Notes under the pieces: generated by a model
Seen by the model: only the letters and a program-made list of their open reading frames with translations
The model's database searches: none
Told to the model about the DNA's origin: nothing
Assembly: GCF_019890935.1 (NCBI RefSeq)
Contig: NZ_CP082333.1
Location: 212,001 to 276,000, forward strand
Reading direction: 5' to 3'
DNA: 64,000 nucleotides
Source of the DNA: Exiguobacterium acetylicum
Lineage (GTDB): Bacteria > Bacillota > Bacilli > Exiguobacteriales > Exiguobacteriaceae
In this document: one piece after another, positions 1 to 64,000 of the stretch
How the letters are laid out: the number at the start of each line of letters is the position of its first letter
How positions within the stretch are numbered: position 1 is the first letter of the stretch
Program-made: the position numbers and the translations under genes

Positions 1-398
1 ACGCGTATGCGGATCAAATCATTAATATGACAGACTATCCGGACATCAATGATTTGATGCAGATTGCGGATATTCTGATTACGGATTATTCGTCTGTCAT
101 CTTCGAGTTTGCCTTGTTGCAGAAGCCGATGATTTTTCTCGTCAACGATTTGCAGTCATATAAAGCAGAACGCGATTTCTACTTTCCATACGAAACCTTC
201 GTGCCGGGACCAATCGTGTCGACGTTTGAAGACGTCATTGCTTGGATTAAACGTGGACAATTCGATACACAGAAAATCGAGACATTCGCGAATCAGTTCT
301 TTACGTATCAGGATGGAGAAGCGACCAAACGAATCGTCGACCATATGTTATATGACACGATTCCAGAGGCGCCTGTCTATACGAAAACACCAGTGTGA
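1..398 (+). CDS. CDP-glycerol glycerophosphotransferase family protein, C-terminal fragment
   Basis: Only the last ~131 residues are in the window; the reading frame is open from base 3 and the start lies to the left. The fragment carries the ITDYSSVIFEFALLQKP motif typical of the C-terminal nucleotide-binding region of the TagB/TagF family. These enzymes move glycerol-phosphate units from CDP-glycerol onto a growing teichoic acid chain at the inner face of the membrane. The protein ends shortly after an acidic, Phe/Tyr-rich stretch usual for the family. Which member (primase or polymerase) cannot be told from the fragment. A strong terminator follows directly, so this is the last gene of its transcript. 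Confidence 0.85.
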   Translation, partial: AYADQIINMTDYPDINDLMQIADILITDYSSVIFEFALLQKPMIFLVNDLQSYKAERDFYFPYETFVPGPIVSTFEDVIAWIKRGQFDTQKIETFANQFFTYQDGEATKRIVDHMLYDTIPEAPVYTKTPV

Positions 399-404
399 AT
401 ACAG

Positions 405-463
405 AAAAACGTTCCGATTGCGTCTCCATTTGGGGAGAGAGACGTCATCGGAACGTTTTTATT
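405..463. terminator. Bidirectional intrinsic terminator
   Basis: The arm at 405-418 (AAAAACGTTCCGAT) pairs with its exact complement at 447-460, with T-runs on both sides. It can serve the teichoic acid gene on the plus strand and the converging nitroreductase on the minus strand. Confidence 0.85.
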
Positions 464-518
464 TTTGAATTGGGGCTTGATTGGCGCGAGCAGGGGTAGC
501 TCGCAGAATGCGCACCTC

Positions 519-1076
519 TTAAAAGTGCGTCAACTTGTCCTTTGCGGACGTTCTCGGTTTGACAGGTGGAACGATGGCAGGCCAGCCGATTTGAATGACG
601 CCGAGAACGCGTTCGTTTTCAGAAGCGTCAACGAGTGAGGCATACTCTGGTGTGAACCAGTGTTTCCCGCTCTTCCAGCAACACCCAAGACCTCGTTCTG
701 TTGCTACCAACTGCAGGTTTTGAATCATCGCAGCTGTTGCAAGTGTATCCTCGAGCTGTTGATCCGGTGTCCCTTGTACCTGACAAAGTACCGTTAAATA
801 AACCGGAACTTCCCGTAATTTTTGTTCAGCCTGTTGACGTTGTTCAGACGTTTTCGTCTCGAATTGACCACGCGCTGTCAGCAATTCCATCAAGGCATCG
901 ACATACCGTGTTTGTCCGTCTTCGATTGCGAGAACAAAGCGCCAAGGCTCTCTTAATTTATGATTCGGGGCATAAATCGCCGTGTCGAGTAATGCTTCTA
1001 CCAATTCGACCGGAACGGGTTGTTCCGTATAGGACCGGATCGACCGGCGTGTTTCGATCACTTGTTGGGCATGCAT
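519..1076 (-). CDS. Nitroreductase family protein
   Basis: A 185-residue flavin-dependent NAD(P)H oxidoreductase of the nitroreductase fold. It shows the N-terminal RRSIR motif that contacts FMN phosphate, then APNHKLREPWRF and the C-terminal GLGCCWKSG and LGVIQIGWPA stretches. The ATG at 1076 is chosen because a GAGGAG ribosome binding site sits 9 bases upstream; an in-frame ATG at 1085 would touch that site. A Fur-box-like palindrome lies about 40 bases upstream of the start, so expression is probably raised in low iron. A role in reducing ferric-siderophore complexes or flavins is possible but is inference; the physiological substrate is unknown. Confidence 0.85.
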   Translation of the reverse strand: MHAQQVIETRRSIRSYTEQPVPVELVEALLDTAIYAPNHKLREPWRFVLAIEDGQTRYVDALMELLTARGQFETKTSEQRQQAEQKLREVPVYLTVLCQVQGTPDQQLEDTLATAAMIQNLQLVATERGLGCCWKSGKHWFTPEYASLVDASENERVLGVIQIGWPAIVPPVKPRTSAKDKLTHF

Positions 1077-1115
1077 CCGTTTCATCTCCTCACTGAGTAC
1101 TTTTTCACTATAAAT

Positions 1116-1134
1116 GATAACGATTATCATTGTC
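1116..1134 (-). promoter_or_regulatory. Fur-box-like operator
   Basis: GATAACGATTATCATTGTC matches 16 of 19 positions of the classical Fur box and contains a near-perfect 7-1-7 palindrome at 1115-1129. It lies just upstream of the nitroreductase start on the minus strand, in the expected promoter region. Confidence 0.7.
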
Positions 1135-1152
1135 AACGTTATTTGTCAGAAA

Positions 1153-1187
1153 ACAAAAAAAGACGATTCCCGATAGGAAATCATCTT
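1153..1187 (-). terminator. Intrinsic terminator of the membrane protein gene
   Basis: On the minus strand an AAAGATGATTTCC arm pairs with GGGAATCGTCTTT (one wobble) and is followed by a run of seven T. It lies 15 bases beyond the stop codon at 1202. Confidence 0.75.
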
Positions 1188-1201
1188 TCGTTGTATTCGG
1201 G

Positions 1202-1759
1202 TTAAGAGGCTTTTCGTTCCTCGTCTTGATCTTGAGCAACAGTCGTTAGTTTCTTTTTCATAAGACGAATCCGGTATAGGGCAAATAGATAATGGGCGAA
1301 ATAGATCGTAAAACCAAGGAAAATCGTTAATGCTACATGAATTTGAACGCCGGGAACAGCATGAAGCTGAATGAAGAGCAAGACAGACATTGCCATCGTA
1401 TAAAGCACCATTTCCACCGATTGTGGCATGACGCGTTGACGTTTTAAGAAAAAGGAACGCATGAGTGGCAGGACGACGAGACTGACGAGACGATCAACCA
1501 GTCCGATGACGAGCACGCTGATCACCATCGCTAAACCATTTTCAAAAGCGATTAACCGTGGGAAGACAAGATAGGTGACGAGTAATAGTGGTCCAACTAA
1601 TAAAAAGATTGAAATCGAGGCACGTGCGAATACGAAGAGCCCGTTGACACTTGTTAAAAAGGCACGAACGATCTTTTGTGACCAAGGGGACGGTCGACCA
1701 ACTTGCCAAGCAAAACAACAAGCAAAGATGAACGCATAAAATTGCAGAAAGGCAACCAT
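1202..1759 (-). CDS. Uncharacterised multi-pass membrane protein
   Basis: The 185-residue product has about five hydrophobic segments (roughly residues 1-20, 45-68, 75-95, 117-137 and 140-160) and a charged, basic/acidic C-terminal tail. I do not recognise a family motif. The start is well supported: AAAGGAG lies 7 bases upstream of the ATG. It is monocistronic, with its own terminator downstream and a palindromic element upstream that ends the preceding transcript. It could be a small integral membrane protein of unknown role; nothing in the sequence points to transport or enzymatic residues. Confidence 0.7.
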   Translation of the reverse strand: MVAFLQFYAFIFACCFAWQVGRPSPWSQKIVRAFLTSVNGLFVFARASISIFLLVGPLLLVTYLVFPRLIAFENGLAMVISVLVIGLVDRLVSLVVLPLMRSFFLKRQRVMPQSVEMVLYTMAMSVLLFIQLHAVPGVQIHVALTIFLGFTIYFAHYLFALYRIRLMKKKLTTVAQDQDEERKAS

Positions 1760-1850
1760 AAAGCATCTCCTTTAGATATGAAACTCATTGTCCCTAGTGT
1801 ATCGATTTTAGGGCTGAAGTGCAAAGAAGAACTTTTCGTAAAGTATAAGA

Positions 1851-2098
1851 AAAGAGGCTGACTCAAAAAAGAATGACGCGTCTTTTCACGCCCTTTCCTC
1901 AGGCGAGACACAAGCCAGTTTTCCTGCTTTATTCAAGCAGGAAAGCGGGTCTTGTTTGTCTCTGACAGCGCAAAGATGCGCTTTTTCCTGTAGGAGTTGC
2001 GTGAAACGCGTCATTCTTTTTGTTATGAGGTAAGGGTGGCAGATCATCATTCTGCCACCCTTATCTTTGTGGAAACTGACTTTTGAGTCAGCTCCTTT
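1851..2098. repeat. 248-bp palindromic repeat-like (MITE-like) element
   Basis: The outer ends are near-perfect inverted repeats: 1851-1868 against 2081-2098, 16 of 18 matching. A second inner pair, 1866-1891 against 1999-2021, differs only by a 3-base insertion. Inside are further hairpins: TTCCTGCTTT/AAGCAGGAA (1921-1943), GCGCAAAGATGCGC (1968-1981), and a 12-bp perfect stem AAGGGTGGCAGA at 2032-2062. The element fills the gap between two minus-strand genes and starts 6 bases from the stop of the efflux pump gene, so it may also end that transcript. No transposase is present. Confidence 0.65.
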
Positions 2099-2104
2099 CG
2101 TCAA

Positions 2105-3796
2105 TCAATCCAGATTCGGTTCTTTTTTTCCGTGCAAGAAGAAGGACAGAATCAGTGCAAGCGCAGATAAGACGGTAGCAATCCAGAACGCATCGGTGAT
2201 TCCTTGGATCGTCGCTTGTTTCGTCAGCATCGTAAACCAACTCGTTGAAGCGGCTTGTGAGCTACCCAACTGTTGTCCAAGATCGTTTAAATGTTGCGAA
2301 AGCGTCGGGTCGAGCGTCGTAAACTGATTCGCGTCGTCTGCCAAGTGAGCCGTCGTTTGACGGGTCATGACGGTGACGAGAATTGCCGTTCCGATGGAGC
2401 CGGCGACTTGACGAAGTGTGTTTTGGGTCGCGTTTCCGTGTGGGATCATCTTCATCGGTAAAGCGTTCATACCGGCAGTCATGATTGGCATCATGATGAA
2501 TGCCATACCGAATGACCGAAGCATGTAGATGCCCATGATGGAATAATACGACGTATCCATGTTTAATTGCGTCAATTCCCATGTCCCGTACGTCATCAAC
2601 GTCAAACCGAAGATAGCGAGCGGTCGAATACCGAAGCGGTCAAATAAACGACCGGCAATCGGTCCGGTGATTCCCATGATCAGTGATCCGGGCAAAAGGA
2701 GAAGACCTGAATCGACCGGTGAAAAACCGCGAATGCTTTGAAGGTAAATCGGTAAAAGCAACATCCCGCCGAACAAGGCCATCGTGACGATGACATTGAT
2801 GAAGAGGGTGAACGAAAATTCCGGAACCTTTAACACACGAATATTCAACATTGGATCTTCCATCGACAGCTCACGCATTGCAAAAGCAGCAATTCCAATT
2901 AAGCCGATGACGATCGTGCTGATGACGATCGGGCTATCCCAGCCGTCATTCCCGGCTTCACTGAATCCGTAAAGGAGACTCCCGAATCCGATCGTACTAA
3001 ATAAGACGCCCAGTGCGTCGAAAGAAGGTTTCGAGAGTGGCTGCGTCAGGCGGAACCAGGCTGTACCGAGTAACAATGTCACTAATCCAAAGAACGACAT
3101 CGCATAAAACATGACGTGCCAGTCATAGTTTTGGATGACATATCCCGTGATCGTAGGTCCGACAGCAGGAGCCAGAATCATCGCGATTCCGAGCATTCCC
3201 ATGGCAGCACCGCGCTTATGCGGTGGGAACAATGTCATGAAGACGTTTGATCCGAGTGGCATCAAGATACCAGCCCCCGCTGCCTGAACGACACGACCGA
3301 TCATCATGACCGGGAAGTTCATTGCCATCGAACAGATGACCGATCCGAAGAAAAACAGTGTCATCGAAGCGAGAAACAGCTGGCGGAACGTATAGCTTCG
3401 CATCAAAAAGGCACTAATCGGAATCAAAATCCCGTTGACGAGCATGAAGCCCGTCGTCAACCACTGGGCAGTGGACGTCGACACGTTAAAGTCATTGATC
3501 AGAACCGGTAACGCGACATTGATCAACGTTTGGTTCAAAATAGCAATGAACATACCGATGAGTAAGACCGTCAGTACTTTCGGAATACTGACGTTTTCAG
3601 TCGATACCTGCTTAGAAGGTGCTGCGACTGGTGGTGTCACGGTCATCGTCGGTTCCGCCTCGAGGGATTCCTCAAGAGTCGGTCCGTCCGTCGCCAGCGC
3701 CGTGTCGGATGAGCGACTTCGACGGGCGATCCAGTTGACGCCGATAATGATCAGAATCGTGAACGCACTGTATCCGAACAAGAAGGTAGTAGACAT
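2105..3796 (-). CDS. DHA2 family (EmrB/QacA-type) multidrug MFS exporter
   Basis: The 563-residue protein is a 14-segment drug:proton antiporter of the major facilitator superfamily. Family marks include LNQTLINVALPVL at the first conserved helix, GRVVQAAGAGI, and antiporter motif C, LAPAVGPTITG, near residues 208-218. It has an unusual N-terminal addition: a hydrophobic segment at about residues 8-22, then an acidic/proline-rich linker, before the MFS domain starts near residue 72. This start is supported by AAGGAGGG 6 bases upstream of the ATG. The gene follows the membrane fusion protein gene by 12 bases, so the two form an EmrA/EmrB-like pump. The divergent TetR gene is the likely regulator. 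Substrates are unknown. Confidence 0.9.
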   Translation of the reverse strand: MSTTFLFGYSAFTILIIIGVNWIARRSRSSDTALATDGPTLEESLEAEPTMTVTPPVAAPSKQVSTENVSIPKVLTVLLIGMFIAILNQTLINVALPVLINDFNVSTSTAQWLTTGFMLVNGILIPISAFLMRSYTFRQLFLASMTLFFFGSVICSMAMNFPVMMIGRVVQAAGAGILMPLGSNVFMTLFPPHKRGAAMGMLGIAMILAPAVGPTITGYVIQNYDWHVMFYAMSFFGLVTLLLGTAWFRLTQPLSKPSFDALGVLFSTIGFGSLLYGFSEAGNDGWDSPIVISTIVIGLIGIAAFAMRELSMEDPMLNIRVLKVPEFSFTLFINVIVTMALFGGMLLLPIYLQSIRGFSPVDSGLLLLPGSLIMGITGPIAGRLFDRFGIRPLAIFGLTLMTYGTWELTQLNMDTSYYSIMGIYMLRSFGMAFIMMPIMTAGMNALPMKMIPHGNATQNTLRQVAGSIGTAILVTVMTRQTTAHLADDANQFTTLDPTLSQHLNDLGQQLGSSQAASTSWFTMLTKQATIQGITDAFWIATVLSALALILSFFLHGKKEPNLD

Positions 3797-3808
3797 GAAC
3801 GTCCCTCC

Positions 3809-4465
3809 TTAATCCTTATGAATGCGGACGGTCACATTCATACCAGGTCGAATGTCGAGTGATTTTTCTTGCGAGAGTGAGACTTTAACAGGAATGACTT
3901 GTGCGACTTTCGTGTAGTTCGCATTTCCGTTTGAAGAAGGCATCATTGAGAACGTGGAAGCCGTCGTCATACCGATTTGCTCGACTTCACCAGAAAGTGT
4001 CGTGTCCGGGTAGCTGTCGACGTAAACATCCACTGTTTGTCCGACTTTGATTTCATCGATTTCTGTTTCTTCGATGTTCGCTGTGACCCAAAGGTCGTTT
4101 AAGTCAAAACCATATGCAAGAGGTGTACCTGCTGCGACGAAGCCGTTCTTTGTCGCCATCGACTGAACGATCGTTGCTTTTGAGGGCATTGAAACCGAGA
4201 GATCCGTCGGTTTTTGTCCGGCTTGTGCCGTCATGACGTGTCCGACTGTTGCGCCACTGGCAAGTGATTCGCCTGTTTTCGCAGACCAGTCTGTTAATTT
4301 ACCAGCGCTTGGGCTCGCAACCGTTATCATCTTACCGTCGATTTTCGCATTGTCTGTTTTGACATAGCTCGTTGCTTGATCGTAATAGTAGTATCCGACA
4401 ACACCACCACCGATTAAAACGATGAGTGTCACGATATTGATGATCAATAATTTTTTCATACTCAT
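3809..4465 (-). CDS. EmrA/HlyD-like membrane fusion (adaptor) protein
   Basis: A 218-residue adaptor with one N-terminal membrane anchor (about residues 5-25), then a lipoyl/barrel-sandwich region beginning YVKTDNAKIDG, and a beta-barrel region with LWVTANIEETEIDEIKVGQ and RPGMNVTVRI. It is short for the family and lacks the long coiled-coil hairpin, as is common in Gram-positive EmrA-like proteins. The start at 4465 (MSMKKLL) follows an AAAGGA site at a rather long spacing of 13 bases; the second in-frame ATG is 6 bases later. First gene of the pump operon, divergent from the TetR gene. Confidence 0.85.
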   Translation of the reverse strand: MSMKKLLIINIVTLIVLIGGGVVGYYYYDQATSYVKTDNAKIDGKMITVASPSAGKLTDWSAKTGESLASGATVGHVMTAQAGQKPTDLSVSMPSKATIVQSMATKNGFVAAGTPLAYGFDLNDLWVTANIEETEIDEIKVGQTVDVYVDSYPDTTLSGEVEQIGMTTASTFSMMPSSNGNANYTKVAQVIPVKVSLSQEKSLDIRPGMNVTVRIHKD

Positions 4466-4499
4466 AGGTGTGTTAGCATCCTTTCTTGTGTACAATCGA

Positions 4500-4531
4500 T
4501 TCAAAAAAAGTACTCCTCTGGGGGGAGGAGT
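4500..4531 (-). promoter_or_regulatory. Terminator-like hairpin in the leader of the efflux operon
   Basis: On the minus strand ACTCCTC pairs with GAGGAGT over a 6-base C-rich loop and is followed by AC and seven T. It lies between the putative operator and the adaptor start, so it could attenuate the operon. The stem is only 7 bp, so this is tentative. Confidence 0.4.
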
Positions 4532-4549
4532 AATTAATATAGTTAATTA
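4531..4549. promoter_or_regulatory. Candidate TetR-type operator
   Basis: TAATTAATATAGTTAATTA is an AT-rich inverted repeat (7 of 8 arm bases matching) located in the divergent intergenic region between the adaptor gene and the TetR gene, where an autoregulatory operator is expected. Confidence 0.4.
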
Positions 4550-4657
4550 TATGGAACGTTAGCTAACAAACAACCGACAATTTCCGACAAAATGTTGGAA
4601 AAATAGATGATAACGGATTCATTAATGAAAAGATGGTGAAAAAGGAGTGAAATATGG

Positions 4658-5263
4658 ATGAATGAGAGCCGTGATCCCCGACCAAAACGGTCACGTGACC
4701 GTATTACGATGGAATTATTTCGTTTACTGAAGACGCACAGCTTCTCGAGCATTACTGTCAAAATGTTGACGGATGGAGCAGGTGTGAATCGTTCGACCTT
4801 CTACGCACACTATACGGATAAGTATGATTTGCTCGACCAAGTCGTTGAGGAGCAAATGAAAGCACTTGAACAAGCGATTCGGATCACGGGTACAGGAATT
4901 GTCTTTCCGACAGTCGAGCAGGTGAGTCGCTATTTTGCTCGTTTGTTCATTCATATCGAAGAAAATGAACTATTCTATCAGACGATGCTCGTTCAAGGAC
5001 CGATCAAAACGTTCATCTCTCGTTTTCTCGATACATTGAAAGAGAATTATCGAATTGTGTTTCGACCGCAAATCACAGAAGAAGCTACGTTCGTCGATCG
5101 GGACTTATTATTGAACTATGTTATTGGTGGACAGTTAGGATTGTTGATTTCTTGGTTACGAAACGGTCGACCGTATTCATCAGAATACATGGCAGAACAA
5201 TTAAGTCGGATGATTGTTTTCGGAACGGTTGAAAGCATCGGTTTTCCTAAAGAGACGGAATGA
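4658..5263 (+). CDS. TetR/AcrR family transcriptional regulator
   Basis: A 201-residue regulator with an N-terminal helix-turn-helix at about residues 15-60; the recognition part reads GAGVNRSTFYAHYTDKYDLL, the typical TetR signature. The rest is a helical ligand-binding domain. The start at 4658 is taken because AAAGGAG lies 10 bases upstream; the ATG four bases earlier is out of frame. The gene is divergent from the adaptor/DHA2 pump operon and probably represses it, releasing DNA when a pump substrate binds. That pairing is inferred from position. Confidence 0.88.
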   Translation: MNESRDPRPKRSRDRITMELFRLLKTHSFSSITVKMLTDGAGVNRSTFYAHYTDKYDLLDQVVEEQMKALEQAIRITGTGIVFPTVEQVSRYFARLFIHIEENELFYQTMLVQGPIKTFISRFLDTLKENYRIVFRPQITEEATFVDRDLLLNYVIGGQLGLLISWLRNGRPYSSEYMAEQLSRMIVFGTVESIGFPKETE

Positions 5264-5270
5264 AGACGTA

Positions 5271-5297
5271 AAAAAGACACTCCCCTACGGAAGTGTC
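5271..5297. terminator. Bidirectional terminator between convergent genes
   Basis: GACACTCCCCTACGGAAGTGTC forms a stem-loop between the TetR gene (plus) and the diguanylate cyclase gene (minus). The T-run follows on the minus strand. Confidence 0.75.
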
Positions 5298-5305
5298 CCA
5301 TTAGT

Positions 5306-6406
5306 TTAAGCTTGTCGGAATGCAAGTTCTTTCGTATAAATCGTACTCCGGTTCCGTCCGCTTTCTTTTGAGTAATACAACGCTTTATCTGCCTGTTGTA
5401 ATGCTTCAAGTGACGTGTGCGAACCACTAGAATGTGAAATCCCAAGTGAGATCGTGATTTGCAGATCAGGTACATCTGCTGTCGGGAACAGGTTACGTGC
5501 GACCGTCAACCGAGCTAGTTCTGCTATTTTTTGCGCTTCTTTCGCCGAAGTACTTGGTAAGATGATTAAAAATTCTTCACCACCGTACCGTCCGACGAGG
5601 TCGTCTGGACGCGTCAAGGAAGCGAGAGTCATGCCGAGTTGGCGTAACACATCATCGCCCGCATCATGACCATATGTATCATTGACATGCTTGAAGAAAT
5701 CGATATCGATGAGCACAAGTGAATAGCCTTGATCGGTCGAACCGACAAGCGATAGCGAGTCATCCAGACGACGGCGATTGGCGAGCCCTGTCAAAGCATC
5801 CGTCATGGCGAGTTTCTGCTGATACTGGATGTTTTCGAAGTGACGGCGTAATTCCGTCAGTAATCGAAAGGCAACAAAGCCAGCTAATAAATTAAAGAAG
5901 ACGTACGCAATCGAGATTTTAAAGAATGTCGACCAGCTGTGCGTCAAGATGTAGATGGCGGGTAACGAATAGAGAATACCGACCAACACCATAAGTTGAA
6001 AATGACGCATCGAGACATGGACGAATCGACGAATGATCCCAATCGTCGTGATGAATAAGACGATGATCAGCGTAGATAAATAAAATCCTTCCATTTGATC
6101 AACTGGTGTTAAAAAGTAACGTGTCCCGATGATCATTGCTCCTGCAACGATGGCGCTTGGGAAACCACCGAACAGCATGGCGATCGCGACGGGAACGATA
6201 CGTAAATCAACACGGGCGACATCGATTTGGATCCCATTGAACATTAATAAGACCGCAATCAGACCAGAGACTGCTCCGAGTATAAGTCGAATGCTCCATT
6301 TGGAGTTCAATGAAATACGCGGTTGATTCCGAAACGGTAAGAACAAGAGAGTAATCGTTGTGAACAGTAGACAAAAGTTAATGATGAATTGATTCATGAT
6401 GGACAA
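5306..6406 (-). CDS. Membrane-bound diguanylate cyclase (5TM-GGDEF)
   Basis: The 366-residue protein has about six N-terminal membrane helices of the 5TMR-LYT sensor type and a C-terminal GGDEF domain from about residue 200. The active site GGEEF is intact, and an inhibitory I-site RPDD sits five residues before it, so the enzyme should make cyclic di-GMP from two GTP and be product-inhibited. The start is placed at a TTG at 6406 because GGGAGGA lies 4-5 bases upstream. The first ATG, 9 bases later at 6397, is too far from this site, and the longer ATG-initiated frame from 6466 runs into a promoter-like TATACT sequence. Monocistronic. Confidence 0.88.
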   Translation of the reverse strand: MSIMNQFIINFCLLFTTITLLFLPFRNQPRISLNSKWSIRLILGAVSGLIAVLLMFNGIQIDVARVDLRIVPVAIAMLFGGFPSAIVAGAMIIGTRYFLTPVDQMEGFYLSTLIIVLFITTIGIIRRFVHVSMRHFQLMVLVGILYSLPAIYILTHSWSTFFKISIAYVFFNLLAGFVAFRLLTELRRHFENIQYQQKLAMTDALTGLANRRRLDDSLSLVGSTDQGYSLVLIDIDFFKHVNDTYGHDAGDDVLRQLGMTLASLTRPDDLVGRYGGEEFLIILPSTSAKEAQKIAELARLTVARNLFPTADVPDLQITISLGISHSSGSHTSLEALQQADKALYYSKESGRNRSTIYTKELAFRQA

Positions 6407-6510
6407 CAAATCCTCCCAACTCCCCCAGCTAACAGATTTCCATATATATACTTCTAGTATACTCAAGTAGATAACGGTTAGACAGAGGGAAATCTTTAGA
6501 CCAAAATAGA

Positions 6511-6537
6511 AAAAACGGTAGAAAATCTACCGTTTTT
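6511..6537 (-). terminator. Intrinsic terminator overlapping the MarR stop codon
   Basis: AAAAACGGTAGA pairs with TCTACCGTTTTT. The stop codon of the MarR gene is part of the stem, and a T-run follows on the minus strand. Confidence 0.85.
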
Positions 6538-6991
6538 AAGAAGATGAAGTAAGGGTATCCTCATCCATCGTCTGTAAAATTTTATCAAAGACATGAACCA
6601 TCGTTTCGAGCTCTTCTTCGGTCAATGTACCGAAGCGGTCTTGTAAATAGTTTTTCCGGACGATTTCGAGATCCCGAAATGCACGTTCCCCGTCCTCCGT
6701 CAAAGCGAGTACGATTGAACGACGATCTTCCGTCGAACGTGTCCGTGTGACATATCCTTGTTTATACAGCTTATCCGTCAAAGCAGTGACTTGACTCGTC
6801 GCGAGCTCAAATTGTTCCGCAAGAAGCGTCGGGCGCTGAGGACCATTTTCAGAAAGGCTTCGTAAGATGAAAAATTCACTCCGAGTCGCCGTTCCTTCAA
6901 ATAGCCGGTTAAGTTCACGTCGCAGGGTACGAAGAATGACACGCATTTGTTCTTCGAGTCGATAAGTTAGCAAATCACGTTCCTGTGGCAT
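6536..6991 (-). CDS. MarR family transcriptional regulator
   Basis: A 151-residue winged-helix regulator. The recognition helix region reads LLAEQFELATSQVTALTDKL, followed by the wing with the diagnostic TRSTEDRRSIVLALTEDG stretch. Flanking helices should form the dimer. AAAGGA lies 10 bases upstream of the ATG. It is divergent from the lysine-riboswitch permease, but the permease already has its own RNA control. The regulator's target and ligand cannot be read from the sequence. Confidence 0.88.
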   Translation of the reverse strand: MPQERDLLTYRLEEQMRVILRTLRRELNRLFEGTATRSEFFILRSLSENGPQRPTLLAEQFELATSQVTALTDKLYKQGYVTRTRSTEDRRSIVLALTEDGERAFRDLEIVRKNYLQDRFGTLTEEELETMVHVFDKILQTMDEDTLTSSS

Positions 6992-7087
6992 GCAAGCAGC
7001 ATCCTTTCTCTCAGTGGACTTCTACCATTTAGTGTACTAAACATATCGGATTTTTACCATCGACTACCCGATATTCGAAAAAGGCAA

Positions 7088-7117
7088 TTGACAATTTCGT
7101 GGCGTTTTGTGTAATAT
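7088..7117 (+). promoter_or_regulatory. Vegetative promoter of the lysine-riboswitch transcript
   Basis: TTGACA at 7088-7093 and TAATAT at 7112-7117 are separated by 18 bases. Transcription would begin about 40 bases before the aptamer. Confidence 0.75.
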
Positions 7118-7159
7118 GGCGTAGTAATAACTAACTTAATTCAGTTCTCACTCAACCAG

Positions 7160-7345
7160 TGGGATGGAGGTTGCAATTCTTAAGAGTACGGTTACGGATG
7201 TCGTCAAGCGACAGATGAGGTGATCTGAAAGGAAGAATTGCCGAAATCAATCATCGCTTTGAAGATGATCGATTGGGATTAGATCAAATAGGTCTAATAC
7301 TGTCACAAGTCGGGTATCACCTACTTGTGGAGAGCTATCTTTCAC
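7160..7345 (+). ncRNA. Lysine riboswitch (L box)
   Basis: The conserved L-box blocks appear in order: GGAGGTTGCAATTCTTAAGA (7167-7186), GGTGATCTGAAAGGA (7219-7233), ATTGCCGAA (7238-7246), ACTGTCAC and the closing GGAGAGCTATCTT (7329-7341). These match the aptamer known from lysC and lysine permease leaders. With lysine bound, the downstream terminator should form and switch off the permease gene. The outer boundaries are approximate. Confidence 0.93.
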
Positions 7346-7377
7346 GACGGTAGAATGAGGCGCATCCATTTTATTAT

Positions 7378-7428
7378 GTTGCGTTCTCATCTTCCATCTG
7401 GAAGATGAGGGCGCTTTTTGTTTTTTTC
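7378..7428 (+). terminator. Riboswitch-controlled terminator
   Basis: GCGTTCTCATCTTCC pairs with GGAAGATGAGGGCGC and is followed by a long T-rich tract. It is the expression platform between the lysine aptamer and the permease gene. Confidence 0.9.
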
Positions 7429-7478
7429 ATTCAAAAAGTGTCCTCTCAAAAAAATCTAAACAGAGAGAAGCGAACGAA

Positions 7479-8960
7479 ATGAACAATCTAGATGTGAAAC
7501 AAACAACAGATTCGACAGCAGAAGGATTAAAACGTGGATTACAAGCCCGTCATATGTCGATGATCGCCATCGGTGGGGCAATCGGAACAGGACTTTTCAT
7601 TGCGTCCGGTGCTTCCGTCGCAGCAGCAGGACCAGGTGGGGCGCTCCTATCGTATGCAATCGTTGGTCTGATGGTCTACTTCCTCATGACAAGTCTTGGT
7701 GAAATGGCAGCGTACATGCCGGTCGCCGGATCCTTCTCGACATATGGAACGAAATTCGTCGATCCATCATTCGGTTTTGCACTCGGTTGGAACTACTGGT
7801 ACAACTGGGCAGTCACGATCGCAGTTGAGCTCGTCGCAGCACAAATCGTCATGACGTACTGGTTCCCGGACGTTCCTGGATTTTACTTCAGTGCCTTATT
7901 CCTCTTACTCATGATCGGTTTGAACTACTTCTCCGTTAAAGGATTTGGGGAAGCGGAGTATTGGTTTGCCATGATTAAAGTCGTCACCGTCATCGTCTTC
8001 TTAGTCGTCGGTGTTGCGATGATTTTCGGTGTCTTTACATCGGAGCCACCGGTTGGCTTTAAAAACTTTGCTCTTGGCGATGCGCCGTTCGTCGGTGGCA
8101 TTCCTGCCGTCATCGGTATCATTCTCGTTGCCGGATTCAGTTTCCAAGGTACAGAACTGGTCGGGATTGCCGCGGGTGAATCGGAAGATCCGAAAAAGAA
8201 TGTTCCAAAAGCAGTCAAACAAGTCTTCTGGCGTATCTTGCTTTTCTACGTCTTCGCGATTTTCGTCATCGGAATGCTCATTCCATATACGAGCCCGAAC
8301 TTGGTTTCCAATGACATTACGGACGTCGCGGTTAGTCCGTTTACGCTCGTCTTTGAAAAAGCGGGTCTTGCCTTCTCAGCAGCACTCATGAACGCCGTCA
8401 TCTTGACATCTGTTCTATCTGCCGGAAACTCAGGTATGTATGCTTCGACTCGGATGCTTTATACACTTGCTCGCCAAGGGGATGCACCGAAGTTGTTCGC
8501 GAAAGTATCGAAAAACGGTGTACCGCGTAACGCTTTGCTCGCAACAGGAGCAGTCGGTGCGCTCTGTTTCTTGACGTCGATGTTTGGTGGACAAGTCTAC
8601 TTGTGGTTACTCAATGCTTCCGGTATGACAGGCTTCATCGCATGGCTCGGGATTGCGATCAGTCACTATCGTTTCCGTAAAGGATTCCTTGCACAAGGTC
8701 ACTCGTTGAAAGACTTACCATATGTTGCACCAGCGTTCCCATTCGGTCCGCTGTTCGCCTTCGGTCTTTGTTTCCTCGTCATCGTCGGTCAAAACTATGC
8801 CGCATTCCTCGCGGATCAAATTGATTGGGTTGGAATTGCCGCAACGTATATCGGTATTCCGTTGTTCCTTGCTTTCTGGTTAGGACATAAATTCAAAAAC
8901 CGGACGTCAATCGTTCGTTATGACGAGATGGACTTCCCAGAACATCCACGTCAATCATAA
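7479..8960 (+). CDS. lysP: Lysine-specific amino acid permease
   Basis: A 493-residue, 12-helix transporter of the amino acid-polyamine-organocation (AAT) family. The N-terminal motif GLQARHMSMIAIGGAIGTGL and the PVAGSFSTYG and GFSFQGTELVGIAAGES stretches are typical of LysP-like permeases. The lysine riboswitch in its leader makes lysine the likely substrate, taken up with protons. The gene stands alone, with a strong terminator directly downstream. The family assignment is certain; the substrate is inferred from the riboswitch plus similarity. Confidence 0.92.
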   Translation: MNNLDVKQTTDSTAEGLKRGLQARHMSMIAIGGAIGTGLFIASGASVAAAGPGGALLSYAIVGLMVYFLMTSLGEMAAYMPVAGSFSTYGTKFVDPSFGFALGWNYWYNWAVTIAVELVAAQIVMTYWFPDVPGFYFSALFLLLMIGLNYFSVKGFGEAEYWFAMIKVVTVIVFLVVGVAMIFGVFTSEPPVGFKNFALGDAPFVGGIPAVIGIILVAGFSFQGTELVGIAAGESEDPKKNVPKAVKQVFWRILLFYVFAIFVIGMLIPYTSPNLVSNDITDVAVSPFTLVFEKAGLAFSAALMNAVILTSVLSAGNSGMYASTRMLYTLARQGDAPKLFAKVSKNGVPRNALLATGAVGALCFLTSMFGGQVYLWLLNASGMTGFIAWLGIAISHYRFRKGFLAQGHSLKDLPYVAPAFPFGPLFAFGLCFLVIVGQNYAAFLADQIDWVGIAATYIGIPLFLAFWLGHKFKNRTSIVRYDEMDFPEHPRQS

Positions 8961-8967
8961 TGTGTGA

Positions 8968-8998
8968 ACCACCTTCTATAAATGAAGGTGGTTTTTTA
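8968..8998 (+). terminator. Intrinsic terminator after lysP
   Basis: ACCACCTTC pairs with GAAGGTGGT and is followed by six T. Confidence 0.88.
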
Positions 8999-9007
8999 TT
9001 CCTTTAA

Positions 9008-9023
9008 ATGAAAACGTTTTCTA
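9008..9023 (+). promoter_or_regulatory. Candidate cre (CcpA) site
   Basis: ATGAAAACGTTTTCTA closely fits the cre consensus and is palindromic around the central CG. It falls between a weak -35 (TTAAAT, 9004-9009) and a TATAGT -10 (9027-9032), a position suited to repression of the downstream symporter. Confidence 0.55.
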
Positions 9024-9111
9024 AAATATAGTTTTGAAAAAGTATAAAAAAGGAATCAATGAATAAGTATTCAAAAATAGAAATATGAATAAAGAATAGG
9101 GGGGAAGGCGA

Positions 9112-10872
9112 ATGACTACATCTGAATTATTTTTCACATTAGGTTCTGCAGCGTTTTTCATGTTGCTCGTTGCCTACATATCCTACCGATTGACGCGTGG
9201 GAAAACACAAGGCGTCGATGAATACTTCTTAGCGGGGCGAGGGCTAAATGGCGTTTTCATTGCCGGATCATTACTACTGACGAATTTGTCGGCGGAACAG
9301 TTGATTGGACTAAACGGACAATCTTTCATGGGAAACATGTCGAGTATGGCGTGGGAAGTCACGGCAGGATTTGCTGCGATCATCATGGCCATCTATCTGC
9401 TCCCGAAATTTCTTGGACTCGGTATCTCGACGTTACCGGAATACTTAAGTCACCGGTATGACGAGACGGTTCGTCGGATGACAGTCTTACTCTTTTTGCT
9501 CGGATATATGTGCGTCACGATTCCTTCGATGCTTTATTCAGGTGGGATTGCTGTCTTGCAACTGTTCGATGTTCCGGAGCTATTTGGTCTCAGTTATACG
9601 CAGTCCCTTTGGTTAGTCGTTTGGGTCGTCGGGATCATCGGAGCGATTTATGCGATTTTTGGAGGGCTCCGTGCGGTGGCTGTCTCGGATACCTTGAACG
9701 GAATCGGGCTTGTCTTCGTCGGATTCCTAGTTCCAGTGCTTGGCTTTATTGCACTGGGTGACGGGAATTTACTTCAAGGGATGAAGACGATTGCGACTGT
9801 GCAACCAGAGAAGCTGAACGCAATCGGAAGCTCAACCGATGCCGTTCCGTTCTTCTCGATTTTCACGGGTATCCTATTTGCGAACTTATTTTATTGGTCA
9901 CTCAATCAATATGTCATTCAACGTGTGCTCGGGGCAAAAGATTTGAAGGAAGGACAGAAGGGCGTCCTCATGACAGGATTTTTGAAGTTATTAGTTCCAA
10001 TCTTCATGCTGATTCCTGGGATCATTGCCTATCACTTGTATGGGAACACACTAACAAGCGGTGATTTATCATATCCTCGACTCATTACGGAGTTACTGCC
10101 GGTCTCGCTGATGGGATTTTTCTTAGCTGTCTTACTCGGAGCCGTCTTCAGTTCGTTTAACTCGTTGCTCAATAGTATTGCGACACTTTTCGTCCTCGAT
10201 ATCTATCAGCCGGTGTTTGCGAAAGAGGCGAGTGATGAACATTTGATTCGTGTCAGTAAATGGTTCGGAACGATCGTTGCCTTGATTTCTTTCGTCATCG
10301 CACCATTCTTGATGTACGCGCCGGACGGCTTATGGAGTTTGATCCGGCAATTCACAGGGTTTTTCAATATTCCGATTCTCGTCATCGTATTAATGGGGAT
10401 TTTCATGAAACGAATTCCGGCAATTGCGGCGAAAATCGTCATCGTCTTTCACGTGTTCGCGTATTACTTATTCGTCTTCGGTTTCAAACAACTGTTTGGC
10501 TGGGATCATGGCATTAGCTATATTCATGGGTACGGTATTCTACTCGTGATTGAAGTGCTGTTCATGGTATTCATGGGATATCGTTACCCGGCCGTCCAGT
10601 CAAGAAAGGTCAATCGACGACAGTCTGTCGAGCTCACTCCATGGAAGTTCGCGATTCCGGTCTCGATCCTATTATGCACATCCATCATTTGGACGTACGT
10701 TCTGTTTTCAAAAATCGGACTGGCTTCTACAGCAGGAATCGTATCGATGTGGTTCTGGCCGATTACGTTAGGACTTGCCATCGCAACGATCGTATTATGG
10801 CGTGTGTCGCTAAACGCTTGGGAAGCGAAGTACCGGACCTATCTCGAAGAAGAGTACCGTCAAGCCGAATAA
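9112..10872 (+). CDS. Sodium:solute symporter (SSS family)
   Basis: The 586-residue protein is a sodium/solute symporter with about 14 membrane helices. Typical SSS features are VDEYFLAGRGLNG in the first loop, LLLTNLSAEQLIGLNGQ in the second helix, IYAIFGGLRAVAVSDTLNG, and FSSFNSLLNSIATLFVLDIY. It is closest in appearance to the sugar (SGLT/YidK-like) branch rather than the proline or pantothenate branch. A candidate cre site in the promoter agrees with use of a carbon source that is repressed by glucose. The exact substrate cannot be read. A small membrane protein gene follows after 60 bases. Confidence 0.88.
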   Translation: MTTSELFFTLGSAAFFMLLVAYISYRLTRGKTQGVDEYFLAGRGLNGVFIAGSLLLTNLSAEQLIGLNGQSFMGNMSSMAWEVTAGFAAIIMAIYLLPKFLGLGISTLPEYLSHRYDETVRRMTVLLFLLGYMCVTIPSMLYSGGIAVLQLFDVPELFGLSYTQSLWLVVWVVGIIGAIYAIFGGLRAVAVSDTLNGIGLVFVGFLVPVLGFIALGDGNLLQGMKTIATVQPEKLNAIGSSTDAVPFFSIFTGILFANLFYWSLNQYVIQRVLGAKDLKEGQKGVLMTGFLKLLVPIFMLIPGIIAYHLYGNTLTSGDLSYPRLITELLPVSLMGFFLAVLLGAVFSSFNSLLNSIATLFVLDIYQPVFAKEASDEHLIRVSKWFGTIVALISFVIAPFLMYAPDGLWSLIRQFTGFFNIPILVIVLMGIFMKRIPAIAAKIVIVFHVFAYYLFVFGFKQLFGWDHGISYIHGYGILLVIEVLFMVFMGYRYPAVQSRKVNRRQSVELTPWKFAIPVSILLCTSIIWTYVLFSKIGLASTAGIVSMWFWPITLGLAIATIVLWRVSLNAWEAKYRTYLEEEYRQAE

Positions 10873-10932
10873 TCCTCTCGCAGAAGACATGACATATCGG
10901 GTAAGATGAAAGAAAAACAGGAGGCGATCTTC

Positions 10933-11115
10933 GTGAATTACTGGTACCACTTCAAGCGTGCCTTCTTACCGATCGCATTATTGCTTGTGACGCTTGCCTT
11001 GTACCAAATGATTTATCGTTTGAATAACATCTGGTATTCGCTCGGAGGACTTCTTCTTGTCTTTGCGGCGATTTACTTCGTCATGCGTCGTCTAAAAGCG
11101 AACCCAGAGGATTGA
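10933..11115 (+). CDS. Small two-helix membrane protein
   Basis: A 60-residue product starting at a GTG (10933) with CAGGAGG 9 bases upstream; the ATG at 10906 has no usable ribosome binding site. Two hydrophobic segments (about residues 9-28 and 33-53) end in a basic tail, RRLKANPED. No family is recognised. It lies between the symporter and msrAB in the same direction and may belong to either transcript. Confidence 0.6.
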   Translation: MNYWYHFKRAFLPIALLLVTLALYQMIYRLNNIWYSLGGLLLVFAAIYFVMRRLKANPED

Positions 11116-11184
11116 ATGAGCAGGAAAGTCGAGTCCATTCTCTGAACGCGGTAAAATAGACACATACAGAGGAGGGGAAGATAG

Positions 11185-12132
11185 ATGGCAAAAGCAATAT
11201 TTGCAGGTGGTTGTTTCTGGTGCATGGTCAAGCCATTCCATAAATATGATGGGGTAGAGCAGGTCATTTCAGGATATACCGGTGGTCATACAGAGAACCC
11301 GACTTATAAAGAGGTCTGTTCGGAAACGACAGGTCACTTGGAGGCGGTTGAAGTCACGTACGATCCGTCCGTCATTACGTACGAAGAATTACTCGATATC
11401 TTCTGGCGTCAAATCGACCCGACAGATGGCGGAGGTCAATTCAATGACCGTGGTGAATCGTACCAACCGGCTATCTTTTATGTCGATGAAGCACAGCGTG
11501 AAGCAGCTGAGCGTTCGAAAGCAGCGCTTGACGCATCAGGACGCTTCTCGCGTCCAGTCGCGGTAGAGATTCGTCCAGAAAAGCCATTTTGGCCAGCTGA
11601 AGAATATCACCAAGATTATTATAAAAAGAATCCGTTCCGTTATCAGATGTATAGTGTCGGCTCAGGTCGCGCGAAATTCATCAAGGAAGCGTGGAAGGAT
11701 CACGGTAAGGAAAAAGAACTGAAAGAGCGTCTGACACCAATTCAGTATAAAGTCACACAAGAGAACGGGACAGAACCCGCTTTCCGTAACGAATATTGGG
11801 ATGAAGAACGTCCAGGTCTGTATGTCGACATCGTCGATGGCACACCACTCTTCACATCAAAAGATAAGTTCCAGTCGAACTGTGGTTGGCCGAGCTTCGC
11901 TAAACCGATCTCAGAAGACAAGATGGAAGTCGAACTCGATACGAGTCACGGGATGACGCGGACGGAAGTGCGTTCTGCGAATGCGGATAGTCACCTCGGT
12001 CATATCTTCGATGATGGTCCGACAGAACTTGGTGGTCTTCGCTATTGTATCAACTCAGCAGCATTACGATTTATTCCGCTTGAAGAGCTTGATTCGGCAG
12101 GATATGGGGAATATAAAAAACATTTCGAGTAA
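11185..12132 (+). CDS. msrAB: Bifunctional peptide methionine sulfoxide reductase MsrA/MsrB
   Basis: A 315-residue fusion that repairs oxidised methionine in proteins. The MsrA domain (about residues 1-155) has GCFWC with catalytic Cys10 and reduces the S-sulfoxide. The MsrB domain (about 175-315) has [11 protein letters not shown] with catalytic Cys288, and GHIFDDGP, and reduces the R-sulfoxide. The zinc-binding CxxC pairs found in some MsrB proteins are absent, as in many Bacillus homologues. The cytosolic form is indicated since no signal peptide is present. GAGGGG precedes the ATG and a strong terminator ends the unit. Confidence 0.96.
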
Positions 12133-12140
12133 CACGTAAG

Positions 12141-12177
12141 GAGCAGTCAAACGATTTCGTTTTGACTGCTCTTTTTT
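12141..12177 (+). terminator. Intrinsic terminator after msrAB
   Basis: GAGCAGTCAAAACGA pairs with TCGTTTTGACTGCTC and is followed by six T. Confidence 0.9.
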
Positions 12178-12199
12178 CAAATGGAAGGGAGAGAATCGA

Positions 12200-13507
12200 A
12201 TGTTTCGACCCGTGTATGAAGAGATTCGACAAATGACGATTGCGAAGGTACTTGATTTCTACGATCACGAAATCCGTCAGCTCGATGAGCAAGCACGTCA
12301 GGAAAAGTACGACAAGATGAGCTTGAGTCCGTTTCGCTTTTTCCGTGGGAGTTCGCATCTGTTTTATTATGATGTGACGCGAATCCCCCTTGGTTTTGAT
12401 ACGCCTCGCGATAAACCGACGTGGATTCAGGGAGATCTTCATTTTGAGAATTTCGGTGTCCATGGTAATGCGAAGGGAGAGATCATCTACGATGTCAACG
12501 ACTTTGATGAAGGGTACTTAGGATCTTATTTATATGATTTGATTCGCATGGCGGTCTCCGTCCGGTTGTTCGCTGAAGAGGCAGGATACGACCCGACTCC
12601 TGCGATTCGAAATTATGTCCTTGAATACTTACACGATTTAAAAAAGTACGCTCTCGGAAAAGATCCGAGTGATGTTTGTTTTACGCGAGAAAATACAAAA
12701 GGACCAATCAAGAAGTTGATCAAAAAAGCAGAAAAGAAACGTGAGGAATTAATGGGAGAGCGGACGGAATTGGTGGATGGCGTGAGACGTTTTTGTACAT
12801 TACCAGATATGGCAGCGGTAGATGATTCGACACGAATGGCGATTGAATCTGCTTGGTCCTCCTACATCGAGACGATTGACGCCGAGGATCGCCGTGAAGA
12901 ATCGTTCTATACGATTAAGGATATTGTCAGGAAGCTAGACAGCGGAACAGCATCGATTGGTCTTGAGCGCTATTACATTCTGATTGAGGGCGAAGGTGGA
13001 GAAGAAGATTTGATTCTTGAGATGAAACAGGCGCAAACGTCCGTTCCTTCGTTATTCCTGCCTGTCTATCGACTGGAAGCAGAAGCCGTCCATCAAGGGC
13101 GACGGGTCATCACGTCTCAAAAAGCGATGCAGGCACATGAAGATCCATATCTTGGTTATTTGACGATTGGTCAAAAGGAATATTATGTACGTGAGCGTTC
13201 ACCGTATAAGAAAAAGTTAAAAGCAAAGCATATCAAAAGTCAGGATGACCTCGAAAATGTCTTATGCATTCAAGGTCAAATTACCGCCAAAGTGCATGCA
13301 CGGGCAGATCAAGATGCTGGGATTAAAGAAAAAATATTAACCCATCATGCGGATGTTGAAATCATTCGAGCCATCGGTGTTTCTGATACCGCTTTTTTGG
13401 AGCAAATCGAACGCTGGTCGGAAGCTTACGTCATGCGAACAAAGCTGGATTACCAAGTGTTTTTGGAATGGACGAAGACGCGAAAAACGACTGGAAACTC
13501 AAACTGA
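12200..13507 (+). CDS. DUF2252 family protein
   Basis: The 435-residue product belongs to the DUF2252 family, which has a fold related to aminoglycoside phosphotransferases and other small-molecule kinases. Near residues 78-86 it reads GDLHFENFG, which resembles the kinase catalytic loop, and about 17 residues on comes YDVNDFDEG, resembling the metal-binding DFG-like segment. FFRGS near residue 47 is also family-typical. No substrate is established for the family. It follows msrAB after a terminator, has a good site GGAAGGGAGAG before the ATG, and ends with its own terminator, so it is monocistronic. Confidence 0.8.
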   Translation: MFRPVYEEIRQMTIAKVLDFYDHEIRQLDEQARQEKYDKMSLSPFRFFRGSSHLFYYDVTRIPLGFDTPRDKPTWIQGDLHFENFGVHGNAKGEIIYDVNDFDEGYLGSYLYDLIRMAVSVRLFAEEAGYDPTPAIRNYVLEYLHDLKKYALGKDPSDVCFTRENTKGPIKKLIKKAEKKREELMGERTELVDGVRRFCTLPDMAAVDDSTRMAIESAWSSYIETIDAEDRREESFYTIKDIVRKLDSGTASIGLERYYILIEGEGGEEDLILEMKQAQTSVPSLFLPVYRLEAEAVHQGRRVITSQKAMQAHEDPYLGYLTIGQKEYYVRERSPYKKKLKAKHIKSQDDLENVLCIQGQITAKVHARADQDAGIKEKILTHHADVEIIRAIGVSDTAFLEQIERWSEAYVMRTKLDYQVFLEWTKTRKTTGNSN

Positions 13508-13519
13508 AAAAGGAATATT

Positions 13520-13558
13520 TTATCGGTATGTAACATCTGTTACATACCGATGTTTTTG
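13520..13558 (+). terminator. Intrinsic terminator after the DUF2252 gene
   Basis: ATCGGTATGTAACA pairs with TGTTACATACCGAT and is followed by GTTTTT. Confidence 0.85.
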
Positions 13559-13605
13559 AGAATTTTTTTATTCTTTAACAGATGAAAGCGTCACTCAAAA
13601 AACAA

Positions 13606-13623
13606 ATAGGTATAATGACCTAT
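13606..13623 (+). promoter_or_regulatory. Palindrome over a TATAAT box
   Basis: ATAGGT and ACCTAT flank six bases and enclose TATAAT (13611-13616), a probable -10 element for the APC permease. An operator is possible. No clear -35 is seen. Confidence 0.35.
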
Positions 13624-13721
13624 ATCAATTTATCAGAAAACTTCGTAAATTTTTGATTAAGTTCTTACGAACGACTCGCTTCGTACAGACAAATCACAAC
13701 GAATATAGGGGGAAGTACATC

Positions 13722-15158
13722 ATGAGTTTGACGCGGAAAAAAGATGTTTCCGCTATGATTGCTGCAAGTAAACGAAACAGTGGACTTGCTCGAAATCTTG
13801 GCGCGATGGATTTAACGTTTTTAGGAATTGGCGCCATCATCGGAACCGGAATCTTCGTTTTGACGGGAACAGGAGCATTGACTGCAGGACCAGGACTTAT
13901 CGTATCATTCATTCTATCTGCCATCGCCTGTGGTCTAGCTGCTCTTGCTTACGCTGAATTCGCATCAACGATTCCGGTCAGTGGATCCGTCTATACGTAC
14001 ACGTACGCAACGATGGGAGAGATCTTCGCTTGGATCATCGGTTGGAACTTGATCCTCGAATATGGACTCGCCTCCAGTGCCGTTGCAGCCGGTTGGTCTG
14101 GATACTTCCAGTCCTTACTCGCAGGATTTAATATCCATGTGCCAACAGCTTTATCAGCAGCTCCTGGAGCAGTCGAAGGAGCCAAGACATACTTCAACCT
14201 TCCAGCCTTCCTGATCCTCTTTGCCATTACGGCATTGTTGTCGATGGGAATCAAGGAAACGAAACGTGTCAACAACATCATGGTTGTCATTAAATTAGCA
14301 GTCGTCGTATTGTTCATCGTCGTCGGTGTCGGCTACGTTGAACCATCAAACTGGACACCGTTCACACCGTTTGGTTGGGGAGGCGTCTTCTCGGGTGCCG
14401 CAATCGTCTTCTTCGCGTACATCGGTTTTGATGCTGTTACATCAGCAGCAGAGGAAGTTCGTGATCCGCAAAAGAACTTACCACGTGGTATCATCGGTTC
14501 GCTCGCTGTCTGTACAGTCCTTTACGTCATCGTCGCAGCCATCATGACGGGTATCGTACCGTACCAACAATTCGCTGGTATCGATCACCCGGTCTCGCTT
14601 GCGATTCAAATGGCAGGTCAAAACTGGGTTGCTGGATTCATCGATCTCGGTGCGATTCTCGGGATCACAACGGTTATTCTCGTCATGACATACGGAATGG
14701 TACGTCTTGCATTCGCCATCTCGCGTGACGGAATGTTCCCGAAAGTGTTCTCTGAAGTGCATCCGAAGTACCAAACACCATTCAAGGCGACTTGGATGAT
14801 CGGACTGGGTAGCTCACTCGTTGCTGGATTTGTTCCGCTCGATGTCATCGCAAACCTCGTCAACATGGGTACACTCGCAGCCTTCGTCTTGATCTCTGTC
14901 GCTGTCTTGATTCTTCGTAAGACACAGCCCGATCTCCCACGTGCGTTCAAATGTCCCGGTATGCCGTATGTGCCAATCGCAGCAATCGCTGCATGTCTTT
15001 TCTTGATGTTCAACTTGAAGCTCGAGACATGGATTGCTTTTGGAATCTGGCTTGCTATTGGTTTAGTCCTTTACTTTACGTTTGCACGTAAGAGTTCGAA
15101 TTTACACCCAGGCAACATGCCGGCAGCGGAACTCGCTGCTTCGAAAGAAGAACAGTAA
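13722..15158 (+). CDS. APC family amino acid permease (YfnA/cationic amino acid transporter type)
   Basis: A 478-residue permease with 12 or more helices. The N-terminal LGAMDLTFLGIGAIIGTGIF motif, FAYIGFDAVTSAAEEVRDPQ in the middle, and a C-terminal RKTQPDLPRAFKCPGMPYVP loop are characteristic of the cationic amino acid transporter/YfnA branch. The start at 13722 is supported by AGGGGGA 7 bases upstream; the longer frame from 13653 has no ribosome binding site. It is a stand-alone gene ending at a stem-loop. The substrate is not certain; branched, aromatic or basic amino acids are all known in the branch. Confidence 0.88.
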   Translation: MSLTRKKDVSAMIAASKRNSGLARNLGAMDLTFLGIGAIIGTGIFVLTGTGALTAGPGLIVSFILSAIACGLAALAYAEFASTIPVSGSVYTYTYATMGEIFAWIIGWNLILEYGLASSAVAAGWSGYFQSLLAGFNIHVPTALSAAPGAVEGAKTYFNLPAFLILFAITALLSMGIKETKRVNNIMVVIKLAVVVLFIVVGVGYVEPSNWTPFTPFGWGGVFSGAAIVFFAYIGFDAVTSAAEEVRDPQKNLPRGIIGSLAVCTVLYVIVAAIMTGIVPYQQFAGIDHPVSLAIQMAGQNWVAGFIDLGAILGITTVILVMTYGMVRLAFAISRDGMFPKVFSEVHPKYQTPFKATWMIGLGSSLVAGFVPLDVIANLVNMGTLAAFVLISVAVLILRKTQPDLPRAFKCPGMPYVPIAAIAACLFLMFNLKLETWIAFGIWLAIGLVLYFTFARKSSNLHPGNMPAAELAASKEEQ

Positions 15159-15163
15159 CACAC

Positions 15164-15200
15164 AAGAAGACCCGGTCGCCTGAAGGCGATCGGGTCTTCT
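15164..15200. terminator. Bidirectional stem-loop between convergent genes
   Basis: AGAAGACCCGGTCGCC pairs with GGCGATCGGGTCTTCT, with one wobble. It separates the permease (plus) from glpD (minus); the T-tracts are weak. Confidence 0.7.
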
Positions 15201-15204
15201 GATG

Positions 15205-16866
15205 TTATGAAAGTGGAACAGGTCCTTTGACGCGGACCGCATCAAATTCACGACGAATGCTTTCATTGGCTCTCGCTTCATCTTCTGCCGACCAGCCGAG
15301 TTCGCTACGCATCAAGGCGAGAACACCATCTGCGTACTGTTCAGCGTGAGGGAAATCAAAGAAGACGGCCGAGGCACGACGGTTCAAGAAGTCGCCAGGT
15401 TGCATGACGAGCTCAGCTTCTAATCCATATAGAAGAGCACCGAACCAGTGTAACGGTAATTGATAACGAGCTGCCTCGTCGCCACGTGTCCGAATCAACT
15501 CGTAGACACGTTCGACGTTCGTACCGTAACGTTGGATGAGCCATGTCGCCTCATTCGGTGACAATCCGAGTGCTTCTCCTTTTGGTTGTTGCTCCTTCAA
15601 GTAGCGGGCAAATCCTTTACTTCCTTGTGGATGACCACCACCAAGCAAGATATCGTGCGTACGGGAAGCGAGGTAAATTCGATTTTCTTCTGTCTTGAAT
15701 TGGTCTGCGACCATATCAATGATTCGTTCTGCCATCTTCCGGTACCCGGTCAACTTCCCACCAGCGATTGACATCAGCCCGGATTTCGAGACGAAGATCT
15801 CATCTTTTCGGGACAGTTCACTTGGGTCCTTTCCATCTTCATGAATGAGTGGACGTAGCCCGGACCATGTCGATTCGACGTGTTCAGGTCGTAACTCGAC
15901 GTTGAACATTTGATTTGTCGCCTCTAGAATATAGTCCTGATCCTCGACGGTGACACCCGGCTCAAGAATATCTCCTTTATAGTTCGTGTCAGTCGTTCCG
16001 ACATAGGTTTTCCCTTCGCGTGGAATCGCAAAGATCATCCGACCATCTGGAACGTCGAAATAAACAGCCTGTTGGAGTGGGAAATGCGCTTGATCGATGA
16101 CGAGATGAATCCCTTTCGTCAGGTGGAGCGATTTCCCAGCTTTCGAACCATCTTTTTCACGTAGTTCGTCGACCCACGGACCGGTTGCATTGATGATTTT
16201 CTTCGCCCGAATCGTATACGTTTTGTCACTTAAGACGTCACGGACTTCGACACCGACAACTTTTCCATTGTGGTAGACAAGCGATTCAGCCTTCGTATAG
16301 TTGACGGCACGTCCACCGTAACCAACGGCTGCCTTTAAGACTTCGACTGTCAATCGGGCATCATCCGTTTTATATTCGACATAACGACCACCACCGACTA
16401 AGTGTTCCGAACGTAATAGTGGCTCGTAACGTAATGTTTCTTCTTTACTGAGCATCGTCCGGCGTTCCTTGCGTTTGACGCCTGCGAGCTGGTCATAGAC
16501 GCGTAAGCCGATCGATGTCGAGAAGCTGCCGAACGTTCCGCCTTCGACGAGTGGAAGCATCATCCACTCTGGCGTCGTCACGTGTGGGGCGTTCTCATAC
16601 ACGATGGCACGTTCTTTTCCGACTTCGGCAACAAGTTTGATTTCGAACTGCTTCAGATAACGCAATCCACCATGGACGAGTTTCGTCGATCGGCTCGATG
16701 TCCCTTCGGCGAAGTCCTGCATCTCAATCAATCCTGTCCGCATGCCTCGACTTTGTGCGTCAAGCAAAATACCGGCTCCCGTGATACCGCCCCCGATGAC
16801 GAGCACGTCTAAAAGTTCTTGTCCCATCTCTTCTAACCAAGCTGTCCGTTCCGTACTTGAAAACAT
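15205..16866 (-). CDS. glpD: Aerobic glycerol-3-phosphate dehydrogenase
   Basis: A 553-residue FAD enzyme that oxidises glycerol-3-phosphate to dihydroxyacetone phosphate and passes electrons to the quinone pool at the membrane. The dinucleotide motif VLVIGGGITGAG is at about residues 21-32, followed by GTSSRSTKLVHGGLRYL, the family's FAD/substrate region; KTYVGTTDTNY and IAGGKLTGYRKMAE are further marks. The start is set at 16866 because AGGGGGAAG lies just upstream; the longer frame from 16917 would overlap the preceding gene. It follows a Gfo/Idh/MocA gene by 32 bases and is probably co-transcribed. No glpF or glpK is nearby. Confidence 0.95.
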   Translation of the reverse strand: MFSSTERTAWLEEMGQELLDVLVIGGGITGAGILLDAQSRGMRTGLIEMQDFAEGTSSRSTKLVHGGLRYLKQFEIKLVAEVGKERAIVYENAPHVTTPEWMMLPLVEGGTFGSFSTSIGLRVYDQLAGVKRKERRTMLSKEETLRYEPLLRSEHLVGGGRYVEYKTDDARLTVEVLKAAVGYGGRAVNYTKAESLVYHNGKVVGVEVRDVLSDKTYTIRAKKIINATGPWVDELREKDGSKAGKSLHLTKGIHLVIDQAHFPLQQAVYFDVPDGRMIFAIPREGKTYVGTTDTNYKGDILEPGVTVEDQDYILEATNQMFNVELRPEHVESTWSGLRPLIHEDGKDPSELSRKDEIFVSKSGLMSIAGGKLTGYRKMAERIIDMVADQFKTEENRIYLASRTHDILLGGGHPQGSKGFARYLKEQQPKGEALGLSPNEATWLIQRYGTNVERVYELIRTRGDEAARYQLPLHWFGALLYGLEAELVMQPGDFLNRRASAVFFDFPHAEQYADGVLALMRSELGWSAEDEARANESIRREFDAVRVKGPVPLS

Positions 16867-16898
16867 CTTGTCTTCCCCCTGTTCGTCTGAATGGATAG

Positions 16899-17867
16899 TT
16901 AGTCTACTTCTATCCATGTACCCGATTTTGCACTTTTTTGAGCACGATCAATGATTTTCATGACGAGTTCAGCCTGTTTCGGAGAGACAGGTGGGATTGT
17001 CCGTTTACGAATGGCTGGGGCGAGGTCTGTATAATAGTCCCCAAATTGACCGGAGACAAAAGGAAAGTTTTCAAGGGGACCGTTTGCTTCAGCCAATTGA
17101 TACGTCGCGCGTTTCGTATCGACTTCATCGACGAAATAGCTAGCCTTTGTTCCGTGTACCATAAGCGAAGGACCGACAGCCGGAACGATGGAGCCGATGT
17201 GCAAAATAGCGCGTCGTGTGCCGAAGGCTAAAATCAGATGTGTGTAGTCATCGACAATTCCACCTTGTCGTTGAATCGTTTGATCACAAAAGACGCGATC
17301 TGGTACTGCATTGAAGGCGACGAGTGCTTGATCGATCAAGTGTGATCCAAGATCGTACAAGAGACCAGCACCGGGTACGTCCTGTTCGCGCCAACGATCC
17401 TCAACGTCTGGACGATAGCGATCATAATGCGCTTCGAACGTTTGGAGGGTGCCGAGACGTCCGGATTCGAGTAAGGTCATCAGCGTTCGAAAGTCCTTCG
17501 TATACCGACGATTATGATAAACTGTCAGTAACCGATCGTGTACACGTGCTAGTTCTGTCAACGTTTCGGCTTCTTCGAGCGTGACAGTGAACGGTTTCTC
17601 GACGAGTACATCACAGCCCGATAGCAAAGCGAGGCGCGCAAGGGGATAATGTAGTTCATTTGCTGTCGCGATGACGACTAAATCGATCTGTTCTTTAGCG
17701 AGCAGGGCTTCAAGTGTCGAATAAACAGGTAGCGTCGCGTCATAAGAAGCGACGGCTTCCGGACGACTCGACTGAACAGCGACTAACTGATAATCAGGTG
17801 CGTGTAAATAAGGAGCATGTAAATGTTCACCGGCAATACCAAAACCAACTAAAGCGGTACGAATCAT
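16899..17867 (-). CDS. Gfo/Idh/MocA family NAD(P)-dependent oxidoreductase
   Basis: A 322-residue dehydrogenase with an N-terminal Rossmann domain (GFGIAG at residues 8-13; EKPFT at 90-94, where the Lys is conserved for catalysis) and a C-terminal alpha/beta domain with GAGLLYDLGSHLIDQAL, carrying the family's conserved Asp and His. It probably oxidises a sugar or polyol, but the substrate is not readable. The ATG at 17867 has AAAAGGA 11 bases upstream; a GTG 9 bases earlier is an alternative. It precedes glpD on the same strand and likely shares its transcript. Confidence 0.85.
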   Translation of the reverse strand: MIRTALVGFGIAGEHLHAPYLHAPDYQLVAVQSSRPEAVASYDATLPVYSTLEALLAKEQIDLVVIATANELHYPLARLALLSGCDVLVEKPFTVTLEEAETLTELARVHDRLLTVYHNRRYTKDFRTLMTLLESGRLGTLQTFEAHYDRYRPDVEDRWREQDVPGAGLLYDLGSHLIDQALVAFNAVPDRVFCDQTIQRQGGIVDDYTHLILAFGTRRAILHIGSIVPAVGPSLMVHGTKASYFVDEVDTKRATYQLAEANGPLENFPFVSGQFGDYYTDLAPAIRKRTIPPVSPKQAELVMKIIDRAQKSAKSGTWIEVD

Positions 17868-17924
17868 GGAAAACACATCCTTTTCAAGTTCATACCCTCA
17901 ATCTACCATAAGGAGGAATACAAG

Positions 17925-18191
17925 ATGATTACGGAACAACACATCATCGAAAAGATGCGTCAAGCGATGCAACGCATTGAGCAAACGACAGGAGCCGCGC
18001 AGAAAGAGCAGATTGCAGCAATGAAGGCGTACTGTGAACTATTACTTGAATCTGAGGCAACATCAAGTTCAACGATATCGCTACCTACGTCAACACCTCA
18101 GGCAACACCAACAGTCGATCCGATGTTAGCGCGTTTCATGGGTGTTTCGCAGGAGAAAGAAGAAAAAGGCACTTCATTGCTCGATTTTTGA
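17925..18191 (+). CDS. YwdI-like (DUF5327) small protein
   Basis: An 88-residue soluble protein: an N-terminal helical part (HIIEKMRQAMQRIEQ, KAYCELLLESE), a low-complexity Ser/Thr/Pro linker at residues 46-64, and a C-terminal GTSLLDF end. This layout resembles the DUF5327/YwdI proteins of Bacillus, whose function is unknown. AGGAGG precedes the ATG. Divergent from the Gfo/Idh/MocA-glpD unit and upstream of an SDR-like gene by 60 bases. Confidence 0.6.
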   Translation: MITEQHIIEKMRQAMQRIEQTTGAAQKEQIAAMKAYCELLLESEATSSSTISLPTSTPQATPTVDPMLARFMGVSQEKEEKGTSLLDF

Positions 18192-18251
18192 ATGAAATGA
18201 CGCGATTCAGGGAATAACCATCACAGTTGAAACGAGAAGGGGAGATACGTC

Positions 18252-18902
18252 ATGAAAACAGTAATCGTCATCGGAGCAGGACCAGGAAACGGATATGAAA
18301 TCAGTAAACGATTCGGACAAGAAGGTTTTCAAGTCGTTTGTGCGGCGCGGACGCAAGAAACACTCGCAGCCGTCATCACGGAACTAAAAGAAGCGGGCGT
18401 GGAAGCGGTCGGAGTGGAATGTGATGCTTCACGAAAAGCTGATATCGCATCCCTCATCGAATGGACAGAGGAGCAATACGGACAAGTCGATGTCTTAGTC
18501 TACAATGCTTCGATTTTACATCAAGCGTCTGTCCTTGAAGTCTCGGCAGAACAGATTACGAAAGAGTTCGAAATCGATGTTCTCGGTGCACTGCATGCCG
18601 CACAACTCGTTGCGCCGTCGATGCAAGAACGGAAAGACGGCGCCATCCTGATTACTGGAGGCGGCGCTGCGATGCAAGCAATCAAATCGTTACCAGGGCT
18701 TTCAATCGGGAAGGCAGGCGTTCGCCAAGTGACGCATATGTTACACGATACGTTGAAGGAAGACGGTGTCTACGTCGGAACCGTCACGATTGCCGGGGAA
18801 GTGAAGCGTGGAACGGCACTTGATCCGAAAAATGTAGCGGAAGCGTTCTATCAACTTTATACGAACCGAAATGAAGTCGAAACGGTTCTTTCAGCAGACT
18901 AA
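18252..18902 (+). CDS. Short-chain dehydrogenase-like protein without the catalytic residues
   Basis: A 216-residue Rossmann protein of SDR type. The nucleotide-binding glycine motif GAGPGNGYE is at residues 8-16 and the central NNAG motif is replaced by YNAS at 84-87. The catalytic Tyr of YxxxK is a Leu (LSIGK, residues 150-154), and the usual catalytic Ser position falls in an ITGGGAA stretch. It should therefore bind a dinucleotide but is unlikely to perform the standard ketone/alcohol redox step. GAAGGGGAG precedes the ATG. It may act as a nucleotide sensor or have lost its activity; that is inference. Confidence 0.75.
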   Translation: MKTVIVIGAGPGNGYEISKRFGQEGFQVVCAARTQETLAAVITELKEAGVEAVGVECDASRKADIASLIEWTEEQYGQVDVLVYNASILHQASVLEVSAEQITKEFEIDVLGALHAAQLVAPSMQERKDGAILITGGGAAMQAIKSLPGLSIGKAGVRQVTHMLHDTLKEDGVYVGTVTIAGEVKRGTALDPKNVAEAFYQLYTNRNEVETVLSAD

Positions 18903-18919
18903 TGAATAAACAAGATAGC

Positions 18920-18955
18920 GTATGCGGGTTCGGGCTTTGACCGAATCCGTATTTT
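18920..18955 (+). terminator. Weak terminator after the SDR-like gene
   Basis: GGGTTCGG pairs with CCGAATCC (one wobble) around GCTTTGA and is followed by GTATTTTC. Confidence 0.5.
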
Positions 18956-18977
18956 CATGGAAAGGAGCGAAACAGAA

Positions 18978-19688
18978 GTGAGACGATACGCCATGATGAG
19001 TCTACTTTTTCTATTCGTTCTCATCGGTTGTGCACCAGAGGAGACAGACTTGCTTGGCATCAAGCAACCGGATGACGAGAAGGTTACAAAGGCGACGGTC
19101 GAGCGCGTCATTGATGGAGATACGTTAAAAGTAAAGTTGGCGGATGGGAAAACGGAGGACGTTCGTTTACTGCTCGTTGATACACCGGAAACCGTCAAAC
19201 CGAATACACCGATTCAACCATATGGAACGGAAGCTTCAGCATTTACGAAAGAGACCTTACCGAGCGGGACAGCGATTCGGTTGGAGCGTGATCATTCCCG
19301 TACTGATCGATACGGAAGATTACTCGCATACGTCTGGTACGGCGACAAGATGTTGAATCAGGAGTTACTTCGAAAAGGACTCGCGCGTGTAGCGTTCGTC
19401 TATGAGCCGGACACACGTTATGTCGATATGTTCGAACAGATTGAACAGGAAGCCAAGCAGGCGAAGAAAAAGATTTGGGAGCACGATGGCTACGTCACGA
19501 ATCGTGGCTTCGACGCTCAAGCGATTACAGAAACGAAATCCTGCGACATCAAAGGCAACATCAATCGGTCGGGTAAAAAAATCTACCATGTACCGGGAGG
19601 TCAGTCCTACGATGAAGTGAAGCCAGAGCAACGGTTCTGTACGGAAAAAGAAGCAGAAGAAGCCGGATTCGTTCGCGCTGCACGCTGA
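18978..19688 (+). CDS. Thermonuclease family (SNase) lipoprotein
   Basis: A 236-residue secreted nuclease. The start is a GTG at 18978 with AAAGGAG 9 bases upstream. A signal peptide ends in a lipobox, VLIGC, with the lipidated Cys at residue 18. The SNase domain (about residues 36-165) holds VIDGDTLKVKL and LLLVDTPE with the calcium-binding Asp residues, and RTDRYGRLLAYVW. The C-terminal part (KGNINRSGKKIYHVPGG ... FCTEKEAEEAGFVRA) is an extra module often found after SNase domains. It probably degrades extracellular DNA or RNA while anchored to the membrane. Confidence 0.92.
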   Translation: MRRYAMMSLLFLFVLIGCAPEETDLLGIKQPDDEKVTKATVERVIDGDTLKVKLADGKTEDVRLLLVDTPETVKPNTPIQPYGTEASAFTKETLPSGTAIRLERDHSRTDRYGRLLAYVWYGDKMLNQELLRKGLARVAFVYEPDTRYVDMFEQIEQEAKQAKKKIWEHDGYVTNRGFDAQAITETKSCDIKGNINRSGKKIYHVPGGQSYDEVKPEQRFCTEKEAEEAGFVRAAR

Positions 19689-19697
19689 TAAGCGCAC

Positions 19698-19728
19698 ACA
19701 AAAAGCCATCGATTTCGATGGCTTTTTG
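19698..19728. terminator. Bidirectional terminator between convergent genes
   Basis: AAAAAGCCATCGA pairs with TCGATGGCTTTTT, with A/T tracts on both sides. It ends the nuclease transcript and the glcU-gdh-efflux transcript. Confidence 0.9.
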
Positions 19729-19729
19729 T

Positions 19730-20707
19730 TTATTCTACAGGTGGTGAGGGAGATTGATACTGCTGTACTTTATCATCTTCATCAAAGGAGATCGTGACAT
19801 CGGTGACCCCTTTAAGAATTCGAATTTGTAGCTCCAGTCGATCCTTGATGTCGTCCGCTTGGGCAATCGTTAAGTTAGGATCCACTTCAATCTCTGTCTC
19901 GACATGGAAGTGATCGCCTTCTTTGATGACTTCAAGCTTTTCAATATCACGAACCGCTTCATCACGTAATAGGATTTCACCGATTTTAGCAGTCAATACT
20001 TCATCAATCTCACCGAGTGCACCGGCAGCATTTTGAATAAAGACATTATAAACGACGTAGAACATCATCAGACCAATCAAAATCGATGCAATGCCCTCTG
20101 CTTGATAAAACGATGTGTAATGCGAAATCAGAACGGCGATGATCGCGATGATACCACCGAGAGTCGCAACAAGGTCTTCCATGAAGACAAGGCGTGTCGC
20201 TGGTTTTGCCTGCCCAAGATGGGTGAAGCTTTGTCCGACAAGCGTCAATCCTCGGGATTTAAGCCCGGTTTCATGAGCAATCTCGATCATTGCTTTATAA
20301 AAGACGCCGACTTCGAGGACGACACCAATTCCAAGTGCCGTCAAAATGATCCAAAGCCCAGTCGTCTCTTCGCCAGGACCGTGTGTGATATGCAAGATGC
20401 CTTCACGAATCGTCTCATACGCAAGGAGGGCGACGACGATGATTGCAGCAAGTAACACGAGGTTAACAAGCCGACCGAATCCGTTCGGGAATCGTTTCGT
20501 TGGTGCTTTTTTACTGAGAGCAGAACCGATATAGACGAAAAACTGATTCGCCGCGTCACCGATCGTATGCATCATTTCAGCGAACATTGCAACGTTCCCG
20601 GTCAAGATATAAGCGACGAACTTGATGATAGCAATGATCGTGTTGACGACAGCAGCAGCAAGTGCTGACTTATTACCGCGACGGATCAATGAGAAAAAAG
20701 TGGCCAT
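19730..20707 (-). CDS. Cation diffusion facilitator family transporter
   Basis: A 325-residue metal efflux protein with six membrane helices and a C-terminal cytosolic domain (from about residue 225). Helix II has the metal-binding HxxxD (His47, Asp51, in MMHTIGDAAN). The second site in helix V reads VFMEDLVATLGG, with acidic residues instead of the usual HxxxD, as in the ZnT9-like branch. Zinc or manganese export is likely but not certain. It is the third gene of a probable glcU-gdh-efflux operon (33-base gap to gdh). Confidence 0.88.
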   Translation of the reverse strand: MATFFSLIRRGNKSALAAAVVNTIIAIIKFVAYILTGNVAMFAEMMHTIGDAANQFFVYIGSALSKKAPTKRFPNGFGRLVNLVLLAAIIVVALLAYETIREGILHITHGPGEETTGLWIILTALGIGVVLEVGVFYKAMIEIAHETGLKSRGLTLVGQSFTHLGQAKPATRLVFMEDLVATLGGIIAIIAVLISHYTSFYQAEGIASILIGLMMFYVVYNVFIQNAAGALGEIDEVLTAKIGEILLRDEAVRDIEKLEVIKEGDHFHVETEIEVDPNLTIAQADDIKDRLELQIRILKGVTDVTISFDEDDKVQQYQSPSPPVE

Positions 20708-20739
20708 GAGCGGTTCTCTCCTTGTCTATTCAAAATAGG

Positions 20740-21531
<792 letters not shown>

Positions 21532-21542
21532 TCACTCCTTCA

Positions 21543-22406
21543 TTATTGTTTCGTAAATCCGATCATGATTCCGCCGGCAACGACTAAAATACAACCGATG
21601 ATGACGAAGGTCATTTCTTTCTTTGTCTTCGTCTCTTTTAGTAAGAGGACACCGCCAATCGTTGAGATGACGACCCCAGTTTGAGATAAGGAGAAGCTCG
21701 TTGCGACTCCGACTTTTGCTGTGGCAAACAGTAAAGCGACGTTCCCGACAGCCCACATGAGTCCACCGATAGTATTGCCCGCTGTTTTCTTTGTAAAGAG
21801 ATCTCCTTCTCGTAAAGAAAGCAGAATCGCACTCACGACCATCCCGACAGCTTGTGGTAAGACTGCTTCCCATCCGTTGATATCGAACCAACGGGCAATG
21901 ACGACGTAGCCGACATACCCGACAGTCGAGATGAGGAGGAGCGTCAGTCCTTTTCCGATATTCTCATCTTGTTTACTCTTATCTTCCTTGTAAGACGTGA
22001 AAGCTGCTCCGGCAATGATCAATACAAGGGCACCGATTCCGAGAATCAACGCAGTTGTCGTTGACCACTCTCCAAAAGCGAGAACACCGAACAACGATGT
22101 TCCGACGAGTTGCATCCCTGTTGAGATTGGCATCGTCTTTGAGACACCCATTTGACGGAATGCGGCAAATTGATTTTTTTGACCGAGCGCCCAGAAGGCA
22201 CCAGAAAAGAATCCGGCGACCCAAGCAGTCGTCGACATCTCTGGGCTGACAAAAAAGAAGGTGACGATCGCGAAAAGCAATGCACCCAGAGTCGTACCGA
22301 TAATTTGTTGCGCCGTTGAACCTCCGATTTTCGAGACGACGAGCGGCAACGATCCCCACATTAATGCAGGAACGATGGCAATTAAAATATCAATCAAGTG
22401 TTTCAC
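21543..22406 (-). CDS. glcU: Glucose uptake protein GlcU (GRP transporter)
   Basis: A 287-residue membrane protein with ten helices of the glucose/ribose porter family in the drug/metabolite transporter superfamily. [17 protein letters not shown] at the first helix, [12 protein letters not shown] and [17 protein letters not shown] are family-typical. It probably imports glucose by proton symport and hands it to the gdh product encoded next. GGAGAGGTG precedes the ATG. First gene of the glcU-gdh-cation efflux unit. Confidence 0.92.
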
Positions 22407-22438
22407 CTCTCCTTACTGTTATCTCTCTACTTGAAGCT

Positions 22439-22464
22439 GTACCCCGCGAGACGCGAGGAAAAAC
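22439..22464 (-). promoter_or_regulatory. Candidate SigB promoter of glcU-gdh
   Basis: On the minus strand GTTTTT (-35) and GGGTAC (-10) are 14 bases apart, close to the SigB consensus GTTTAA-N12-15-GGGTAT. The -10 lies 33 bases before the glcU start. Confidence 0.45.
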
Positions 22465-22496
22465 CTCGAAGCGCGAAGAGGAATTATTCTGAAATA

Positions 22497-22524
22497 AAAA
22501 AACGTCCACCGAAGTGGACGCATA
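22497..22524 (-). terminator. Intrinsic terminator after the AarF gene
   Basis: GCGTCCACTTCGGTGGACGT forms a tight stem-loop on the minus strand, followed by seven T. Confidence 0.88.
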
Positions 22525-22536
22525 TTGTCGTTCTAT

Positions 22537-24165
22537 TTAACGAAACGGTTCATCAGCGATCCGGACGATTTGTCGTCCGATCCGTCGACCATTCCATAAT
22601 GCGATGACGGCGATCGTCAAGGAAATGCCCATGACGTCGTACTGCGTAAAATAATAGCCGAGATAACTAAAAGGCAGACTGATGATCCCGACGAGTGAAC
22701 TCGTCCACTGCCGGATTTTGAGTGACTCGATATTCGCGACACGAGAGAACTTTTGTTGCTCCATGATCCGCCAACGTGTCGGTTCGCTGAGAGCGTCGTT
22801 GACAAGACGCGGGAAGGCGAGCAATCGCGCACCGTAAGAGCCGGCAATCTGGAGGTAACGATTTTGGTTTTTTCCTTCATCATCGAGCCAACGCCGAACC
22901 ATTGGTTTGGCTAACTCGAGTAGGTTGATTTGCGGTGAAAGAATCTGAAGAATCCCAAGAATCGTCGAGGCAGCACGACCGAAGAAAGCAAACTCGGCAG
23001 GGAGCTGGATCGGTTCGTTTCGGACGAGCAATTCGATATCGGATAAGACCTTCTCAATCAGTTTCGTATCGACGTTTTCCATATCACTCTCGAGATAGAA
23101 CGTGACCGCTTTTTCAATTGCTTGTCGGATGTTTTGCTTATTCGCATTCGGCAACAGGAATCGTAAATCTTCGAGACCATCGACGATTGCATCATAATCT
23201 AATGTGACGAAGGATTGGAGGATTCGTTGAATCGCTCGCATGTCATCAGGCGTTGTCGCTCCAATCATCCCAAAATCAAGCAAGACGATTTTGCCGTCAG
23301 ACTGGACGAGGACGTTGCCCGGGTGTGGGTCGGCGTGAAATTTCCCGCCGAACAGTAATTGCTCACCAGCGTTCAAGAAGAGATTACGCGCTAGTTCGTC
23401 ACGATCAATCTGATGTTCCGCTAAATAATCGAGATCGGTGATACGTGTCCCGTCAATCCATTCCATGACGAGCACACGATTCGTACAATGTTCTTCATAA
23501 TAACTCGGAATATAGATGACAGGATTCGTCTCATACATTTTTTTAAAGTAGAAACCGTTTTTTAATTCAGTTCGGTAATTCAATTCATCACCGATGACGA
23601 AGACCATTTGGCGATACAGACTTTGTAAATCAGTCGATTTGTTTAATGAAGTCCGGCGTAACATGGCAATGACGATGCGCATGGCACGGAAATCGGTTTT
23701 GATGATTTGTTCGATGTTCGGTCGCTGAACTTTGATCGCAACTTTTTTACCATTTGATTTTAAGGTTCCGCTGTACACCTCACCAATCGAGGCAGAAGCG
23801 ACAGGACGGGAACTGATATCCGAGATGATCTCTTCGATCGGCATCCCCCAATCCTCTTCGATGATCTTTCGTGACTCACCGAGTTTGCTAGAAGGAACTT
23901 TATCGACGAGTTCGGTCAGTTCCATCAAGACGGATGGAGGAAATAGATCGGCTCGAATCGATAAGAACTGACCGAGCTTGATCAGCAACCCTTCTAACCG
24001 TAATGCTTTTTTCTTATAGTCACGCGCAATCCGGATCATGATGCGCTCAAACTCTTCGTTGTTCGTACCTGGCCGGTTTTTCCGGGTGAATCGATAGATC
24101 GTAAAGATGTAACGTGCGAACATCGTCACGATGACGACGATGCGATAAAGCGCCCAACGTTTCAT
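22537..24165 (-). CDS. AarF/ABC1/UbiB family atypical kinase
   Basis: A 542-residue member of the UbiB family of kinase-like ATPases, linked in other organisms to quinone lipid handling. The family-specific KxGQ motif is in LLIKLGQFLSIRADLFP (about residues 59-75); the Ala-rich nucleotide loop reads ASASIGEVY; catalytic residues are in FHADPHPGNVLV and the metal-binding DFG in LLDFGMIG. There is a hydrophobic N-terminal segment and two C-terminal helices (about residues 490-530) that anchor it to the membrane. Monocistronic. A menaquinone-related role is inferred from the family only. Confidence 0.92.
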   Translation of the reverse strand: MKRWALYRIVVIVTMFARYIFTIYRFTRKNRPGTNNEEFERIMIRIARDYKKKALRLEGLLIKLGQFLSIRADLFPPSVLMELTELVDKVPSSKLGESRKIIEEDWGMPIEEIISDISSRPVASASIGEVYSGTLKSNGKKVAIKVQRPNIEQIIKTDFRAMRIVIAMLRRTSLNKSTDLQSLYRQMVFVIGDELNYRTELKNGFYFKKMYETNPVIYIPSYYEEHCTNRVLVMEWIDGTRITDLDYLAEHQIDRDELARNLFLNAGEQLLFGGKFHADPHPGNVLVQSDGKIVLLDFGMIGATTPDDMRAIQRILQSFVTLDYDAIVDGLEDLRFLLPNANKQNIRQAIEKAVTFYLESDMENVDTKLIEKVLSDIELLVRNEPIQLPAEFAFFGRAASTILGILQILSPQINLLELAKPMVRRWLDDEGKNQNRYLQIAGSYGARLLAFPRLVNDALSEPTRWRIMEQQKFSRVANIESLKIRQWTSSLVGIISLPFSYLGYYFTQYDVMGISLTIAVIALWNGRRIGRQIVRIADEPFR

Positions 24166-24324
24166 ACGGTCACCTAGCTTCCTGTACAGTTTGTTTCAGT
24201 ATAGGTTACTTTACCTAAAAACGTCACTCGCAAACGGTCGAAACGGTGACAGAAAATTAATGCTTTACGGAAACTAAAAAGAGAGTATAGTAAGTATTGG
24301 AATTTCTTTGTAGAAAGGTGAAAT

Positions 24325-24936
24325 GTGCGCATGTCCTGGGACTTATTGAATATCATCGGCACGGTCGCTTTTGCGATGAGTGGTGCGATTGTTGCGATGG
24401 AAGAAAAATATGATTTATTCGGTGTCTGGTTACTTGCTTTGATCACAGCATTCGGCGGTGGTGCCATTCGTAATTTACTGATTGGTGTACCGGTATCCGC
24501 TCTCTGGTCGCAAGGTGGTCTCTTTTTAGTCGCGATTCTCGTTGCGTTGTTGATCTTCATGTTGCCCCAGTTGTTCTTGCCGCACTGGACACGTTGGGGC
24601 GTCCTCGCGGATGCGCTCGGATTGTCTGCGTTTGCGATTCAAGGTGCTTTGATGGCGACAGCAAAAGGACTGCCATTGTCAGCAACGATTTCGGCTGCTG
24701 TACTGACTGGTGTTGGTGGTGGAGTGATTCGCGATTTACTCGCTGGTCGGAAACCACTCGTCTTGCATAAAGAGATCTATGCGATGTGGGCCGTCATGGC
24801 AGCACTTGTGATTGATCGTTTCCAATTGACGAATCCTCTACATTTGTTCACATTGCTCGGACTCATCACTGTTTTACGTATGCTATCGTATTATTATGAA
24901 TGGAATTTACCAGCACGACGGTTAGGGGGAGAATAA
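24325..24936 (+). CDS. TRIC/UPF0126 family membrane channel protein
   Basis: A 203-residue protein with seven helices made of two repeated halves, each with a glycine-rich motif: AFGGGAIRNLLIG in the first half and VGGGVIRDLLAG in the second. This is the trimeric intracellular cation (TRIC) channel fold, whose bacterial members include UPF0126 proteins. Potassium or small amino acid passage is suggested for relatives but not shown here. The GTG at 24325 has AAAGG 6 bases upstream; the ATG at 24331 is the alternative. A DUF423 gene follows after 2 bases, so the two form an operon. Confidence 0.9.
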   Translation: MRMSWDLLNIIGTVAFAMSGAIVAMEEKYDLFGVWLLALITAFGGGAIRNLLIGVPVSALWSQGGLFLVAILVALLIFMLPQLFLPHWTRWGVLADALGLSAFAIQGALMATAKGLPLSATISAAVLTGVGGGVIRDLLAGRKPLVLHKEIYAMWAVMAALVIDRFQLTNPLHLFTLLGLITVLRMLSYYYEWNLPARRLGGE

Positions 24937-24938
24937 GC

Positions 24939-25307
24939 ATGAAAGTTTTCATTATGATTGGCGCGATCTCGATGATGTTATCGGTCGCACTCGGTGCATT
25001 CGGTGCACACGCCTTAAAAGATATGTTGACGGAACGGATGCTCGCGAACTGGCAGACAGGCGTACTTTACCAGATGGTACACTCGCTCGGTATCCTAGCA
25101 CTCGGGGGACTCTTATTAAAAGCATCGATCCCGCAATGGTCATTGGCTGCATGGCTGATGCTTGCCGGAATCGTCTTCTTCTCCGGTAGTCTGTACGTCA
25201 TGGCATTGACGAACGTAACAAAACTGGGAGCTATCACACCGATTGGTGGCGTCTTATTCATCGCTGCATGGATCTTTGTCGCGATTGGTGCCTACAAAGG
25301 CTTATGA
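24939..25307 (+). CDS. DUF423 family membrane protein (YwdK-like)
   Basis: A 122-residue protein with four helices. The N-terminal MLSVALGAFGAHALKD and GVLYQMVHSLGILALGG motifs are diagnostic for DUF423. Function unknown. The start is at 24939, with AGGGGGAGA upstream inside the end of the previous gene; the longer frame from 24900 lies in the upstream coding region. Second gene of the TRIC operon, followed by a strong terminator. Confidence 0.88.
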   Translation: MKVFIMIGAISMMLSVALGAFGAHALKDMLTERMLANWQTGVLYQMVHSLGILALGGLLLKASIPQWSLAAWLMLAGIVFFSGSLYVMALTNVTKLGAITPIGGVLFIAAWIFVAIGAYKGL

Positions 25308-25311
25308 GGAT

Positions 25312-25354
25312 TGACCGTTTTTCTTCCGTCATGAAGAAGAACGGTCTTTTTTTT
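25312..25354 (+). terminator. Intrinsic terminator after the DUF423 gene
   Basis: GACCGTTTTTCTTC pairs with GAAGAAGAACGGTC (wobbles) and is followed by eight T. Confidence 0.85.
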
Positions 25355-25359
25355 ATACG

Positions 25360-25392
25360 AAAAACGCCTACTCGCGATGGAGTAGGCGTAGG
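25360..25392 (-). terminator. Terminator of the 49-residue gene
   Basis: On the minus strand TACGCCTACTCCATCGCGAG and its pairing arm GAGTAGGCG form a stem-loop followed by TTTTTC. It lies 14 bases beyond the stop at 25406. Confidence 0.75.
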
Positions 25393-25405
25393 TATCAAAA
25401 CGAAT

Positions 25406-25555
25406 TCATCGTTTTGTCGTTTGAGTTTTGTTTAGCTTCGATAATGCTTGCTCATAGCGATCCAGTACGCGATCTGCAACCGGTTTCAGCTCTTTTGAAA
25501 GCACAGCGAATTGCAATTCACGCGACCGTGTCGATCGGTTCATAGCATTCCCCAT
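25406..25555 (-). CDS. Small hypothetical protein (49 residues)
   Basis: A short gene below usual length cut-offs. It has an excellent ribosome binding site, TAAGGAGG, 7 bases before the ATG at 25555, and an intrinsic terminator just after the TGA, which together argue that it is real. The product begins MGNAMNRSTRSRELQFAV and continues as a charged, probably helical peptide ending SKLNKTQTTKR. It has no membrane segment or signal peptide. I do not recognise a family. It lies upstream of the TRIC/DUF423 unit in the opposite direction and downstream of chdC on the same strand, 92 bases away. Confidence 0.6.
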   Translation of the reverse strand: MGNAMNRSTRSRELQFAVLSKELKPVADRVLDRYEQALSKLNKTQTTKR

Positions 25556-25647
25556 GGTAATTCCTCCTTACGTCATTCAACTTACTGTTTTATAGCCGCA
25601 AGGAGTATATTCCCATGAGATATTTCAATCAAACGTCATTCAACACA

Positions 25648-26424
25648 TTAAAGTGCAAAATGAGTATTTAATTGTTCACTTTCGAGACGGTTCCCGATGA
25701 AGAACTCACCAAACTCACCGTACTTCGCGCTGACTTCGTCAAAACGCATTTCATAGACGATTTTCTTGAACTGGAGAATGTCGTCTGAGAAGAGCGTAAC
25801 GCCCCATTCCCAATCGTCAAATCCAGTTGATCCACCGATGATTTGCTGAATTTTCCCAGCATAACTTCGACCGATCATACCGTGACGATACATGAGCTCT
25901 TTTCGTTTCTCCATTGAGAGCGTGTACCAGTTGTCGCCATCGCGACGTGACTTGCTCATCGGATAGAAGCAGATGTGCTTCGCTTGCGGCAAGATTGGAT
26001 AGAGACGATCACGCACGTAAGGGTTCTCGTATGGGTTTCCTTCGCCTGAACCACGGTACGTACCGAGTTCGACGACAGAGACGTAAGAATACGTCGGGAT
26101 CAAGTAATCATAGAGATCAAGTTTCTGCATTTTGACTTCGACGTCTTGAATTTGTTCCATCGTTGGACGAAGAACCATCAAGACGAGATCGGCTTTTTGA
26201 CCGATGATCGTGTAAAGTGCGTGGCTTCCGTCTTTTGCCGCTTCGACACCAGAAAGCTCTGAGAGGAAAGCTTGGAATTCTTCAATCATGCGCGCACGGT
26301 CTGTCGCGTCGACTTGTTTCAAGCGTGACCAATCGATCCGGCGGAAATCATGTAATGTATACCAGCCGTCGAGTGTTTCAGCGGCTTGTTGCGTAGCAGT
26401 CGGTTCAGATGTTTGGTGTTGCAT
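25648..26424 (-). CDS. chdC: Hydrogen peroxide-dependent heme synthase (coproheme decarboxylase)
   Basis: A 258-residue ChdC (HemQ) protein, the last step of the coproporphyrin-dependent haem pathway of Gram-positive bacteria: it decarboxylates coproheme to haem b with peroxide. Typical stretches are [13 protein letters not shown] near the N-terminus, [12 protein letters not shown] (with the conserved catalytic Tyr region), [14 protein letters not shown], and [20 protein letters not shown] containing the haem-ligand His. The start is placed at 26424 because AGGAGG lies 7 bases upstream; the longer frame to 26670 has no such site. Divergent from pta, the same neighbourhood as in Bacillus subtilis. 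Confidence 0.94.
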
Positions 26425-26769
26425 GGGATGACCTCCTGAGTCTGAAATAAATTGTCTTTTTCCATATCCTATCTTATCACATTCTACTGAAACGCTTCGC
26501 CCGAAAAGGTCTTTGTCCATGAGATCGTAACACATGAAAAAAGCAGAGAGTGGGTAAAAGGGGAAGTGGAGATTACTTTGCTTGGAAATAGTCTCTGTAC
26601 CATTCTTAAAAATGACTGTAATAGTCAGTGAATATGGCTTCAGTGCTTTTGTTAGATAACTTTTTTGCAAATTGTTTTAACAACGATTGAGAACTGTGTA
26701 TAATAAACGATGGAAAAGAAAATCGATCAAATCGACGACGTCGTGTTTACCTAAAAAGGAGAGAAACTC
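26425..26769. promoter_or_regulatory. Divergent chdC/pta intergenic region
   Basis: A 345-base gap without a supported gene. It holds the chdC ribosome binding site on one side and a pta promoter on the other: TATAAT at 26699-26704 with a weak TTTAAC 17 bases upstream (26676-26681). I find no clear cre site or riboswitch in it. Confidence 0.55.
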
Positions 26770-27756
26770 ATGCAATTATTCGATATGTTAGAACAAAAGA
26801 TTAAAGCGCACCAACCAAAAATCGTCTTCCCAGAAGGAATCGACGCGCGTGTTCTTGGCGCAGCTGTCCGTTTGAAGAAAGACGGTCTCGTCACACCGGT
26901 CGTCATCGGACCACGTGTACAAATCGAAGAAACAGCAGCAGCGAACGGAATCGATGTCACGGGACTTGATACGATCGATCCTGCTTCTTACGCTGGAATC
27001 GATGAGCTTGTCGCATCGTTCGTTGAGCGTCGTAAAGGGAAAGCAACAGAAGAGCAAGCACGTGCTGTCATCTTAAAAGACGTGAACACGTTCGGTACGA
27101 TGCTCGTTCATACAGGGCAAGCAGAAGGTCTTGTATCGGGTGCGATGCACGCAACAGGCGATACAGTTCGTCCAGCACTTCAAATCATCAAAATGCAAGA
27201 AGGCTATAAAAAAACATCAGGCGTCTTCATTATGGTACGTGACGATGAGCAATACGTCTTCGCGGACTGCGCAATCAACATCGCACCAGATGCAAACGAT
27301 CTAGCAGAGAATGCGATCGCATCTGCGAAAACAGCAAAAACATTCGGGATCGACCCGAAAGTAGCATTGCTCAGCTTCTCGACAAAAGGTTCAGCAAAAT
27401 CACCAGAGACAGAGCGCGTCGTTGAAGCAACTCGCATTGCTAAAGAACGTGCACCAGAGCTTGCAATCGATGGCGAACTCCAATTCGATGCAGCATTCGT
27501 TCCAAGCGTCGCGAAATCAAAAGCACCAGAATCAGATGTCGCAGGTCAAGCGAACGTCTTCATCTTCCCAAGTCTTGAAGCTGGAAACATTGGCTACAAA
27601 ATCGCACAACGTCTTGGTGGATTCGAAGCAATCGGTCCGATCCTTCAAGGGTTGAACAAACCGGTCAACGATCTTTCACGCGGTTGTAACGAAGAGGATG
27701 TTTACAAACTCGCGATCATCACGGCAGCACAAGCGGTCGAAGAACGCCAAGCCTAA
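26770..27756 (+). CDS. pta: Phosphate acetyltransferase
   Basis: A 328-residue enzyme that interconverts acetyl-CoA and acetyl phosphate in overflow metabolism to acetate. The sequence is full length for the short single-domain class found in Bacillota. Recognisable parts are KIVFPEGIDARVLGAAVRL near the N-terminus, GLVSGAMHATGDTVRPALQI, LSFSTKGSAKSPETERV, and the C-terminal PVNDLSRGCNEEDVYKLAIITAAQA. AAAAGGAGAG precedes the ATG. Codon use is strongly biased, suggesting high expression. Divergent from chdC. Confidence 0.97.
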   Translation: MQLFDMLEQKIKAHQPKIVFPEGIDARVLGAAVRLKKDGLVTPVVIGPRVQIEETAAANGIDVTGLDTIDPASYAGIDELVASFVERRKGKATEEQARAVILKDVNTFGTMLVHTGQAEGLVSGAMHATGDTVRPALQIIKMQEGYKKTSGVFIMVRDDEQYVFADCAINIAPDANDLAENAIASAKTAKTFGIDPKVALLSFSTKGSAKSPETERVVEATRIAKERAPELAIDGELQFDAAFVPSVAKSKAPESDVAGQANVFIFPSLEAGNIGYKIAQRLGGFEAIGPILQGLNKPVNDLSRGCNEEDVYKLAIITAAQAVEERQA

Positions 27757-27844
27757 GCACGGTGTGAAAAAGTCTTTACTTTTTCGCTAAACCCCGTACA
27801 ATGGTACACATCACGAAAATCACGAAACGTAAACGTATAGCAAC

Positions 27845-29884
<2,040 letters not shown>

Positions 29885-29900
29885 CAATTGTAACTTTCCG

Positions 29901-29949
29901 AAAGGAGCCGTCCTGTATACTACTTAGTAGCAGGAGGTTCCTTTTTTTA
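29901..29949 (+). terminator. Intrinsic terminator after pbuX
   Basis: AAAGGAGCC and GGTTCCTTT close an arm that also pairs CCTG with CAGG around a short loop, followed by seven T. Confidence 0.75.
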
Positions 29950-30005
29950 TACTGCTAACGTAATCAGAATATTCCGAGTATGTGGATTTGGTAAGAAATA
30001 TCATA

Positions 30006-30043
30006 TGAAAACGTTTACAAAATCGACACATCTTCTTTATACT
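30006..30043 (+). promoter_or_regulatory. cre site overlapping a promoter
   Basis: TGAAAACGTTTACA (30006-30019) is a full match to the cre consensus. It covers the -35 element TTTACA (30014-30019), which is 18 bases from TATACT (30038-30043). CcpA binding would block this promoter of the amino acid permease. Confidence 0.7.
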
Positions 30044-30105
30044 GACAACGTAGCGGTACGGGGAACTGCTAAGAAACAAACAGAGACGGGAAGGACGTCG
30101 TAAAA

Positions 30106-31482
30106 ATGAAACAACAGACAGAGTTGAATCGGGGACTGGAAGAACGTCACATTACACTGATGTCGCTGGGGGCGGCAATCGGTGTCGGACTCTTCCTAGG
30201 GTCAGCAAAAGCGATCCAATTAGCAGGACCAGGGATCTTACTTGGTTATCTGATTGGTGGTGTCATCATTTTCATTATCATGCGAGCACTTGGGGAGCTT
30301 GCAGTGCGGGAGCCGGTGGCTGGTAGTTTTGCGGAGTATGCCCGGAAGTATGTCAGTCCATTAGCTGGCTTTTTAACAGGTTGGAATTATTGGTTACTCT
30401 GGATTTTTACGTGTATGGCGGAAATCACAGCAGTCGGTATTTACATGAAAGTATGGTTCCCGGATTCTCAGGGGTGGGTATGGGCACTAGCAGCACTTGT
30501 CTTGATGACAAGCATCAACTTCATTGCTGTTAAATTTTATGGTGAATTCGAATTTTGGTTTGCGTTGATTAAAATCGTCGCGATCGTCGCCATGATCATC
30601 TTAGGAACTTTGACGATCGTCATTGGTCTTGGAAACGGCGGTACACCGGTTGGGATTTCGAATCTGTGGTCACATGGTGGATTCTTACCGAACGGATTCA
30701 GTGGAGTACTCCTTGCCATGCAGATGGTCATGTTTGCCTTCTTAGGAATTGAAGTGATTGGGGTCACAGCAGGGGAAGCGAAGAACCCGAAGAAAACGAT
30801 TCGAAAGGCCGTCAATAACGTTTTCCTTCGAATTTTAGTATTCTATATCGGGGCGCTCTTCGTCATTTTATCGATTTATCCGTGGGATCAAGTTGGTGCG
30901 AACAATAGTAGTCCGTTCGTATTATTATTTGATTCACTTGGTATTCCGGCAGCAGCCGGCATCATTAACTTCGTTGTTTTAACGGCAGCACTCTCGTCAT
31001 GTAATTCGGGTATCTTCTCGACAGCCCGGATGATGATGAACTTATCCGAAAACAGTGAAGCGCCACGTCGTTTCTCGAAAATCTCGAAAAACGGTGTTCC
31101 GGCACTGGCGACGATTCTTTCAGGTGTCGCCTTACTCGTCGGTGTCGCTTTGAACTACTTCTTACCGGAAGACGTCTTTGCGATCGTTACGAGTATCGCG
31201 ACGTTCGGAGCTGTTTGGACGTGGGCGATGATTCTGATCGCACAAATGCGGGCACGGAAGGTACACGGTTCAGCAGAATTCGCTGTTCCGTTCTTCCCGG
31301 TCGCGAACTATATTGCCCTTGCGGCACTTGCTGGTGTCATCGTCTTGATGGCATTTGACGCAAGTACACGCATCGCTTTGGTCGTTGGACCACTGTGGTA
31401 CGCAATTCTGATTGCTGTCTATTATGCACGGGGAATGCATAAGGAGACACGTCAGTCGACGCGTCAGGCATCAGGAGAATAA
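30106..31482 (+). CDS. Amino acid permease (AAT family), catabolite-repressed
   Basis: A 458-residue, 12-helix permease of the APC superfamily, AAT branch. GLEERHITLMSLGAAIGVGL at the N-terminus, PVAGSFAEYARKYVSPLAG, and FAFLGIEVIGVTAGEAKNPKK are diagnostic. It resembles ProY/GabP-like permeases, so proline, GABA, histidine or a related amino acid is likely; which one cannot be told. A strong cre in the promoter fits use of an amino acid as carbon source. Single gene with its own terminator. Confidence 0.88.
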   Translation: MKQQTELNRGLEERHITLMSLGAAIGVGLFLGSAKAIQLAGPGILLGYLIGGVIIFIIMRALGELAVREPVAGSFAEYARKYVSPLAGFLTGWNYWLLWIFTCMAEITAVGIYMKVWFPDSQGWVWALAALVLMTSINFIAVKFYGEFEFWFALIKIVAIVAMIILGTLTIVIGLGNGGTPVGISNLWSHGGFLPNGFSGVLLAMQMVMFAFLGIEVIGVTAGEAKNPKKTIRKAVNNVFLRILVFYIGALFVILSIYPWDQVGANNSSPFVLLFDSLGIPAAAGIINFVVLTAALSSCNSGIFSTARMMMNLSENSEAPRRFSKISKNGVPALATILSGVALLVGVALNYFLPEDVFAIVTSIATFGAVWTWAMILIAQMRARKVHGSAEFAVPFFPVANYIALAALAGVIVLMAFDASTRIALVVGPLWYAILIAVYYARGMHKETRQSTRQASGE

Positions 31483-31488
31483 TGAAAT

Positions 31489-31518
31489 GAGCGGATCCGG
31501 AAACGGATCCGCTTTTTC
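31489..31518 (+). terminator. Intrinsic terminator after the permease
   Basis: AGCGGATCCG pairs with CGGATCCGCT around AAA, followed by five T. Confidence 0.88.
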
Positions 31519-31602
31519 AACACTTCGCACCAAACGGTTTCGTTTTGTTTTGATTATAGATTTGCTACACTTACGGCAGAACCATACAGGAGGTCATACG
31601 AA

Positions 31603-31902
31603 ATGAAAACGATTCATGTAGACGAGTTACAAGAGCGATTAGAAGCAGGCGAGGCGTTACACGTCGTCGACGTTCGGGAGCAGGATGAATACGATGCAGG
31701 ACATATTCCGAACGTCCGCTTCCTTCCGATGTCTGAGATCGGCGAACGCTATACGGAGCTGCAAGAAGGCGAAACCTACTACTTGATCTGTAAAGCGGGC
31801 GCACGGAGTGAAAACGTCGGTCGTTTCCTCGAGCAGTACGGATATGATGTCGTCAACGTTGAAGGCGGTATGATGAACTGGAAAGGCGATCAAGAAGCAT
31901 AA
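31603..31902 (+). CDS. Single-domain rhodanese-like sulfurtransferase
   Basis: A 99-residue rhodanese domain. The active-site loop reads CKAGARS with the persulfide-carrying Cys near residue 65, and VVDVREQDEYDAGHIPN is the usual N-terminal signature. It probably carries sulfane sulfur in the cytosol. AGGAGG precedes the ATG and a terminator follows, so it is monocistronic. The sulfur donor and acceptor are unknown. Confidence 0.92.
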   Translation: MKTIHVDELQERLEAGEALHVVDVREQDEYDAGHIPNVRFLPMSEIGERYTELQEGETYYLICKAGARSENVGRFLEQYGYDVVNVEGGMMNWKGDQEA

Positions 31903-31920
31903 GGATAAGCGTTACCAAGG

Positions 31921-31951
31921 AAGACGACTCTATGCGGGTCGTCTTTTTTTC
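31921..31951 (+). terminator. Intrinsic terminator after the rhodanese gene
   Basis: AAGACGAC pairs with GTCGTCTT around a short loop, followed by seven T. Confidence 0.88.
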
Positions 31952-31985
31952 ATGTGAATCAATGAACGATTATTATTTTTTACTA

Positions 31986-32013
31986 TGAATATTCTTCGCT
32001 ATTCTTCCGATAA
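31986..32013 (+). promoter_or_regulatory. Candidate SigD (sigma-28) promoter
   Basis: TGAA and TCCGATAA are separated by 16 bases, near the motility sigma consensus TAAA-N15-GCCGATAA. It lies 45 bases before the chemoreceptor start. Confidence 0.35.
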
Positions 32014-32058
32014 AGAAGGTAGAATAGCGAGTCCTTGCACTCGGGAATGGAGTGACAC

Positions 32059-34038
32059 ATGGAACAAAAGATCAAACGCACGATGAGCATCAAACAAAAA
32101 TTAATTCTGACATCGATTCTATTATTAGTAATCCCAGCGCTTGTGATCGGATTCGTCGCCTACAATCAGGCGAAACAATCCATGACGGAGCAAATTCTAC
32201 AATCGGCACATGGTGGAGTCGATCGAATGAATGATGAGATCCAGAATATCATTGATCCGATGCGACGCGATGTCGCCTTTTTTGCGGACCGGATTGACGG
32301 AACGCTTTATCAAAAAGGAAAACAAAATGCAGCGTTAAAAGAAAAAATGACGGAATATCTCGATATGCATCCGCAGGCAGCGAACATCTATTTCGCAACG
32401 ACGGAAGGGGATATGAACATTTTCCCGGAACAAGTCATGCCCGAGGATTATGATCCACGCGAACGTTCATGGTATCAGTCAGCGGAAGCAGCAGGTGGAA
32501 AAGTCGTCATCACCGATCCATACGTCGATGCGGCCTCAAACAAGATGATGGTCACGCTCTCGCAGACGACAGGCAACGGAAGAGGTGTCGTCGCGATTGA
32601 TGTCGATGTCGACCGCATCGCGGAAATCGCGAAAAAGATTAAAATTGGTAAGGAAGGTTACGTGACGATTCTCGATTCGAATAAGAAGTTCGTCACGCAC
32701 CCAACGTTAAAACCAGGTGAAAAAGCGACAGGGAACTGGGTTGCCCCACTCTATGCGGATCCAGCTGGACAATTTTCGTATGAATTCGAAAATGAAGGCA
32801 AACAGATGGACTTCATGACGAATGATTTGACGAAGTGGAAGGTTGCCGGAACCCTGTACGATCACGAAATCACCGATGCGACATCAAGCATTCTTTGGAC
32901 GACACTTGCTGTCATTGGCGGAATGTTACTCGTCGCAGCCGTCTTCATTTACTTCATCCTTCGCTCGATTCTTCGCCCACTCGGTCATTTGACACGTGGG
33001 GCAGAACGGATTCAATCCGGTGATTTGACGGAACCGGTCATCGTTGAATCAAACGATGAGGTCGGACAGGTCGCACAAAGCTTTAATGTCATGGTCGATT
33101 CACTCCGCTCGATCATCATCAATCTCGACCAGTCGATCACACAAGTAGCCGGTTCGTCGCAGGAATTAATGGCGAACTCTGCCCAGACGACGTCCGCATC
33201 GGAACAGATTGCGGGATCGATTCAACAGGTCGCAGCGGGGGCCGATCAATCGAAGCGTCAACTCGATGCGAACGCAGTCTCGCTCCAGTCGATTACAGCC
33301 GGCATCATGCGGATCGCTGAGAGCTCAACGGACGTCTCAGAGCTATCACGTTCAACGGCAACAGAAGCTGAGAACGGAACGGTTGCTGTCCTGCAGAACG
33401 TTAAGCAGATGAAAGAAATCGATGCCTCCGTTCAAAATTTCGGTGGTGTCATCAGTTCACTCGCGCATCGTTCGAATGAGATCGGAAAAATCGTCGATGT
33501 CATCAACGGTATTGCCGAACAAACGAACTTATTGGCATTGAACGCGGCGATCGAAGCAGCACGCGCAGGCGAAAACGGAAAAGGCTTTGCCGTCGTCGCA
33601 AGCGAAGTAAGGAAACTAGCAGAGCAGTCACAGGACTCAACGAAGCAGATTGCACAGCTGATTCAAAACATTAAACAGGAGACGGATCAATCGGTCACGA
33701 TGATGAAGGAAGTCTCGGGACAGACGAAAGCTGGCTTGTCGACGACGGAAGCATCAGCAGAACGATTCCAGAAGATTCTCGAACGGACACAAGAGATGAC
33801 ACCACGAATCGAAGACGTGACGGCAACTGTTGAGGAAATCGCAGCGAACGTTCAAGAGGTATCAGCATCGGCGACGGAAATCGCCCATATCGCGCAAGAG
33901 AATTCGTCGGCGTCGAAACAAGTCGCAGCGACGACAGAAGAGCAGTTGAGTGCGATGGAAGAGATTTCGCAATCTGCGAAAGCATTATCCGATATGGCAG
34001 AAGAGCTACAGGTACTCGTTGCCCGTTTCCGTGTTTAA
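32059..34038 (+). CDS. Methyl-accepting chemotaxis protein (dCache-HAMP-MCP)
   Basis: A 659-residue chemoreceptor. An N-terminal helix (about residues 15-37) and a second one (about 283-305) flank an extracellular dCache sensor with RERSWYQSA and [19 protein letters not shown], residues typical of amino-acid-type Cache pockets. A HAMP domain follows (about 306-360), then a long coiled-coil signalling domain whose tip reads [20 protein letters not shown]. The protein relays ligand binding to CheA/CheW. The ligand is unknown; the dCache motif favours an amine or amino acid. Single gene with its own terminator. Confidence 0.95.
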
Positions 34039-34050
34039 GTCATCGATTAT

Positions 34051-34086
34051 AAAAAGCAAGGAAGCTAGTCTTCCTTGCTTTTTTTC
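34051..34086 (+). terminator. Intrinsic terminator after the chemoreceptor gene
   Basis: AAAGCAAGGAAG pairs with CTTCCTTGCTTT around CTAGT, extending into a T-run. Confidence 0.9.
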
Positions 34087-34206
34087 GTCTATCACCATTC
34101 TGTGACAAACTGAACAAATACCTTGGAATCCTTGTGAATCCGGGCTTGAGACGGGGTTAAAACGGGAAAATAATAAATGTCTAACACTTCGAAGGAGGTG
34201 GGTACG

Positions 34207-35394
34207 GTGAAGCAGTTACGCAAGATGAGAGAGTGGAGTGAAGCGGGGCTTTTGGACGAAGCAACCGTCAAACGAATCATCGATTATGAGAACAATCGTA
34301 AGGAAAAGCAACGTCTCCCGCTCTTGTTGATTGTTGGAGGGACCTTCGTCGTCTTGGCTGTATTCAGCTTTTTAGCTGCCAACTGGCAAGCGATGCCGAT
34401 CGGCTGGAAAATCGGACTTGTCGTAGCACTCATGTGGATGTGTTACATCATGGCGGATCTTTCGGAACGTCGTCGTATTTTTCATCCGGTCGTCTTTCGA
34501 ATCGGTGGAATCCTAGCGTTTGGCGCCTCGATTCTCGTAGTTGTTCAAAGTTTTCACTTGCCGATGGAAGGATCACTGCTCAGTTGGTGTATGTTTGTCG
34601 CCGCATTAGTGCATTATATGCTTTGGCGTCATGAAGCATACGGTGTCGTCGCCTTCCTTTCCGGATGGACGATCTTTACGAGTCTTGGTGGTTTTGGTCA
34701 AGAACAGGCGAGTTATCTCGACTGGACGTCGTTCGGTCTGATGGTCGTGTTGTCGTTCAGTTGGTTTTACTTCAGTCAACGTCTGCCATCGCTTTTGTTT
34801 AGCTGGCTATTTCTCTTCTTCAGTGGTCTCTCCTTGTTTCTCCTCGTATCGTATGACGGATTCCTGTGGCCGGTCTGGACGCTATTTTTACTCGTTCCAG
34901 TTCTCTGGCTTGTTCGTGAGGAGTCCAATCGTCGGATCGTCGAAATGGTCTATCTGGTCGTCGCTGCCATCAGTTCGATCGTCTATCTGTCTATACGTGC
35001 GGAATCAAATGCCGCATTACCATCCATGACAGAAGCGATTCTGCTAGCTATCGTATCCATCGGGTTGGGAATTTTCCTCTATCAAAAACGTCGCTCCTTA
35101 TTGTTTATCGTTCCGCTTGGATTCGTTGGAGTCCTGTGGCTTGATGAACAGGCCATTCTACTCGCCATCCTCGTTGAACTATCCGCGCTACTGTATCTGT
35201 TGTATCAAGAACGTCGTCATGCGATCATCTGGCCAGCCTTCCTATATTTCATTCTCGTTCAACTCGCGATATACGTCATCTATGCGTGGGATCGTTTGAA
35301 CATGTCTTTGTTTTTCCTCATCGGTGCGCTCCTCATCTTCCTATTGTCCGGTGTCTTATGGTGGTTACGCCGTAGAGGAGGTGTGACGTCATGA
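34207..35394 (+). CDS. DUF2157 domain membrane protein
   Basis: A 395-residue protein. A soluble N-terminal part (KMREWSEAGLLDEATVKRIIDYE) is followed by about 11-12 helices, matching DUF2157; function unknown. The start is a GTG at 34207, set by a perfect AAGGAGGT 8 bases upstream; the ATG at 34177 lacks a site. The stop overlaps the next start by 4 bases (ATGA). DUF2157 and GDYXXLXY proteins commonly occur as such pairs, so the two likely act together in the membrane. Confidence 0.85.
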   Translation: MKQLRKMREWSEAGLLDEATVKRIIDYENNRKEKQRLPLLLIVGGTFVVLAVFSFLAANWQAMPIGWKIGLVVALMWMCYIMADLSERRRIFHPVVFRIGGILAFGASILVVVQSFHLPMEGSLLSWCMFVAALVHYMLWRHEAYGVVAFLSGWTIFTSLGGFGQEQASYLDWTSFGLMVVLSFSWFYFSQRLPSLLFSWLFLFFSGLSLFLLVSYDGFLWPVWTLFLLVPVLWLVREESNRRIVEMVYLVVAAISSIVYLSIRAESNAALPSMTEAILLAIVSIGLGIFLYQKRRSLLFIVPLGFVGVLWLDEQAILLAILVELSALLYLLYQERRHAIIWPAFLYFILVQLAIYVIYAWDRLNMSLFFLIGALLIFLLSGVLWWLRRRGGVTS

Positions 35395-35834
35395 AGCACT
35401 ATTTAATGCCTGTATTGCAGACGTGCGCCGTTGGTCTGTTGATCGTCAGCTTTTTTGCGACCTCCTGGTTCGGAACATCGTACCGTTTTCGGGCAGAGCC
35501 GTTTGATCCGTTTGATCCCGTTTACGGTGAATACGTGATGCTTCAGTATCCGGATTTAAAACCAGGTCCGACGATTCAAAATGGGCGTGTTTATGTCAGC
35601 TTCGAGACAGATGCTTCCGGTTATGCTCAAATCGACCGGATTTCGAATGAACGATTCTTCGGAAGTGTTGCTGGCGACTATTACGATCAATACGTGTCGA
35701 TTCCACAGTTGACGCAGTATTATGTCGAACAGGGAAGCGGAAAACAATACGAGAAAGCTAAAGCACTAGAAGTCCATGCGGATGTGTCACCATGGGGAAC
35801 GATCCGGACGACGAATTTAAAAATTTCTGAGTAA
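35391..35834 (+). CDS. GDYXXLXY domain protein
   Basis: A 147-residue protein with one N-terminal hydrophobic segment (signal anchor, about residues 8-28) and an extracytoplasmic domain. The family motif appears as VYGEYVMLQYP near residues 44-54. The remainder is probably beta-rich (GRVYVSFETDASGYAQI). Function unknown. Translationally coupled to the upstream DUF2157 gene; together they form a two-gene operon. Confidence 0.85.
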   Translation: MKHYLMPVLQTCAVGLLIVSFFATSWFGTSYRFRAEPFDPFDPVYGEYVMLQYPDLKPGPTIQNGRVYVSFETDASGYAQIDRISNERFFGSVAGDYYDQYVSIPQLTQYYVEQGSGKQYEKAKALEVHADVSPWGTIRTTNLKISE

Positions 35835-35840
35835 AAAACC

Positions 35841-35869
35841 TTGCGTCAGGGATGAAACGGTTGTACTAT
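35841..35869 (+). promoter_or_regulatory. Promoter of the T-box transcript
   Basis: TTGCGT (35841-35846) and TACTAT (35864-35869) are 17 bases apart, about 30 bases before the T-box stem I. Confidence 0.5.
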
Positions 35870-35894
35870 TAATTTAAATTTTCAGACAACTAAA

Positions 35895-36176
35895 TCTGCA
35901 TGCGTAGATGGGAAGAGTAAAGTGATCAGAAATCGATAGAGAGTCTCTGTTGCTGGAAATGAGACGATTTCGTCATTTGAAGATGGTCCCGGAGCAGTCG
36001 GAAGAACGTGAACCGTGTTCATCAGTAGAACCGACCGGTAGGACGGATACCGTTAGCATTCCATGGAGTCTCGTACTCCTAGAGGTGGCTGAACGTGAGT
36101 TGAGCCATGAACGAAGGTGGTACCACGTGATCAGACATCACGTCCTGAGAGATGAGGGCGTGGTGTCTTTTTTGTG
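35895..36176 (+). ncRNA. T-box leader, methionine-specific
   Basis: Stem I is readable: the loop-E strand AGAGTAA, the AGAGAG bulge, the apical GCTGG, and on the return arm GAA-G-ATG-G. By the rule seen in glyQS (GAA, one base, codon) the specifier is ATG at 35983-35985, meaning tRNA-Met. The T-box sequence AAGGTGGTACCACG is at 36114-36127; its TGGT pairs with ACCA, requiring discriminator A, as in tRNA-Met. A terminator (about 36133-36176, GACATCACGTCCT with AGGGCGTGGTGTC, then six T) follows. Uncharged tRNA-Met should allow read-through into the SAM hydrolase and ECF genes. Confidence 0.92.
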
Positions 36177-36206
36177 GGGACGTTCGCGCAGGAGGAGGAT
36201 GACGAG

Positions 36207-37064
36207 ATGGCAGAAGCATTGGTATTGCAATCAGACTTTGGCGTGAGTGATGGGGCAGTGAGTGCAATGTACGGGGTAGCGCATAGCATCAATCCAGAGA
36301 TTCGGATTTTTGATTTGACGCACGACATTCCACCGTTTCACATTTGGGAAGCGTCCTATCGGTTACTGCAGACAGTGCCGTACTGGACGGAGCAAACGGT
36401 GTTCGTTTCTGTCGTTGATCCAGGTGTCGGGTCAAGTCGAAAGAGTGTCGTCGCGCGGACGCATGCGAATCAATACATCATCACACCGGATAACGGAACG
36501 TTGACGCACCTGTGGCAAGGCGGATACATTGCTGAAGTGAGACAACTCGATGATCAACGGCATCGCTTACCGCGGATGGGGGAATCGTATACGTTCCACG
36601 GACGGGATATCTTTGCTTTCACGGGTGCTCGATTATCAAGCCATGTCATCACCTTCGAGGAAGTAGGACCCGTTTTACCTGTTGCGGACATCGTCTTGCT
36701 CGACCGGACAGTTGCCTCGTCGTCGAACAGCGGTGTTACCGGTATCGTCGAGATTCTCGATGTTCGCTTCGGAAATGTCTGGACGAATATTCCGGTCGCT
36801 CTCGTCCGTCAGGCGGGTCTCGACATCGGTAGCCAGGTCAAGGTAACGATTTCGTACCGGGAACGGATCGTCTATGAACAGACACTGCTCTTTGGTCATT
36901 CGTTCGCCGACGTGCCAGTCGGTTCAGGCGTCGTTTACATCAATTCGCTGGATCAGATTGCTCTTGCCTTGAATCAAGGTTCGTTTGCGCATGCATTTGA
37001 AGTTGGAATCGGAAATGACTGGAGTGTTACCGTACAACACATCAAAGGAGGAGATCGAACATGA
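36207..37064 (+). CDS. SAM hydrolase (S-adenosylmethionine hydroxide adenosyltransferase family)
   Basis: A 285-residue protein of the DUF62/SAM hydroxide adenosyltransferase family, which splits S-adenosylmethionine with water into adenosine and methionine. The Asp-Arg-His set of the family is visible as [10 protein letters not shown] and FHGRD, and [22 protein letters not shown] and FGNVWTNI are further signatures. The start at 36207 has AGGAGGAGG 8 bases upstream; the longer frame from 36174 begins inside the terminator. It is the first gene after a methionine T-box and overlaps the next gene by 4 bases. Cleaving SAM to regain methionine under methionine starvation is a reasonable inference. 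Confidence 0.9.
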
Positions 37065-37612
37065 AAGGATTTACGACAAAACAGATCGTCGCAACCGGGA
37101 TCGGAGCAGCTGTATTCATCATTTTAAGTCGATTCGCTGCGATTCCGACAGGCGTACCGAACACGTCAATCGAGACAGCCTATGCATTTCTCGCATTCAT
37201 GGCAGTTTTGTTCGGACCGGTCACAGCCGGTTTGATTGGTTTAATCGGTCATGGATTAAAAGATGCGATTTTATATGGTTCCCCATGGTGGAGTTGGGTC
37301 ATCGTCTCCGGCTTCGTCGGGTTTGGCATCGGACTGATCGCTAACCGGATTCGCTTAGAAGAAGGCGGATTGACGACACGTAAAATCGTCTTATTCAATG
37401 CGACACAAGCCATCGTGCAAGCGATCGGTTGGATCATCATTGCACCGGTACTCGATATCTTAATTTACACGGAGCCGGCGAATAAAGTCTTCGTCCAAGG
37501 GGCTGTCGCTGCGACATCAAATATCTTGACAGTCGGTGTCATTGGAACATTGTTACTCGTCACGTATGCCAAAACAAGAAGTAAAGCAGGCAGCTTGAAA
37601 CGCGAAGTTTGA
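37061..37612 (+). CDS. UPF0397 family ECF transporter S component (MtsT-like)
   Basis: A 183-residue, five- to six-helix substrate-binding membrane protein. [21 protein letters not shown] at the N-terminus, [19 protein letters not shown] and [14 protein letters not shown] are the clear marks of UPF0397. In other Bacillota this S component occurs with methionine-linked regulation and is predicted to take up methionine or a precursor. Here the methionine T-box supports that. It starts inside the stop region of the SAM hydrolase gene (ATGA overlap), so the two are coupled. A large hairpin follows before the ATPase gene. The transported compound could also be SAM or a methylthio compound. Confidence 0.88.
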
Positions 37613-37615
37613 CCG

Positions 37616-37662
37616 AATGAGCTATGATCCTGTGCGAAGAGTCGACAGGATCATAGCTCATT
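37616..37662 (+). other. Perfect 18-bp intra-operon hairpin
   Basis: AATGAGCTATGATCCTGT (37616-37633) is exactly complementary to 37645-37662 across an 11-base loop. No T-run follows, so it is not a normal terminator. It separates the S-component stop from the ribosome binding site of the ATPase gene. Confidence 0.8.
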
Positions 37663-37682
37663 TGGCTTGGGGGGAGAAAGAC

Positions 37683-39386
37683 ATGACAAACGTGATTGAA
37701 TTTCAGGATTTTTCATTTACATATCGGAGTCAGTCGGAACCGACACTCCGGCAGATTCAGTTAACGATTCAAGCAGGAGAACGCATCTTAATCGTTGGAC
37801 CGTCGGGTTCAGGAAAAAGTACGCTCGCCCAGTGCATCAATGGGTTGATTCCGTTCTCGTACCCGGGAACGTGGGAAGGACAGGTCCTGATCAAAGGACA
37901 AGATGCCCGGGAGTTATCGTTATTTGATCGTTCGTTGCATATTGGCACGGTGTTACAGGATCCAGATGCGCAGTTCGTTGGTTTATCGGTTGGCGAAGAC
38001 ATCGCCTTTGCGCTCGAGAACAAACAGACTAGGCGACCAGAAATGCAGGAGATCGTCGAACGCGTCGCACGGATGACGGATGTCGAGACGCTCTTGCACG
38101 CACGATTGAATGATCTATCAGGCGGACAACGACAGCGGGCGGCATTAGCCGGAGTCCTCGTCGAAGATGCGGATATCTTACTGTTTGATGAACCGCTCGC
38201 GAATCTCGATCCGGTAGCGGGACAAGAAGCGATGGCGCTTATGGATCGACTGCAACGTGATACGAACCGCACACTGATCGTCGTCGAACATCGAATCGAG
38301 GATGTACTCGTCATTCCGTTTGACCGCATCATCGTCATGGTCGATGGGGAAATCGTTGCCGATGACCATCCGGATGTCATCTTAAGCAATGGCGTGCTTC
38401 AACAAGCGATCTTGCGTGAACCCCTCTATGTCAGTGCCGCACGCTGGGCTGGTATGACTGTTGAACCTGTGGACCAGCCGAGCCGCATCGATCCCTTTTT
38501 AAAACAGTTCAATCAGACGGACGTGTTAGAGCGTTTAGAGGAAACGCCTCAAAAAGAGACTGCAACCGCTACTGCGTTGCTCGAACTTGAACAGTTGGCG
38601 TTTCATTATCGTCAAGGAACACCGGTGCTTGAGAATGTGACGGCGACTTTTCAAAAAGGAACACTGACGACGATCGTCGGTCAGAATGGTGCCGGGAAAT
38701 CCACCCTTGCGAAAGTGTTGAGTGGTTATCAACGGACGACAGGTGGTCAGATCCTACTTGACGGAACTGATATCACGAACCAATCAATCACAGAGCGAGC
38801 AGGAACGATCGGATTCGTCCTGCAAAACCCAAATCATATGATTTCAAAACACCTTGTGCAAGAAGAAATCCGCTACGGGATGCAGGCGCTCGGATTAAGT
38901 GAAGCGGAAGAAAACGAGCGTCTCGAGCAGACATTACGTCGTTGTGGATTATATCCGTTTCGTAATTGGCCGATTCAAGCACTGAGTTTTGGTCAGAAGA
39001 AACGAGTGACGATTGCTTCGATTCTCGTTCGACGACCGGATATCTTGATTCTCGATGAACCAACAGCCGGTCAAGATTACCGGCATTATTCGGATATGAT
39101 GGACTTTTTAGAAGGATTGAAGCAGGACGGGATGACGTTACTCATCATCACGCACGACATGCACCTCGTCTTAGAATACAGCGACCAAGTCTGCCTCGTG
39201 CAAGCTGGGCGTATCCGTTATGCTGGGACATCATTTGGACTGCTGAATCAAGAACAATTACTGCATCACGCCCATTTAAAACAAACATCACTCTTTACGA
39301 TAGCTCAATATCTCGATATAGACCCGGAACGATTCGTCGAGTCCGTGATTACGGCGGAGCGAAAGGAGCGGGAACAATGGCTGTAG
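37683..39386 (+). CDS. ECF transporter ATPase, two fused ABC domains
   Basis: A 567-residue cytosolic protein with two complete ABC ATPase domains, i.e. EcfA and EcfA' in one chain. The first has GPSGSGKST (Walker A), LSGGQRQRAALAG (signature) and LLFDEP (Walker B); the second, from about residue 300, has GQNGAGKST, LSFGQKKRVTIAS and ILILDEPTAGQD. The start at 37683 is supported by GGGGGGAG 6 bases upstream; an earlier in-frame ATG at 37617 lies inside the hairpin. It energises the UPF0397 S component through EcfT. It overlaps the EcfT gene by 10 bases. Confidence 0.92.
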   Translation: MTNVIEFQDFSFTYRSQSEPTLRQIQLTIQAGERILIVGPSGSGKSTLAQCINGLIPFSYPGTWEGQVLIKGQDARELSLFDRSLHIGTVLQDPDAQFVGLSVGEDIAFALENKQTRRPEMQEIVERVARMTDVETLLHARLNDLSGGQRQRAALAGVLVEDADILLFDEPLANLDPVAGQEAMALMDRLQRDTNRTLIVVEHRIEDVLVIPFDRIIVMVDGEIVADDHPDVILSNGVLQQAILREPLYVSAARWAGMTVEPVDQPSRIDPFLKQFNQTDVLERLEETPQKETATATALLELEQLAFHYRQGTPVLENVTATFQKGTLTTIVGQNGAGKSTLAKVLSGYQRTTGGQILLDGTDITNQSITERAGTIGFVLQNPNHMISKHLVQEEIRYGMQALGLSEAEENERLEQTLRRCGLYPFRNWPIQALSFGQKKRVTIASILVRRPDILILDEPTAGQDYRHYSDMMDFLEGLKQDGMTLLIITHDMHLVLEYSDQVCLVQAGRIRYAGTSFGLLNQEQLLHHAHLKQTSLFTIAQYLDIDPERFVESVITAERKEREQWL

Positions 39387-40201
39387 AAATGCTTGGTTAT
39401 ATTGAAAAAACGTCACCGATTCATCGCTTGACGGGAACGACGAAACTAATCGGATTCTTGTTATTTACGACAGCGACGATGTTCACCTATGATACACGCA
39501 TTTTACTTGTGATGGGGTTAGTCAGTATCGTGTTATTCCGCTTGTCGCGTATCCAGTTTCGGGAAGTTCGGTTCGTCTTGATCTTTACAGCAATTTTTGT
39601 CCTAATCAATGCGCTCGCTGTTTATCTGTTCGAACCAGAGCAGGGTGTAGCGATCTACGGATCACGTCACATCTTACTTGAAGGAATCGGAAGATTTACG
39701 GTGACCGCAGAACAATTATTTTATCTGTTCAATTTAATCTTAAAATACAGTGTGATCGTTCCGATTGCCGTGTTGTTTCTCGTGACGACCCATCCGACGG
39801 AGTTCGCTTCTTCGTTGAATCGGATTGGTGTTCCGTATAAGATTGCCTTTGCGGTCTCCTTAGCGCTCCGTTATATTCCGGACGTTCAATCTGATTTCCG
39901 GACGATCGCGAATGCTCAGGAAGCACGGGGGATTGCCGTCTCACACGGTTCCCTTTGGCAACGGGCACGTAATAGCATTCAGATTTTACTTCCGTTGCTA
40001 TTTACGAGTCTCGAGCGGATTGAGACGGTCAGTAACGCGATGGATCTCCGTGGATTCGGTGCCGGACGAAAGCGGACGTGGTACAATCAACAGACGATGA
40101 CACGAATCGATTATGTCGCGATCAGCTGTGTGCTACTTTTGACGGTTTTGTCATTCGTCGTCACTTTCTACGATGGCAACCGCTTTTATAATCCATTTTA
40201 A
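39377..40201 (+). CDS. ECF transporter transmembrane component EcfT
   Basis: A 274-residue membrane scaffold with about six helices. The two coupling motifs that bind the ATPases are present as AQEARG (about residue 180) and MDLRGFG (about residue 222), and SPIHRLTGTTKLIGF at the N-terminus is typical. Completes a solitary (group I) ECF module: S component, fused ATPases and T component in one operon. Overlaps the ATPase gene by 10 bases. A terminator lies about 45 bases downstream. Confidence 0.92.
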   Translation: MAVEMLGYIEKTSPIHRLTGTTKLIGFLLFTTATMFTYDTRILLVMGLVSIVLFRLSRIQFREVRFVLIFTAIFVLINALAVYLFEPEQGVAIYGSRHILLEGIGRFTVTAEQLFYLFNLILKYSVIVPIAVLFLVTTHPTEFASSLNRIGVPYKIAFAVSLALRYIPDVQSDFRTIANAQEARGIAVSHGSLWQRARNSIQILLPLLFTSLERIETVSNAMDLRGFGAGRKRTWYNQQTMTRIDYVAISCVLLLTVLSFVVTFYDGNRFYNPF

Positions 40202-40242
40202 TGATTGGTAGATAATAAATAGGGAACTGAAAGATAAGATAA

Positions 40243-40292
40243 AAGAGGGAAGCTTTCCGGATGAAATACCGGAAGAGCTTCCCTTTTATTTG
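40243..40292 (+). terminator. Intrinsic terminator after the ECF operon
   Basis: AGGGAAGCTTTCCGG pairs with CCGGAAGAGCTTCCCT (one bulge), followed by TTTTATTT. Confidence 0.82.
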
Positions 40293-40331
40293 TTGGAATG
40301 GTACAAGCATGTTTACATCAAATAGATCCAG

Positions 40332-42125
40332 TTACGCAGATCGTTTTTGATTTTCCCAACGTGGTGAATTCAACAGTTCAATCCATTTCTTAACGGCTGA
40401 GATCGTAATGACGATCGCGAGCAGTCCCATCGTTACCGACAAGACCGTATTCAAGATGCTGAAACCTGGAGAATCTGGATTCGCATAGACATTTGCGACC
40501 ATCCAGATATCCGCGAACGTTACCGTGATCAGGAGATAGACGAGTGGGATGAACGTCGTCAATGCATAGACTTTTTTGTCAGCGATTTTCAAGATGATCG
40601 TCGTTCCGATGATTAAGCCAATCGATGCCATCAGCTGATTGGATACCCCGAATAATGCCCAAATCGAACCGATGTCACCCGAGAACAGGAGATAGCCCCA
40701 GAAGAACGTGCCGAGTGCTGAAGCGAAGATGGCACCTGGAATCCAGTCGACGCGTTTGAGTGGTTTGTAAAACTCCCCGAAGAAATCTTGAATCAAGTAA
40801 CGGGCGACGCGTGTTCCGGCATCGATTGCTGTCAGGATGAAGACCGCTTCGAACAAAATAACGAATTGGAAGAAGAAACCGGCAATCTCTTTGAACCATG
40901 GGATGGCACGGAAGATGAACGTCATACCGACAGCGAGTGAGACGGCACCACCTGTTCGACCTGCCAGATCGAGACCGATTTCACGGGATAGATCATCGAG
41001 ATAGACTGTGCTCATACCGAGCGTCGCGAATACTTCTGGAGTTGAGTTGATGGCGAAGTAGTCACCGACTTCAAGCGATGTCGCAGCGATCAATGCCATG
41101 ACGGCAACGAGACATTCGACAAGCATGGCACCGAAGGCAACGGGTTTAATATCGCTCCACCGATTGATCATCTTCGGTGTCGTACCAGAACCGACGAAAG
41201 CGTGGAAACCAGAGATTGCACCACAGGCAATCGTGATCGAGATGAATGGCCAGACTGGACCAGCGATGATTGGACCACCACCATCAACGAACTTCGTGAA
41301 CGCCGGGAATCGAATGTCCGGGTTGATGATGAAGACACCAACGATCAAGGCAAGGAAGACACCGATTTTCATGAAACTCGATAAATAGTCGCGAGGTGCG
41401 AGTAAGAGCCACACTGGCAGTGCAGCAGCGAAGAATGCATAAATCGGTAAAGCAATCGCGAGTTGACGTGACGACAGATCGAACCAGTCACCGATGAATG
41501 TTTCCGTTAACTGAGGACCAAAACCAATCGCAGCTAGAATAAGTAGAAAACCAACTGTTGAAGCAAGTGCTAGGTTACCACCTTTACGTAAGTAAATCCC
41601 AACGAACATCGCGATCGGAATCGTCGAGAAGACAGCGAATGTACCCCATGGGTTATGTTCCAGGGCATGCAAGACGACCATCGATAGACCAGCCATCGTG
41701 ATCGTGATGATGAAGAGCATCGCAAGACCGGCACAAAAACCAGCGACGGGACCTAATTCTTTTTTAGCGACTTCAGACAGCGATTGACCGTCTTGGCGCA
41801 TCGAAGCAAAAAGGACGACCATATCATGGACCGCTCCACCGATGACGGCACCGATCAAGAGCCACAGTAAGCCGGGGAGATATCCGAACTGCGCAGCAAG
41901 AACAGGTCCGACGAGTGGACCGGCAGCAGCAATTGCTGCGAAGTGGTGTCCGAACGAGACCCATTTGTTCGTTGGGACGTAATCTTTTCCGTCCGCTAAT
42001 TTATGAGCAGGCGTTTCGCGATCATCTTTGATTTTTAAGACTTTCGCGGCCATGAACGTACCGTAAAGACGATACGCGATTAATAAGATACAGATGACAG
42101 CAATAACGATTGGAGTAGCGCTCAT
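40332..42125 (-). CDS. cstA: CstA family carbon starvation/pyruvate transporter
   Basis: A 597-residue membrane protein with about 16 helices. DYVPTNKWVSFGHHFAAIAA, GALVHDM-like GGAVHDMVVLFASMRQDG, and GSGTTPKMINRWSD are CstA family signatures. CstA and its relative BtsT import pyruvate (CstA also peptides) in enteric bacteria. Downstream of an LytS/LytT-like two-component system on the same strand with a 139-base gap containing a promoter and a candidate cre, so it is separately transcribed and probably a target of that system and of CcpA. AGGAGG precedes the ATG. Confidence 0.93.
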   Translation of the reverse strand: MSATPIVIAVICILLIAYRLYGTFMAAKVLKIKDDRETPAHKLADGKDYVPTNKWVSFGHHFAAIAAAGPLVGPVLAAQFGYLPGLLWLLIGAVIGGAVHDMVVLFASMRQDGQSLSEVAKKELGPVAGFCAGLAMLFIITITMAGLSMVVLHALEHNPWGTFAVFSTIPIAMFVGIYLRKGGNLALASTVGFLLILAAIGFGPQLTETFIGDWFDLSSRQLAIALPIYAFFAAALPVWLLLAPRDYLSSFMKIGVFLALIVGVFIINPDIRFPAFTKFVDGGGPIIAGPVWPFISITIACGAISGFHAFVGSGTTPKMINRWSDIKPVAFGAMLVECLVAVMALIAATSLEVGDYFAINSTPEVFATLGMSTVYLDDLSREIGLDLAGRTGGAVSLAVGMTFIFRAIPWFKEIAGFFFQFVILFEAVFILTAIDAGTRVARYLIQDFFGEFYKPLKRVDWIPGAIFASALGTFFWGYLLFSGDIGSIWALFGVSNQLMASIGLIIGTTIILKIADKKVYALTTFIPLVYLLITVTFADIWMVANVYANPDSPGFSILNTVLSVTMGLLAIVITISAVKKWIELLNSPRWENQKRSA

Positions 42126-42162
42126 CTAAAATTCCTCCTCTTGAATGAACTATGATGGATTT

Positions 42163-42189
42163 AGTATACAAGTTATGGAAGCGCTTTCT
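42163..42189 (-). promoter_or_regulatory. cstA promoter with candidate cre
   Basis: On the minus strand a TATACT -10 is at 42163-42168. Just upstream, 42176-42189 reads TGGAAGCGCTTTCT on the plus strand, a near-consensus cre palindrome that reaches into the -35 region. Confidence 0.55.
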
Positions 42190-42249
42190 TTGATTTTTAG
42201 ATGAGGTGTCGGTTTCGTTCGATGAAAGGTTGAAAATGGACCTTGAATC

Positions 42250-42285
42250 ACAAAAAAGAAGCGCTTAAATACCGAGCGCTTCTTT
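42250..42285 (-). terminator. Terminator at the end of the LytST-like operon
   Basis: GAAGCGCT pairs with AGCGCTTC across an 11-base loop, followed by six T on the minus strand. The regulator's stop codon lies in the loop. Confidence 0.8.
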
Positions 42286-42960
42286 CAGTAGTTTGACATA
42301 CGTCCGACTGACTGGCACATCAATCTGATGAATTTTTAAATTATAGGCTCCGTTGAACCAAGGTTCGATGGCATCGATTGCTGATAAGTTGACGAGGTAT
42401 GAGCGGTGAACTCGTAAAAAGCGATGATCTTGAAGCTTTCGTTCAAGTTCGAGTAAGGTCTCGTTCGATGGATACGCCTCATGTTCTGTGACGATCTTTG
42501 TTTTCCCGTTCTCAGCGACGATATAATTGATATCTTGAGGAGACAATAATTTCAGTTGTTCGCCCGTCTCGACGGCTAAACGTTCAAGTCGAGGTGCTTT
42601 TTTCGGAAGCGGTCGTGCAACTTTTTCAATCGCACGGACAATCCGAGCCGGATCATACGGTTTCAAGATGTAGTCATAGGCATTGAGCTCAAACGCTTCA
42701 AGCGCATGAGCATCATACGCCGTCACAAACAAAAGAGCCGGAGGACGTGGCATCGACTTTAAGCGTTTAGCGACTTCAAGACCACTTCCGTCTGTCAGCT
42801 CGATATCGAGAAAGACTAAGTCGGGTTGAAGGGAGCGAACGAGTCGTTCGGCTTCCTCGACACTACCGGTTTCCCCGACGACTTCAAGACCGGCTGCGGT
42901 CACGTGATAACGGAGCTCATCACGTGCGAGCGGTTCATCTTCAATCAACAAGGTGCGCAT
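42265..42960 (-). CDS. LytTR family response regulator
   Basis: A 231-residue regulator with an N-terminal receiver domain (acidic pocket IEDEP, phosphoacceptor Asp in LVFLDIEL, conserved Lys in ILKPYD) and a C-terminal LytTR DNA-binding domain (LEERKLQ-like region followed by HRFLRVHRSYLVNL and VPVSRTYVKLLKEAL). The start at 42960 has GAAAGGAG 7 bases upstream; the longer frame overlaps the kinase gene. It overlaps the kinase gene end by 20 bases, and with the next gene, cstA, makes a set reminiscent of BtsSR-BtsT. Confidence 0.93.
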   Translation of the reverse strand: MRTLLIEDEPLARDELRYHVTAAGLEVVGETGSVEEAERLVRSLQPDLVFLDIELTDGSGLEVAKRLKSMPRPPALLFVTAYDAHALEAFELNAYDYILKPYDPARIVRAIEKVARPLPKKAPRLERLAVETGEQLKLLSPQDINYIVAENGKTKIVTEHEAYPSNETLLELERKLQDHRFLRVHRSYLVNLSAIDAIEPWFNGAYNLKIHQIDVPVSRTYVKLLKEALGI

Positions 42961-44707
42961 GCTGAATCTCCTTTCTGACTTCAATCGGGAGACGAATCGC
43001 GATCGTCGTGCCGTTTTGACCGTCACTCGTGATCGTAAACTGTCCCTTTTCACCATATAAACTTCGAATCCGTTCTGCCGTATTAAATAATGCGGTACCG
43101 GTGCCTGAGGACGGAACGACTTCTCGACCGAGACGGGCAAGGCGCGAGGCATCAATGCCGCGTCCGTTGTCGACGACTTCGAGACACAGCTGGTCTGCCT
43201 CACACCATGCCGTCACCCCGACATATCCTGTCTGTTCAGAAGAAAACGCATGAAGGAACGCATTTTCGATCAACGGCTGTAAGATGAACGGTGGAACGAG
43301 TAAAGCCGTCGTCTCGTCTGCTAAATCGATATCGAGAAACGGACGATTCGGAAAACGAGCGGCTTCAAGCGATGTGTATGCTTCGATGTGCTCGAGTTCC
43401 TTTTGGAGCGGAATTTTCGTCGATCGTGCGCCTTGGAGGTTACTGCGGAAGAACGTCGACAATTCGAGCAACAACGTGCGTGCCTGTTCGACATCCGTCC
43501 GGCACAGCGCATAAATCGTATTGATCGCATTAAACAGGAAGTGGGGATGAATTTGTGCTTCGAGTGCCCGAATCTCGGCATCTTTCAGTAAACCGGCTTG
43601 CCGCTCTGCGTTACCGAGTGCAAGTTGTGTCGAGAACAATTTCGCTAACCCTTCAATGAGTTCGACTTCGACGGCGTCGAGCAATTCGGCATGAGGATAA
43701 TAGACTTTCAACGTCCCGATCGTCGTTTCCCCGACGATGAGCGGAGCGATGATGCCGGCTTGAAGGGGACAATCGGTTACGGGACAGCCGATATCGAGTC
43801 GTTCCGTCACAAGACGAACTTGTCCGTCCTGCAAGACATGCTCAGTCGGTTTCGTCGTCCAGTGACTCCCAGCTTGATGGTGGTCGCTCCCGATACCGAT
43901 ATGGGCCAGGATGACGGAACGATCCGTCAGTGAGACGGCTTCGGCTCGCGTTTGCTGCAACAGAATTTCCGCGACAGCTTCTGCCGTATGGATATGTAGA
44001 CCACGCGTCAGATGCGGCAGCGTCAAATCGGCGATATGCAACGACCGTTCGGCTTCTCGTGCCCGAACCGTTTCCTCTTCTCGCGCAGCGAGGCGGATGA
44101 TCGATAAGAACAACCAGACACCGAGGACGTTGATCAGTGTCATCGGTAAGAAGATGAACTGGACGAGTTCGACTGCCGCATCAAAGGGACGGGAAAACAG
44201 TAAAATCAGTGACATTTCAAACAGCATTAAAAAAGCAGTCAGACACACGGGCAATAACGCTTGGCTACTGAGGCGGTCGCGCCAATAGGAGCGTAAGAGA
44301 CCGCTGACACCACCGGCAATGACAGTCGAAAGCGCGCAAGCGAACGCTGTGAATCCGCCGAGGGAATACCGGTGAACCCCGACGATGAGTCCGGTCATCA
44401 AGCCACCGAGCGGACCAGCGAGCAATCCGCTGATGACGACGATCATCGTTCGTGTATTCGCAATCGCTGATGTTCCGTCGACCTCTTCGAGCCAAGCATG
44501 AGGCAAGAAGTCTGCTAAGTCGACTTTGACCCCTGTATAGTTACTTAAAATGCCATACGTCGCAAAAAACAGGACGAGGACACGAAATTGCCAGCCCGCT
44601 TCCGGTTGACGCAGCAGCCGTCGTGTCGGTCCCCACTGGGCGAGGATGAACGCTAAGATGATCATGATACCAAGTCGTTCGAGTAAAAAAGGAATCAGTT
44701 CCAACAT
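42941..44707 (-). CDS. LytS-type sensor histidine kinase
   Basis: A 588-residue sensor kinase: about six N-terminal helices of the 5TM-5TMR_LYT type (with NTRTMIVVISGLLAGPLGG), a GAF-like middle domain (about residues 215-355; includes GCPVTDCPLQAGIIAPLIVG), and a C-terminal HisKA_5-like domain with the phosphorylation site AQIHPHFLFNAINTI and an ATPase lobe (IENAFLHAF, DNGRGID). The start is at 44707 where TGGAGGAATGCAC precedes the ATG. Pyruvate is the ligand of related kinases (BtsS, LytS); applying that here is inference, supported by the nearby CstA gene. Confidence 0.92.
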   Translation of the reverse strand: MLELIPFLLERLGIMIILAFILAQWGPTRRLLRQPEAGWQFRVLVLFFATYGILSNYTGVKVDLADFLPHAWLEEVDGTSAIANTRTMIVVISGLLAGPLGGLMTGLIVGVHRYSLGGFTAFACALSTVIAGGVSGLLRSYWRDRLSSQALLPVCLTAFLMLFEMSLILLFSRPFDAAVELVQFIFLPMTLINVLGVWLFLSIIRLAAREEETVRAREAERSLHIADLTLPHLTRGLHIHTAEAVAEILLQQTRAEAVSLTDRSVILAHIGIGSDHHQAGSHWTTKPTEHVLQDGQVRLVTERLDIGCPVTDCPLQAGIIAPLIVGETTIGTLKVYYPHAELLDAVEVELIEGLAKLFSTQLALGNAERQAGLLKDAEIRALEAQIHPHFLFNAINTIYALCRTDVEQARTLLLELSTFFRSNLQGARSTKIPLQKELEHIEAYTSLEAARFPNRPFLDIDLADETTALLVPPFILQPLIENAFLHAFSSEQTGYVGVTAWCEADQLCLEVVDNGRGIDASRLARLGREVVPSSGTGTALFNTAERIRSLYGEKGQFTITSDGQNGTTIAIRLPIEVRKEIQHAHLVD

Positions 44708-44768
44708 GTGCATTCCTCCATTCGAGTTAAGTGTAAACGCTCGCAAAACGGAGAGCAATGCCGGTATA

Positions 44769-44810
44769 CAAAAAAAGCCGTACTCGCTCGGATTAAGAGG
44801 GAGTACGGCA
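44769..44810 (-). terminator. Intrinsic terminator after folE2
   Basis: GCCGTACTC pairs with GAGTACGGC around a 17-base loop region, followed by seven T on the minus strand. Confidence 0.87.
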
Positions 44811-44817
44811 GACTTAC

Positions 44818-45723
44818 TTATTGTGCGTCTTTATCGAACGTGATCCGTGCGATCGCGTCGTGTTGGTGAATCGTTTCTTCGTTACGACATTCGACGTAGA
44901 ACGAAGCGATTGGATCCATTTCGTACAAATCAGCAGCAATCAAGCGAACCATATCTTCTACGAAACGTGGATTTTCGTATGCCATCTCTGTCACGCGCTT
45001 TTCATCCGGACGTTTGAGTACTGGGTGAAGTGGCGCTGAGGCATTGGATTCCGCAGCATCAAGCAATGATTGTTTCCAGTCAAAGTCTTCTGCTTCATCA
45101 CGTAACGATGCTTCCATCGTGACGTAACCACGTTGGTTGTGAGCACTGTATTCGCTGATTTCTTTTGAACATGGGCAAAGTGTCGTGACGTTGATCGTCA
45201 AGCCGACAGACAACGTCGCTTCGTCCGTTTCCGTGTTGACGCTGACTGTTTGCCATACTTCAGCATTCATCAAGCCACTAAGACCTGTTGCAGGTGCTTT
45301 ACGTGTGAAGAACCATGGGTAACGGATCGTCAATTGACCTTCCGTTTGTTCCATGCGGTCTGCTAAATCACGCGCAAATTGAATGAGTGACTCGTTCGTG
45401 ACCGTCCAACCTTCGTTGTGGTATTGATCAAGTTGTTCTGTTAAACGGCTCATATTGATCCCTTTACGGTCTTGTACGAGTGATGTCGACAGTTCAAACG
45501 TCGCGACTGTCGCTTGTGTCTTGTCTCCGTCTTGGATGACGACAGGATGTTTAACGTTTGAGATTCCGACAGCATCTAGTGCGAACAGGAAGTTCTTCGG
45601 TGTATTTTGCAAGTCGACCATCTTATCTTTTTCAGTCGGTTTTGTTCCTTTGATCGGTGGTACCGAACCGAACAGCTTATGGCGCTCTTCTTTCGTTGGT
45701 AACGTAATCGGGTAGGTAGACAT
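44818..45723 (-). CDS. folE2: GTP cyclohydrolase FolE2 (type IB)
   Basis: A 301-residue enzyme for the first step of folate synthesis, making dihydroneopterin triphosphate from GTP. LCPCSKEISEYSAHNQRGYV contains the metal-binding Cys of the FolE2 class; VPPIKGTKPTEKDKM-like and MRFVEDMVR-like regions fit the family. The start is put at the second ATG (45723, MSTYPIT) since AAGGGG is then 9 bases upstream; the ATG at 45729 would be only 3 bases away. FolE2 usually backs up zinc-dependent FolE when zinc is low, but I see no Zur-box upstream. Confidence 0.93.
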   Translation of the reverse strand: MSTYPITLPTKEERHKLFGSVPPIKGTKPTEKDKMVDLQNTPKNFLFALDAVGISNVKHPVVIQDGDKTQATVATFELSTSLVQDRKGINMSRLTEQLDQYHNEGWTVTNESLIQFARDLADRMEQTEGQLTIRYPWFFTRKAPATGLSGLMNAEVWQTVSVNTETDEATLSVGLTINVTTLCPCSKEISEYSAHNQRGYVTMEASLRDEAEDFDWKQSLLDAAESNASAPLHPVLKRPDEKRVTEMAYENPRFVEDMVRLIAADLYEMDPIASFYVECRNEETIHQHDAIARITFDKDAQ

Positions 45724-46052
45724 ATTCATTGGCCCCTTTGTCCTTTTGTAGTGTTTCAATAGTAATAACATGACAGGAATGCTAGAGACGAGCAAGTCTG
45801 ATGATTCCGCAAATGTGTTTCATCTTTTCATCGCTAGAAGTATTGTCTTGAATTTTATCACGAACGTTCGATAAACGAAACTCGCACGACTCAAAATCGA
45901 CACATTCTACATCTGTAGGAATAACTTACTTGCAATCGGGTATACTATCCTATAGTATATGTTCAGGTGAACGTGTAATCATTGTTTTTTCGTCATGGTC
46001 AATAATTGAAGTTTTTTTATTTTACAGGCAGTAAGAGAAAGGGATGACAGAG
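45724..46052. promoter_or_regulatory. Intergenic region between folE2 and terC
   Basis: A gap of about 330 bases without a supported gene. It holds a 19-bp palindrome, TATACTATCCTATAGTATA (45941-45959; 8-bp perfect arms), directly followed by a second short one, GTTCAGGTGAAC (45961-45972). TATACT inside the first can be a -10 for the TerC gene. The Mn-sensing yybP-ykoY riboswitch often seen before TerC genes is not recognisable here. Confidence 0.5.
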
Positions 46053-46910
46053 ATGGATTGGCAGTTACTATTACAGTATGCCTGGGTCGTACTCGTCTTG
46101 ATCGCGCTTGAAGGATTACTTTCAGCGGATAATGCACTCGTACTCGCGGTCATGGTCAAGCACTTACCAGGAGAACAACAAAAGAAAGCACTTTTTTATG
46201 GACTAGCTGGAGCGTTCGTCTTACGATTCGCGGCATTGTTCGCGATTTCGTTCCTCGTCGATATTTGGCAAATCCAAGCACTCGGAGCAGCGTACTTGCT
46301 CATCATGGGACTACGGCATATTTATAAGACCGTTAAAGCCAGAAAGCTCGGTGAGAACCATGGGGCTGAAAATGAGCTAGATGAAGAACCGAAGTCGGAA
46401 GAGCCAGTTTCAAAAGGTGAATTCTGGCGGACAGTCGCGAAGATCGAATTCGCGGACTTAGCGTTTGCTGTCGATTCGATTCTTGCAGCAGTAGCACTTG
46501 CCGTTGCCCTTCCAAACTGGGGATCAGGTGAAATCGGTGGTTTGAACACAGGTCACTTCATCGTCATCTTAACAGGTGGTTTGATGGGTGTCGTCTTGAT
46601 GCGGTTCGCCGCACGTGTCTTTGTTAAATTACTCGCAGATCGCCCAGGTCTTGAGACAGCAGCCTTTGCAATCGTCGCTTGGGTCGGTGTGAAGCTAGCT
46701 GTTCTGGCGCTTGAACACCCGAAATACCACGCATCAATCGAAGGAACAATCTTTGAAGCCTTAAAACTTCCTGAAGGGTTTGCCCATAGTACACCGTGGC
46801 AGGCATTCTTCTGGACAGTCATGGTCGGTCTTGCTCTTTGGGGTTGGTTCTCTTCACCAAAAACAAAATCAAATCCAGATGCTGAAAAAAAAGTCGATCA
46901 AAACTTATAA
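46053..46910 (+). CDS. TerC family integral membrane protein (YkoY-like)
   Basis: A 285-residue protein with about seven to eight helices. The TerC metal-site motifs are present: EGLLSADNALVLAVMV near the N-terminus and FADLAFAVDSILAA in the middle, both supplying membrane Asp residues. An acidic loop (about residues 108-127) is inserted between them. TerC proteins are tied to manganese export or metalation of secreted proteins. The ATG at 46053 has AAAGGG 9 bases upstream; the ATG at 46044 touches that site. A terminator follows, then a second TerC gene. Confidence 0.9.
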   Translation: MDWQLLLQYAWVVLVLIALEGLLSADNALVLAVMVKHLPGEQQKKALFYGLAGAFVLRFAALFAISFLVDIWQIQALGAAYLLIMGLRHIYKTVKARKLGENHGAENELDEEPKSEEPVSKGEFWRTVAKIEFADLAFAVDSILAAVALAVALPNWGSGEIGGLNTGHFIVILTGGLMGVVLMRFAARVFVKLLADRPGLETAAFAIVAWVGVKLAVLALEHPKYHASIEGTIFEALKLPEGFAHSTPWQAFFWTVMVGLALWGWFSSPKTKSNPDAEKKVDQNL

Positions 46911-46916
46911 GAAATG

Positions 46917-46946
46917 GAACGATCCGTCGATGACGGATCGTTTTTT
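46917..46946 (+). terminator. Intrinsic terminator after the first terC
   Basis: AACGATCCGTC pairs with GACGGATCGTT around GAT, followed by six T. Confidence 0.9.
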
Positions 46947-47099
46947 GTGTAACGCATGAAAGAAGGATACGCACGTTACAACTGTTTAAACAGCGGGAAT
47001 AAGAGACACAGTGAAGTCAAAAAGGAGAGCAGGTCTCTTTTTCTTTCCTCATGTCCGGCATATAATGAATAGACTGAACAATAAAGGGGATTCGTTAGT

Positions 47100-47864
47100 A
47101 TGGATATTGGATTAATTACACAGTATGCGACCGTCGGGCTCGTACTGATCATTTTGCAAGGATTACTATCCGCCGACAATGCGATGGTCATGGCGGTCCT
47201 CGTCCGACCGTTACCAGACGATCAACGTAAAAAGGCGCTTTTCTATGGCCTCGTCGGAGCACTCGTCTTACGTTTCGTCGCAATCTTCTTTGCTTCGTAT
47301 TTAGCGACGATTTGGGAACTTCAAGCACTCGGGGCGATCTACCTCTTTTATGTGGCGTTCAAAGGAATCGTCGAGGCTCGATCGAATAAACATCAAGTAC
47401 CGGATGCAATTGCCTCACAAAAAGCCTCACCGAATTTTTGGTGGACGGTCGTCAAAGTCGAGTTCTCTGACTTGGCGTTCGCTGTCGACTCGACACTTGC
47501 CGCTGTCGCCATGGCAACGACATTACCGATGATTGGTGGAACGATCGGTGGTCTGAACACAGGACAATTCTGGGTCGTCTTCTTCAGTGGGATCATTGGT
47601 CTCGTCATCATGCGTTACTTCGCGAGCTGGTTCGTCGTCTTGCTCCAAAAGCGACCAGGTATCGAAGAAGCTGCCTTTTGGCTCGTCGCATGGGTTGGTG
47701 TAAAACTGGTCGTCATGACACTCGCGCATCCGTCGATCGACGTCTTGCCGCATGAGTTTCCAGAGAGTACACTATGGCAAACGATCTTCTGGGTCGTACT
47801 TGCCCTAATTTTAATCATTGGTTGGTTCCGTAGCGGAAGTAGTTCAACCAAATCAGCAAAATAA
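47100..47864 (+). CDS. TerC family integral membrane protein, second copy
   Basis: A 254-residue paralogue of the preceding TerC protein, with the same Asp motifs, QGLLSADNAMVMAVLV and FSDLAFAVDSTLAA, but without the acidic loop. It has its own promoter (TATAAT at 47061-47066) and a ribosome binding site AAAGGGGA. The two copies probably arose by tandem duplication and may differ in metal or partner. A weak terminator lies just downstream. Confidence 0.9.
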   Translation: MDIGLITQYATVGLVLIILQGLLSADNAMVMAVLVRPLPDDQRKKALFYGLVGALVLRFVAIFFASYLATIWELQALGAIYLFYVAFKGIVEARSNKHQVPDAIASQKASPNFWWTVVKVEFSDLAFAVDSTLAAVAMATTLPMIGGTIGGLNTGQFWVVFFSGIIGLVIMRYFASWFVVLLQKRPGIEEAAFWLVAWVGVKLVVMTLAHPSIDVLPHEFPESTLWQTIFWVVLALILIIGWFRSGSSSTKSAK

Positions 47865-47870
47865 TACAAT

Positions 47871-47903
47871 GGCGGGCAGGGTACTCTCTGTCCGTCTTTC
47901 GTT
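47871..47903 (+). terminator. Weak terminator after the second terC
   Basis: GGCGGGCAG pairs with CTGTCCGTC (one mismatch/wobble), followed by TTTCGTT. Read-through into the next gene is likely. Confidence 0.45.
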
Positions 47904-47915
47904 AGGAGAGATTTC

Positions 47916-49049
47916 ATGCAAAACGGTAATTTCATTCGGATGCTGACGCGGATGCAAAACGTTCCACGGTGGGATGAATACGCACCACGTTTTCCGGATA
48001 ACGCAGCCAGTCACAGTTTTCGTGTTGCCTTATTCAGTTTGATGGCAAGCTATTTAGAAGAAGCAGACGGGCAACCACCAGTCGACCGCCAGACATTGCT
48101 CGGAAAAGCTCTATTCCATGACATGAACGAAGTCATCACCGGACCCATTAAACACCGGACGAAAAAAGAGCCAACGTTACATGCACACATTCAGGCAATG
48201 GAACAACAAGCAAGTGAACAGCTCGTTGCCTTACTCTCGAAGTCGCTTCAACCAGCGTTCACGACATACCTCGTACATGCAGAGGATGAATCACCGGAAG
48301 GGCGAATCGTCGAAGCCATCGATACGTTCGATGCGATGTTGTATGCACGAAGGGAAGCACGGATGACGGAGTCCGTCTTTTTCGAACAAAAAGCAGCGGA
48401 ATTACAGGCTGTTCTGGAACGACATCCACTCGTTTCGATTCGTCGCTTGACACAGTCGGTCATGGAAGAGGATGAGATGTCTCATTTCATTGAAAATGTC
48501 TTGATGATGGATACGATTCGGCGCTGGAAAGGACGTTTCAATACGATTGATGATAACGACGCGACACATGCGTTTCGAGCAGCCTCACTTGGTATCTTCA
48601 ATGGTCTGATTGAATCGGAAAAGTACGGCGTCACGATCGACATCGAAGAAGTCGTCTCACGTCTCTTGTGTCATGATCTCGTTGAAGGAACGACAGGAGA
48701 TGTTCTTGGACCTGTCAAACATGCAACACCGGTCACAGCAGCAGCCTTCGAAGCTTACGAACGGGCAGAAGGAGAGACGTTGATCAATAATTTACCAAAA
48801 GAAATCCGAGCACCATTCCGTCGGTTCGTCGTGGAAGCAAAAGACGAGACATACGAAGGACAGATGGTTGATGTGATCGATAAACTCGATGCATTGATTA
48901 AAATGAACATGGAACGGAAGTTGAACGGGGTCGAGTATGAGACCGGTTACCGCGCACAACTCAAAAAGGTTCAGATGACATATGAAAATCCATCGGTCGT
49001 CTTTTTCCTCGCTTATGTCTTGCATGATTTGGATTACGTGACGTCATGA
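47916..49049 (+). CDS. Tandem HD-domain protein (two YfbR-like phosphohydrolase domains)
   Basis: A 377-residue protein built of two consecutive HD domains of the YfbR (5'-deoxynucleotidase) type. The first (about residues 1-185) has SHSFRVALFS and FHDMNEVITGPIKH; the second (about 190-377) has THAFRAASLG and CHDLVEGTTGDVLGPVKH. Each half ends in a similar AEDESPEGRIVEAIDTFDA / AKDETYEGQMVDVIDKLDA block with the late catalytic Asp. The first copy is shortened between the HD and the PIKH part. It likely dephosphorylates nucleotides. Its stop overlaps the start of an MFS exporter by 4 bases. Confidence 0.85.
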   Translation: MQNGNFIRMLTRMQNVPRWDEYAPRFPDNAASHSFRVALFSLMASYLEEADGQPPVDRQTLLGKALFHDMNEVITGPIKHRTKKEPTLHAHIQAMEQQASEQLVALLSKSLQPAFTTYLVHAEDESPEGRIVEAIDTFDAMLYARREARMTESVFFEQKAAELQAVLERHPLVSIRRLTQSVMEEDEMSHFIENVLMMDTIRRWKGRFNTIDDNDATHAFRAASLGIFNGLIESEKYGVTIDIEEVVSRLLCHDLVEGTTGDVLGPVKHATPVTAAAFEAYERAEGETLINNLPKEIRAPFRRFVVEAKDETYEGQMVDVIDKLDALIKMNMERKLNGVEYETGYRAQLKKVQMTYENPSVVFFLAYVLHDLDYVTS

Positions 49050-50248
49050 CGAAAGAAACCATGACCCCACGCCGCTTAACGTTGATCTTGATCCTCGGTT
49101 CACTTGCTGCACTTGGACCACTCTCGATCGACATGTATCTACCTGCTTTTCCAGATATGTCACGCTCGTTTGATGCGAGTGCATCACTAATCCAATTGAG
49201 TTTGACGGCTTGTATGCTCGGAATGGCACTCGGACAATTGATCGTTGGTCCGCTCAGTGACGTTCGCGGTCGTAAACGACCGCTGATGGTTGCATTACTT
49301 GCCTATCTGCTCGCTTCTCTCGCCTGTGCGATGGCACCGACGATTGAAGTGTTGATCGCGCTTCGATTCATCCAAGGAGCAGCTGGAGCGTCAGGAATCG
49401 TCATTTCCCGGGCAATCGTTCGTGACTTATTTGATGGACCCGAATTGACGCGGTTTTTTGCTGCCTTGTCACTCGTCAACGGAACAGCACCGATTCTCGC
49501 ACCCGTCATCGGAGGACAGTTGCTTCGGTTCGGTGACTGGCATTTCGTCTTCTACTTGCTAGCGATTTTAAGCACGATGATGTTACTTGCTGTTGCACTC
49601 CGTTTACCGGAAACACTTCCGCTTGATAGACGTGTTGAGGGAAACCTGACGACGACGTTGAAGACGTTCGGACGTTTGTTGACGGATCGCGTCTTCATTG
49701 GCTATGCGTTCGCGCAAGCATTCGTCATGGGCGCGATGTTCGCCTATATCTCGGGTTCACCGTTCGTCTTACAAAATATTTACGGCGCTTCGCCGCAACA
49801 GTTCAGTTTTTTGTTCGGTTTAAACGGAATCGGAATCATCTTAGCAGCACAAATCGCCGGTCGCCTTGCGGGTCGTGTCGATTCAGAGCGGCTGATGCGA
49901 ATCAGTTTGACGATCGTTGCGAGTGCGAGCATCTTATTGTTCCTCGCCTTGACGTTAACGGATCAGCTGATCTTCGTTATGATTCCACTATTCTTCGTCG
50001 TTTCAAGCGTCGGTTTGATCTCGACGCTCGGTTTTACCTTAGCGATGCAAAATTACGGAGCAACGGCAGGCAGTGCCTCGGCTCTTTTAGGTCTCTTGCC
50101 GATGCTCGTCGGTTCGCTCGTGTCACCACTCGTCGGGGTCATGGGAGAACAATCGGCTGTTCCGATGGGACTGATCATCATGACCTTAGATTGCCTGGCG
50201 CTCATTCTCTATTATGGTCTGATTGTTCGTCGACCGAATCGTTCATAA
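49046..50248 (+). CDS. Bcr/CflA family multidrug MFS exporter
   Basis: A 400-residue, 12-helix drug:proton antiporter. LGSLAALGPLSIDMYLPAFP at the first helix is the Bcr/CflA signature, followed by motif A, GPLSDVRGRKRPL, and motif C-like NGTAPILAPVIGGQLL. It exports drugs or small metabolites such as bicyclomycin or cysteine in relatives; the substrate is unknown. It is translationally coupled to the upstream HD-domain gene (ATGA overlap), an unusual partner. A terminator follows. Confidence 0.9.
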   Translation: MTKETMTPRRLTLILILGSLAALGPLSIDMYLPAFPDMSRSFDASASLIQLSLTACMLGMALGQLIVGPLSDVRGRKRPLMVALLAYLLASLACAMAPTIEVLIALRFIQGAAGASGIVISRAIVRDLFDGPELTRFFAALSLVNGTAPILAPVIGGQLLRFGDWHFVFYLLAILSTMMLLAVALRLPETLPLDRRVEGNLTTTLKTFGRLLTDRVFIGYAFAQAFVMGAMFAYISGSPFVLQNIYGASPQQFSFLFGLNGIGIILAAQIAGRLAGRVDSERLMRISLTIVASASILLFLALTLTDQLIFVMIPLFFVVSSVGLISTLGFTLAMQNYGATAGSASALLGLLPMLVGSLVSPLVGVMGEQSAVPMGLIIMTLDCLALILYYGLIVRRPNRS

Positions 50249-50257
50249 ACGCTAATT

Positions 50258-50301
50258 ATTCAAAAACGTTTGTCCTCTGTAGGGGATGAACGTTTTTTTC
50301 T
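50258..50301 (+). terminator. Intrinsic terminator after the MFS gene
   Basis: AAAAACGTTTGTCC pairs with GGGATGAACGTTTTT (wobbles), followed by further T. Confidence 0.8.
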
Positions 50302-50333
50302 TTTAATGAAAGGAAAAGAATTGGAATTCATTT

Positions 50334-50360
50334 TGAAACATTTTCTAAAAAATAAGCGTA
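50334..50360 (+). promoter_or_regulatory. Candidate SigW-type (ECF sigma) promoter
   Basis: TGAAAC (50334-50339) and CGTA (50357-50360) are 17 bases apart, near the SigW consensus TGAAAC-N16-CGTA. It lies 40 bases before the first gene of the flotillin operon. The Bacillus subtilis yuaF-floT operon is SigW-dependent, which supports the call. Confidence 0.65.
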
Positions 50361-50400
50361 GAAGAGAAAGAAAGCCAGTACTTCAGAAAGGAGTGGAGCG

Positions 50401-50628
50401 ATGAAACAGGAGTTGCAGCGTGAACGAGAGCCGTCGATTGAGGCAAGATTAGCACGTCATTTTGCCGCACAGAAAAAATACTTACGCCGTCAAGAAGAGG
50501 CCATCGATCAACGAGACAAAGAATTGGCTCGTTTATTGTTTGAGGAAAACCGGGCTGCTTATCAAAGGGCTTACCACGAACTGTATGGCTCACATCCTTA
50601 CATCGAGGTGAACGAAGATGGACGTTAG
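50401..50628 (+). CDS. Small charged coiled-coil-like protein, first gene of the flotillin operon
   Basis: A 75-residue, highly charged, probably all-helical protein (IEARLARHFAAQKKYLRRQE, EAIDQRDKELARLLFEE) without membrane segment. No family recognised. AAAGGAGTGGAGCG precedes the ATG. It is the first gene after a SigW-like promoter and overlaps the start of the yuaF-like gene by 11 bases, so it is part of the flotillin operon. A role as a soluble partner of flotillin or the membrane proteins is inferred from position only. Confidence 0.65.
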   Translation: MKQELQREREPSIEARLARHFAAQKKYLRRQEEAIDQRDKELARLLFEENRAAYQRAYHELYGSHPYIEVNEDGR

Positions 50629-51139
50629 TACACTTTATTTATATGCGTTAGCGGCCGCTGCTTGTGGTGTGTTTGTGTCCATCCTATTCTCAGACGCCAT
50701 TCCAGGCGTCGATCAAATCTTTCATCCCACGTTGATCTTATCTTTTGTCATCATCACGTCAGCGATCGGATTCGGACTCGAACAGCTCAGTCCACTTCGT
50801 TCGATGTTGATTTTAATCATCAGCAGTGTGATTACGTTATTAGTGACGACGCTGATGCACATCTTTTTATTCGTTCCGATGGCACAAGCTGAACAGTCGC
50901 TTGGATTTTCGGAACAGATGCTAGAAGGTCGCAGCGCAACCGTCATCGTGCCGATTCCGACTGAAGGATATGGTGAAATCTTACTTGATGACGTCTCAGG
51001 GCGCGTATCAAAGTCAGCCGTCCTGTTTGAAGGACCTGCCTTACCACAAGGCACGAAGGTGCTCGTCATTGAGATCAAACAAGGCGTCGCGTCTGTCGTG
51101 ACGTACCCCCAACAATGGAAAAAGGAGATGTTTACATGA
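50618..51139 (+). CDS. NfeD-like membrane protein (YuaF type)
   Basis: A 173-residue protein with three to four N-terminal helices and a C-terminal OB-fold domain (from about residue 100: GRSATVIVPIPTEGYGEI, then GTKVLVIEIKQGVASVV). The length and layout match YuaF of Bacillus, the NfeD-like partner encoded before flotillin. It probably works with FloT at membrane microdomains. Its stop overlaps the flotillin start by 4 bases (51136-51139). Confidence 0.85.
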   Translation: MDVSTLYLYALAAAACGVFVSILFSDAIPGVDQIFHPTLILSFVIITSAIGFGLEQLSPLRSMLILIISSVITLLVTTLMHIFLFVPMAQAEQSLGFSEQMLEGRSATVIVPIPTEGYGEILLDDVSGRVSKSAVLFEGPALPQGTKVLVIEIKQGVASVVTYPQQWKKEMFT

Positions 51140-52656
51140 ATCCAGTGTTAATCGTATCGATCGTCGCGGTCGCGTTGATCGTTGCATTGATCGTCTTATT
51201 CATCACGAAGTACCGAACGGTCGGTCCGGAAGAAGCGTTGATCGTATCCGGTAGTTATCTCGGAGGACGCAACGTCAATACGGATGAGTCCGGTAACCGG
51301 GTAAAAATTATTCGAGGTGGCGGAACATTCGTGTTACCTGTCTTCCAACAGGCGACACCACTGAGTTTGTTATCGAGTAAACTCGAAGTCACGACACCTG
51401 AAGTCTATACGGAGCAAGGTGTACCGGTCATGGCAGACGGTACAGCGATCATCAAGATCGGTAGCTCGATTTCTGAGATTGCGACGGCAGCGGAGCAGTT
51501 CCTCGGAAAATCAAAGGAGGAGCGGGAAGGCGAAGCACGTGAAGTCCTTGAAGGACACTTGCGTTCGATTCTCGGGTCGATGACCGTCGAAGAAATTTAT
51601 AAGAACCGTGATAAGTTCTCACAAGAAGTCCAGCGGGTCGCGTCTCAAGACCTGGCGAAAATGGGACTCGTCATCGTTTCGTTTACGATCAAAGACGTCC
51701 GTGACAAGAACGGATACTTAGAATCCCTCGGTAAACCGCGGATTGCACAGGTTCGCCGTGATGCGGACATCGCAACGGCAGACGCGGAAAAAGAGACACG
51801 CATCAAGCGGGCGGAAGCTTCAAAAGATGCGAAAAAAGCAGAACTTGAACGTGCGACCGAGATCGCTGAAGCGGAAAAAGAAAATCAGTTGAAGATGGCA
51901 GACTACCGCCGCGAACAAGATATCGCGAAGGCGAAAGCCGACCAAGCGTATGATCTTGAGAATGCACGCGCGCAACAAGAAGTTACGGAGCAACAGATGC
52001 AAATCAAAATCATCGAGCGTCAAAAACAAATCGAGCTCGAAGAACGCGAAATCCTCCGTCGTGAGAAACAATACGACGCGGAAGTCAAAAAACGCGCTGA
52101 TGCTGATCGTTACTCGATTGAGCAAGCTGCCCAAGCGGACCGTGCGAAGCAATATGCGGAAGCGGACGCAACGAAATATCGGATCGAGGCATCGGCAAAA
52201 GCAGATGCAGAACGAATTCGTCTGGATGGTCTTGCGAAAGCGGATGCTGAGCGGGCACAGGGGGAAACAGAAGCGGAGATCATTCGTCTGAAGGGTCTTG
52301 CGGAAGCAGAAGCGAAAGAAAAAATCGCGCAAGCGTTCGAGCAATTCGGACAAGCGGCGATTCTCGATATGGTCATTCGGATGATGCCAGAGTACGCGAA
52401 AGAGATCGCTGCACCACTCGGTAACATCGATAAAATCACAGTCGTTGATACAGGTAGTGGTGAAGGGGGCGGTGCAAACCGTGTCACCGGTTATGCGACG
52501 AATTTGATGGCGTCACTGCAAGAAACATTAAAGGCGTCGTCCGGATTAGATGTCAAAGAGTTGATCGAGAATTTCTCCGGTAAAGGAACAGCAAAGCCGT
52601 TGACGGTCAACTTAAATTCCCATGATGCGGTGGCAGCATCGAAAACAGAAGACTGA
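51136..52656 (+). CDS. floT: Flotillin
   Basis: A 506-residue flotillin. A short hydrophobic N-terminal anchor (about residues 3-24) is followed by an SPFH domain (KYRTVGPEEALIVSG to VVSFTIKDVRD, about residues 25-195) and a long coiled-coil domain rich in Glu-Ala repeats (about 200-420: DADIATADAEKETRIKRAEA and later ADAERIRLDGLAKADAERAQ). Flotillins organise lipid domains and respond to envelope stress. The start at 51136 has AAAAGGAG 7 bases upstream, inside the end of the YuaF-like gene. Its stop overlaps the next start (TGATGG). Confidence 0.94.
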   Translation: MNPVLIVSIVAVALIVALIVLFITKYRTVGPEEALIVSGSYLGGRNVNTDESGNRVKIIRGGGTFVLPVFQQATPLSLLSSKLEVTTPEVYTEQGVPVMADGTAIIKIGSSISEIATAAEQFLGKSKEEREGEAREVLEGHLRSILGSMTVEEIYKNRDKFSQEVQRVASQDLAKMGLVIVSFTIKDVRDKNGYLESLGKPRIAQVRRDADIATADAEKETRIKRAEASKDAKKAELERATEIAEAEKENQLKMADYRREQDIAKAKADQAYDLENARAQQEVTEQQMQIKIIERQKQIELEEREILRREKQYDAEVKKRADADRYSIEQAAQADRAKQYAEADATKYRIEASAKADAERIRLDGLAKADAERAQGETEAEIIRLKGLAEAEAKEKIAQAFEQFGQAAILDMVIRMMPEYAKEIAAPLGNIDKITVVDTGSGEGGGANRVTGYATNLMASLQETLKASSGLDVKELIENFSGKGTAKPLTVNLNSHDAVAASKTED

Positions 52657-53066
52657 TGGCAATCCGTGTCTTATTGATTGTGTTCGCACTCCTACTTTTT
52701 CATGTCACTTGGCCACTTCCATGGTATGCACTAGCGGTACTAGGCGGCGTCATTGGTATCATCAAAGGGTACACATCGGATGACGGAATCGCGAATATAT
52801 TCAATATAAAGAAGGTATCTTACTCACTTTACGATCGACAAACACGTCTGGAAGCCGTTCTCGCTTTGATGTGTAGTCTGTTGACGGTCGACTTCCCGTA
52901 TTGGTTCGTCGGAGTGACGACAGGAATCACGTGGCGTGATATCGGATATGCCGGTTTCGAAGTAGTATCGACACTTCTGTTCGCTTATGTTTTATTCCGT
53001 TTCTTATGTCTGAATCTATTCCGACCATTCTTGGAGTCTGAAAGAAGGGAGCAAAGAAATGGATAG
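52656..53066 (+). CDS. Uncharacterised membrane protein of the flotillin operon
   Basis: A 136-residue protein with about four hydrophobic segments (residues 3-20, 23-40, 66-85, 95-120) and a charged C-terminus. No family recognised. The ATG overlaps the flotillin stop codon, so its translation is coupled to floT. In Bacillus the third gene of this operon is yuaI, an acetyltransferase, so this gene is different. It may be an accessory membrane factor. Confidence 0.7.
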   Translation: MAIRVLLIVFALLLFHVTWPLPWYALAVLGGVIGIIKGYTSDDGIANIFNIKKVSYSLYDRQTRLEAVLALMCSLLTVDFPYWFVGVTTGITWRDIGYAGFEVVSTLLFAYVLFRFLCLNLFRPFLESERREQRNG

Positions 53067-53274
53067 TTTATTTTTACTGCAAGAACGTTGGATGCTGTTG
53101 CTTCCGTTCCTCGTCGTCCTCTTGATCAACGTCGGGTTATTAACTGCCCTTCTGAAGAAGCGACGTGATTTACCGAAGCTGTTAGTTTTCGGAATGGGTG
53201 GGATGGCGATCGTGTTCCTCGTCTCTTCGCTTGGATTAAGCATGGCATTGCTGTTCTTCGGATACAATTCATAA
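53059..53274 (+). CDS. Small two-helix membrane protein, last gene of the flotillin operon
   Basis: A 71-residue protein with hydrophobic segments at about residues 12-32 and 43-67, separated by a basic loop (KKRRDLPK). It overlaps the previous gene by 8 bases and is followed by a terminator, so it ends the five-gene flotillin unit. Function unknown. Confidence 0.65.
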   Translation: MDSLFLLQERWMLLLPFLVVLLINVGLLTALLKKRRDLPKLLVFGMGGMAIVFLVSSLGLSMALLFFGYNS

Positions 53275-53277
53275 AAA

Positions 53278-53316
53278 AACGGGGCAGGCTCTAAACAGAG
53301 TCTGTCCCATTTTGTC
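53278..53316. terminator. Terminator between convergent genes
   Basis: GGGGCAGGCTCT pairs with AGAGTCTGTCCC (wobbles) and is followed by ATTTTG on the plus strand, with seven A upstream that serve the minus-strand degV gene. Confidence 0.82.
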
Positions 53317-53342
53317 GTACTATAAGATAAAAATGAGTGCCG

Positions 53343-54191
53343 TTAACGTGGAAGGTCATACCCAATGACGACGAGTCCCGGTCCGGTATGTGAACCGATC
53401 GCTGCGCCGGCGATCGTCAAGATGACTTCGCTTGGTGAAAACTGTGCTTCAATCAATTGTTTTAACTGTTCTGCCCGTTCGATTGAATCCCCGTGACCAA
53501 TCATGATCCGGTGTCCGTCAATCGCAGGACGTGCTTCTTCCATCCACTCGACGATTCGGTTCATGACTTTTTTCTGACCACGGATCTTCTCTTTTGGGAT
53601 CAACTTCCCGTCTTCGACTGTCAATAGTGGCAAGATCGATAAGAGACCACCAATGAAGGCGCTAGCTCGCGAAACACGTCCACCGCGCATCAAATATTCA
53701 AGTGATTCGACTGTAAACAGATGACGAATCGTATTTACCTTGGCTTCAGCATAAGCCACTGTTTCTTCGAACGAATGTGTCTTCGCATATTCAGCGACAT
53801 CGAGAACGAATAGTCCTTGTCCTGTCGAAGCGGTTTTCGTATCGAGTACTAGGTAAGGAACGTTCGGATATTTTTCGGCGAGTTCCTCCGTAAGCATCTT
53901 CGCTGTTTGATATGTTCCCGATAATTCGCTTGAGAAGGCGAGATAGAGGAAGGGATCTCCTTGTTCGAAGTGACGCGTGAACACCTCGACCATCCGGCTG
54001 ACTTCGACCTGGAATGTCTTCGGTGCTGCACCGTCACGCATCTTATCATACAGTTGTTTCGGAGATATCGATTCTCCGTCGAAGAACGTGTCTTCGTCGA
54101 TCAATACGCCAAATGGCATGACCGTAAAATCATAAGCATCTAACATGTCTTTTGGTGCATCAGCACCACTATCTGTGATCAATCGGATCAT
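53343..54191 (-). CDS. DegV family fatty acid-binding protein
   Basis: A 282-residue DegV (FakB-type) protein, which binds a fatty acid in a buried pocket and, in fatty acid kinase systems, presents it for phosphorylation. The N-terminal ITDSGAD motif, the SSELSGTYQTAKM loop that holds the carboxylate, RGGRVSRASAF, and the C-terminal SHTGPGLVVIGYD are diagnostic. The ATG at 54191 follows AAAGGAGAG; a GTG 3 bases earlier is possible. It lies 13-16 bases downstream of lipL on the same strand, so both share a transcript. Confidence 0.92.
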   Translation of the reverse strand: MIRLITDSGADAPKDMLDAYDFTVMPFGVLIDEDTFFDGESISPKQLYDKMRDGAAPKTFQVEVSRMVEVFTRHFEQGDPFLYLAFSSELSGTYQTAKMLTEELAEKYPNVPYLVLDTKTASTGQGLFVLDVAEYAKTHSFEETVAYAEAKVNTIRHLFTVESLEYLMRGGRVSRASAFIGGLLSILPLLTVEDGKLIPKEKIRGQKKVMNRIVEWMEEARPAIDGHRIMIGHGDSIERAEQLKQLIEAQFSPSEVILTIAGAAIGSHTGPGLVVIGYDLPR

Positions 54192-54207
54192 CACGTTCTC
54201 TCCTTTC

Positions 54208-55029
54208 TTAACCTAGGGCTTTTTCGTTTCGATCAAGCATCCGACTCAGGTTGACGCCGAAACGCTCATTCTCGAGCTCCGTCAACGTTGCGGGCGTCAA
54301 ATCAGCGCCGAGCGCAAGTAACGCTTCATATGCACGACGTAAGCACTCCTCGACTGTCAAGGAAGTACCAAGCAGTTCCTCGAGTGACGCCATCGTTTCC
54401 GGCACGACGGTCGGGTAGACGAATTTCGTCGTCTCACCTTGAAGCGCTGCTGCGTAAAAGTCACGGACTAAAGCGGCGCGTTGACTTCCACTTCCGTTGA
54501 CACAAAGATAGATTTGAACGGCAACTCCGCCACGAACACGACGCTGGGAGATACCAGCGAATTTTTTACCGGCAATCGATAAGTCATAAGAACCGGGACA
54601 ATACGATCCGACGACTTCACCAGCGACGATTGCGTCCGTTTCTTGTGCGAACATACGACGGACAAGCGCCAGCATCGCTTCGTAACCACTGTCGATATCG
54701 ATGCCGCCGCGTTCCGGTAGGACGAGTGAAATATTTAAAACACCGGCGTCGAGGACGACGGCAAGACCACCTGAATTACGGACGACCGGTGAGAAACCAT
54801 GTTCCTGCAGGACAGCTACACCGTCAGCAAGATGAGGAAGACGGGCATCCTGGATGCCGAGGACGACGGTTTCGTGGTGAATCCAAGAGCGGAGTGCGGC
54901 TCCTTCTGTTGCAACGGAAGCACATAATGTGTCGTCCATCGCAAACGATTGTGTCGCATGGAAAGCAGTTCCGAGTGACGTTTGATCAAAAATACGATAA
55001 TGTTCTTGTTTTAAGAGTTCGATTCCCAT
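54208..55029 (-). CDS. lipL: Octanoyl-[GcvH]:protein N-octanoyltransferase
   Basis: A 273-residue protein of the LplA/LipB fold. [19 protein letters not shown] carries the catalytic Cys of LipL and the lysine-binding region; [24 protein letters not shown] is the substrate-pocket segment. In Bacillus, LipL moves octanoyl or lipoyl groups from GcvH to the E2 subunits of dehydrogenases. The close YwfL-like sequence and the presence of Cys argue for LipL over LplA or LipM. It shares a transcript with a downstream DegV-family gene. Confidence 0.88.
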
Positions 55030-55174
55030 AGGCTCGTTCCTTTATTGTAGATTTGCGACATCATTATAGCACAGGGTGTGTAAAGTTTCTGTGCGAAGCG
55101 CCGCGGGAGACAGGAATCCTTGGAAACAAAACCGAACAACAACGACATAGACACGATTTAAAGGAGAGAAACAT

Positions 55175-56482
55175 ATGTATCAATCATTAGGACAATTAAA
55201 GGAAACGAAGGTCTTCAAAGATCCGGTTCATCGCTATATCTATGTCAGTGATCAGTTGATTTGGCAACTGATTGGTACACGTGAATTTCAGCGACTACGC
55301 CGGATCAAGCAACTGGGAACATCCTTTTTGACGTTTCATGGAGCAGAACACACACGGTTCCATCATTCGCTCGGTGTCTATGAAATCACGCGTCAACTGA
55401 TCGATGTCTTCAACGGTCGCGCCGATTGGGATGATCAGTACCGGGAATTGACGCTGGCTGCGGCACTTTTACACGATGTCGGACACGGTCCGTTTTCGCA
55501 CGCATTCGAGAACGTCTTCGGTGTTAACCACGAGACGTGGACAGAGCGGATCATTCTCGGGGATACGGAAATCAAGAAAGTCCTCGACCAAGTCGGAGAC
55601 GGATTTGCGGAAGAAGTAGCGTCGATCATCAACAAGACGCATCCGAATCAACTGCTCGTCACGATGATCAGCTCACAACTCGACGTCGATCGGATGGATT
55701 ACTTATTACGCGATGCGCACTTTGCCGGTGTCAGCTACGGAAAATTCGATCTCGAGCGGATGCTTCGGGTATTGCGTCCTGCCCATAATCAGATGGTCGT
55801 CAAACAATCCGGAATGCATTCGATCGAAGACTACATCATGCGAAGATATCAGATGTATTGGCAAGTCTATCTGCATCCGGTAACACGGTCGAGTGATTAC
55901 CTATTAAAGGCTATTCTTGAGCGGGCGCAGGAATTGTATCTGTCAGGTTATCCATTTACCATCGCACCGATCCATTTGATGCCGCTATTTGATCAGAAGA
56001 TGGAGTTGCGTGATTTCCTTGGGCTCGATGAGACGATCGTCTACTTCTATTTTCAGCAGTGGGCGAACGAGCAGGATCCAATCCTTGCTGATCTCTCGAG
56101 GCGATTCGTTGACCGAAAGTTGTTCAAGTATGTCGATTATCCGGCTGAAAAACGTGAACTCGTCCACGATAAGTTGTGTGAGTTGTTCGAAGCAATCGGC
56201 TTGAATCCGACGTACTATCTGCTTGAAGATAAACTCAGTCGTCTTCCTTATGATTTATATGGAGATAACGGTGAAATCAGTAAGCAACCGATCATGTTGC
56301 AGATGAAGGATGGGCAAATGAAAGAGATTTCGCAAGTTTCACCACTCGTTCAAGCCATCGCGACGTCACGCCAGACGGATGAAAAGCTGTTCTTCCCGCA
56401 AGAAATTTTGCACGACTTGCGCGAACATGCGAATGAGAAGATGCAGATCGACCAGTTATTGATTGGTAGCGTGACATCATGA
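55175..56482 (+). CDS. HD-domain phosphohydrolase (YwfO-like)
   Basis: A 435-residue HD-superfamily protein related to dGTPases. The metal ligands are visible in HTRFHHSLGVYEI, ALLHDVGHGPFSHAFEN and the later SSQLDVDRMDYLLRDA. DPVHRYIYVSD at the N-terminus is the usual start of this branch. YwfO of Bacillus hydrolyses (d)NTPs. AAAGGAGAG precedes the ATG. Its stop overlaps the next gene, a kinase-like gene, by 4 bases (ATGA). Confidence 0.9.
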   Translation: MYQSLGQLKETKVFKDPVHRYIYVSDQLIWQLIGTREFQRLRRIKQLGTSFLTFHGAEHTRFHHSLGVYEITRQLIDVFNGRADWDDQYRELTLAAALLHDVGHGPFSHAFENVFGVNHETWTERIILGDTEIKKVLDQVGDGFAEEVASIINKTHPNQLLVTMISSQLDVDRMDYLLRDAHFAGVSYGKFDLERMLRVLRPAHNQMVVKQSGMHSIEDYIMRRYQMYWQVYLHPVTRSSDYLLKAILERAQELYLSGYPFTIAPIHLMPLFDQKMELRDFLGLDETIVYFYFQQWANEQDPILADLSRRFVDRKLFKYVDYPAEKRELVHDKLCELFEAIGLNPTYYLLEDKLSRLPYDLYGDNGEISKQPIMLQMKDGQMKEISQVSPLVQAIATSRQTDEKLFFPQEILHDLREHANEKMQIDQLLIGSVTS

Positions 56483-57336
56483 TATCGTCCGCTGTCCTTA
56501 CGAAAATCTTGCAACAGCTTGGACAGGAGGGAGGAGAGGTCGAAGTCCTAAAAGGCGCGACATCCTCCCTTGTTTTTCGGGTCGGTGAGGGAATTCTTCG
56601 CGTCCATACGAATCAAGACTGGCTACAGGAGGAGCCGGATCTTGTCTTGCACGAGGTGTTTGCGTTACAAGTAGCAGGTGACTTAGCACCAGATGTACTG
56701 GACTATCAAACAGGTGTTAAGGACGAAGTACCACCATGGTTATATATGACCCGCTCACCAGGAGAGATCTGGCTTGATCAGGTAGACGAGCAGTATGTCG
56801 AACGACTGGCGCAGATGCTTGCGGCGATCCATGCGCTACCGGTACCAGAATCTCGGTATGTCTATCAGCCGTATGCGACGGAGCGTCACGTTCCGACGTG
56901 GACGCAGCATCCGGAGAGATGGCGTCAGCTACTGGCGGTCGAACCGGACGAAAGTCAAACGATTCGATTCATTCATCGGGATTTTCATCCGGTCAATGTG
57001 TTATACGAAATGAACGGAACGTGTCATACGATTGATTGGGTGAATGCGTGTGTAGGACCCATTGAAGTCGACCTTGCGCATTGTCGTTTGAATCTTGCCT
57101 TGCTCGAATCCGTTGAGATAGCGGATCATTTTTTAAAAAGTTACCTTAAACAGACGAAACGTTCCTACGATCACGCATGGGATATCCGGGCTGTTTTTGA
57201 TTTTGGACCTGAAACGATTGACGTCTATCCGGGGTGGAAAGCATATGGAAGGCAAAACCTTAGTCAGGACAATGTTCGGGAACGCTTGGAAAAGTTTGTC
57301 TTGAAAGTCTATGAAAATAACGAAAGCGGTTACTAA
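56479..57336 (+). CDS. Aminoglycoside phosphotransferase (APH) family protein
   Basis: A 285-residue kinase-like protein. The catalytic loop reads FIHRDFHPVNVLY (about residues 160-172) and the metal-binding Asp is in IDWVNACVGP. The N-terminal lobe has VEVLKGATSSLVFRVG, a nucleotide-loop region. The family phosphorylates antibiotics or small metabolites; a resistance role should not be assumed. Translation is coupled to the YwfO-like gene, so a housekeeping substrate is more likely. Confidence 0.85.
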   Translation: MISSAVLTKILQQLGQEGGEVEVLKGATSSLVFRVGEGILRVHTNQDWLQEEPDLVLHEVFALQVAGDLAPDVLDYQTGVKDEVPPWLYMTRSPGEIWLDQVDEQYVERLAQMLAAIHALPVPESRYVYQPYATERHVPTWTQHPERWRQLLAVEPDESQTIRFIHRDFHPVNVLYEMNGTCHTIDWVNACVGPIEVDLAHCRLNLALLESVEIADHFLKSYLKQTKRSYDHAWDIRAVFDFGPETIDVYPGWKAYGRQNLSQDNVRERLEKFVLKVYENNESGY

Positions 57337-57458
57337 ATGAACTTTTCCTCTTGTAGTTCTTCGAAATATTGATTATTCTATTACTTGGAAAGAGATTAAA
57401 CGTCAGACATCGTACGAATGTACAACTGATAAACAACTAATAGATAGAGGGGTACTTC

Positions 57459-58637
57459 ATGAAATATCTTATCGCACTACTCGGACTGGCTATCGTTTTC
57501 GGCTTGGCACTCCTTGTCAGCAGTAACCGTAAAGGCATCAAATTGAAACCGCTTGCGGTCATGCTAGTTCTTCAGCTCGTACTTGGGTTTATTTTACTCA
57601 ATACATCGTTCGGATATATCGTCATTCGTGGCGTCGCGAAAGTCTTTGAAAAACTGCTTAGTTATGCGGCAATCGGAATTGATTTCGTCTTCGGTGGTTT
57701 AGCGAACGAAGGCGCACAACCATTCTTCATCAATGTCTTGTTACCGATCGTCTTCATCTCTGCTTTGATCGGGATTCTACAATTCACGAAGATTTTACCA
57801 CTCTTAATGCGCGGTATCGGTTTCGTCCTATCAAAAGTCAACGGTATGGGACGTCTTGAGTCTTACAACGCGGTTGCTTCAGCTGCGATAGGACAATCAG
57901 AAGTATTCATCACAGTTAAAAAACAAATCGGTCAATTACCAGCAAACCGCCTCTACACATTGTGTGCGTCAGCGATGTCGACGGTTTCGATGTCAATCGT
58001 CGGTGCATACATGACGATGGTCGAACCGAAATATGTCGTTACAGCAATCGTCTTGAACTTGTTCGGTGGTTTCATGATCGTCTCGATCATCAACCCGTAC
58101 ACGGTTGACCCGGAAGAAGATATTCTTGAAATCGTCGAAGAAAAACAAACGTTCTTCGAAATGCTCGGCGAGTACATCATGGATGGATTCAAAGTCGCAA
58201 TCATCGTTGGTGCGATGTTGATTGGTTACAATGCCTTGATCGGAATGGTCAACGATATCTTCTTGATGGTTCTAAACATCTCGTTCCAAGAAATCCTCGG
58301 ATACATCTTTGCACCGTTCGCTTTCATCATGGGTATTCCATGGGCAGAAGCTGTCAGTGCCGGTAGTGTCATGGCAACGAAATTGATCACGAACGAATTC
58401 GTTGCGATGTTGAGCCTTCCTGAGTACTCAAAAGAATTCTCGGAACGCACACTCGGAATCGTGTCTGTCTTCTTGATCTCGTTTGCGAACTTCTCGTCGA
58501 TCGGAATCATCGCTGGTGCGGTTAAAGGATTGAACGACCGTCAAGGAAGCGTTGCGGCTAGTTTTGGTCTGAAGTTACTCTACGGCGCAACACTCGTCAG
58601 TGTCTTGACGGCAATCGTCGTCAGCGTCTTACTGTAA
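57459..58637 (+). CDS. Nucleoside transporter (NupC/CNT family)
   Basis: A 392-residue concentrative nucleoside transporter with about 10 helices. GQSEVFITVKKQIGQLPANRLYTL carries the conserved Gln/Ser/Glu nucleoside-binding residues, and FANFSSIGIIAGAVKGL is the second signature. It imports nucleosides with protons or sodium. AGAGGGG precedes the ATG. Single gene with a strong terminator. Substrate preference (pyrimidine or purine) cannot be told. Confidence 0.93.
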   Translation: MKYLIALLGLAIVFGLALLVSSNRKGIKLKPLAVMLVLQLVLGFILLNTSFGYIVIRGVAKVFEKLLSYAAIGIDFVFGGLANEGAQPFFINVLLPIVFISALIGILQFTKILPLLMRGIGFVLSKVNGMGRLESYNAVASAAIGQSEVFITVKKQIGQLPANRLYTLCASAMSTVSMSIVGAYMTMVEPKYVVTAIVLNLFGGFMIVSIINPYTVDPEEDILEIVEEKQTFFEMLGEYIMDGFKVAIIVGAMLIGYNALIGMVNDIFLMVLNISFQEILGYIFAPFAFIMGIPWAEAVSAGSVMATKLITNEFVAMLSLPEYSKEFSERTLGIVSVFLISFANFSSIGIIAGAVKGLNDRQGSVAASFGLKLLYGATLVSVLTAIVVSVLL

Positions 58638-58650
58638 TCGTTACACATAT

Positions 58651-58690
58651 GAAAGAGCAATGGATCAGCAGATCCATTGCTCTTTTTGTT
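58651..58690 (+). terminator. Intrinsic terminator after the nucleoside transporter
   Basis: AAAGAGCAATGGATC pairs with GATCCATTGCTCTTT around AGCA, followed by T-tracts. Confidence 0.92.
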
Positions 58691-58692
58691 TT

Positions 58693-59337
58693 TCATTCAG
58701 TTGATCCATGCGAAGCAATCCCGACACGGACGCGATGATGGGTTCCGTCACGATAAACTTCAAAGGCGAACTGGGCGACGTTTTCCCGGGGAATCGGGCC
58801 TGTCGGTGCAGTGAAACGTGTCGTCTCGATTAACAGGTCATCAGCAGCAAGTGCGTTGTCTTCCGTCAGTTGTGTTGGACAGATGACGGTGAAGTCGACG
58901 TCTGCATCCTTTAGGGTCAGATAAGCTTTCAAGTGATCCTCGGCTGCAATCGTCGAGCGTCGACGGGACTCACTCGATTGGAAACGATACTTCCCTGGTT
59001 CTTCTGATGCATCGAGAATGCCTGCTGTACCAATGAAGACGATCCGTTCGATGCCTACTTCCTTCATCTTCGTGACGAGATGTGGAATCGCTGTCGAGAG
59101 GACCTGCTGTTGATCGGTACCGAGACAACTGAAGACAGCGGTGCTTCCTGCAAGTGCTTGTTCGAGATCCTCTGGATTTGTCGCATCTCCTGTCAGGACG
59201 TGAAGTCGGTCATGGACGGGTAAGTCCGGTGACATGGAACGTACGAGTGCACGAACGTCGTAGCCGTCTTCTAATAACCGATCAATCAAAGGTCGACCCG
59301 TTCGACCGGTCGCACCAAGTACAGTAACAGTAGTCAT
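58693..59337 (-). CDS. NAD(P)-binding protein, NmrA/atypical SDR type
   Basis: A 214-residue Rossmann protein with the N-terminal motif VTVLGATGRTGRPLID, the extended/atypical SDR glycine pattern. There is a SCLGTD segment and VFIGTAGILDA, but no clear YxxxK, so it belongs with NmrA-like reductases or sensors. AAGGAGG precedes the ATG. It could be a quinone or flavin reductase; the function is not determinable. It lies downstream of a tautomerase gene on the same strand, separated by a terminator. Confidence 0.82.
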   Translation of the reverse strand: MTTVTVLGATGRTGRPLIDRLLEDGYDVRALVRSMSPDLPVHDRLHVLTGDATNPEDLEQALAGSTAVFSCLGTDQQQVLSTAIPHLVTKMKEVGIERIVFIGTAGILDASEEPGKYRFQSSESRRRSTIAAEDHLKAYLTLKDADVDFTVICPTQLTEDNALAADDLLIETTRFTAPTGPIPRENVAQFAFEVYRDGTHHRVRVGIASHGSTE

Positions 59338-59369
59338 AAGTTTTCCTCCTTAGAGATCAAGTAGATGGG

Positions 59370-59405
59370 AAAAAGAGACGTGCGGTAACGACCGGACGTC
59401 TCTTG
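59370..59405 (-). terminator. Intrinsic terminator after the tautomerase gene
   Basis: AGAGACGTCCGGT pairs with ACCGCACGTCTCT (one mismatch), followed by five T on the minus strand. Confidence 0.85.
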
Positions 59406-59409
59406 TTGT

Positions 59410-59595
59410 TTATTTATCCGCGAACATGACGCCAGCTTGACCGTAATCTGTTTTTTCCATCTCTTCGATGAAGACCGTGATGTTTTCTTTAGGAGCATTC
59501 GTCGTTTCCGACACTGCTTCCGTGACTTTTTCAATCAAGGCACGTTTTTGTTCGACTGTACGACCCGATAACATTTTAACCGTAACATATGGCAT
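59410..59595 (-). CDS. 4-oxalocrotonate tautomerase family protein
   Basis: A 61-residue tautomerase. The catalytic Pro follows the initiator Met (MPYVTVKML), and RTVEQKRALIEKVTEAV and ENITVFIEEM are family-typical; the length equals the usual subunit of the hexameric enzyme. The start at 59595 has GGGGGAAA upstream; the longer frame to 59793 would hide the N-terminal Pro and is rejected. The natural substrate is unknown. Confidence 0.92.
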   Translation of the reverse strand: MPYVTVKMLSGRTVEQKRALIEKVTEAVSETTNAPKENITVFIEEMEKTDYGQAGVMFADK

Positions 59596-59763
59596 GACTT
59601 CATTTCCCCCTCTAACATGATGACGATACGCCATCAGTATAGCGCATTCGATAGGGGATTCGTCAATTCGAACATCGTTTTCGAAAAAGAAGGGTATAAG
59701 GTAGGAGCTATTCTTGTCGGAAGCGAAGGTAGTCATACACATACGGCAGAAAAGGAGAGACAT

Positions 59764-60288
59764 ATGGACGCAATCATACGGAAGAAGATTCATACGTTAC
59801 TGATTTTTGATCGGGCGTTACCGGAAGATACGAATTATCCGTTGGCTGGTGCAAAAGGACTCGAAGTCGCAGATATCGTCTTTGAACAGAACATTCCATT
59901 CGGTCGACTCGTTACGGATAAAGAACTCGCTCAACTGCTGAACCAAAAAGAAGCAAAGCGATACGGGATGTTGACGTTGCTTGAAGACGATGTACGTTTC
60001 AAACCGTTGTTTCAAAATCGAAAACCGACGGCTGACATGGAAGAAGAGGTCGAGGCGAAGGTACGAGAACTCGCGCATCAGTTACGTGCGATTCGGTCGC
60101 GGTGTTCTTCACTGGAACGTCTCTTTTTGTTCGGTCGTGCGGCGCAAACTCTGTTTGACCGCGCTTTGGTTCATCTTGAAGAGGTCAATCCCCCGGCACA
60201 TGAGGAAATTGCGTCCATGACGTGTTATCGTCTCCCAACGATTCGCCGAGCGACAGAGGAACAATTACAGCTTCTCCGTTACGAGTGA
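59764..60288 (+). CDS. Uncharacterised soluble protein
   Basis: A 174-residue protein without membrane segment or signal peptide, starting MDAIIRKKIHTLLIFDRAL. The middle contains KEAKRYGMLTLLEDDV, and the second half is rich in charged helices (EEEVEAKVRELAHQLRAIRS). I do not recognise a family. The start at 59764 is supported by AAAAGGAGAG; the frame upstream to 59617 overlaps the divergent tautomerase promoter. It precedes the YwhD-like gene by 65 bases and may be co-transcribed. Confidence 0.65.
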   Translation: MDAIIRKKIHTLLIFDRALPEDTNYPLAGAKGLEVADIVFEQNIPFGRLVTDKELAQLLNQKEAKRYGMLTLLEDDVRFKPLFQNRKPTADMEEEVEAKVRELAHQLRAIRSRCSSLERLFLFGRAAQTLFDRALVHLEEVNPPAHEEIASMTCYRLPTIRRATEEQLQLLRYE

Positions 60289-60353
60289 CGGGTTGCAGAC
60301 ACCTCGGAATACGGTATGATAGAAGCAACAGGATTAAAAGGGGACAAAACACG

Positions 60354-60848
60354 ATGGAAAAAAAGATTAACTTCAATATCATTTCAGATAACTCTACAGA
60401 TGGTCACGGAGGATTTGGTGTCGGAACACTCAGTTTAAATAGTATGTCACCCGTCATCATTTCTCCGGAAGACGGTGAAGCTTACATCGATATGGGCGCG
60501 ATGCACGCGAAAGCAGCCATCGAGAAACGCGTCAAGTTCACGACGGACAAAGCAGATACGCCAAACGGTAAACTGTACTGGATCGTCTGGGTGACGGTCG
60601 GTCGTAAGCCGGAAGGATTCTATTACGGTGGTGTGGCTGCGTGCGATTTGCTAGTCGATGCGGAAGCGCGTCGCGGATTCAAGATTCTTGCTGATCACGT
60701 CAATAAGATGGATAAATCCCTTAAAGGACGGATCGTCGTTGATCATATGGATGAGCGTTCAAAGGAATTGTTGCGTGATTTCTTACAGACACATAAACCG
60801 GAGATGTGGGAAAACGCTGACGCTGCTTTACATGAAGCGTTGGTCTAA
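60354..60848 (+). CDS. YwhD family protein
   Basis: A 164-residue protein matching the YwhD family of Bacillota: KINFNIISDNSTDGHGGFGVG at the N-terminus and DMGAMHAKAAIEKRVKF and YYGGVAACDLLVD in the middle. Function unknown, cytosolic. The start at 60354 has AAAAGGGGA 9 bases upstream; the frame from 60222 overlaps the previous gene. A terminator follows. Confidence 0.88.
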   Translation: MEKKINFNIISDNSTDGHGGFGVGTLSLNSMSPVIISPEDGEAYIDMGAMHAKAAIEKRVKFTTDKADTPNGKLYWIVWVTVGRKPEGFYYGGVAACDLLVDAEARRGFKILADHVNKMDKSLKGRIVVDHMDERSKELLRDFLQTHKPEMWENADAALHEALV

Positions 60849-60850
60849 AC

Positions 60851-60884
60851 AAAGAACGTGTGCCGTGGCACACGTTCTTTTTTC
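60851..60884. terminator. Terminator after the YwhD gene
   Basis: AAAGAACGTGTGCC pairs with GGCACACGTTCTTT and is followed by T on the plus strand; A-rich on the other side, so it can also end the converging phosphoesterase transcript. Confidence 0.9.
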
Positions 60885-61728
60885 ATGGTCGTTTTAGCGT
60901 CAGGACGACGAGCTCTGGATGGTTGAACAGACGAAACGGAAACAGACTGTTCCCGAGACCACGACTGACGATCAGTTCGGTCCGCTGTTCCTGATAGCGA
61001 CCTGCCGTTACATTCGGAAAGAATCCTTGACCGGGCGCATACAGACCTTCCGTAAACGGCAGGCGAATCTGCCCACCGTGCGCATGACCGGACAAGACGA
61101 GATCAATGGAACGCTCCGCATACAAGGATTTATATTCCGGACGATGGGCAAGCAAAAGTTGAAATGCATCAGGTGACACGTCTTGCAGTGCTTGATCGAG
61201 ACTTTGACGAATCCCATCCGGTTCCGATAGCCCTTCGCGCCATCGTGTCGTCGTCGGGTCATCGATACCGAGTAACGAAATCGATTGACCTTGGTATTCG
61301 ATGACGCGCGATTCATTCCGGAGAACGGTGACACCTAGTTGTTCAAGCTTTGGCAAAATCGTTAGATTGCGTCGAACCTCATGATTCCCAGTGACGAAGT
61401 AGACCGGGTATCGATCAACGAGCGCTTTCATGAGTATAAGAGCAGTTTCTTCACCGTTTCGTCTTGAGTCAATCAAATCGCCAGTCATCACAACGAGATC
61501 CGGCTTTTCGCGATCAATCTTTTTCAGTAGTCGTTTTTGTTCATTCCCGAACGCCTTGCCATGTAAATCTGCGATCTGAACGACACGATAACCATCAAAT
61601 GCTTCCGGTAAGCGACTTGACGTCATCGTCATCTGTGAGACATCTATGACGTTATTTTCACGATATAAAAACCAGCTTCCTAAGGCGAGGACGCTGAGGG
61701 ATACTAACCAGCGTGTAAGTTTTCGCAT
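60883..61728 (-). CDS. Membrane-anchored metallophosphoesterase
   Basis: A 281-residue calcineurin-like phosphoesterase with an N-terminal membrane anchor (about residues 6-22) and the metal motifs in order: IADLHG, TGDLID, TGNHE, and the distal SGHAHGGQ. This is the YkuE/YaeI-like branch, whose members act on lipid or nucleotide phosphates at the outer side of the membrane. The ATG at 61728 is chosen because GAGGTG lies just upstream; a GTG at 61740 is the alternative start. Monocistronic or at the end of a unit. Confidence 0.88.
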   Translation of the reverse strand: MRKLTRWLVSLSVLALGSWFLYRENNVIDVSQMTMTSSRLPEAFDGYRVVQIADLHGKAFGNEQKRLLKKIDREKPDLVVMTGDLIDSRRNGEETALILMKALVDRYPVYFVTGNHEVRRNLTILPKLEQLGVTVLRNESRVIEYQGQSISLLGIDDPTTTRWREGLSEPDGIRQSLDQALQDVSPDAFQLLLAHRPEYKSLYAERSIDLVLSGHAHGGQIRLPFTEGLYAPGQGFFPNVTAGRYQEQRTELIVSRGLGNSLFPFRLFNHPELVVLTLKRP

Positions 61729-61770
61729 GAGCCACCTCACTTCTTTCTACTTCGTATAATTCAGGATAAC

Positions 61771-61806
61771 AAAAAAGACCTCCTTCCGTATGCGACGGAA
61801 GGAGGA
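61771..61806 (-). terminator. Intrinsic terminator after the BCCT gene
   Basis: CCTCCTTCCGTCGC pairs with the GCGACGGAAGGAGG-type arm (ACGGAAGGAGG) on the minus strand, followed by six T. Confidence 0.88.
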
Positions 61807-61818
61807 ATTCAAAACGAT

Positions 61819-63375
61819 TTAGGCATCTTGTTTTAAGTCTGTGACTTCTTTTTGCGCATCGGGTTCTTCCGATAAATCTTTGAATAGGGCGATGACCATC
61901 ATGCCGACGACGAAGATGAACGGGAAGGCAGCTAGAACAGCTGCTGCCTGTAGGGCACTCAATCCTCCGGCATACAGTAAGACGGCGGCGATTGAAGACT
62001 GGATGATACCCCAAGCAAGCTTGATGCGTAAGCTTGGCATCAGACTACCACCAGACGATAGCATACCGAGAACATATGTCGCGGAGTCAGCCGACGTAAT
62101 GAAGAACGTCGTAATCAAGAAGACAGCGACGATGCTAAGGAATGTGCCTAGGCCACCGAATGTCTCAAACAGAGCGAACATACCGGTTTCGACTCCTTTA
62201 TCGTTAACCGTCGAGATCAAATCAACGTTTTGGAACAGTTCGTTCCAGATCGCTGAGCCACCGAAGACAGAGAACCAAAGGAGACCAAAGATCGTTGGGA
62301 CGAGCATAATCCCGATGACGAACTCACGAATCGTCCGTCCTTTCGAGACACGGGCGATGAACGTTCCGACGAATGGTGACCAGGAAATCCACCATGCCCA
62401 GTAGAAGATCGTCCAATCGTTGATCCAGCCGCGTTCGTCTGGATTAAAGGCAGATGCCCGGAAACTCATGACCGGTAAGTTTTGCAAATAAGCACCTGTT
62501 GTTTGCACGAAGAGGTCCATGATGAAACTGAACGGTCCGAGGAACAGGACACCGATCATCAACAGAACGGCAAGGACGATATTGGCGTTACTGAGACGAA
62601 CGATTCCTTTATCGAGTCCGGATGCCGCACTCATCATGTAAAGGACAGACACAACGACAATGATAATCATTTGTGTCAGGAAGGAGTTGGGAATACTACT
62701 CGTTAGGAAGTTCAGTCCACCTGAGATTTGTTGTGCACCAAGACCGAGTGACGTCGCGACACCGAATGCCGTTGCGACGATGGCGAGTACTTCGACGGTA
62801 CCTTTACCGGCAGAAGCATACCGAGGCTTCATCAATGAAGCGACCGTGTCACCAATCGTAGCTGGACGTCCTTTTCGGAATGTAGAGTAAGCGATCGCAA
62901 GCGCGACGATCGCGTATAATGCCCAAGGATGTAATCCCCAGTGGAAGAATGAATAGCGCATCGCGAGGCGTGCTGCTTCCGTTGGATCATCTGTTGCGAC
63001 TGGCGGTGTATGGAAGTGCGTCAATGGCTCTGAGACACCCCAGAAGACAAGACCGATTCCCATACCAGCACTGAAGAGCATCGCAAACCAAGAAATGAGA
63101 CCATATTCAGGACGGTCCGAATCCTTACCAAGTCGGATGGAACCGAAGCGGGAAAAGATTAAAAAGATAGCAATGATTAAAAAAGCACTCATGCCGAGAA
63201 GATAAAGCCAGCCAAATCCGTTAGAGACAAAGGATTGTGCTTTAGCTGTGACATTTCCGAGACTAGCTGCACCGATTAGGGATTCCGGTAAGATTCCCCA
63301 TATGGTAAAGAGCACACAGAAAATGACGGATACCATAAAGACTTTTGTGATCTTACTTTTTCGATTATTTTCCAT
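61819..63375 (-). CDS. BCCT family betaine/carnitine/choline transporter
   Basis: A 518-residue, 12-helix transporter for quaternary ammonium osmolytes. GMGIGLVFWGVSEPLTHF, FFHWGLHPWALYAIVALAIAY and the tryptophan-rich YWAWWISWSPFVGTFIARVSKG are unmistakable BCCT motifs (aromatic betaine box). The protein resembles OpuD/BetL. The start at 63375 follows GAAGGTG 9 bases upstream; the longer ATG frame to 63588 runs through the promoter region. It likely imports glycine betaine for osmoprotection. A SigB-like promoter upstream fits a stress role. Confidence 0.95.
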   Translation of the reverse strand: MENNRKSKITKVFMVSVIFCVLFTIWGILPESLIGAASLGNVTAKAQSFVSNGFGWLYLLGMSAFLIIAIFLIFSRFGSIRLGKDSDRPEYGLISWFAMLFSAGMGIGLVFWGVSEPLTHFHTPPVATDDPTEAARLAMRYSFFHWGLHPWALYAIVALAIAYSTFRKGRPATIGDTVASLMKPRYASAGKGTVEVLAIVATAFGVATSLGLGAQQISGGLNFLTSSIPNSFLTQMIIIVVVSVLYMMSAASGLDKGIVRLSNANIVLAVLLMIGVLFLGPFSFIMDLFVQTTGAYLQNLPVMSFRASAFNPDERGWINDWTIFYWAWWISWSPFVGTFIARVSKGRTIREFVIGIMLVPTIFGLLWFSVFGGSAIWNELFQNVDLISTVNDKGVETGMFALFETFGGLGTFLSIVAVFLITTFFITSADSATYVLGMLSSGGSLMPSLRIKLAWGIIQSSIAAVLLYAGGLSALQAAAVLAAFPFIFVVGMMVIALFKDLSEEPDAQKEVTDLKQDA

Positions 63376-63754
63376 CGTGTTCAACACCTTCTTTCGAATT
63401 TTACATAGTTGTTCTGTATCAAATGATGGCAACGACATTATCATTACCCCGTCGATCCGATAACAAAACCTAATCACGCAGGGTATTACCGTAACAAACA
63501 TTTGTGCGGAAAAGCAAATCGATCGGGAAATGAGAACAAAAAGATCAATGTTTTTCATGGAAAGGTAAGCAAAAAAGATTGCAATCAAGCGTTTTTAAAA
63601 TAATGTGGAAATAAAGAAAAAGAAAACGTTAATACTATTATTTCCCGTTTCGTCTTAAAACTAACGTAAAGCTTGATGTGAGCAAATCAGAGGCGGTCGG
63701 AAATCAGATTTGATATAACAAAAGCAGTCATCATTTTGAAGGAGGAATTTCCCA
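63376..63754. promoter_or_regulatory. Divergent region between the BCCT gene and a nitroreductase
   Basis: A 379-base gap without a supported gene. It holds a SigB-like promoter for the BCCT gene (63444-63469) and an A-rich stretch around 63600-63630 with a cre-like but imperfect AGAAAACGTTAATA. I see no riboswitch or small RNA. Confidence 0.5.
63444..63469 (-). promoter_or_regulatory. Candidate SigB promoter of the BCCT gene
   Basis: On the minus strand GTTTTG (-35) and GGGTAA (-10) are 14 bases apart, close to the SigB consensus. The -10 lies about 70 bases before the start codon. Confidence 0.4.
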
Positions 63755-64000
63755 TGGAAAAACAACAACAAAAACAAGCGATTCTTGAAGCGTTTCAATT
63801 CCGTCACGCCACAAAGGCATTTAATGGTCAAATGATCCCAGAAGACGATTTTCGGTTCATTTTAGAAACGGCGCGTCTGTCACCGAGCTCGTTCGGATAT
63901 GAGCCATGGAATATGCTCGTCATTCAAAATCCAGAAATCCGAGACGCATTAAAACAAATCTCTTGGGGCGCACAAGGACAATTGCCGACAGCGAGTCACT
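63755..64000 (+). CDS. Nitroreductase family NAD(P)H oxidoreductase, N-terminal fragment
   Basis: The first 82 residues of a flavin oxidoreductase; the gene runs off the right edge. [12 protein letters not shown] and [19 protein letters not shown] are typical of the NfsB/YfkO-type branch, different from the 185-residue nitroreductase at the left end. AAGGAGGAA precedes the ATG. The substrate (nitro compounds, quinones, flavins) is not determinable. Confidence 0.88.

Follow-up and report, generated by a model that had tools for sequence, protein, structure and literature searches.

The window analysed here, a stretch of 64,000 nucleotides of Exiguobacterium acetylicum DNA, contains an operon in which a T-box leader specific for methionine precedes the genes for a SAM hydrolase and a complete ECF transporter (Table 1). 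The leader, its specifier, the gene content and the conservation of this arrangement are established by computation. We are confident that the operon is a salvage module which responds to methionine and whose hydrolase releases methionine. As an overall explanation, an operon for salvage under methionine starvation, in which the transporter would bring in a methionine-yielding compound, is moderately favoured.

Table 1. Features of the hydrolase-ECF operon and its leader
Feature	Position in the window	Strand	Basis
T-box leader (RF00230), attenuation type, Met-specific by specifier	35896..36150	+	cmscan and genome search
AUG specifier, within the specifier loop of stem I (GAA-G-AUG-G)	35983..35985	+	specifier rule, assessed on the T-boxes of this genome; AUGG in relatives
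T-box bulge UGGU, fits tRNA end with discriminator A	36118..36121	+	sequence; tRNA ends; relatives
Terminator-like hairpin of T-box with T run, overlaps antiterminator	36133..36173	+	terminator scan and fold (hairpin proper 36133-36168)
DUF62 / SAM hydroxide adenosyltransferase (SAM hydrolase), 285 aa, triad D71 R78 H131	36207..37064	+	PF01887 E 2.5e-49, PF20257 E 1.8e-20
ECF S component, UPF0397 / PRK13661 type, 183 aa	37061..37612	+	PF07155 E 6.8e-48, NF010182 248 bits
Perfect 18-bp inverted repeat between S and ATPase genes	37616..37662	+	sequence
ECF ATPase of 567 aa, its two halves fused	37683..39386	+	ABC_tran twice; TIGR04520 and TIGR04521 above their cut-offs
EcfT transmembrane component, 274 aa	39377..40201	+	PF02361 E 1.5e-31

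The T-box leader and its specifier

The analysis of the leader region alone with cmscan revealed a match to RF00230 over model positions 1-219 of 219, with 84.3 bits and an E-value of 5.2e-19. By this E-value the T-box is beyond chance, which bears out the T-box proposed in an earlier note on this DNA. The gathering score of RF00230 is 93, so that the match lies under the curated cut-off, and the leader was absent from the whole-window Rfam scan run at the gathering score. A genome-wide RF00230 search found 22 T-boxes, the hydrolase leader among them; six others of these matches also fall below 93.

Competition between terminator and antiterminator is predicted, since the T-run hairpin overlaps the part of the RF00230 match that covers the antiterminator. 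Because the terminator scan overall returned 7 sites where 4.5 were expected, this argument is based on the position of the hairpin within the T-box and not on the scan. The leader alone folds mildly better than shuffled sequences (z -2.0, with 8 of 200 shuffles as good). A sigma-70 scan gave no promoter upstream of the leader. Read by eye, a putative promoter, TTGCGT-17-TACTAT, lies at 35841-35869.

The specifier region reads GAA-G-AUG-G-UCCC at 35979-35990, the lower helix being formed by GGGA (35910-35913) and UCCC (35987-35990). The script returned a reading for 12 leaders whose cognate is known, and in 11 of these the rule used here named the amino acid correctly; pheST was misread and seven of the genome's T-boxes received no reading, and all of these were read by eye. 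Among the 22 T-boxes of the genome, several of them read by eye and the others' gene names being our own reading and not the result of a family search, only the hydrolase leader is read as AUG. The same genome holds 11 SAM-I riboswitches, and together these observations suggest that the operon senses tRNA-Met and not SAM. Methionine T-boxes of other Firmicutes, e.g. that of Staphylococcus aureus, the subject of a title cited in PMC10850355, share a leader sensing tRNA-Met. The window's leader differs in what follows it, a SAM-degrading enzyme together with an ECF importer, and in the 11 SAM-I riboswitches of its genome.

Both AUGG and the UGGU bulge were found in all 23 related T-box leaders. 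When the specifier script was applied to 52 leaders of relatives it located a site in 48, with a gap between AUG and helix of one base in 29, of two bases in 13 and unresolved in 6. No site passed its filter in L162, L247, L257 and L281, despite an AUGG visible by eye in L162, L257 and L281; for L177 the script picked up a second AUGG, which is not the specifier. The earlier readings of the specifier as ATG and of the bulge TGGT as fitting discriminator A of tRNA-Met are thus both upheld, the latter by the A that was found by eye in six tRNA genes with a CAT anticodon.

A specifier for Trp (UGG) or Asp (GAU), which would place the operon outside the methionine regulon, was considered and rejected as very improbable. 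UGG does lie one base on within AUGG, and in the 13 of 48 leaders where the helix begins two bases after AUG (the misread L177 being one of them) it would satisfy the one-base rule; a U in the bulge is also found in one trp leader and in hisS-aspS of this genome. However, exactly one base separates AUG from the helix in the window's leader and in the script-read leaders of the Exiguobacterium family, and GAU is not conserved outside that family. The bulge U, present in 47 of the 48 script-read leaders of relatives, pairs with discriminator A, whereas the Trp and Asp tRNA genes here have G (by eye). The remaining methionine links (metNI, MET boxes and mmuM, see below) are independent of the T-box.

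The hydrolase and the transporter

The hydrolase has PDB relatives 2zbu, 1wu8 and 22uy. Its triad aligns with identical letters in 2zbu, and the Asp/Arg/His triad is conserved in 136 of 144 ORFs. The NCBIfam hydrolase model scores 142.7 bits, far under its cut-off of 350. A halogenase identity was rejected, as the hydrolase triad is present and the NCBIfam fluorinase model reaches 97.1 of 400 bits; according to the available text of PMC10491745, the His-Arg-Asp triad distinguishes hydrolases from halogenases. Hydrolysis of SAM by the window's enzyme would follow from its family membership. It has the Pfam domains, the Asp-Arg-His triad and a near whole-chain similarity in common with StDUF62 and PH0463 (PDB 1wu8, 2wr8). 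The sections of the literature covered do not associate either of these two with a methionine T-box or an ECF transporter, whereas the window's hydrolase has both.

The complete ECF transporter described in the earlier note was confirmed, the S component, the fused double ATPase and EcfT all being matched by family profiles. The note's claim of overlapping frames holds for hydrolase and S (ATGA, 37061-37064) and for ATPase and EcfT (39377-39386) and fails for S and ATPase, which are 70 bases apart. Hairpins are present at the same spot between the S and ATPase genes in L105-L117 (by eye). The AlphaFold2 model of the S component (pLDDT 92) matches ThiT (4tkr) with Z 18.2 and rmsd 3.3 over 166 aligned residues; RibU, FolT and PanT are also in the match list, and the modelled protein has the S-component fold. 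A PDB sequence search with the S component gave no match at E<=1, and a full-text literature search for UPF0397 found nothing. Pfam and NCBIfam name this protein a riboflavin importer; the Rfam scans of the window listed no FMN element.

The full name of the methionine-precursor ECF of TCDB is MtsTUV. As in that system, which has its own module, the window's operon unites an S component, two ATPase halves and EcfT and has a predicted methionine link; unlike MtsTUV, the window's transporter is joined to a SAM hydrolase.

Hydrolase, transporter and methionine in other genomes

In a survey of 398 genomes of the class, in which strong S homologues were counted, the hydrolase was found in 50 and a strong S homologue in 55. 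Both were present in 39 genomes and were adjacent in every one of them. The association is therefore not local and is beyond chance, it is seen in Bacilli as well as Clostridia, and the joining of SAM hydrolase and UPF0397 in one methionine regulon, the central idea of the earlier note, stands.

A T-box was detected in 24 of 50 hydrolase leaders including the window's, i.e. in 23 of 49 relatives (18/20, 5/20 and 0/9 in the three batches). SAM-I riboswitches, tried as the alternative leader, were rejected: none was found at E<=0.01 in 49 leaders, and a simple pattern gave none in up to 900 bases upstream of 80 named loci. The methionine link of hydrolase loci recurs by several devices besides the T-box. 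Six loci of family f26, labelled Streptococcus-type by our own reading, have an ABC-ATPase fragment upstream (L139, L140, L142-L145); in L139 this fragment holds the NIL domain of MetN (Pfam) and a permease is next to it, and in L143 the gene order is permease, Trep_Strep protein, hydrolase, S. A palindrome resembling the MET box was found at -103 to -111 in 5 of 14 f26 leaders (equalled in 0, 1, 1, 10 and 18 of 200 shuffles), and no MET box in the other nine. An Enterococcus faecium plasmid carries hydrolase-S-A-T in a segment bounded by IS1216, with mmuM and a permease just outside.

In pneumococcus, spd-0431 is raised without methionine in a CmhR-dependent manner; the change is small (1.6-1.8 fold), and the genes just upstream are raised more (2.0-2.6 fold), according to PMC5359408. 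Judged by a gene order like that of L134, spd-0431, spd-0432 and spd-0434 beside the Trk genes are very probably the hydrolase, S and ATPase. The streptococcal CmhR/MtaR regulon, as far as it is set out in extracts of PMC5359408 and PMC2627894, thus shows induction without methionine of genes probably equal to those of the window; it has a LysR-type activator where the window has a T-box, and the genes are termed hypothetical there. Induction by methionine shortage is published for this probable orthologue and would apply to the window's operon too.

Explanations of the operon

The mechanism that we propose would begin with binding of uncharged tRNA-Met to the T-box through the AUG specifier and the UGGU bulge, which would form the antiterminator and allow transcription of the hydrolase-ECF operon. 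The DUF62 enzyme would then cleave SAM, most plausibly its useless (R,S) epimer, to methionine and adenosine, while the ECF complex would import a methionine-yielding compound. The likeliest single candidate for this compound would be SAM or a related adenosyl sulfonium, though a substrate of SAM type is itself rather less likely than not. Import followed by hydrolysis would be the favoured coupling. In its most specific form, the ECF complex would import external, epimerising SAM and an (R,S)-selective hydrolase would convert the spent epimer to methionine and adenosine, a version that we consider rather unlikely as it stands.

A sizeable minority chance is given to two parallel methionine functions without a common substrate, in which the ECF complex imports methionine or a precursor and the hydrolase recycles internal SAM. 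The two halves do occur apart. Eleven of the 50 hydrolase genomes have no S match; L153, one of these, is a truncated remnant fused to EcfT, and L147 has an internal stop. Five of the eleven keep the T-box (leaders L174, L176, L177, L178 and L180). In a Listeria record T-box and hydrolase are present, and the roughly 5 kb around them contain no ECF genes. Conversely, S-A-T is present in genomes without the hydrolase: 16 of the 55 strong S places are in genomes lacking a hydrolase match, and the 14 of these that were placed on the S tree require a minimum of 5 changes there. S components with and without hydrolase share their main conserved residues, positions 77 and 120 differing in frequency. 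As S-only genomes recur on the tree and the main residues are unchanged, the transporter is useful without the hydrolase. A 'Methionine precursor' ECF family with MtsU also exists in TCDB, as given in the available portion of PMC3654945. Against separate functions stand the adjacency kept in all 39 genomes matching both halves and the second and third hydrolase paralogues downstream of EcfT in several clostridial operons, which are a better fit to a shared substrate. Among clostridial and erysipelotrichial loci, 13 hold two or three hydrolases, and those whose genes were listed completely also contain ECF genes.

It is improbable that the enzyme serves housekeeping repair of (R,S)-SAM, with methionine control secondary and an unrelated, vitamin-like ECF cargo such as lipoate. 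The extracts of PMC12120602 and PMC10491745 do give (R,S)-SAM as the sole substrate of StDUF62 and propose that its role is to prevent (R,S)-SAM build-up. In addition, lplA lies beside the hydrolase-S pair in L149 (Pfam). In L235 and L236, two S-only cases, the S gene has an lplA-like neighbour (by eye), which hints at another cargo; an Rfam leader scan upstream of S-only genes gave nothing at the 9 loci scanned, of 16. For a repair enzyme, however, there is no need of a link to uncharged tRNA-Met, metNI or MET boxes, and the gene lists examined by eye for Exiguobacterium, Bacillaceae and clostridia show no lplA-like neighbour.

Were the (R,S)-selective form of the salvage reading true, a starving cell could break down the SAM it has scavenged while its own (S,S)-SAM is spared by the selectivity of the enzyme, SAM salvage would be the physiological role missing for the DUF62 family, and the transporter would be an ECF importer for a sulfonium cofactor; no such importer appeared among the titles listed in a literature search on SAM transporters and ECF. 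The natural job of the DUF62 enzyme is disputed, and the pairing points to a role in methionine salvage: in Firmicutes several distinct devices place the enzyme under the control of methionine, and in most cases a dedicated importer adjoins it. The pairing allows the role of the enzyme and the cargo of the transporter to be addressed together in one concrete experiment, and it probably makes sense of genes that are called 'hypothetical' in the methionine regulon of pneumococcus.

The operon and its T-box leader

The earlier note had described a T-box leader followed by a SAM hydrolase, an S component, fused ATPases and EcfT. A covariance-model search recovered the leader, and all four protein families were found downstream of it in that order (Table). 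The leader lies below the Rfam gathering score and is unlisted at that score in a scan of the whole window. The genome (3.39 Mb; window, C1:212001-276000) contains 22 T-boxes, of which seven, including the operon's own, fall below the curated cut-off.

Table. Features of the operon and riboswitches in the window
Feature	Position	Strand	Remarks
Lysine riboswitch	7157-7345		above Rfam gathering score
Purine riboswitch	27827-27926		above Rfam gathering score
T-box leader	35896-36150	+	84.3 bits, E 5.2e-19 in a search of this stretch alone
Terminator-like hairpin	36133-36168		14 pairs, followed by T run
SAM_HAT (DUF62) protein, PRK13661/UPF0397-type S component, double ECF ATPase, EcfT	downstream of hairpin		in this order
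Perfect 18-bp inverted repeat	37616-37662		just past S stop codon
cstA-like gene (PF02554)	next after EcfT	opposite

The inverted repeat is possibly a partial terminator or processing site that raises S over ATPase and EcfT. Hairpins of differing sequence, some followed by T runs, were seen by eye at the S/ATPase junction of related loci L113-L117.

Specifiers were read by a script using the rule, true of most T-boxes in this genome, that the triplet and the lower helix of stem I beyond it are separated by a single base. With gene names assigned by reading of the proteins, the script was right for 11 of the 12 known-cognate leaders that yielded a reading (trpS, aspS of hisS-aspS, leuS, two trp leaders, asnA, ileS, argS, cysS, alaS and glyQS) and misread only pheST. 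Seven T-boxes gave no reading (tyrS, serS, valS, a second ileS, lysS, thrS and an MFS gene), and inspection by eye showed an AUG specifier in none of them. For the operon leader the rule yields AUG, with GGGA/UCCC as the lower helix, in agreement with the ATG proposed earlier. The bulge, UGGU, fits discriminator A of tRNA-Met, as had also been proposed: A was found in the six CAT-anticodon tRNA genes inspected, and G in tRNA-Asp and tRNA-Trp. This argument for Met is not absolute, because the hisS-aspS leader and one trp leader have bulge U too. Another T-box of this genome (L006, G000:C1:1118370-1118574), with specifier UAC (Tyr), lies upstream of a gene read as phenylalanine-hydroxylase-like.

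Conservation of the leader in relatives

The 600 bases 5′ of 49 hydrolase genes from other genomes of the class were searched with all Rfam families at E≤0.01. T-boxes were present in 18/20, 5/20 and 0/9 leaders of the three batches, and no other Rfam family was detected in these stretches. Specifier AUGG and bulge UGGU occurred in all 23 T-box leaders, which further supports the ATG reading. Among 80 named hydrolase loci, the best 80 of at least 569 relatives, the T-box core pattern lay within 900 bases upstream in 26, and S within 400 bases downstream in 34. By cmscan, T-boxes were identified in L257, L281 and L314 and upstream of a Listeria hydrolase, and a weak T-box in L304.

A script run over 52 leaders located the site in 48. 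AUG was separated from the helix by one base in 29 of these and by two bases in 13, the spacing being unresolved in six; the bulge base was U in 47 and A in one. Leaders with the two-base gap formally allow UGG, yet were judged to be Met leaders because of the bulge and the remaining methionine links.

Hydrolase and transporter across genomes

In 398 genomes of the class, the hydrolase (E≤1e-10) was found in 50 and S in 63, with over 150 bits in 55 of the latter. In 38 of the 49 hydrolase loci from other genomes, S follows on the same strand at a distance of 0-201 bases; our own brings the number of genomes to 39. Within the two match lists for the 398 genomes there was no case of hydrolase and S apart in one genome; the two are adjacent in all 39 genomes with both, in line with the link claimed in the earlier note. 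At 28 of the 38 paired loci the ATPase comes next, no more than about 860 bases on; at the other 10 it is 5-7 kb away or missing from the stretch. Among the 19 same-genus genomes listed, which include some of those without a match, the operon is patchy, the hydrolase being present in 10, our own included. A lipoate-protein ligase gene (Pfam) adjoins the pair in L149, and an lplA-like gene (by eye) adjoins S alone in L235 and L236.

A hydrolase match but no S occurs in 11 genomes, including L147 (internal stop) and L153 (G279), a short remnant that continues into EcfT, as would result from deletion of S, the ATPase and the end of the hydrolase. Conversely, 16 strong S genes belong to genomes without a hydrolase match. 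In a tree of 84 S proteins, which includes 14 of these 16 and omits eight near-identical same-genus rows, S-only genes are nested among linked ones, requiring at least five changes. H64, D68, W76, W79, W124, D132, E138, K142, Q146 and N154 are kept in 14/14 S-only proteins and in 68-78 of the 78 linked proteins. At position 77, 9/14 S-only genes have F, and frequencies at position 120 are also unlike those of linked S. The ECF may supply the hydrolase with SAM; S-only genomes, and T-box hydrolases without an adjoining ECF, show that each half can function alone.

The triad D71, R78, H131 is described in PMC10491745 as confined to DUF62 proteins and missing from halogenases. Of the 144 hydrolase ORFs at 129 loci, 136 have it intact. 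The exceptions are His to Tyr or Phe in six (L125, L128, L258, L269, L305, L312), His to Asp in one, and an altered Arg in the L153 remnant. Of these, L125 and L128 possess a T-box and lack S; in L125 genes read as cysH, sat and cysC come after the hydrolase homologue. The predicted S model (27 sequences, pLDDT 92) matched ThiT 4tkr (Z 18.2, rmsd 3.3, 166 aligned), with RibU, FolT and PanT also listed. By this model the protein has the S-component fold, which does not tell the cargo.

More than one hydrolase was found in 14 of the 129 loci, 13 of them clostridial or erysipelotrichial. The other, L151 (G012), has two tandem DUF62 ORFs with signal-peptide-like N-termini, one with a lipobox-like LFGC, which raises the question of whether hydrolysis might occur outside the cell. 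Two or three hydrolase paralogues occur in the clostridial and erysipelotrichial ECF operons L274, L259, L285, L301, L313 and L324, S being diverged in L259, L285 and L301. In L274 the first hydrolase is followed by ATPase, EcfT, a second hydrolase and S; L313 and L324 share this arrangement but carry one more protein after the first hydrolase, identified by Pfam as GNAT plus GntR/UTRA in L313. In L259 a hydrolase is followed by S, ATPase, EcfT and two further hydrolases. The strongest hint of a substrate common to enzyme and transporter comes from these multi-hydrolase operons.

Further links to methionine

In family f26, taken as streptococci from gene content, an ABC-ATPase fragment lies upstream in six loci (L139, L140, L142-L145). 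In L139 an ABC_tran plus NIL domain protein (Pfam) and a permease precede hydrolase and S; in L143 these follow a permease and a Trep_Strep protein. The MET box is TATAGTTTnAAACTATA (PMC2627894). Of the 14 f26 leaders, five carry a near match, located at -103 to -111, with 2, 3, 3, 4 and 4 mismatches (as good in 0, 1, 1, 10 and 18 of 200 shuffles, respectively); the other nine carry none. In L328 (NZ_CP064407.1 76977-87804), on an Enterococcus faecium conjugative plasmid, a pair of IS1216 copies flanks hydrolase, S, ATPase and EcfT; mmuM and an amino-acid permease lie just beyond that segment. In L134, hydrolase, S, ATPase and EcfT are preceded by two ORFs interpreted as Trk genes.

The spd-0432 product is presumably the UPF0397 protein, judging by its database name. 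In S. pneumoniae D39 without methionine, spd-0431, spd-0432 and spd-0434 are reported to rise 1.8, 1.8 and 1.6 fold, and the Trk genes just upstream 2.0-2.4 fold; the spd-0431 promoter depends on CmhR and has a site for it (PMC5359408). PMC3654945 names a methionine-precursor family of ECF transporters. The excerpts available on DUF62 hydrolases name no transporter with the enzyme. Literature searches gave no text joining any two of the hydrolase, ECF and mtsT terms and none on UPF0397; the pairing may have been noticed earlier.

Despite 11 SAM-I riboswitches in the genome, the operon is placed by its leader sequence under predicted tRNA-Met control. A cell that induced a SAM-degrading enzyme when SAM is low would defeat its own purpose; induction when methionine is low would fit an enzyme serving methionine supply, and selectivity of the hydrolase for the (R,S)-epimer would spare the cell's own SAM.
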